Source: a virus. From it: a DNA stretch of 20,327 nt. Position numbers and translations under genes: made by a program. Below, in pieces: positions 1 to 20,327 of this stretch (position 1 is its first letter; each line of letters opens with the position of its first letter). The notes under the pieces are model-generated. The model saw only the letters and a list, made by a program, of their open reading frames with translations, was not told where the DNA came from and made no database searches. Location: the IMG/VR virus record IMGVR_UViG_3300028829_001240, positions 1 to 20,327 of that record; one strand, 5' to 3'.

Positions 1-239
1 TCGATATCCTGAATAGTATATTCTTTAACATACAAATGATTCTTTCTAAGACTTGGATCTTCATACCAAGTCACAAAATCTTCTTTCGATATCATGTCTA
101 TGAGTTTCCAATGAAGTGTTGGATCATTTTTTCTTTTAGAAAATCTTTCGCTTTCTCCAACAAAACCTAAATCACCATTCTCTTCCACAAATGCTATAGC
201 CGCATTATGTAGACCACCACTAATACCACAATATTTCAT
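1..239 (-). CDS. Carbamoyltransferase-like protein, N-terminal part only
   Basis: The ORF starts with ATG at 239 and runs off the window after about 79 residues. It begins MKYCGISGGLHNAAIAF and continues through a VGESERFSKRKNDPTLH segment. This matches the N-terminus of the NodU/CmcH/TobZ carbamoyltransferase family, in which an early G-[IL]-S-x-x-H-[ND]-A-A motif belongs to the YrdC-like/Kae1-like fold that binds carbamoyl-adenylate. Such enzymes move a carbamoyl group to a sugar or other hydroxyl. Phage copies may modify glycans or DNA bases, but the substrate cannot be read here. The start overlaps the stop of the upstream spanin-like gene as TAATG, which suggests translational coupling at the end of the same transcript. 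The family call rests on the N-terminus only. Confidence 0.72.
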   Translation of the reverse strand, partial: MKYCGISGGLHNAAIAFVEENGDLGFVGESERFSKRKNDPTLHWKLIDMISKEDFVTWYEDPSLRKNHLYVKEYTIQDI

Positions 240-676
240 TATTCAGTTGGAGTTTCCTCTTTAGGTTCTTCTGCTAAAGCATCTTCGTAGTATCCAATGA
301 TAGCTTGTGTGTCCTTGATATACCTACGCATCTCTGCAATACCAAGTGCTAGGTTTTCATATCCCTTTGGAGTAATAGCAAAGAAAACTACATTACCAGT
401 TTTTTGCTCTAGTTCTGCTAGTTTTTCTTCAAGGTTATCTTCTGTGACAACATACCAATCTACAGGTGGAAACTGTACCGCTTTTGGTCTTTCTTGGATA
501 GGAATATTTTGTTTGGCGTATTCAGTCTGAAGAACAACTTCAGCTTCAGGTGCTCTACTGCCCAGACACCCCATCAGCAGGAGCGGCATCATCAGAAGGA
601 GGGGTAGTTTCACTTTCGATACGTCCAATAAGTTTGCTGACTGCATTGTCAACTCTGTCTTCAAGTCCTTGTGCAT
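239..676 (-). CDS. Rz1-like outer-membrane spanin (lipoprotein)
   Basis: This is a 145-residue protein. Its first third carries a hydrophobic stretch (LPLLLMMPLLL) ending in a lipobox-like LMGC, so the mature protein would start at the Cys near residue 37. Behind it is a proline-containing region, then a conserved segment (GNVVFFAITPKGYENLAL) and an acidic tail. The 5' third is embedded in another frame of the preceding membrane/coiled-coil gene, the arrangement typical of Rz/Rz1 spanin pairs. An ATG at 676 has a good Shine-Dalgarno (GGAGG, 9 nt away), so I chose it over the ATG at 646. Expected role: the outer-membrane half of the spanin complex that fuses inner and outer membranes at lysis. 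The function is inferred from architecture. Confidence 0.62.
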   Translation of the reverse strand: MHKDLKTELTMQSANLLDVSKVKLPLLLMMPLLLMGCLGSRAPEAEVVLQTEYAKQNIPIQERPKAVQFPPVDWYVVTEDNLEEKLAELEQKTGNVVFFAITPKGYENLALGIAEMRRYIKDTQAIIGYYEDALAEEPKEETPTE

Positions 677-986
677 TTGTTAATGCCTCCATAGTCAAAT
701 CGATTTTAGCAAACACACCTCTAAGCTTGTCAAGGTGCTGTTGCGATTGCTGTAGTCTTTTAGTCAAATCTTTATTTAGTTGCTCATTTTTCTTGGCATC
801 AGCTTGTATTCTCTCTACAGTTGCCTGTAAAGTTTCTGCAGCCGACTTTAGCTTTACATTGTTCTCTCTGAGAGTTGATATAGTTTGTTCTGACCACAGA
901 TAATAGTTGTAGGCACCATAACCTACACCACTCAACAAACCCATAACAATAATAATTAAATATAACTTAGCCATTTTGATATACAT
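555..986 (-). CDS. Rz-like inner-membrane spanin
   Basis: This is a 143-residue protein with a single N-terminal transmembrane segment (LYLIIIVMGLLSGVGYGAY, about residues 9-27). A long Lys/Glu/Gln-rich coiled coil (about 35-110) and a Ser/Pro/Asp-rich tail follow. A short cytoplasmic end, signal-anchor helix and periplasmic coiled coil are the normal layout of an i-spanin (Rz). The 3' 122 bases overlap the lipoprotein gene in a different frame, which strongly favours a spanin pair. Two start codons are possible: ATG at 986 (MYIKMAKL) with AGGCAGC just upstream, or ATG at 974 (MAKLYL). The first has the better ribosome site. The 5' end overlaps the 66-residue gene before it. No holin or endolysin is recognisable next to it. 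Confidence 0.62.
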   Translation of the reverse strand: MYIKMAKLYLIIIVMGLLSGVGYGAYNYYLWSEQTISTLRENNVKLKSAAETLQATVERIQADAKKNEQLNKDLTKRLQQSQQHLDKLRGVFAKIDLTMEALTNAQGLEDRVDNAVSKLIGRIESETTPPSDDAAPADGVSGQ

Positions 987-1167
987 GCTGCCTAAACTGT
1001 TTTAGCAGTCTAGGAGTTTTATCCTTTTTGCGTCTACGATCTGTCACATTGATTGGCAGACCTATTTTGCGTCTCAGTATATTCATAGGCAATCTAGCCC
1101 TTGGACCCATGTTCTTGGTGTCCTGCGGAATACCTGCATCTGCAGTTGTCATTGCTTCTTCTTTCAT
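967..1167 (-). CDS. Small basic conserved phage protein
   Basis: This is a 66-residue, Arg/Lys-rich protein that I cannot assign to a function. A central segment (MGPRARLPMNILRRK) and a basic tail (RRRKKDKTPRLLKQF) are its main features, with no transmembrane segment or cysteine. The first ATG at 1167 overlaps the upstream stop as ATGA, and an internal ATG (MTTADAG) lies five codons in. It sits between a conserved 199-residue protein and the spanin-like pair in a tightly overlapping operon. I have an impression of similar short proteins in marine T4-like phages at comparable positions, but no biochemical role is known to me. Confidence 0.6.
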   Translation of the reverse strand: MKEEAMTTADAGIPQDTKNMGPRARLPMNILRRKIGLPINVTDRRRKKDKTPRLLKQFRQHVYQNG

Positions 1168-1763
1168 CGTGCTAGTTCTCCCACTGACACGTAAATGCTT
1201 TTATTAGTTCTCATATGAGTAACCTCGTATATATTTATACCAAAGATTTCTCCTACAGGATAGCAGTCATTGCTAACTCTAACTTTGTCTCTAGCGTTGA
1301 CCATTTCATCCATTGTATCATTGATTAGTTTATTAGTCAAGACTTTATATGACCCGGGGGATAGTCTAGTATCTTCCAATACAAACCATTCACTATGCTC
1401 TGTCAAAAAGTCTGTCTCATCTATGTCGAGAACATCTAAAGCTTCTAGGATCTTACCCTGAGGCATACTAAACTTTTCTTTGAGAAGAAATAGTGCAGCC
1501 GCATAAGAAGCAAGTTTACTACCACCACCTGGTGCCTTTGCCATAATCTTTTTTATATTAAAGACAAGTCTATGAAATGGAGTATAGTAGTTGCGATAGT
1601 TATCTCTATCTTCCATGTTGTCAAGAGTAAAGGATTTCTGCCTCTTACCGTCCTTGTCAATGATACCTAACTTAAATGCTTCTGTATCTTCGAATGATGT
1701 AGTAAGCAGCCGTAAAAACCTAAAGGTGTATACCAGATCACCTGCTCTTTTGATGATGCCCAT
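1164..1763 (-). CDS. Conserved hypothetical phage protein (199 aa)
   Basis: This is a 199-residue soluble protein with no signal peptide or clear transmembrane helix. The N-terminus (MGIIKRAGDLVYTFRFLRLL) is amphipathic and basic. A glycine-rich PGGGSKLASYAAALFLLKE segment lies near residues 78-96, followed by an acidic middle and a conserved-looking C-terminal IYEVTHMRTNKSIYVSV. I associate this layout with a conserved hypothetical of marine T4-like phages but know no tested function. It overlaps its neighbour at each end (ATG at 1763 shared with the upstream stop, ATGA at 1164), so the block 2131-967 is probably translationally coupled. A structural or assembly role is possible but not shown. 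Confidence 0.66.
   Translation of the reverse strand: MGIIKRAGDLVYTFRFLRLLTTSFEDTEAFKLGIIDKDGKRQKSFTLDNMEDRDNYRNYYTPFHRLVFNIKKIMAKAPGGGSKLASYAAALFLLKEKFSMPQGKILEALDVLDIDETDFLTEHSEWFVLEDTRLSPGSYKVLTNKLINDTMDEMVNARDKVRVSNDCYPVGEIFGINIYEVTHMRTNKSIYVSVGELAR
1232..1239 (-). promoter_or_regulatory. Possible T4-type late promoter (TATAAATA)
   Basis: The minus strand reads TATAAATA, the full T4 late -10 word, inside the 3' part of the 199-residue gene. It is about 65 nt before the start at 1167. It could drive the small basic gene plus the spanin-like pair late in infection. The word alone can occur by chance in AT-rich DNA, so this is tentative. Confidence 0.3.
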
Positions 1764-2131
1764 TATATTTCCCTCAGTCTTTCTATTACTGTTTTATCCA
1801 TCTCTATCTCTGTGTATTCTTCATTTTTTATATGCCTTAAGAATACTAGAAAAGGCTTTATTGTTGACCAATATTTATTTTCCATATGATACTCTAGCAT
1901 TTTCAAAGATGGTTTAATATCAAACACATTAAATATGACTATCAAGTGATTTAAGATAAGCCTTTCAGATAACTCACCTGTATTATGATAACGATTTAAT
2001 AGACGCTTCAAGTACATGAATCTCTTAAGATCATCATAAAACTCATCAGCGTCTATTACATTTGGTTTATAATAATGCCTAGCAGCATATAACAGTATGT
2101 TGCTATCATCTAGTGTTTCAAATAGTTTCAT
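1763..2131 (-). CDS. Conserved hypothetical phage protein (122 aa)
   Basis: This is a 122-residue protein, mainly predicted helical, rich in Tyr, Leu and Asp/Glu. It has a LLYAARHYYKPNVIDADEF segment near the N-terminus and a strongly hydrophobic RLILNHLIVIFNVFDI stretch in the middle (about residues 57-72). I have an uncertain memory that marine T4-like phages share a small DUF family of this form. No catalytic motif is visible. A GGATGAAC sequence lies just before the ATG at 2131. The gene abuts the 199-residue protein by one base, which implies a shared transcript and possibly a shared complex. Function unknown. Confidence 0.63.
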   Translation of the reverse strand: MKLFETLDDSNILLYAARHYYKPNVIDADEFYDDLKRFMYLKRLLNRYHNTGELSERLILNHLIVIFNVFDIKPSLKMLEYHMENKYWSTIKPFLVFLRHIKNEEYTEIEMDKTVIERLREI

Positions 2132-2161
2132 TGTTCATCCAAATAAAAATCCTTATTGATT

Positions 2162-2542
2162 TTATTTAGACATCAAATCTTTCATCTCTTCTACTAAAGT
2201 TGCTTTCGTCTTACGGCGATCTAACTCAACACCATGTTCACGCCCTAGAAGTTCTAACTCTAGTTTAGTCATTGCTTCTAGATCTTCTTCATCAGTGTGA
2301 TCATAGGACATTGCATCCTTAGATACAGCCGCAAAGCTTGCCATATCTATTTCAGCAGCATCCCACTTACCTTCTACCGTAGCTTTATCATCAGCAGCAA
2401 CAAATGTTTCAGTTGTACCATGCCATTCATCTACTTGCGCCTGAGTAAATCTAGAGGAAGACATTAGCTCCCCCTTAGGACTTACCCAACCTTTTGAAGC
2501 CACAGGAACTGCGTCACTACACCACTTTGGAGCTTTAATCAT
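2162..2542 (-). CDS. Hypothetical protein with C-terminal HeH/SAP-like helix-extended-helix motif
   Basis: This is a 126-residue acidic protein. The first 60 residues contain PKWCSDAVPVASKGWVSPKGE and a FTQAQVDEWHG helix. The last 40 residues (MTKLELELLGREHGVELDRR then KTKATLVEEM) look like the helix-extended-loop-helix (HeH/LEM/SAP/Rho_N-like) fold found at the ends of phage head and DNA-binding proteins. The start at 2542 directly abuts the stop of the 512-residue modular protein upstream, so the two are probably co-expressed. A head-completion or DNA-contact role would fit, but only the C-terminal fold resemblance is visible. Confidence 0.62.
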   Translation of the reverse strand: MIKAPKWCSDAVPVASKGWVSPKGELMSSSRFTQAQVDEWHGTTETFVAADDKATVEGKWDAAEIDMASFAAVSKDAMSYDHTDEEDLEAMTKLELELLGREHGVELDRRKTKATLVEEMKDLMSK

Positions 2543-4081
2543 TTACTTTCCTTTCATTGGGGTTGCAGAAGGGATTACCTTCTTGTCACCTTTCATATTA
2601 TCAGCAGGACGTGCTTTGGCACTTGGTCCAACTCTACCTGCTTTGCTTGCATCTTCATGACCTTTTTCGACATCATCGTTAATCTCTTTTGGTTGATTAA
2701 CCATATCCATTGCACCCTTAGATGACTTAGAGTTATCCATCATTCCTTCAGGTTTTGTAGCACCCTTGTAATGCTTTTCTCTTTCCTCAAGAATACGTGC
2801 ATATACAGGTGGTAACACATTTTCGTTATTCATACGCTTTGCTTTAGTACCCTTATTTCTTGCTTCTTGAGACATCTTGTTAGCATGCATAGTTATATGG
2901 TATGCCATATGCATATCCTTTGCTTTTTTTTGAATAGAACCATCTTTATCTGCACCTGAACTAGAATGAGAAGCATTAAAGTGTGCTTCTGCTGCCTTCT
3001 TATGATGGACTGAGGCTTGGTGATGCAATCTTTGTAATTTATAACTAGAAGATTTTTCGCCTGCCTTTGTATGAGCATCCGCAACCTCAATGTGATGTGC
3101 AGCAGTTTTATCATGAGCATCTGCTTGACTACTCGTTACAGTATGTCTCTCATTACCCGGCGCCATGATGCTATTTGTGTCAAAATGATCTTTCCCAGAA
3201 TACTTTTTAGTATGACTCGGAGGCTTTACTGTCTGGTGTGTAAGATCTTCATCAAGATTAACAGATTCTTTGAGTTTATCAGCATGTCTTTGCAGTGCTG
3301 CGTGAAACATACGACCAGTAGATCCCGGGGCCGACTTAGATTTTTTATACTTCACCTCTTTAGCTTTATCGTGCATTGCACTTGCCGATGATGCAGGTAA
3401 TGCATGAAAGTCTACATTGTGGGCCTTGTGTTTTTTCAAGAACTCCTTTGCATCATAAGAAGACATATGCTTTGCTATAGATTCATCAAGATTAACAGAT
3501 TCAGTATTCATTGTCTCAGCGTCAGCTTTCTTATCTTTATTTTTCTTAGGATTCATAATAACTTCTTCATCGTTGTTAGCTTCATTCTTTTCCCAAGGAG
3601 CTTTCTTCAAGGTGACAGCTTTCTTACCCTTCTCAGAAGGTGCAGAAGCCTTTGCTAACTTCTTAGCAAGCGCAGCTTTACTACTTTCTTCTACTTCTTC
3701 TCTTGTGCCGCATGAAGATGCATAGAGTTTTTCGAGTGTTGCGTTATCCATGTGGTTATATTTCGCCATAATAGCTTTTTTGCCATAACCTTCGTCATGC
3801 ATTTTTTTCATTTCTTTTGCTACGGATTCATATCCTTCTTTCATATGATACCCCTTTCCATCACAGTGATCACATCCTTCTCCATCACATTTAGGACATT
3901 CCACTTTGCTTTCATCCATTGCTTTCTTAATAGCTTTTCTACGGTTGTGCAGATATTTATCAGACTTATCTACATCACCATCGTTATCGATATCTGCATC
4001 AGCTTGACCCACAGGGTCTAGTTTCTTTTTTTCGTTGACTTCTGCATACGCCTCAATCAACTTTGATGTTACATTGCCCAT
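2543..4081 (-). CDS. Large modular internal-head-type protein with EF-hand loop and DnaJ-type zinc motif
   Basis: This 512-residue, Lys/His-rich protein looks like a string of short modules. The N-terminus is MGNVTSKLIEAYAEV, where LIE followed by A fits the T4 prohead-protease (L/I)xE consensus. Residues 30-41 form a perfect EF-hand loop (DIDNDGDVDKSD). Residues 62-76 form a CPKCDGEGCDHCDGKG zinc knuckle like the DnaJ CxxCxGxG repeat. ESVNLDE repeats occur near residues 193-200 and 270-278. Between residues 300 and 420 lies a His/Ala-rich helical region (many AHH, HHKKAAEAH stretches). The tail is Lys/Pro/Gly-rich. I know similar low-complexity proteins from marine T4-like phages. I infer a capsid-internal protein, processed at LDE sites and packaged with DNA. 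Confidence 0.68.
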   Translation of the reverse strand: MGNVTSKLIEAYAEVNEKKKLDPVGQADADIDNDGDVDKSDKYLHNRRKAIKKAMDESKVECPKCDGEGCDHCDGKGYHMKEGYESVAKEMKKMHDEGYGKKAIMAKYNHMDNATLEKLYASSCGTREEVEESSKAALAKKLAKASAPSEKGKKAVTLKKAPWEKNEANNDEEVIMNPKKNKDKKADAETMNTESVNLDESIAKHMSSYDAKEFLKKHKAHNVDFHALPASSASAMHDKAKEVKYKKSKSAPGSTGRMFHAALQRHADKLKESVNLDEDLTHQTVKPPSHTKKYSGKDHFDTNSIMAPGNERHTVTSSQADAHDKTAAHHIEVADAHTKAGEKSSSYKLQRLHHQASVHHKKAAEAHFNASHSSSGADKDGSIQKKAKDMHMAYHITMHANKMSQEARNKGTKAKRMNNENVLPPVYARILEEREKHYKGATKPEGMMDNSKSSKGAMDMVNQPKEINDDVEKGHEDASKAGRVGPSAKARPADNMKGDKKVIPSATPMKGK

Positions 4082-4091
4082 TTCTTTTCTC

Positions 4092-4370
4092 CTAAATCAT
4101 AAGTTGAGCGGCGATTGATCCTGCAATAGCAACTAGTACTACCCAGAACAGCTTGTTTATAGTATGAACTGTACGTGCATTATCGTCTACAGTTTTTTCA
4201 ATTCTATCTAGCTTCTCAGAGAACTTGTTCATACGTTCCCATGAGTTTTGCCTATAATCATTATAAGCATCCATCTTTTCTTCGAACCTAGCAAGAGTGA
4301 CAAGTACTTCACCCATTTTATCTAGTTTTTCTTCAATGCGATCTAAACGCTTGCCTGTTGTCTCTGCCAT
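4092..4370 (-). CDS. Small coiled-coil protein with C-terminal transmembrane anchor
   Basis: This is a 92-residue protein starting at MAETTGKRLDRIEEK. An upstream in-frame ATG at 4442 lies inside the previous gene and gives an unlikely hydrophobic extension. Heptads of Leu/Ile separated by Lys/Glu/Asp fill residues 8-65 and predict a coiled coil. A hydrophobic helix near the C-terminus (LFWVVLVAIAGSIAAQLMI) is a tail anchor. The layout resembles XhlA-type haemolysin/holin accessory proteins, but no direct motif proves it. It sits between internal-head-like genes and could instead be a membrane partner of ejected proteins. The ribosome binding site is weak. Confidence 0.55.
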   Translation of the reverse strand: MAETTGKRLDRIEEKLDKMGEVLVTLARFEEKMDAYNDYRQNSWERMNKFSEKLDRIEKTVDDNARTVHTINKLFWVVLVAIAGSIAAQLMI

Positions 4371-4377
4371 TTTTATT

Positions 4378-4686
4378 TTACCACTTAACCTTGTCAGCCC
4401 AATAAGCAGCAGACATTTTACCTTTTGCAATATTCTTAGCATGTCTAGCCTTAAATGATTTGCGCTTCTTCTTCATCTTATCAGACTCACCTGCCTTTGG
4501 ATCTCCTGCAGTGCTTGCACCTTGCTCTCCAAAACGGATTGTCTTTACTTGCCCACCTGATTTAGCAACAACAATATGCGACTTCTTAGGGTGACTTGGT
4601 GTACCTTTAGGTTTATTGAACCCCGATACACCTGCACGTGCAAGTCTAGGATCTTTTTCTTCTAAGAATGTTTTAAATGTTTTCAT
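4378..4686 (-). CDS. Small basic protein with capsid-targeting-like N-terminus (DUF6321-like)
   Basis: This is a 102-residue very basic protein. The first residues MKTFKTFLEEKD closely resemble the capsid-targeting sequence of T4 internal proteins (MKTYQEFIAEA from memory), a ten-residue tag for prohead packaging that is removed by the prohead protease. The body contains HPKKSHIVVAKSGGQVKTIR and ends in KSFKARHAKNIAKGKMSAAYW. I remember this last part as a small conserved domain (DUF6321) in marine phages, though I am not certain of the number. It follows the 624-residue modular protein by three bases. Inferred role: an internal, DNA-associated head protein. Alternatively it may be a nucleic-acid-binding protein that stays in the cell. 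Confidence 0.65.
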   Translation of the reverse strand: MKTFKTFLEEKDPRLARAGVSGFNKPKGTPSHPKKSHIVVAKSGGQVKTIRFGEQGASTAGDPKAGESDKMKKKRKSFKARHAKNIAKGKMSAAYWADKVKW

Positions 4687-4689
4687 TCC

Positions 4690-6564
4690 TCAACTCACAT
4701 ACATGTTTAGTTCGTAGCCTTTATTATCCATGTTGTACACTTGGATATGTAGCTTTTGCTTCACAGGCTTACCGTTCTTAGATAGACCTAAGTTATAAGA
4801 GTTTGTTTTACCTGATGATGGTTTTCTTGGACCCATTGCAACCTTGTTGTCGATATCATCCTTGTCAACCTCAAAGCCTTTTTTCTCAGCTTCATCGTAA
4901 GCATGCTGTAATGCTGCAGACATTGTTTTGTGTATAATCTTATACTTTTCATTTATTGTTTCAGATTTCTTCTTACCACCTTCTGCCATCTGTTCACGAA
5001 ATGACGCCAAAGATTTCTGAGTAGAAGTCATAGTACGTGTTGGCTTCTTACGCCCTGTAGCTGTACGGCCCATCGCTGCATCATGCTCACGATTTCTTTC
5101 ACGCTCTTTTTTTAGCCAATCGCCTTTGATTTTTGGTGCAGCCTCAAACTGCATAGAATGTTGACCATCTTTTCTTACCTTCTCAGCATCTTTCTGAGAT
5201 TTATAAGGCTTACCTTGATCGACAAACTTACCTTTGGTCATACGTTGTACTTGGAAACCTTTACCTTTTCCCATACGCCCTAAGTCAATGATACGAATTG
5301 TGCCTTCTTTTGATGCTTCATCAATCTGTGTTGCTTCTTTACGAAGAGCTTTAAATACTTTACGTGTAGCATTCCGATCTACCATCTTTAAGCCCTTGGC
5401 ACGTTTATCTCTAGTTTTGACTTCAGGAGAATGATCCGCTCTGTTACCATCTTTATCTTTGCCACGTAAGATCTTAGCTGCAGCAGAATTTGCTGCACGA
5501 TCTGCACTGTACTTAGCTTTATCACGATAGCTTTGCATTGCCTTTGGTGTGTCAAGAACCTCATTCGTTTCTTCTTTTTTAGCTCCATCTTTAGACATAG
5601 AACCAGTTTTGACCACACCAGATTTTTTGATCTTATTGATAAGTTTTAAGTTCATATTCATGCCCTTGGCCTCATCAAGTTCAACTTCTTCTTTGATTTT
5701 CATTTTTGCGAAGTAGTCTGCAATATCCTGTGCATCGTCAAAAGATTTTTGACCTTTCTGACCCTTCATGCTAACAAAGAAACTATCTGCACCACGATCA
5801 AAGTCGCCTTTACCAACTACTTTGCCCTTAAACATAACACTAATAGCACCACCGTCACTAACTATTTTGTATTGACCCTTACCGCCATGTGCAAGAACCT
5901 GTTTTGCTTCACCAAGTTCAACTTCTTCTTTTTTCATACGCTTTTTCCACATATAGTCTTTTACGACTTTGCGGATTTGGTCTGTGTTTGTTGTACGCTT
6001 GTTAGCAAACATAGTCATAATAACATCCATAGACTTACCATCGTCAACTGCTTTTTGAATGCCCTTAACGTTTACTGCTTCATCAAGTTCAACTTCTTCT
6101 TTGAATGCACCTTTTTTATGAGCAAGGTTGATCTTATCTAAACGCTTACCAATCTTAGGATCTGATTCGTCGCCTTTGCCAGCTGGACGATTTGATCTTC
6201 TTTTTTGTACATCGTTATCAGCACTCATCGCATATCTTGTAAGAGTTTTATTTGAAATCTCATCAAGTTCAACACTCTCTGCAGCATACCCTGCGTTCAA
6301 AGCATCTAAACGTTTACGCATTGCTGCCAAATCGTTCTTTGTTTTATCAACAGTTGGCTTCAAAGCTTTTTTAAGATTTTTATTACCGCTTGACTGTGCA
6401 ATCTTTTTAGACAAGTCTTTTAAGTTAATTTCGTCAAGATCATTATCTTCTCTTTTTGCCATACGGCGATCACGCTCTGCTTTCGCAGCAGAATGCATGG
6501 GATGACTTGGATTTCTCAGAATAGTAGATAGTCTTTTATTAGAGTGTTGTGTTATGTCATCCAT
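4690..6564 (-). CDS. Large modular protein punctuated by VELDE repeats (predicted packaged polyprotein)
   Basis: This 624-residue, Lys-rich protein is built of at least six modules. The separators are LDE at 43-45, SVELDE at 97-102, EEVELDE at 156-162, EEVELGE at 213-219, EEVELDE at 292-298, IDE at 414-416 and INE at 537-539. Nearly all are followed by a small residue or Lys/Ile and fit (L/I)xE. Module contents differ. Residues 221-288 hold a beta-rich KGQYKIVSDGGAISVMFKGK unit. Residues 422-465 hold an IRIIDLGRMGKGKGFQVQRM unit. The C-terminal 85 residues form a conserved-looking domain (GPRKPSSGKTNSYNLGLSKN). No enzyme signature is visible. I infer a head-internal polyprotein cut by a gp21-like protease, with the modules ejected into the host. 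The start overlaps the upstream stop as TAATG. Confidence 0.68.
   Translation of the reverse strand: MDDITQHSNKRLSTILRNPSHPMHSAAKAERDRRMAKREDNDLDEINLKDLSKKIAQSSGNKNLKKALKPTVDKTKNDLAAMRKRLDALNAGYAAESVELDEISNKTLTRYAMSADNDVQKRRSNRPAGKGDESDPKIGKRLDKINLAHKKGAFKEEVELDEAVNVKGIQKAVDDGKSMDVIMTMFANKRTTNTDQIRKVVKDYMWKKRMKKEEVELGEAKQVLAHGGKGQYKIVSDGGAISVMFKGKVVGKGDFDRGADSFFVSMKGQKGQKSFDDAQDIADYFAKMKIKEEVELDEAKGMNMNLKLINKIKKSGVVKTGSMSKDGAKKEETNEVLDTPKAMQSYRDKAKYSADRAANSAAAKILRGKDKDGNRADHSPEVKTRDKRAKGLKMVDRNATRKVFKALRKEATQIDEASKEGTIRIIDLGRMGKGKGFQVQRMTKGKFVDQGKPYKSQKDAEKVRKDGQHSMQFEAAPKIKGDWLKKERERNREHDAAMGRTATGRKKPTRTMTSTQKSLASFREQMAEGGKKKSETINEKYKIIHKTMSAALQHAYDEAEKKGFEVDKDDIDNKVAMGPRKPSSGKTNSYNLGLSKNGKPVKQKLHIQVYNMDNKGYELNMYVS
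5672..6282 (-). repeat. Interspersed DNA repeat coding for (K)EEVELDE linkers
   Basis: Four copies of a roughly 23-27 base coding repeat lie at 5672-5696, 5907-5933, 6080-6104 and 6260-6282. The plus strand reads tcatcaagttcaacttc plus a variable end. Two related copies coding for ESVNLDE occur at 3248-3273 and 3482-3505 in the neighbouring large gene. Identity is near perfect between 5672 and 6080, while the flanking modules are unrelated, so the repeats may have served as recombination joints for module shuffling. Confidence 0.75.
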
Positions 6565-6794
6565 TATGCTAGATCCTTGTCGTGATTTAGATTACCTTTT
6601 TTCTTCTTTGCGATAAACGCATTCACACGTGCATGCCCCCATTGCTGTGGAGTAGTACCGGGACGATGCCCTGTCTTCCATGCTGCAACACCACGATTAT
6701 AAACTTTCTTTAGAGTGCCTACAGATATTCCTGATGCTTTGGATTTATCTGCAAAGCTACCTTCTAAAACAATATGATTCTTAAAGTCAATCAT
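6564..6794 (-). CDS. Small DNA/head-associated protein with targeting-like N-terminus (DUF5824-like)
   Basis: This is a 76-residue basic protein. It begins MIDFKNHIVLEGSFAD, where VLE then G resembles a prohead-protease site after a short targeting peptide. The body, KASGISVGTLKKVYNRGVAA followed by WKTGHRPGTTPQQWGHARVN, is a compact helical domain that I remember from phage and phage-like proteins (possibly DUF5824). The last residues are Lys-rich. It overlaps the nucleotidyltransferase-like gene by 8 bases and shares the TAATG junction with the 624-residue gene, so it lies in the middle of the internal-protein operon. The FKNHI motif recurs inside the neighbouring nucleotidyltransferase-like protein. 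Function unknown; a packaged nucleoprotein is a reasonable inference. Confidence 0.66.
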   Translation of the reverse strand: MIDFKNHIVLEGSFADKSKASGISVGTLKKVYNRGVAAWKTGHRPGTTPQQWGHARVNAFIAKKKKGNLNHDKDLA

Positions 6795-8262
6795 CTGAAA
6801 TACCCTTGTTTCTACGGAGCATTCTTGCTCTTCTTGCTCTATCTAATATTTTATCATGACGCACTTTTTGATTGTCATCACTTCTTTTCTCTATGTCTTT
6901 CTCACGTTCAATACGTTTACGTGCTGTTTGTACAGCATCTTCTTTATTTAACATTTTATCGACTACTTTAGTATATTTAGACGGTTTCGTCTTTGCGGTT
7001 TTATCACCGGGCGCAGGTGTATAGGCAGACGCATCATTGTCAGCTTTCTTTCCATGCTTCTTAAAGTGTTTATCACGTGCAACCTTTGTAGCCTTCTGAA
7101 GACCTGAGTGATATCTCTTAGGCTGTGTACCTTCTCTATCCTTAATATCAGGATCTTGTGTTGATTTTTCTTTCATAGGATCTTGCTTGAGATAAGTTTT
7201 TCTTGAGATGGGTGGACCACCATATTCTGCAACACAGTTTGGAACCATCTTACCACCTTTTGGTTTCATACCAACTTGCTTATAGCCACTCCAACAAGCT
7301 TCTTTTTGACCAGGTGTAATCTTTTTAGCTCTTGCTGTAGACTCAGGTGTGCCATAATCTGGAAGTCTTTCTTCATTCAGTCCTGCATCACCGGGGTCTT
7401 TGTATGGGGCTTCCTGCCATCTATTCTCAGAACTAGGATGTACTTTTGATACATCGTTTAACCAACATCTCCAAGTCTCGCCTTTGGATTCAACGATAAC
7501 ATAGTTTGATCCAAGGTGTTTGATATTACCAACAATCTCATGTTTATGCATGACAACTTCATCGCCTTGCTCAAACAGTCCATCGTTTACATAAGCTTCT
7601 CTTAGATCCGACACAGGTGATAACTGAATATGATTTTTGAACTCTGTTTGTTCTTTCAGACCCATACCCTTACGTACAGCATTAAATAATGCTTTAGCAT
7701 CTTTGTTAGATACGTTCTTAGGCAAACCTTGTGCAAAAGTAGTAAAATCATTTTCTTTTGCAGCACTACGTTGTTTGGTTGCAGATACACCTTCAATACC
7801 TTTAGCATCAGGATCTCTTTCCCCAACACTCACAAACTTCATAGAGTTAAAGTTATAGAATCCATGACGTGCTTCTTTACCATTATACCTGTTGAGCAAA
7901 GCTTCATACTTTCTAGTCTGATCAGCGTCTGCTAACATCACAATGTTCTTGTAGCCCTCATCGTACAACTTTACTGCTGCATCAATAGGCGTTTTCACAC
8001 TAGTATCCATCATCACAGACCTAGCATGCTTTGGAAACATTTTTCTTACGAACTTAATCTTGTCTTTATATGTCAAAGGATTCTTTTTTTGATCGTTTGA
8101 CTGAGACACAAAGATTCTATATGGGTTCTTACCTGCAGCCTTAGACACTTTGTCTAATAGCATACCATGACCCATTGTGGGTGGATTAAACCTACCCATA
8201 GTTAGAAATACAGTTTTTTCTTCTTCAACAAGAAACTGACTAAATCTGTTTATCATAATCAC
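6787..8262 (-). CDS. NMNAT/cytidylyltransferase-like nucleotidyltransferase fused to basic C-terminal modules
   Basis: This is a 491-residue protein. Residues 16-175 carry the HxGH-superfamily signature: GRFNPPTMGHG at 23-33 and a GVSATKQR segment at 158-165 that corresponds to the ISxTxxR phosphate-binding motif. This predicts transfer of a nucleotidyl group, as in nicotinamide-mononucleotide or glycerol-/phosphopantetheine-type adenylyl/cytidylyltransferases. The N-terminus MIMINRFSQFLVEEE looks like a capsid-targeting tag. From about residue 205 a second unit starts (EFKNHIQLSPVSDLREAY), with a small beta-rich segment. A Cys-containing ACWSGYKQVGMKPKGGKMVP motif and a long Lys/Arg tail follow. 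The enzyme part is about normal length for the family; the 290-residue extension is not. Probably packaged and injected, perhaps for early NAD or nucleotide metabolism. ATGA overlap with the upstream gene. Confidence 0.76.
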   Translation of the reverse strand: MIMINRFSQFLVEEEKTVFLTMGRFNPPTMGHGMLLDKVSKAAGKNPYRIFVSQSNDQKKNPLTYKDKIKFVRKMFPKHARSVMMDTSVKTPIDAAVKLYDEGYKNIVMLADADQTRKYEALLNRYNGKEARHGFYNFNSMKFVSVGERDPDAKGIEGVSATKQRSAAKENDFTTFAQGLPKNVSNKDAKALFNAVRKGMGLKEQTEFKNHIQLSPVSDLREAYVNDGLFEQGDEVVMHKHEIVGNIKHLGSNYVIVESKGETWRCWLNDVSKVHPSSENRWQEAPYKDPGDAGLNEERLPDYGTPESTARAKKITPGQKEACWSGYKQVGMKPKGGKMVPNCVAEYGGPPISRKTYLKQDPMKEKSTQDPDIKDREGTQPKRYHSGLQKATKVARDKHFKKHGKKADNDASAYTPAPGDKTAKTKPSKYTKVVDKMLNKEDAVQTARKRIEREKDIEKRSDDNQKVRHDKILDRARRARMLRRNKGISDD

Positions 8263-8714
8263 CCACGTTTTTTCTCTAGTTCAGACTTACGGATCTTGGG
8301 TAGCATTTTCTTAGCTAATCTACTAACCTTACCTTGCATCTTATCTAGGCGCTTTTCTATCTCAGCTTTTCTTGCAGGAGTCAACTCTGCCTTAGAAACA
8401 CCTTTTGTGAGTTTTTTAGCGATAGCATTACGTGCAGCCTTACGAGATCTCCTTTCAAGCTTACCCTTATCGGCAACTTTCATAGAAGCTTTCTTACGCC
8501 CAACCTTTAGACGTGCTTGTATTTTTTTCATAGTAATTGCTTTTTTGCGTCTAGCTGCCATGCTCAACGCTTCATCTGCAGGTTCTACAGACTCTCCTGT
8601 ATTACCTGTAGGAATATCTTGCTTACGCTTTTTAGCATTCTTAGCAAGCTGTGGATCACCTGTCTGAGTATAATCCACAGTTAAAAAATCTTTAAAGTCT
8701 AACTTCTTCGCCAT
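8259..8714 (-). CDS. Histone-like, highly basic phage protein
   Basis: This 151-residue protein is dominated by Lys, Arg and Ala. The N-terminus MAKKLDFKDFLTVDY again resembles a capsid-targeting tag, and a degenerate ESVEPADEALS segment at about 41-51 resembles the linker repeat of the neighbouring modular proteins. Residues 52-150 alternate basic and hydrophobic residues in helices (KKAITMKKIQARLKVGRKKA, RLDKMQGKVSRLAKKMLPKI). No catalytic motif is present. I know similar proteins from marine T4-like phages as hypothetical. DNA condensation in the head is the simplest role. It overlaps the KxDG protein gene at its 5' end and the nucleotidyltransferase gene at its 3' end. Confidence 0.68.
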   Translation of the reverse strand: MAKKLDFKDFLTVDYTQTGDPQLAKNAKKRKQDIPTGNTGESVEPADEALSMAARRKKAITMKKIQARLKVGRKKASMKVADKGKLERRSRKAARNAIAKKLTKGVSKAELTPARKAEIEKRLDKMQGKVSRLAKKMLPKIRKSELEKKRG

Positions 8715-9912
8715 CTACTTTACCTTTTGGTTTTTCCCATCCCTTTAAAATATTCGGTGAAAAGTTGTTGTATGAAAACTCCATACGATCAACCAATTTC
8801 ACTGCGTCACCACCTAGCTTATCTATAGCAACATAACCTTCGGCTTTTGTTGCCTTGTAACCACTGTCAGTCTTAACAAAAGTTTTAACTTCATTTACAA
8901 TATCAAGAGTATTTATAACTTTTATTTTTGCTGAAACTAGATGTTTTTGCAAATCGAATATCTTTTTTAGGTCAGATTGGGTATCATTATTAAGAAAAGA
9001 TAGTAGATCATTTAAGAGTTCTTGTTGGACAAGTTTTCCTCTTGCTGTTTTGCGTTTGTCGATTTCTGTTTGAAACCGTGACGTGATCCATCCAATGAAG
9101 CCAGATACATGTCCTGCTGTATCTCCAATTCCTTGTCCGTTTCTGACGAAGGTATTGTTGAACTGCTCAATGAGGCCCGGTAACTTTTCATGGGATTGGA
9201 TCTTGTTGAGCGTGTTGCTAGATATTTTACCAAAGAGTTTGCCACACTCAGACAAGTCTTCAGATACTTTAATAATGTTTTCATTGGTAACACTTCCATT
9301 AATGTCCATCATAGAACTGATGTAGAATACATCGTCACTTTCATGGAAGTTATTTATGTCAACGCCAAAGGTTGCTTCCATGGTTTCAAAAGAGTCGCCT
9401 TCGTATGAGGTGTGCCACACAATACCAAGCTTGGCTGTAGTGATAGCTTTTGCTGCATCTGACTTAGCAGGAACAGCATAGACAATAGTGTTAGGGTGGA
9501 AAGCAACATAGTCTTTTCCTTCAATGGTTTCATAATATAGATCATCAGCACCGAACAGGAAGTCGCCTTGGACAACCCCTGTGATGCCTAGAGAGGGAAG
9601 ATATTTGAGAGCAAGTTTAAGTTTAGCAGCAAGATCACCACTAGTGTCAGCGTCCACGTCTGCAACAGACTTATAGACCTTAGGACTCTTGTTGAAGATT
9701 CCCTTCTTAGCAACAAAGAAAACACCATCGCTAGGATCAATGCCAGCAAAGATGGAAGGTGCTCCATCCCACTTAACTGAGACAGTTCCATGCTGATCTC
9801 CTTTTAGCATGTTTTTTAGTTCACGTATAGCAAGGATGGCTTGACGTGTACCGTCAACACCACCGTAGAGTACTTTATCTTCAAGATGTGTCATATGTGT
9901 ATTCTGTGTCAT
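8692..9912 (-). CDS. KxDG nucleotidyltransferase/ligase-like protein (DUF6267-type)
   Basis: This is a 406-residue protein. Residues 43-60 read TVSVKWDGAPSIFAGIDP, with K47-x-D49-G50 in the position of motif I of the covalent nucleotidyltransferase superfamily (DNA/RNA ligases and capping enzymes, where the Lys carries AMP or GMP). Further candidate motifs are FFVAKKGIF (about 65-73), VVQGDFLFG (motif III-like, about 113-121) and EGKDYVAFHPN (motif IV-like). I recall the family as DUF6267 in marine T4-like phages. The C-terminal 200 residues are helical with no recognised domain. Unlike the genes downstream, it has no capsid-targeting-like start. A sigma70-like promoter ends so close to the ATG at 9912 that the message may be leaderless. 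Ligase activity is an inference. Confidence 0.68.
   Translation of the reverse strand: MTQNTHMTHLEDKVLYGGVDGTRQAILAIRELKNMLKGDQHGTVSVKWDGAPSIFAGIDPSDGVFFVAKKGIFNKSPKVYKSVADVDADTSGDLAAKLKLALKYLPSLGITGVVQGDFLFGADDLYYETIEGKDYVAFHPNTIVYAVPAKSDAAKAITTAKLGIVWHTSYEGDSFETMEATFGVDINNFHESDDVFYISSMMDINGSVTNENIIKVSEDLSECGKLFGKISSNTLNKIQSHEKLPGLIEQFNNTFVRNGQGIGDTAGHVSGFIGWITSRFQTEIDKRKTARGKLVQQELLNDLLSFLNNDTQSDLKKIFDLQKHLVSAKIKVINTLDIVNEVKTFVKTDSGYKATKAEGYVAIDKLGGDAVKLVDRMEFSYNNFSPNILKGWEKPKGKVDGEEVRL
8910..8917 (-). promoter_or_regulatory. Possible T4-type late promoter inside the KxDG gene
   Basis: The minus strand reads TATAAATA about 195 nt before the start of the histone-like gene. A late promoter here would allow the internal-head-protein genes downstream to be made late without the KxDG protein. 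The support is only the eight-base word, which may be accidental. Confidence 0.25.
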
Positions 9913-9918
9913 ACTTAT

Positions 9919-9947
9919 CTTATATACTGATTCGCCACAGATGTCAA
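9919..9947 (-). promoter_or_regulatory. Sigma70-like promoter before the KxDG gene
   Basis: On the minus strand, TTGACA (9947-9942) is followed after exactly 17 bases by TATAAG (9924-9919). It fills the only gap between the virion-protein gene and the KxDG gene. The predicted transcription start falls at about 9912, on or next to the ATG. Confidence 0.68.
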
Positions 9948-9948
9948 G

Positions 9949-10665
9949 CTATTTTTTACATAAAATCAACTCAAATCCTGAACTAATCTGGCTTGGCGCA
10001 GACGATATTGCTTGTACTTCTATATCATTTTTTTGGCTTATCTCTAGAGGTATCTTAAAGTTTTTTTCTGAAAATCCACCACGCTTAGTGATAAAGGCTT
10101 TTGTATTGAATGCCTCAGAAGCGCCATTCCTTATTACCACTCTAATAGTATTTTCAACGTCCTTCGAACTTCCTATATCCAACTGAAGAAGATAGCCTGT
10201 GTATCTTCTTGGTATAGTGTAGACACACATCAAAGTTTGCCCTTGAGTTGGAGAAATAATAGCAGCACTCTTACTATCTACAGTAACGGTCACAGTGCCG
10301 ACATTAGCACTTCCTGTATTTGGTGTTACCACTCTTGCTCTATGGACTCTATAGAACTCTACTGTACCTGCAGAACCACCGACAGTTAGGGTTTCAGATA
10401 CTTGATCGTAGTTTGCGTCTAGCCCCTGTATCTCTACAGTGCTACCATTGTCTGCGGCTGTATTAGAACTTGTTACCGTGGCTGTACCTGCAGTTTCAAT
10501 ATAGGTATAAAGATTGTTGCCATCCCAAATAGTTTCATAGGAAGTGTTTCCCACAGCACTATTATAACCGAACTTGTCGATCTTGTGTACGTCTACAACT
10601 TCACCTGCAGAAATATCTACCGCTTCAGCTAGGTGAGTGTTAGCAAAGTATCTATTAACAGCCAT
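9949..10665 (-). CDS. Probable virion structural protein (beta-rich)
   Basis: This 238-residue protein is rich in Thr, Ser, Val, Gly and Asn with few charged residues, typical of an extended beta-sandwich virion surface protein. It starts MAVNRYFANTHLAEAVDISA and contains repeated short strands such as GTATVTSSNTAADNGSTVEI and SANVGTVTVTVDSKSAAII. It has no signal peptide or transmembrane helix. A T4-type late promoter lies 21 bases before the ATG, which supports late, structural expression. I recall similar proteins annotated as virion structural in marine myoviruses. A head-decoration or tail/neck appendage role cannot be separated from sequence alone. Confidence 0.66.
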   Translation of the reverse strand: MAVNRYFANTHLAEAVDISAGEVVDVHKIDKFGYNSAVGNTSYETIWDGNNLYTYIETAGTATVTSSNTAADNGSTVEIQGLDANYDQVSETLTVGGSAGTVEFYRVHRARVVTPNTGSANVGTVTVTVDSKSAAIISPTQGQTLMCVYTIPRRYTGYLLQLDIGSSKDVENTIRVVIRNGASEAFNTKAFITKRGGFSEKNFKIPLEISQKNDIEVQAISSAPSQISSGFELILCKK

Positions 10666-10685
10666 AGGAAAACCTTTTTTGCTAC

Positions 10686-10693
10686 TATTTATA
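10686..10693 (-). promoter_or_regulatory. T4-type late promoter of the virion protein gene
   Basis: The minus strand reads TATAAATA 21 bases before the ATG at 10665, followed by a short leader with AAAGG. Position, exact match to the T4 late -10 word and a structural-looking gene downstream agree well. The word overlaps the stop region of the small gene upstream. Confidence 0.62.
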
Positions 10694-10871
10694 ATAGTCT
10701 GATATAAGCTTTCTTACCTTTACGCTCTGCTTTGTACTGATATTGATCAAAGCCAGAATCGACTAAATCTCTGTTAATACCATCAACCATTTTGATGATA
10801 TGAACAAAGTCATCTTTATTCTCTATGATCCCAACTAGATCAGGTTCACTATTATCATCTACTAAAATCAT
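10689..10871 (-). CDS. Small acidic hypothetical protein (60 aa)
   Basis: This is a 60-residue protein, MILVDDNSEPDLVGIIENKD followed by a helix and a basic end (YKAERKGKKAYIRLL). It has no recognised domain, cysteine or membrane segment. The ATG at 10871 follows the sulfotransferase-like stop by one base, so the two are probably co-transcribed. The stop overlaps the late promoter of the virion gene, so this marks the end of the upstream unit. Function unknown. Confidence 0.55.
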   Translation of the reverse strand: MILVDDNSEPDLVGIIENKDDFVHIIKMVDGINRDLVDSGFDQYQYKAERKGKKAYIRLL

Positions 10872-10872
10872 A

Positions 10873-11430
10873 TCAATCTCCGAAAGTATAGTCTGTAACG
10901 TCTAAGTCTATTTTAAAATAATCCCCGACTATATTAATATATTCATCTTTAGTAAAGTATTCAAGATACTTACTCTTTTTATTTGGAGAAGTATTCATAA
11001 TACTTAATGGTTCAAAACAGTTTACTTTCTTTTGCACAACCTTAAAATCTTCGACCAAGTTTTCATATTTAATACAATAGTCAACCCTATTAACATAAAA
11101 TATTTGATGTTCAGGAAACCTTGCATATTTCAGACCATTAAGACCTTTATCAGAAGCTTGCTTCAGGTACTCTCCAAAACCACAATCTAAAAACTTGTGT
11201 CTTTTAAAATACAAGTACCAACTAACAACTCTATCCCAAGGGTTTCTTATACAACAGAAACTCCATCCAAAATCATCGAATAGACCATCTAGATCTTTAG
11301 GTGCTGCGTGTCTTAGATCTCCATCATACACGTCACCATCAGCATTATTCTTTAACCAGTCTTCAATACTAGATCCTGCATTTTTTGTTGCGTGAAAAAA
11401 GGTAATATTGAGATCTTCACATCTCACCAT
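10873..11430 (-). CDS. Sulfotransferase-family protein
   Basis: This is a 185-residue protein. Residues 10-26 (TFFHATKNAGSSIEDWL) match the 5'-phosphosulfate-binding loop of membrane-type (Sulfotransfer_2) sulfotransferases, where the usual form is [IV]-x-[KR]-x-x-[GC]-[ST]-[ST]. Residues 60-72 (CIRNPWDRVVSWY) match the 3'-phosphate-binding motif RxPxxRxxSxY, with R62 and S70. The family moves sulfate from PAPS to carbohydrate or other hydroxyls. The protein is somewhat short, but both cofactor motifs are present. It has no signal peptide, so it probably acts in the host cytoplasm, perhaps on glycan precursors or a phage glycan. It overlaps the small acidic gene upstream by 14 bases. Confidence 0.78.
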   Translation of the reverse strand: MVRCEDLNITFFHATKNAGSSIEDWLKNNADGDVYDGDLRHAAPKDLDGLFDDFGWSFCCIRNPWDRVVSWYLYFKRHKFLDCGFGEYLKQASDKGLNGLKYARFPEHQIFYVNRVDYCIKYENLVEDFKVVQKKVNCFEPLSIMNTSPNKKSKYLEYFTKDEYINIVGDYFKIDLDVTDYTFGD

Positions 11431-11653
11431 TCTCAGCTTCCCAATTATTAATCAGGCTAGAATATCCTATATTCATACAACTATATTCGTTTAGATTATC
11501 CCAAAATGCTTGCACTTCTAGGATATTTTCTTCGGTCAGATCTGTCACTTCGTCTACACCAAAATGTTCGAGCACATGTTCATATACCCAATCAGTAATC
11601 TGCATTTCAATATTTTCTTCAGCCTTGTATATTTTGGACCAATCGTATGCCAT
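11417..11653 (-). CDS. Small acidic hypothetical protein (78 aa)
   Basis: This is a 78-residue strongly acidic protein, beginning MAYDWSKIYKAEENIEMQIT and ending NNWEAENGEM. A GTG two codons upstream is open, but a GAGGAA ribosome site is better placed for the ATG at 11653. It has Trp/Tyr-rich ends and a helical middle (VDEVTDLTEENILEVQAFWD), with no recognised domain. Small acidic early phage proteins of this size are often inhibitors or DNA mimics, but nothing specific supports that here. It is first in a short unit with the sulfotransferase-like gene. Confidence 0.58.
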   Translation of the reverse strand: MAYDWSKIYKAEENIEMQITDWVYEHVLEHFGVDEVTDLTEENILEVQAFWDNLNEYSCMNIGYSSLINNWEAENGEM

Positions 11654-11694
11654 TTTCACGTTCCTCTCTTAGCTTACGCAATATATATTCGTGA

Positions 11695-11715
11695 TAGCGT
11701 TCCTGATGAACGCTA
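11695..11715 (-). other. Intergenic hairpin after the DUF932 gene
   Basis: A perfect 8-bp inverted repeat (tagcgttc / gaacgcta) with a 5-nt loop lies 16 bases after the DUF932 stop. No U tract follows on the minus strand, so a Rho-independent terminator is doubtful. It could be a 3'-end stabiliser or processing site. Confidence 0.5.
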
Positions 11716-11730
11716 CCACCATCACTGTCC

Positions 11731-12702
11731 TTATGAGACTGTTGCATACTCAACAGCCTTGTTTACAGCCTTTAGCTTACGTGCTTGATTAACACCAAAC
11801 CATGATGACTGCATACGTGAGTCAGGGTTGCGCCCCATCTTGTGATCAGTCAGGTAGGTAACAGAGTTGAGTGCTTGCCACCAAGTACCTGCACCAAATT
11901 CTGCACCAGGTTGTGTTTCCAATACAGCATAGGCTTCACGTGCATTCTTTGATAGATCCTCTACTTTGGTAGGTGCTTCTGCAACCTTATGGGTATATGG
12001 GAACACCTCATTGTAGTAGTTGATCAATGCATCAACAGAGAACTTTTTGGTGGTCAGGAACTCTGCCATATCTTTGTACTGTGCAAACTTCTCAGACGCT
12101 AGACCCATCTGTTGCTTTACCATGTCAGCATCAAACCGTGTACGATGGTTCAGCTTTACAAAGTTAGATGAACGAGAGTTCAAAGAAAATGTGAGCGTAT
12201 TATTGCATACAACACGAATGGGAGTAAAACGAATATCAATAGCTTTACCATATTCGTGAGGATTGCTAAACAGTAAGTAGGAGTCCACTTGGTCTTCACC
12301 ACCGTTGATTGAGAAGGACTCATTGACTTTTGCGAGTGCGAATACATTTTTACCACCTTTCAAAGATCCTGCAGTATTCATTTCCATATCACCTGCCATG
12401 ACATACTCATGGAAGAAGTCGAATGCCTCTGAGTTCTGTACAGGGTTCCAACCCTCACCTACATTAGTCAGAACTTTCTTATCCAATGAACGGATCAAAG
12501 ACTTCTGACCTGTTGAGATCTTGTCACCCTCAAAGTCAACATACGACTCAACCTCATGGACCGTCCAATCGAGACCTGCTTTTTGCATCATCTGTTGAGG
12601 TGTCATATCATTGCGAACCTCTACACCTAGACCATGCCATGGGCGCTCACCTGCGTAAGCCATTTGTGCTTGACCATCAATAATTTCTACTTCGTGTGCC
12701 AT
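11731..12702 (-). CDS. DUF932 (TIGR03299-type) phage/plasmid-like protein
   Basis: This 323-residue protein has the typical start of the family, MAHEVEIIDGQAQMAYAGER then PWHGLGVEV. A conserved central region (DIRFTPIRVVCNNTLTFSLN) and a C-terminal WWQALNSVTYLTDHKMGR follow. DUF932 proteins are common in phages, plasmids and mobile elements. Their biochemical function is not established to my knowledge, although a role in DNA metabolism or early takeover has been suggested. The length is as expected. It follows a 64-residue gene, both behind a strong early-type promoter, so it is likely expressed early. Confidence 0.85.
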   Translation of the reverse strand: MAHEVEIIDGQAQMAYAGERPWHGLGVEVRNDMTPQQMMQKAGLDWTVHEVESYVDFEGDKISTGQKSLIRSLDKKVLTNVGEGWNPVQNSEAFDFFHEYVMAGDMEMNTAGSLKGGKNVFALAKVNESFSINGGEDQVDSYLLFSNPHEYGKAIDIRFTPIRVVCNNTLTFSLNSRSSNFVKLNHRTRFDADMVKQQMGLASEKFAQYKDMAEFLTTKKFSVDALINYYNEVFPYTHKVAEAPTKVEDLSKNAREAYAVLETQPGAEFGAGTWWQALNSVTYLTDHKMGRNPDSRMQSSWFGVNQARKLKAVNKAVEYATVS

Positions 12703-12713
12703 TATATATCTCC

Positions 12714-12908
12714 TTAAGCAACCATAGTTTGATTACATGCGTAACCATCTTCATTCATTTGAGCCTCAAACTCTATTACTTGAGCCTCTTTACGCTCCAC
12801 TAAAGCCTGTAATGCCCAAACAGCACTACGGCGCTCATCTGAAGCACCCTCTTCAAAAGCAATCAGGCAATCTTTGATCAGTTCGATATCTTGTAAAATG
12901 TCATTCAC
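12714..12908 (-). CDS. Small acidic hypothetical protein (64 aa)
   Basis: This 64-residue helical protein begins MNDILQDIELIKDCLIAFEE and has a second helix (RRSAVWALQALVERKEAQVI). The start is GTG at 12908, chosen because AAGGAG lies 6-9 bases before it; the nearby ATG at 12904 is in another frame. It is the first gene behind the promoter at 12936-12964 and precedes the DUF932 gene by 11 bases. No domain is recognised. Confidence 0.6.
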   Translation of the reverse strand: MNDILQDIELIKDCLIAFEEGASDERRSAVWALQALVERKEAQVIEFEAQMNEDGYACNQTMVA

Positions 12909-12935
12909 AGTGATTCTCCTTTTGGGTTCATATTA

Positions 12936-12964
12936 ATAATAACATATGTTTAACTTGATGTCAA
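12936..12964 (-). promoter_or_regulatory. Early-type sigma70 promoter with -35 palindrome (copy 1)
   Basis: The minus strand has TTGACA (12964-12959), 17 bases, then TATTAT (12941-12936). The -35 lies in CTTGACATCAAGTTAAA, which also occurs at two other promoters in this block. It overlaps the metallopeptidase stop codon and drives the 64-residue and DUF932 genes. Confidence 0.8.
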
Positions 12965-13596
12965 GCAGCTATTTTCTCTCTAGCTGCTGCCAACCGTTGG
13001 TATCCCACCAACCATTCCTCAGGGGATTTCAGTCCTTGCCGAACTGTCATTTTCAGACCCTGTTCTTTGAAACACTTCTTGAGAAACTTTGCAGCCTCTA
13101 CTCCAATGAACCGACTTGTTAGCCGCAAGATGCATTGACGAAACGATACATCATGGTGCATATGACCTGCACAGTGTGCCATCTCATGAAGTAGAGTGTA
13201 GGCATCCATACCGTTCATTGCACACAGTTGGATTTTGTAGCCATAGGCACGACCTGCTGTACGACCACGAAAACCGACAATCTCTAGATCAGGGATTTTT
13301 GCATCACCCCCACAAAGTTCAGCCCAAAGCTTAGACTTCAGTATACGCTTCATATACTTCTGAGCTTCTTTAGCGTTGTCGAAATCTACAATGTCATATT
13401 TGAACTTAGCTTGGAACTTCCATTCCGCTTTGTAGGTTTTAGACTTACCACTATCATTCCAAGCAGTTCGACCTGTCTTGATCACACGCTGCTTAGACTG
13501 CGTATAGTTTAAATATTTCTGAATCAAATCATTATGCCAATGGTCTTTTTTAAGAGCTTCGACAAGATTTTTTTGATTTGAAGAATATATAAGCAT
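12961..13596 (-). CDS. Zinc metallopeptidase-like protein (HExxH)
   Basis: This is a 211-residue protein. Residues 137-141 form HEMAH, a canonical HExxH zinc site, followed by CAGHMHHDVSF, which offers a third histidine (H145, H147 or H148) before a D-x-S-F helix. The same pattern, HExxH with a later H-(G/D)-x-x-F, is found in SprT-like and phage metallohydrolases that act as cytoplasmic proteases. The basic N-terminal 70 residues may bind nucleic acid or substrate. It has no signal peptide. A promoter with a -35 palindrome lies directly upstream and AGAGG precedes the ATG, so early expression is likely. Its target is unknown; removal of a host protein or of DNA-protein crosslinks is possible. 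Confidence 0.72.
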   Translation of the reverse strand: MLIYSSNQKNLVEALKKDHWHNDLIQKYLNYTQSKQRVIKTGRTAWNDSGKSKTYKAEWKFQAKFKYDIVDFDNAKEAQKYMKRILKSKLWAELCGGDAKIPDLEIVGFRGRTAGRAYGYKIQLCAMNGMDAYTLLHEMAHCAGHMHHDVSFRQCILRLTSRFIGVEAAKFLKKCFKEQGLKMTVRQGLKSPEEWLVGYQRLAAAREKIAA

Positions 13597-13622
13597 TAGT
13601 ACCTCTCGCTGGTTACAGAATC

Positions 13623-13651
13623 AGTCTAGCATTTATTTAACTTGATGTCAA
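13623..13651 (-). promoter_or_regulatory. Early-type sigma70 promoter with -35 palindrome (copy 2)
   Basis: The minus strand has TTGACA (13651-13646), 17 bases, then TAGACT (13628-13623), which matches four of six -10 positions. The CTTGACATCAAGTTAAATA context is identical to copy 3. It drives the metallopeptidase-like gene and lies over the stop of the 69-residue gene. Confidence 0.75.
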
Positions 13652-13857
13652 GCAGCTTTTGACTGCTCTATACTCCACACACTACTACCGTCTAACCGAC
13701 TCATCTTGATCATTGCATATTCATTTGTATCATGAAGTTGCCAATAATATTCTCTAGCTTTACTGTAAGTCATGCCAGAAATAAACTCTTGTAGTTGATA
13801 TTCGCCATTCTTAAAAAAGAAGGCTTCAACTTTCCAATACAAATCATGCATAATCAT
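13648..13857 (-). CDS. Small hypothetical protein (69 aa)
   Basis: This 69-residue protein is rich in Tyr, Trp and Phe (MIMHDLYWKVEAFFFKNGEY), with a YSKAREYYWQLHDTNEYAMI middle and an IKMSRLDGSSVWSIEQ end. It probably forms a small alpha/beta fold. Its ATG at 13857 lies inside the end of the 132-residue gene (14-base overlap), so the two are translationally coupled. No family is recognised. Confidence 0.6.
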   Translation of the reverse strand: MIMHDLYWKVEAFFFKNGEYQLQEFISGMTYSKAREYYWQLHDTNEYAMIKMSRLDGSSVWSIEQSKAA

Positions 13858-14242
13858 ACTCCTTATATTCTACGATCTCTGCGAGATCCTTAACTAGCTG
13901 CTTACCGTAGTCAGTAAACAAAACTCCCTGCTCCCAAACGAAATGCTCAACATCCTGAATATGATAGAAGGTTTCAGTACCTGCAATCCAAAGAAGAGCA
14001 TTAGTCCGATTACCCGCACCAAGTTCAATCACGTCTTGAATACGTGCTTCAAACTTAGCAATATCAACTTCTTCTTGAGCTTTCTCAGCTTTAGTGTTTT
14101 CTTCAAGTTGAGCACAGAGGGATTCCCATAGGTCATCACGCTCTTGATCAGAAAAACGTTTTACATTTTTCATGAAGATTGCTGAAGGCCGAAAGCCGTG
14201 AACATCTTTGTGAAGATCTGAGAAAATATCATAGTCAAACAT
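13844..14242 (-). CDS. Conserved hypothetical early protein (132 aa)
   Basis: This is a 132-residue acidic protein starting MFDYDIFSDLHKDVHGFRPS. A helical, Glu-rich middle (residues 38-75, ENTKAEKAQEEVDIAKFEAR) is followed by LGAGNRTNALLWIAGTETFY and a C-terminal helix. I recall small phage proteins with a D-x-x-K-D-x-x-G-x-R-P start but know no function for them. It is first behind the strongest early-type promoter here (14267-14295) and has GGAGAC before the ATG. Confidence 0.62.
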   Translation of the reverse strand: MFDYDIFSDLHKDVHGFRPSAIFMKNVKRFSDQERDDLWESLCAQLEENTKAEKAQEEVDIAKFEARIQDVIELGAGNRTNALLWIAGTETFYHIQDVEHFVWEQGVLFTDYGKQLVKDLAEIVEYKEYDYA

Positions 14243-14266
14243 AGCGAGTCTCCTTATTACAGAATC

Positions 14267-14295
14267 ACTATAGCATTTATTTAACTTGATGTCAA
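14267..14295 (-). promoter_or_regulatory. Early-type sigma70 promoter with -35 palindrome (copy 3)
   Basis: The minus strand has TTGACA (14295-14290), 17 bases, then TATAGT (14272-14267), close to the sigma70 optimum. The -35 lies in the imperfect palindrome CTTGA-CA-TCAAG shared with copies 1 and 2. The predicted start is near 14260, about 18 bases before the ATG at 14242. Confidence 0.82.
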
Positions 14296-14310
14296 GTGTT
14301 ATTTTGGGGA

Positions 14311-14865
14311 TTAGTCCGAAAGAGGGTTGTCGAGTGCTTCTTGTAGTCTTTCATTTAGCCTAGTGTCTAGCCTATCCATTTTATTTTCAAGTTCACTTAC
14401 AGTTTCTTTCATTACGTTACGAACATCTTTTTCAGATAGTCTAACGGTTGCCTCTACTTCTCTGATGCTAGAGGTTACATCTTTACTCTGATCGTTTAGA
14501 TCTTTTCTTACGCCAGCAAGAGTAGTTTCAATAGATGCCTGAGTGTCTTTCATTCTGTTCTCAGATTCATCTACCTTATCTTCCATGCGTTCAATATTCT
14601 CTTCAAGCTTGAAGATATCATCTTTCAGTCCTGATTTGATATCTCTAGTATAATCGATAGCCTCATCTAGTTTGGTTTCAATAACATCATTACGTGCAGC
14701 AATGGCATCAGTGTCAATGTTCTGAATGATTTCTTTCATATCCATGTAGTCTTTATAGATTTCAAAACCACCCCATGCTGCACCACCCAATGTTGATAGT
14801 GCAGTAAGAAGTGCAACCATCTTACCACCTGAAAACTTTAATCCACCAAACTCTACTTCTGCCAT
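14311..14865 (-). CDS. Membrane-anchored coiled-coil protein
   Basis: This is a 184-residue protein. A short N-terminus (MAEVEFGGLKFSGGK) is followed by a transmembrane-like helix (MVALLTALSTLGGAAWGGF, about 16-34). A long charged coiled coil then fills residues 40-180 with regular Ile/Leu/Met heptads and alternating Glu/Lys/Asp. The C-terminus is outside the coil (LDNPLSD). The pattern resembles phage membrane proteins that span the inner membrane with a long rod, and it could act in lysis or as a tail/ejection partner. It has no enzymatic motif. It follows the small helical gene by one base in the late-type gene block. Confidence 0.6.
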   Translation of the reverse strand: MAEVEFGGLKFSGGKMVALLTALSTLGGAAWGGFEIYKDYMDMKEIIQNIDTDAIAARNDVIETKLDEAIDYTRDIKSGLKDDIFKLEENIERMEDKVDESENRMKDTQASIETTLAGVRKDLNDQSKDVTSSIREVEATVRLSEKDVRNVMKETVSELENKMDRLDTRLNERLQEALDNPLSD

Positions 14866-14866
14866 A

Positions 14867-15160
14867 TCAAACCTCTATGTCTACGTACTCACCTTCGGTG
14901 TAAGGCATCACTGCAGAATATCTACTCTTTGCCTGTTCCCTTAGTGCTTGAATTTCTTTGGCACGTTCTTCTACTTCTTTGATTTGATTTAACTTGATTT
15001 CAGTACGAGTTGCAGCTTCCACTATACGAATACGCTCTTTCTCCATAGGTGGAGTGATATTCTCACTATTAGGATATGTCACATTTGGATGCCCATACTT
15101 CTGCGATTGAATGGCCTGATACATCTCTAACGGTTGACCATGTGTTGGTAATGTTTTCAT
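14867..15160 (-). CDS. Small helical hypothetical phage protein (97 aa)
   Basis: This is a 97-residue protein. The first 40 residues are Pro/Tyr/Gln-rich (LPTHGQPLEMYQAIQSQKYG) and suggest a flexible N-terminus. Residues 41-85 form one long charged helix (EKERIRIVEAATRTEIKLNQ and on), and the end is acidic. I have seen short proteins of this layout in marine T4-like phages next to exported proteins. No function is known to me. It lies three bases behind the gene encoding a signal-peptide protein. Confidence 0.58.
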   Translation of the reverse strand: MKTLPTHGQPLEMYQAIQSQKYGHPNVTYPNSENITPPMEKERIRIVEAATRTEIKLNQIKEVEERAKEIQALREQAKSRYSAVMPYTEGEYVDIEV

Positions 15161-15163
15161 ATC

Positions 15164-15574
15164 TTAATCCTCAAACTGTAGTTTCCTTAACTGTTTAAGT
15201 TCTCTTTCTAGTTTAAGAACCTCTAATCTTTTCTTCTTAAGTTCAAGTTCGTATAACTGATTACAATCAATACGGCTTCTTGCCTTTTGTCCTAGCGGAA
15301 TAGTAATCCTAGCATATACGCCAACATCTGAAGAGTTACTATTGTATAAAGGATCTCTATTGTTATTATATGGATCATCATCTCTGATGAGACCTGTAAC
15401 GCCAAACTCTAGATTAGTGGCAGATCCAATCGCATTTGAACAATCTAACTCACCCGCACGAAACTTGTCCGATTGATAGTTTTGTGGAACACTAGGAAGT
15501 GCTAAGTTCAATGAACTAGACTCAGCAAAAACTGCTGATCCTGTCGCCAAAAATATCAACGGTAAAAGTCTCAC
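15164..15574 (-). CDS. Exported protein with C-terminal charged helix
   Basis: This 136-residue protein has a classic signal peptide (MRLLPLIFLATGSAVFA, cleavage likely before ESSS). The start is GTG at 15574; ATGs just upstream are in another frame, and GAGA lies 7 bases before the GTG. The mature part has two Cys (in ELDCSNA and RIDCNQL), beta-rich sequence with a VYARITIPLGQKARS strand, and a strong Lys/Leu/Glu helix at the end (LKKKRLEVLKLERELKQLRK). The mature protein probably lies in the periplasm, where the Cys pair could form a disulfide. Function unknown. It is the last gene of a run of exported proteins. Confidence 0.66.
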   Translation of the reverse strand: MRLLPLIFLATGSAVFAESSSLNLALPSVPQNYQSDKFRAGELDCSNAIGSATNLEFGVTGLIRDDDPYNNNRDPLYNSNSSDVGVYARITIPLGQKARSRIDCNQLYELELKKKRLEVLKLERELKQLRKLQFED

Positions 15575-15582
15575 ATTTCATC

Positions 15583-15951
15583 TCACTTTACTCTAGAACA
15601 TATCTTAGATTTTACTCCTGAAGATTTTACAGTTCCTTTTATTATTTTAGACACAGAGCATATGTATTCCACTCTGTCCAAATCAGTGTTCTTTATGTAT
15701 ATATCTATACTCTTTGTGCCTAAATATTCAACATTAACTATTTTTGTTTCAGAAGCAAATGAAAGTGGATTCCACTCTGCATCAAAGACACCAATCTCAT
15801 AATATAAAATCTCCCTTCTTTTGTTAAACAACTTCATTCTTGTTGTCACAACATTGTCTACATAAGATGATGTGAACTTAGGATAAGTTGGAGTAAACTC
15901 ATGACTATTAACCACAGAGGCACATAACAAAGCAATAATAAAATACTTCAT
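15583..15951 (-). CDS. Exported beta-rich protein (pilus-chaperone-like character)
   Basis: This 122-residue protein starts with a signal peptide (MKYFIIALLCASVVNS, cut before HEFTP). The mature domain alternates beta strands (TTRMKLFNKRREILYYEIGV, then WNPLSFASETKIVNVEYLG). It has two Cys near the end (YICSVSKI, SKICSRV) that may form a disulfide. The N-R-R-E-x-x-Y-Y-E-[IL]-x-V pattern is reminiscent of the Ig-like N-domain of PapD-type periplasmic chaperones, but the similarity is weak and it has only one domain. I recall homologues in marine T4-like phages annotated as hypothetical. Adjacent genes on both sides are also exported. Confidence 0.62.
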   Translation of the reverse strand: MKYFIIALLCASVVNSHEFTPTYPKFTSSYVDNVVTTRMKLFNKRREILYYEIGVFDAEWNPLSFASETKIVNVEYLGTKSIDIYIKNTDLDRVEYICSVSKIIKGTVKSSGVKSKICSRVK

Positions 15952-15954
15952 ATT

Positions 15955-16455
15955 CTAATCTGCAATGCACTCAGCAGTCACATTTGCAGTATATTCACCA
16001 CCGGGCAACGATTTACCCTGTCCATAGTCAACTGTTGAAGTGACTTTAAACCACGTAGAACCTGCTACACTAAGATCATATTCAGTATGATTGTCATACT
16101 CTACCTTTGCTGCTTCATACCCTGACATACCTGCATCTGAAGTGTTATGCACTTCTATTTCGCCATCCCATGTAAGAGAGTCGGCTAGACTTGGACTAGA
16201 CGAAAATGTGTTAGGCCAAGATATTTTTGCAGTATAGTAATCTGCAATAGATACATCGTATCTAATGACAGGCTGCACACCACCATCACCTGCAGCGGTG
16301 CTCAGATTATCAGGAGTTGGGTTACCATAAACACCTGCAGTGTCTGTCCAGATTGTACACTTTGATGATACGTTACCTACAATCGGAGTGCTTTCTGCAA
16401 ATGCTGCAGTAGTCATTAGTACCATGCTACTCATTGTTAAAATAGATTTGAACAT
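15955..16455 (-). CDS. Exported beta-rich hypothetical protein
   Basis: The start at 16455 gives 166 residues with a signal peptide (MFKSILTMSSMVLMTTAAFA, cut before ESTP). AAGGA lies nine bases upstream. A longer reading from 16518 would overlap the preceding gene and disrupt the signal, so I reject it. The mature protein has Cys near the start (SSKCTIWTDTAGVYG) and near the end (VTAECIAD), probably a disulfide closing one domain. Between them is Ser/Thr-rich beta sequence (YTAKISWPNTFSSSPSLADS). The pI is low. Function unknown; a periplasmic or surface protein made by the infected cell is likely. Confidence 0.66.
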   Translation of the reverse strand: MFKSILTMSSMVLMTTAAFAESTPIVGNVSSKCTIWTDTAGVYGNPTPDNLSTAAGDGGVQPVIRYDVSIADYYTAKISWPNTFSSSPSLADSLTWDGEIEVHNTSDAGMSGYEAAKVEYDNHTEYDLSVAGSTWFKVTSTVDYGQGKSLPGGEYTANVTAECIAD

Positions 16456-16468
16456 TATTCTTATTCCT

Positions 16469-17383
16469 TTATTGTTCTCTATCATACTGTGAGCGAACCA
16501 TCTTTCTATGATTAGCATCTGATGCTAAATTACTCAACGCTCTTCTGTTATCGGATATAACATTATCTTGTAGAACTAAAACATCTTTATACTCTTTACC
16601 GTCAATATTCACCTGATAATATGGAAGCAGGTTAGTAACTGATGTTAACTCTGCCAATATACTATCTTGTTTACTCGTATTAAGTTTTTCTATTGTAGTA
16701 TCACCACCTAATCGTGCTTCAAGTGTTTGCCCTTCTTCTTCCTCTTGATCTACACTATTATCTTCAGATTCTAAATCATCTTCTTCGGCTTGATCATTTG
16801 AAGAAAGGTTAGCTTGTACCCACTCATTATAAAAAGGATCGTCAGCACTAGGCTCCTGTAAGTTCTCTAAATATTTTGTCAAAGCCTCTGCAAAACCAGG
16901 ACAACTTGGATCTGCAAGAGGGTTCATACACTTCATCATTTGTTCATCGATATCTAATCGATAGTTATATAGCATAATAGGGTCTTTGACTTCACCCTCA
17001 CCTTCTAAAGCAAACTCGCCATCGCCCCAATACATCGAACTACTCCAAGGAAACCTAAAATACTTACGAATAGTTGCACCATGTCTTCCCGACCAATCGT
17101 CAGTCTCTTCAAAAACATATCCACCATTTATAGGATCTTCGTTTCTCACATGAACCTTTGCATCAGTAGTAGGATCTTTCTCCATAGTGTATTGATAGGT
17201 CAATCCATTAATATCAAGACTTGCATAGGGTGCAGACGAGTCGGGCAACACTGTACCCATGGACCAAGATAGTCCATTGATTGCTGCGTTGTTGGTCACT
17301 CCATATGTTACGTCAGAGTAACAGTAAGAAGAAGAGACCAGCAACAACGCCACTGCCCCAAAGAGTTGACTTTTCGTCTTCAC
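16469..17383 (-). CDS. Exported conserved protein of marine T4-like phages
   Basis: This 304-residue protein starts with a GTG at 17383 and a signal peptide (MKTKSQLFGAVALLLVSSSY), followed by DVTYGVTNNAAINGLSWSMG. The middle has paired Cys (MMKCMNPLADPSCPGF). Residues 198-218 are very acidic (DDLESEDNSVDQEEEE), and a helical tail follows. The YGVTNNAAINGL domain with a DDWSGRHG-like segment is one I remember as widespread in marine T4-like phages, without a known function. The 5' end overlaps the previous gene by 71 bases in another frame, and both frames are hydrophobic there. There is no clear ribosome site for the GTG, so expression may depend on coupling. Confidence 0.68.
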   Translation of the reverse strand: MKTKSQLFGAVALLLVSSSYCYSDVTYGVTNNAAINGLSWSMGTVLPDSSAPYASLDINGLTYQYTMEKDPTTDAKVHVRNEDPINGGYVFEETDDWSGRHGATIRKYFRFPWSSSMYWGDGEFALEGEGEVKDPIMLYNYRLDIDEQMMKCMNPLADPSCPGFAEALTKYLENLQEPSADDPFYNEWVQANLSSNDQAEEDDLESEDNSVDQEEEEGQTLEARLGGDTTIEKLNTSKQDSILAELTSVTNLLPYYQVNIDGKEYKDVLVLQDNVISDNRRALSNLASDANHRKMVRSQYDREQ

Positions 17384-17657
17384 TTAGATCTAGACCTTTC
17401 TTTTCGCCTACCTCAGTAGGTTGATTTTCTTTATTGGCAATCCATGCCGCCTTTGCTTCCTCTCCAACCATGCCATCATATGGACAAGGAGTACCTGCAT
17501 TCATCATCGCATCAAATACTCTAGGATCTCCACACATCACAGAAACTGCTGCAACTTTCATGCCCATGTCATAAAGAGTCTTAGCATTTTTTAGTTTTTC
17601 ACAGTTCATATCTCTTACGGTTTGACCTGTAGAGAAACCTAGTATCTGAGTTTGCAC
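17313..17657 (-). CDS. 3' part of a frameshift-split exported protein
   Basis: This frame is open from just after a TAA near 17730 to the stop at 17313. The only obvious start in it is a GTG at 17657. The sequence upstream of that GTG (SPSAISPSINSANSDLCTVG) is meaningful and belongs to a family I remember in marine T4-like phages, in which it follows directly on a signal peptide and a Thr/Ser-rich stretch. The domain has four Cys (DLC, MNC, VMC, TPC) and ends in a hydrophobic tail (WGSGVVAGLFFLLLL), a likely C-terminal membrane anchor. The signal peptide for this protein is encoded by the previous frame (17698-17874). See the finding on the split. Confidence 0.6.
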   Translation of the reverse strand: MQTQILGFSTGQTVRDMNCEKLKNAKTLYDMGMKVAAVSVMCGDPRVFDAMMNAGTPCPYDGMVGEEAKAAWIANKENQPTEVGEKKGLDLSEDEKSTLWGSGVVAGLFFLLLL

Positions 17658-17697
17658 TGCCCCCGATACGCCAACAGTACATAGATCAGAGTTAGCA

Positions 17698-17874
17698 CTA
17701 TTGATAGAAGGAGAGATAGCAGAAGGTGATTACTTTAGTTGTTGAGTCTGATGTAGAGTCTACCGTACTCGTATTAGTATTATCTGTGTAGATAACATCA
17801 TCAGTAGCCTCTTGTGCGTGTGCAGGAGCACATGCAGCAACAAACGCAAGTATCATAATAGTCATTCTAAGCAT
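17698..17874 (-). CDS. 5' part of the frameshift-split exported protein (signal peptide)
   Basis: The ATG at 17874 has GGAG eight bases upstream and a late promoter in front. The product is a signal peptide (MLRMTIMILAFVAACAPAHA, cut before QEATDD), then a Thr/Ser/Asp linker (NTNTSTVDSTSDSTTKV). The frame then changes into ITFCYLSFYQ and stops. The expected continuation SPSAISPS lies in another frame, starting within ATCACC at about 17725. Two bases gained (for example GTAATCACC restored to GTAAAATCACC) would join the parts as TKVKSPSAIS. It is either a broken gene, a sequence error in an A run, or a programmed shift. Confidence 0.6.
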   Translation of the reverse strand: MLRMTIMILAFVAACAPAHAQEATDDVIYTDNTNTSTVDSTSDSTTKVITFCYLSFYQ

Positions 17875-17897
17875 TATATAATCTCCATGTTTATTGC

Positions 17898-17905
17898 TAT
17901 TTATA
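17898..17905 (-). promoter_or_regulatory. T4-type late promoter of the exported-protein genes
   Basis: The minus strand reads TATAAATA 24 bases before the ATG at 17874, followed by a leader with GGAG. It overlaps the stop of the 58-residue gene upstream. Exact match and ideal spacing make it convincing. Confidence 0.62.
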
Positions 17906-18077
17906 CTTTTCTGATACACAAAGCTTGTTGACCATCAGGAAAGTATCCCGGAGATCCTGATAGCTCTGCACCTAAAGCTTCTCTGGCCTGAAAACATTTT
18001 ATCATAGAAGTATGTTGACTATGTACTTCTACATACGGAATTGTATCATAAAGATATACAAACAACAAAACCCACAT
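17901..18077 (-). CDS. Small conserved phage protein (58 aa)
   Basis: This ORF is short (58 residues) but well placed. Its ATG at 18077 overlaps the upstream stop as TAATG and its end meets the late promoter. The product starts with a hydrophobic MWVLLFVYLYDTIPYVEV and continues ARE-ALGAELSGSPGYFPDGQQ, with two Cys (KCF, LCI). An N-terminal membrane helix and a small exterior domain are likely. I recall similar 55-60-residue proteins at this place in marine T4-like phages. Function unknown. Confidence 0.62.
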   Translation of the reverse strand: MWVLLFVYLYDTIPYVEVHSQHTSMIKCFQAREALGAELSGSPGYFPDGQQALCIRKV

Positions 18078-18424
18078 TAGAGGTCTTCTTTCTTTTTATC
18101 CCAAGGTTGTGGTCCACCATAAGGTTCAAACTCAGATCCTGCGATTATCAAACAAGACATTGGCGTCTCATCTCCATTCGGAAAAGAGATAATAACTGCC
18201 ATAGTTCCTGTATCTTGATTGATAAAAATCTGTGTAGCAGATGTGAATGTAGCACCTTTTTCAGATTTGATAGTGCCTTGCCCTTGAAGAAGCAAACCGT
18301 TCTTATACACCCTCATTAAGTCATACACTACTGGTGATGGATCACAAGGAACCTGTATCTGTATCATATCCGCATTTGCGGTTGTTGTCATTAGCCCTAA
18401 CGCTAACGCTACTTTCTTTAGCAT
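18077..18424 (-). CDS. Exported hypothetical protein (115 aa)
   Basis: This 115-residue protein has a signal peptide (MLKKVALALGLMTTTANA, cut before DMIQ). GGAGATTATT leads into the ATG at 18424. The mature protein is a small beta-rich domain with two Cys (VPCDPSP and PMSCLI) that probably pair. The central GLLLQGQGTIKSEKGATFTS and INQDTGTMAVIISFPNG stretches look like those of a family known to me only from marine phages. A proline-rich, charged end (PYGGPQPWDKKKEDL) follows. Function unknown; periplasmic. Confidence 0.67.
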   Translation of the reverse strand: MLKKVALALGLMTTTANADMIQIQVPCDPSPVVYDLMRVYKNGLLLQGQGTIKSEKGATFTSATQIFINQDTGTMAVIISFPNGDETPMSCLIIAGSEFEPYGGPQPWDKKKEDL

Positions 18425-18433
18425 AATAATCTC

Positions 18434-18931
18434 CTAGCTGTAAACACATCCTACTATATGAACTCTAGAGTTCATAGATGCATTTACTGCAGTATGACGT
18501 AGAGTTGTGTTTGTTAAATATACTTTCCCGACTTCAAGGTTATAAATCCTATCTTCTATTATCATCATACAATCATCACTGGTAATGAGAGGTATGTGTA
18601 TGCGCTTACTCATATCTTGATGAAATGATAAACAAGTCTTAGGGGTGCTCTGCATAATCCTTGTGCGTAACATCCCATACTTTTCCATCAATCTGTTTAT
18701 TGTTGGGATCTCGAACAAAGAGTATTTGAAGTAAGTTTCAGGGTATTGCAACTTGCTTACCCTACCAATAGAAGATTTGTATTCAGTCATAGGATCTAGG
18801 TTTGGCTTGTGTCCTTGGATTCCTACTTGACCAATATTAGCCCATCCCTTTTCCAACATTACCTTGATTGTGTTGGCTTCTTCTAAAATCTTTTTATGGT
18901 CTATTTCTTCTAGTACTTCTATGTGCATCAT
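18434..18931 (-). CDS. 2-oxoglutarate/Fe(II) oxygenase-like (aspartyl/asparaginyl hydroxylase type)
   Basis: This is a 165-residue protein. The iron-binding triad of the double-stranded beta-helix fold is visible: H104-x-D106 in LSFHQDMSKRIHIPLI and H146 in TTLRHTAVN, with R156 in SRVHIVG placed to bind 2-oxoglutarate. The spacing (about 40 residues between HxD and the distal His, Arg ten residues later) is that of aspartyl/asparaginyl beta-hydroxylase-like enzymes. It has no signal peptide, so it would act in the cytoplasm on a protein or small molecule. AGAGG precedes ATG ATG at 18931. It follows a terminator and heads the exported-protein genes. The substrate is unknown; phages often carry these enzymes. 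Confidence 0.76.
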   Translation of the reverse strand: MMHIEVLEEIDHKKILEEANTIKVMLEKGWANIGQVGIQGHKPNLDPMTEYKSSIGRVSKLQYPETYFKYSLFEIPTINRLMEKYGMLRTRIMQSTPKTCLSFHQDMSKRIHIPLITSDDCMMIIEDRIYNLEVGKVYLTNTTLRHTAVNASMNSRVHIVGCVYS

Positions 18932-18949
18932 ATACCTCTAAATTGAAAA

Positions 18950-18971
18950 GAGGGGCTAACCATGGCCCCTC
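18950..18971 (-). terminator. Rho-independent terminator after the outer-membrane-like gene
   Basis: The minus strand has a 7-bp perfect GC-rich stem (GAGGGGC / GCCCCTC) with an 8-base loop, followed by TTTTCAATTT. It lies 39 bases after the stop at 19010 and ends the tmRNA-to-barrel transcript. Confidence 0.8.
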
Positions 18972-19009
18972 ACGCACTTATTAAGTAGTGACCCTAAGTA
19001 TATAGCATA

Positions 19010-19402
19010 TTAAAAGGCGAAGGTAGCACCTACTTTTGAGCTTACCGTATCAGATGCGTCCACATCCCATGTTGTTTCACCGAACAACGAAAGCCCACCA
19101 AACAGTTCGTAAGATGCTCCAAGATTAATTTTTGGGTTATCAAACGCTGTGTCCAACTTGAACTCTTCGTTATTATACACAGGCAGATCCATATCAGCAG
19201 TAAGACCGATACCGAACATTGTATATCCGATTTCAGGAGTAATCTTTACACCGAAATCTTCTACTGAATTACCAGCCGCATCATTGATTGTGAATGCTGC
19301 TTCTGTCTCTACACCCCAAGTGATGCCTGTTGCGCCAATCTCATTTGCTGAGACTGATGTTGCTGCTAATAGTGCTGCTGCTGTGATTGCTGCAATTTTC
19401 AT
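19010..19402 (-). CDS. Small exported outer-membrane-barrel-like protein
   Basis: This 130-residue protein starts with a signal peptide (MKIAAITAAALLAATSVSA, cut before NEIG). The mature part alternates polar and non-polar residues in strands (ITPEIGYTMFGIGLTADMDL, INLGASYELFGGLSLFGETT) and ends VGATFAF, a C-terminal aromatic residue like the outer-membrane beta-signal recognised by BamA. At about 111 mature residues it could form a barrel of six to eight short strands or part of a larger oligomer. It shares a transcript with the tmRNA and the two-helix protein. AAGGA precedes the ATG. An outer-membrane change such as superinfection exclusion is a possible role but unproven. Confidence 0.66.
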   Translation of the reverse strand: MKIAAITAAALLAATSVSANEIGATGITWGVETEAAFTINDAAGNSVEDFGVKITPEIGYTMFGIGLTADMDLPVYNNEEFKLDTAFDNPKINLGASYELFGGLSLFGETTWDVDASDTVSSKVGATFAF

Positions 19403-19420
19403 TATTTTTCTTTCCTTATT

Positions 19421-19657
19421 TTAAGTTTGTGATCTGTTCCAGATTGCATATAGAACCCAAATAGCGATCAAGCCCATTAGACCTTCAGCGCCTAGAGTAC
19501 CAAGCATACCGCTTACGTTAGCGACTACACTTGTTTCAGGGAAAAAGGGGATAGCCCCAAGACCTAGTACTTCTACTACGATCATCAAAGCTGCAATACT
19601 GATACCCACATCAGCGAGATTGCTTGCCCACGATTTTACCTTTGTTAGAATTTCCAT
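19421..19657 (-). CDS. Two-helix inner-membrane protein (holin-like size)
   Basis: This is a 78-residue protein with two predicted membrane helices, VGISIAALMIVVEVLGLGAI (about 17-36) and EGLMGLIAIWVLYAIW (about 58-73). They are separated by a loop with PFFPETSVVANVSG, and basic residues lie at both ends (MEILTKVKSWAS, NRSQT). Size and layout fit a class II holin or a small phage membrane effector; no direct family match is known to me. AAGGGAA lies before the ATG at 19657. It begins about 25 bases behind the end of the tmRNA coding piece, so tmRNA processing may release this message. Confidence 0.6.
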   Translation of the reverse strand: MEILTKVKSWASNLADVGISIAALMIVVEVLGLGAIPFFPETSVVANVSGMLGTLGAEGLMGLIAIWVLYAIWNRSQT

Positions 19658-19679
19658 ATGTTTCGTTCCCTTAGTTGTT

Positions 19680-19851
19680 AATCTGCTACTTTTCTGTTGC
19701 TAGGTAAGTAGCCAACCCCCTGTGTTATGCAGCTAGTGCGTAACCAGATGGTGCAAAGTTATCGTTTGCATTTAGTTTGTTGACCTAATATCGTCAGTCA
19801 CCACGGTAAACTCCACTTCATTTTCACACCTGTCGATCCTAGTTCGCTCCC
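19680..19851 (-). ncRNA. tmRNA coding piece
   Basis: The piece starts with GGGAGCG and AACTAGGATCGACAGG, like the 5' end of other tmRNAs (acceptor stem, then a D-arm-like part with TCGAC). The tag frame follows at 19769. Downstream of the stop, an H-type pseudoknot can be drawn at 19716-19685: stem 1 GTTG/CAAC (19716-19713 with 19699-19696) and stem 2 GCTACTT/AAGTAGC (19712-19706 with 19691-19685). TGTG in the 5' part pairs with CACA of the acceptor piece as helix P2. The exact 3' end is unknown. Confidence 0.85.
19725..19769 (-). other. tmRNA proteolysis tag frame, ANDNFAPSGYALAA-stop
   Basis: Fourteen codons plus TAA read ANDNFAPSGYALAA. The ANDNFA start and the ALAA end are typical proteobacterial tmRNA tag features recognised by ClpXP/ClpAP-type proteases and SspB. 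The resume codon is GCA at 19769-19767. Confidence 0.88.
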
Positions 19852-19853
19852 AG

Positions 19854-20037
19854 CATAAGCACATTATATTCTTGTATCTTCTGATACTACATATACAGTC
19901 ATATATGGTTTCTTTTTAGTTAAAGCGATTGCTTTATTTTCTAGGTGTTCTTTATTTTTGCTTCTTGCCTTAACAAAGATTTTATCACCTGCTTTAACAA
20001 CCATTTTATACTTCATAAATTCCTCAATGTGCTTATG
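19854..20037 (-). repeat. 12-bp perfect inverted repeat enclosing the tmRNA intervening segment
   Basis: CATAAGCACATT (minus strand, 20037-20026) is the exact reverse complement of AATGTGCTTATG (19865-19854). In RNA the 12-bp helix stacks, across a 2x2 mismatch, on the 7-bp tmRNA acceptor stem, giving a nearly continuous 21-step hairpin whose loop is about 160 nt. It probably guides removal of the intervening segment. Confidence 0.85.
19864..20016 (-). CDS. 50-residue basic ORF inside the tmRNA intervening segment
   Basis: A 51-codon frame (ATG 20016, TAA 19866-19864) fills most of the loop between the two tmRNA pieces. A Shine-Dalgarno (GAGGA, 20025-20021) sits five bases before the ATG, directly beside the enclosing helix, and the stop overlaps the other arm. 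The product is basic, with 11 Lys and 2 Arg against 5 acidic residues. It begins MKYKMVVKAGDKIFVKARSK and ends with a beta-like YMTVYVVSEDTRI. It has no Cys, signal or membrane helix. I do not recognise it. An RNA-binding protein acting on the tmRNA, a small effector, or an insertion remnant are possible. Confidence 0.62.
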   Translation of the reverse strand: MKYKMVVKAGDKIFVKARSKNKEHLENKAIALTKKKPYMTVYVVSEDTRI

Positions 20038-20098
20038 GTGGAAGCGTTGGGTACTGCCCCCAAGTCCAGTATGTGTTCACGTTGCTTCAACGTTTACA
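20036..20098 (-). ncRNA. tmRNA acceptor piece
   Basis: From the predicted start near 20098, a 6-bp hairpin ACGTTG-AAG-CAACGT (20093-20079) comes first. It is followed by the P2 strand (ACACATACTGGAC), the T arm with loop GGCAGTA, the acceptor strand CGCTTCC, discriminator A and encoded CCA at 20038-20036. Encoded CCA and the G-U pair would allow charging by alanyl-tRNA synthetase. Confidence 0.85.
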
Positions 20099-20104
20099 GA
20101 TATA

Positions 20105-20133
20105 CTTATATCAAAAAAGGGGAGTATAGTCAA
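20105..20133 (-). promoter_or_regulatory. Sigma70-like promoter of the tmRNA locus
   Basis: The minus strand has TTGACT (20133-20128), 17 bases, then TATAAG (20110-20105), giving a start near 20098 just before the acceptor-piece hairpin. The promoter overlaps the terminator hairpin of the upstream gene. Confidence 0.72.
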
Positions 20134-20144
20134 CCCCCCTTTTT
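20114..20144 (-). terminator. Rho-independent terminator, potentially bidirectional
   Basis: A 9-bp stem (AAAAAGGGG / CCCCTTTTT) with a 13-base loop has A and T runs on both sides. On the minus strand it ends transcription 27 bases after the stop at 20171. Its bases also hold the spacer and -35 box of the tmRNA promoter. Confidence 0.78.
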
Positions 20145-20170
20145 ACTTATTATTTTATGTGGCTATTATG

Positions 20171-20327
20171 TCACAGACCTGCAGGTACAATCATATAATG
20201 GATCATGAGCACTAGTGCAACACTTGCGCCTAATCCAACCATCATCTTACCAAAGTCTTTTGCGACTAATGGAAACACACTCTTTGTTTTCTTCTTACCA
20301 AAGTAAGTTGCCATTGCAAGTTCACGC
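20171..20327 (-). CDS. Small membrane protein, C-terminal part (start uncertain)
   Basis: The frame is open to the window edge. If it starts at the ATG at 20314, the product has 47 residues (MATYFGKKKTKSVFPLVAKD, then a transmembrane helix MMVGLGASVALVLMIHYMIV and a short end PAGL). The frame upstream reads RELA without a stop, and no good ribosome site precedes the ATG, so a longer protein is possible. The N-terminal part is basic, so the helix would be inserted with N-in. No family is recognised. It ends before the terminator at 20114-20144. Confidence 0.55.
   Translation of the reverse strand, partial: RELAMATYFGKKKTKSVFPLVAKDFGKMMVGLGASVALVLMIHYMIVPAGL

Follow-up and report, generated by a model that had tools for sequence, protein, structure and literature searches.

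The window, by which we mean the whole stretch of DNA analysed here, is a virus record of 20,327 bases and carries on its minus strand a permuted (two-piece) tmRNA gene with an open reading frame (ORF) nested between the two tmRNA halves. The Rfam model RF04321 (tmRNA_permuted) matched it at 20097-19725 with 106.1 bits (E 3.5e-20, gathering cut-off 47), and the alphaproteobacterial model alpha_tmRNA gave 98.7 bits on the same tmRNA. The features of the locus are as follows.

19634-20129, minus strand: whole permuted (two-piece) tmRNA gene (ARAGORN tmRNA*, tag ANDNFAPSGYALAA; RF04321)
20105-20133, minus strand: promoter-like TTGACT-17 nt-TATAAG, directly upstream of the tmRNA 3' half (by eye)
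20036-20129, minus strand: tmRNA 3' half with T arm, 3' acceptor strand and encoded CCA at 20038-20036; transcribed first (RF04321 alignment, sequence)
19852-20035, minus strand: intervening segment, 184 nt, from the CCA to the 5' GGG of the acceptor stem; not in the mature tmRNA
20026-20037, minus strand: 5' arm of the 12-bp stem, including the CA of the CCA, AATGTGCTTATG in plus-strand letters (sequence, fold)
20022-20025, minus strand: Shine-Dalgarno (SD) motif GAGG, just inside the loop, 5 nt before the ATG (sequence; predicted 0.79 unpaired)
19864-20016, minus strand: nested protein gene, 50 codons and TAA, with ATG at 20016 and stop at 19866-19864 (ORF, homologues, dN/dS)
19854-19865, minus strand: 3' arm of the stem, CATAAGCACATT in plus-strand letters, overlapping the nested stop codon (sequence, fold)
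19634-19851, minus strand: tmRNA 5' half with the 5' acceptor strand GGGAGCG; tag frame at 19769-19725 (ARAGORN, RF04321)

In the acceptor stem GGGAGCG pairs with CGCTTCC, the third pair is G-U and the CCA is encoded. A G3-U70 pair in the acceptor is an alanine determinant; in the loci collected by pattern scan the third acceptor pair was fixed by the pattern, so that a count of G-U there is uninformative. The tag frame ANDNFAPSGYALAA ends in small apolar residues. The preliminary description of this DNA had pointed to a perfect 12-bp inverted repeat with the nested stop overlapping one arm, and this is what the sequence contains. It had also proposed that the helix stacks on the acceptor stem, and in the folded RNA the acceptor stem and the repeat do form one long helix, interrupted by a one-base break on each side; the fold energy is -57.9 kcal/mol, with a z of -5.95 against 200 shuffles. 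A consensus promoter scan, in which a final T is required, did not call the promoter-like element. At 19421-19657 on the minus strand, immediately after the tmRNA, lies a frame for a 78-aa protein with apolar stretches and no PHROG match.

The nested 50-codon gene and its product

A 50-codon ORF with a good Shine-Dalgarno had been claimed for the 184-nt segment, and both are there, GAGG standing 5 nt from the ATG. None of 200 dinucleotide shuffles of the segment reached the same ORF coverage (P 0.005). Relatives were found at 9 loci by sequence search and in 14 contigs by profile search, and two further contigs (L106 and L126) through the tmRNA pattern. The nine distinct proteins of this window family, the window included, show 54-98% identity to the window protein, are every one 50 aa long and have 20 invariant positions. 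For the 7 distinct sequences of the strict set (see below), which is without L006 and L020, the dN/dS was 0.15 when all pairs were taken and 0.14 with disjoint pairs, and the differences were distributed over the three codon positions as 12/13/46 (46 of 71 at the third, P 6e-8). Stops and frameshifts in this frame, which the preliminary description had named as evidence against coding, were sought in the relatives and none was found: all 14 profile-found loci match over residues 1-50, and there is no broken copy among the 35 fetched loci with a match (E 0.1), all full-length, several of these being the same contig fetched twice and the collection scan being blind to broken copies without its peptide patterns. 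In 15 of the 16 contigs besides the window the gene lies between the CCA and the mature tmRNA 5' end, and the ORF is present in tmRNAs whose T arms differ clearly. The homologues therefore keep the ORF at a dN/dS well below 1 and at a fixed place in the loop, as had been proposed for a check, and, as judged by sequence comparison, the window ORF is a protein-coding gene under purifying selection.

RF04321 confirmed the tmRNA in four of the five window-family records tested. In the fifth, L006, the gene stands outside a tmRNA: the leader CACCATAAACACATTGAGG is retained in front of it, no tmRNA lies behind it and RF04321 has no match in the 28.5-kb record. Behind this gene (L006:2470-2700) there is a hairpin, GCCCTCT/AGAGGGC, with a run of A before it. 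No relatives of the window protein were found in 50,697 phage records, nor by profile in 84,980 bacterial and archaeal genomes. A 41-aa ORF in the permuted tmRNA segment of a Rhodobacteraceae MAG contig (L342, genome G003) showed weak similarity to the window family (hhalign probability 66); the G003 assembly has 8 RF04321 matches, which suggests that phage contigs were binned with the MAG.

The window protein is predicted to be a beta-beta-alpha-beta miniprotein (pLDDT 93, pTM 0.69, from nine sequences). No Pfam match was obtained for it at E up to 10, and the PHROGs search gave no family match, with a best E of 0.11 for the window protein and of 0.022 among the nine family members. The best sequence match in the PDB (E 0.044 over 27 residues) was taken as chance. 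The fold searches gave no match at E <= 0.001: in BFVD, uncharacterised viral models of 50-60 aa resemble the window fold (TM ~0.8, best E 0.013), and all matches listed by Foldseek against the PDB had an E of 0.28 or higher. Structure comparison with the PDB found many small alpha/beta proteins weakly alike (best Z 5.8), with Z 4.3-4.7 to Dmd with LsoA, ATfaRel2 and T7 Gp2, values tied with many unrelated chains, and a Z below 8 may mean a shared arrangement only. The window protein is thus like T4 Dmd, ATfaRel2, T7 Gp2 and the BFVD miniproteins in size and predicted fold, but no sequence relation to any of them was found. Miniproteins of the Dmd, ATfaRel2 and T7 Gp2 kind have a toxin or RNA polymerase as target. 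SmpB is not among the 50 PDB fold matches listed, a short listing that excludes nothing. Family search and folding, also proposed earlier as a check, accordingly yielded a predicted fold which names no function, and no family. We infer that the product is probably an ordinary small phage accessory protein and not a tmRNA factor.

A group I intron with a homing endonuclease was considered and rejected for the window, where no intron family reached its Rfam gathering cut-off; an endonuclease (LAGLIDADG or other) in the window ORF was rejected on the same Pfam and PHROG results.

Survey of long intervening segments

We scanned 2.9 million viral contigs for permuted tmRNAs with segments of 130-160, 158-188 and 189-219 nt. 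The collection scans used fixed tmRNA letters and covered lengths of 18-48 and 130-219 nt; the 158-188 and 18-48 nt scans gave at least 120 matches each, and the survey counts are to be read as samples. The long-segment scans yielded at least 193 loci with at least 133 distinct segments in at least 47 nucleotide clusters. Five of the 47 clusters, without stem or TGAT end, were judged by eye to be chance matches, and one of these five, which is GC-rich, passed the 70% mark used below. Among the matches listed, an ORF covers at least 70% of the segment in 34 of the 42 credible clusters; the other 8 are without such an ORF, which counts against the reading, developed below, of the loop as a docking site for small genes.

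A strict filter (acceptor at least 6/7 pairs, T stem at least 4/5) dropped 13 of the 47 clusters (4 coding, 4 non-coding and the 5 chance ones) and left at least 125 distinct long segments in 34 nucleotide clusters, L020 and L006 being absent. In this strict set, among the matches listed, an ORF reaching the 70% mark is present in 30 of the 34 clusters, and in 25 of the 34 the coverage has P <= 0.05 against 200 shuffles each, where 1.7 clusters are expected. It is practically inconceivable that these are chance ORFs in a non-coding spacer. Short ORFs are common in AT-rich DNA, and in shuffled segments an ORF fills 23-58% of the length on average; against chance stand this excess of significant clusters, the dN/dS, the fixed length and the third-position excess, and for the window family the chance explanation is refuted.

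By blastp the strict-set ORFs of at least 70% fall into 27 families, and into about 30 with the filtered-out ones (among the matches listed); a family here means no blastp match at E 0.001, and by eye the L067 protein resembles the MILDK family. Fourteen families have at least two members; their dN/dS was 0.00-0.39 in the 12 where it could be computed, with 2 saturated, and the third-position excess was significant (0.05) in 7 of the 14, the pair L029/L035 showing none. The layout of the 30 coding clusters is recurrent: the ORF starts 7-21 nt after the CCA in 28, the start is ATG in 26 and an SD-like motif is present in 22. The stop lies at -4/-5 of the mature 5' end in 14, mostly as the TGA of TGAT-GGGG, at -10 or before in 6, and inside the tmRNA 5' half in 10. 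In the MKNPL family (L026 and relatives) the ORF starts ~41 nt after the CCA, and segment bases 1-41 hold first an SD-like AAAGGAGAT and then a possible start in another frame, which may belong to a second, tiny ORF. The segment ORF of phage Melnitz belongs to the MFKWL family and is unannotated in the Melnitz record.

These comparisons indicate that many T4-related phages carry conserved small protein genes, and repeatedly different ones, in the excised tmRNA segment. As read from these sequences, the tmRNA loop has served phages repeatedly as a coding site. Nested genes of this kind, located as they are within an RNA gene, can escape annotation, as in Melnitz, and many small phage proteins become visible here, one family (MKNPL) alone counting 298 loci.

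That the nested gene simply overran a decayed tmRNA in these phages is highly improbable. Six loci (L406, L410, L422, L431, L432 and L408) combine the MKNPL ORF with a tmRNA 5' half but lack a nearby CCACCA on the upstream side, and ARAGORN found no tmRNA in 31 of the 125 long forms, a failure seen also in 24 of the 83 short forms (among the matches listed). However, at least 125 distinct long forms satisfy the acceptor (at least 6/7) and T-stem (at least 4/5) requirement, ARAGORN reads a tag in 94 of the 125 long and 59 of the 83 short forms among the matches listed, ending in A in 92 and 59, and the window tmRNA scores 106 bits with RF04321 against the cut-off of 47. The six loci without CCACCA may be half-lost or rearranged tmRNAs that keep the nested gene.

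Cellular tmRNAs were used as a control. RF04321 had matches in 133 of 142 alphaproteobacterial genomes; judged by eye, some nine-tenths of these spanned 190-260 nt, so that bacterial segments are usually short. Twelve cellular loci were chosen for their long hits: nine had segments of at least 100 nt, two were below 60 nt and one could not be parsed. Two of the nine, L342 and L345, look phage-like (AT-rich, with the same stem), with 1 and 2 Mosig-ORF matches, respectively. Three of the seven non-phage-like long segments (L340, L343 and L392) pass the 70% mark, which means that the mark alone is no proof of coding. The few long cellular segments examined are mostly G+C-richer than the phage segments.

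A conserved stem with exchangeable contents

The ends of the segments pair with each other. In the 34 cluster representatives of the long segments, 321 of 340 pairs form between the first ten bases and the bases before the last four, which are usually TGAT. With ends swapped between sequences the mean was 230 (maximum 251 of 1000 swaps), and slid registers gave 174-203. Stem positions 1, 5, 7, 8 and 9 each show several different pairs, that is, compensatory changes. The short segments, with a loop of a few bases, pair in the same register: among the matches listed, 362 of 427 pairs form in 61 distinct segments of at least 24 nt (swap control 265, maximum 290 of 500), and 50 of the 61 have at least 6/7 pairs, the other eleven not. 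In phage Mosig, TAAACACATTA...TAATGTGTTTAT is the empty form of the window-type stem.

Filled and empty loops occur at the same genomic locus. L269 and L326, whose segments measure 25 and 195 nt, respectively, share 90.9% identity along 2,498 bases upstream and 83.9% along 1,338 bases downstream; L073 and L274 are 92.7% identical over 273 and 88.6% over 2,084 bases, with segments of 158 and 35 nt. Homologues of gp33 or gp59 lie downstream in 60 of 118 coding and in 38 of 83 short forms (among the matches listed), which marks the same locus. A tree of the mature tmRNA parts, weak as it comes from an RNA of ~300 nt, required at least 60 content changes over 29 states, and 38 changes between short and long. 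The alignments show that loop content was gained, lost or exchanged repeatedly at one genomic locus, with the stem conserved and the place fixed.

What the loop carries bears on a further explanation, in which the 50-aa protein is a dedicated partner that binds tmRNA, SmpB or a processing enzyme and is for this reason kept in cis. The preliminary description had linked the protein to tmRNA maturation and suggested that it could bind tmRNA or SmpB, which was not supported: about 30 families without detectable blastp similarity (among the matches listed) occupy the one spot, several of them with an apolar stretch that by eye looks membrane-spanning, and members of some occur elsewhere. The MDWIT family, in the best 80 of 245 loci, was outside the tmRNA in 62, inside in 17 and unclear in one, and in phage Mosig its member (Mosig_00134, found by tblastn) lies beside baseplate genes. 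Some phages have a MEVIW-family gene inside the segment; Melnitz has one as a separate gene just upstream of the tmRNA, where gene 85 (L011:1238-1438) is 57% identical to MEVIW proteins carried inside the tmRNA elsewhere. These two genes, Melnitz gene 85 and Mosig_00134, were the tblastn matches in the phage records for the MEVIW and MDWIT representatives; of the seven representatives of other families searched in this way, these two included, five had none. L006, too, keeps the window gene with no tmRNA match in its 28.5-kb record. A dedicated partner would agree with the place of the window gene, fixed in 15 of 16 contigs besides the window, with the small, lysine-rich window protein, and with the MKNPL family, which was never found away from a tmRNA 5' half: in the best 80 of 298 loci this half stood directly behind the ORF in 80 of 80, and a CCACCA within 90 nt upstream in 72. 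For MKNPL a tie to tmRNA fits better than free cargo. Taken together, a dedicated partner is distinctly improbable for the window protein; that the peptide acts directly in tmRNA maturation is unproven.

Proposed expression of the nested genes and relation to known systems

We consider it likely, on the sequence evidence above, that the stem-loop of the phage two-piece tmRNA is a recurrent docking site for small genes, which would be expressed from the precursor. Only 19 nt separate the CCA from the ATG, which leaves no room for an own promoter, so that the window gene would be transcribed within the tmRNA precursor. In tmRNA processing RNase P acts on the 5' side, and the 3' end is trimmed at the CCA. 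The nested gene could be translated from the precursor, or from the released segment, since the cut-out segment of the window carries SD, complete ORF and stop; these two processing steps would then free the two tmRNA pieces. The transcription unit, translation in infected cells and excision of the segment are, in this docking-site reading, what the arrangement of the sequence suggests. The locus offers a natural experiment, a structured RNA carrying a messenger in its excised loop.

The preliminary description had further held that translation could control processing. In such a switch, translating the nested ORF would delay or gate the folding and processing of the tmRNA, with ribosomes binding the SD before the 3' arm is transcribed, and with pairing of the arm then shutting the SD and letting the tmRNA mature. 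In 17 of 34 long clusters, and in none of 64 distinct short segments, the first 12 nt, which belong to the stem, contain an SD-like motif; for the first 16 nt the counts are 22 of 34 and 3 of 64 (among the matches listed). With an SD-like motif in the stem in half of the clusters, translation could compete with folding, the window excepted. In folding predictions the mean unpaired probability of the SD was 0.11 for the full precursor; removal of the 3' arm raised it to 0.36, and a middle cut of equal length gave 0.10. Of the 22 clusters with an SD motif, 12 are predicted to gain more than 0.3 when the arm is removed (P 8e-4). Where the stop lies at -4/-5, in 14 of 30 coding clusters, the 3' arm includes the final codons, and proteins of different families have similar C-termini (VSL, VFF, KFF, ASF and the like; outliers VLL, VSS, FFW).

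The window itself stands outside this group, with its SD in the loop and a predicted unpaired probability of 79%. In L036, L011, L102 and L159 the SD is at +9 to +11 and 4-55% unpaired, and loss of the 3' arm frees the SD in none of these four nor in the window. Short segments also manage without any ORF, and SD pairing could be a by-product of fitting an SD into an obligatory stem. We regard the switch as unlikely. The broader picture of one transcript with two fates, in which nested gene and tmRNA would be coupled in many phages, early SD loading giving a messenger and arm-SD pairing giving tmRNA, and in which RNase P would turn frames running into the tmRNA into messages without a stop, seems to us quite unlikely. 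If such coupling were true, the peptide would be made only while tmRNA is scarce, and a feedback between ribosome rescue and a phage protein would be built in.

The intervening segment of split tmRNA genes is commonly treated as a spacer. The preliminary description knew of no tmRNA with a coding intervening segment, and we likewise found no published description of one in a search of mostly open literature, where an earlier mention is possible. In the accessible text of the 2025 tmRNA database paper, which covers 97,179 sequences, 79 of them from phages, the three places with the word "intervening" concern a tRNA-Ala, a repetitive element and a definition, and no protein gene (PMC11915505). 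The accessible text of the Melnitz paper describes a two-piece tmRNA and is without the word "intervening" (PMC9004378).

Set beside known systems, the window tmRNA follows the permuted tmRNA of RF04321 in the order of its parts, in acceptor and T arm, in the encoded CCA and the tag frame, and in an excised segment whose ends pair, and differs in that the excised segment has a conserved protein gene. Permuted tmRNAs are reported from Alphaproteobacteria, Cyanobacteria, some Gammaproteobacteria and marine phages such as Melnitz (PMC9004378), and the segment of Melnitz holds a different ORF from that of the window. The permuted transcript is cleaved by tRNA processing enzymes, according to the introduction of the database paper (PMC11915505).

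Between the docking-site reading and the arfA mRNA, which lacks a stop codon and whose product trans-translation keeps at a low level (PMC10107115), the likeness is an idea only. The frame passes the tmRNA 5' end in 10 of 30 coding clusters, and cutting there would leave no stop; unlike arfA, the window has its stop at 19866-19864, before the tmRNA 5' end, and its message is not a non-stop one.

Group I introns offer a second parallel, as homing endonuclease genes are found in 23 of 844 group I introns of tmRNA genes, in the T loop (PMC11915505), and are likewise protein genes in an excised part of a tmRNA precursor. Those introns sit in the T loop, whereas the window gene lies between the halves, without an intron and with a 50-aa product without family match. 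A further parallel is the permuted tmRNA of a nominally archaeal MAG with a tRNA-Ala gene inside its intervening sequence, called unique, another intervening sequence holding a repetitive element (PMC11915505). It too has a second gene in the intervening sequence, but the tRNA-Ala case is an RNA gene and unique, whereas the phage segments carry protein genes and do so recurrently.
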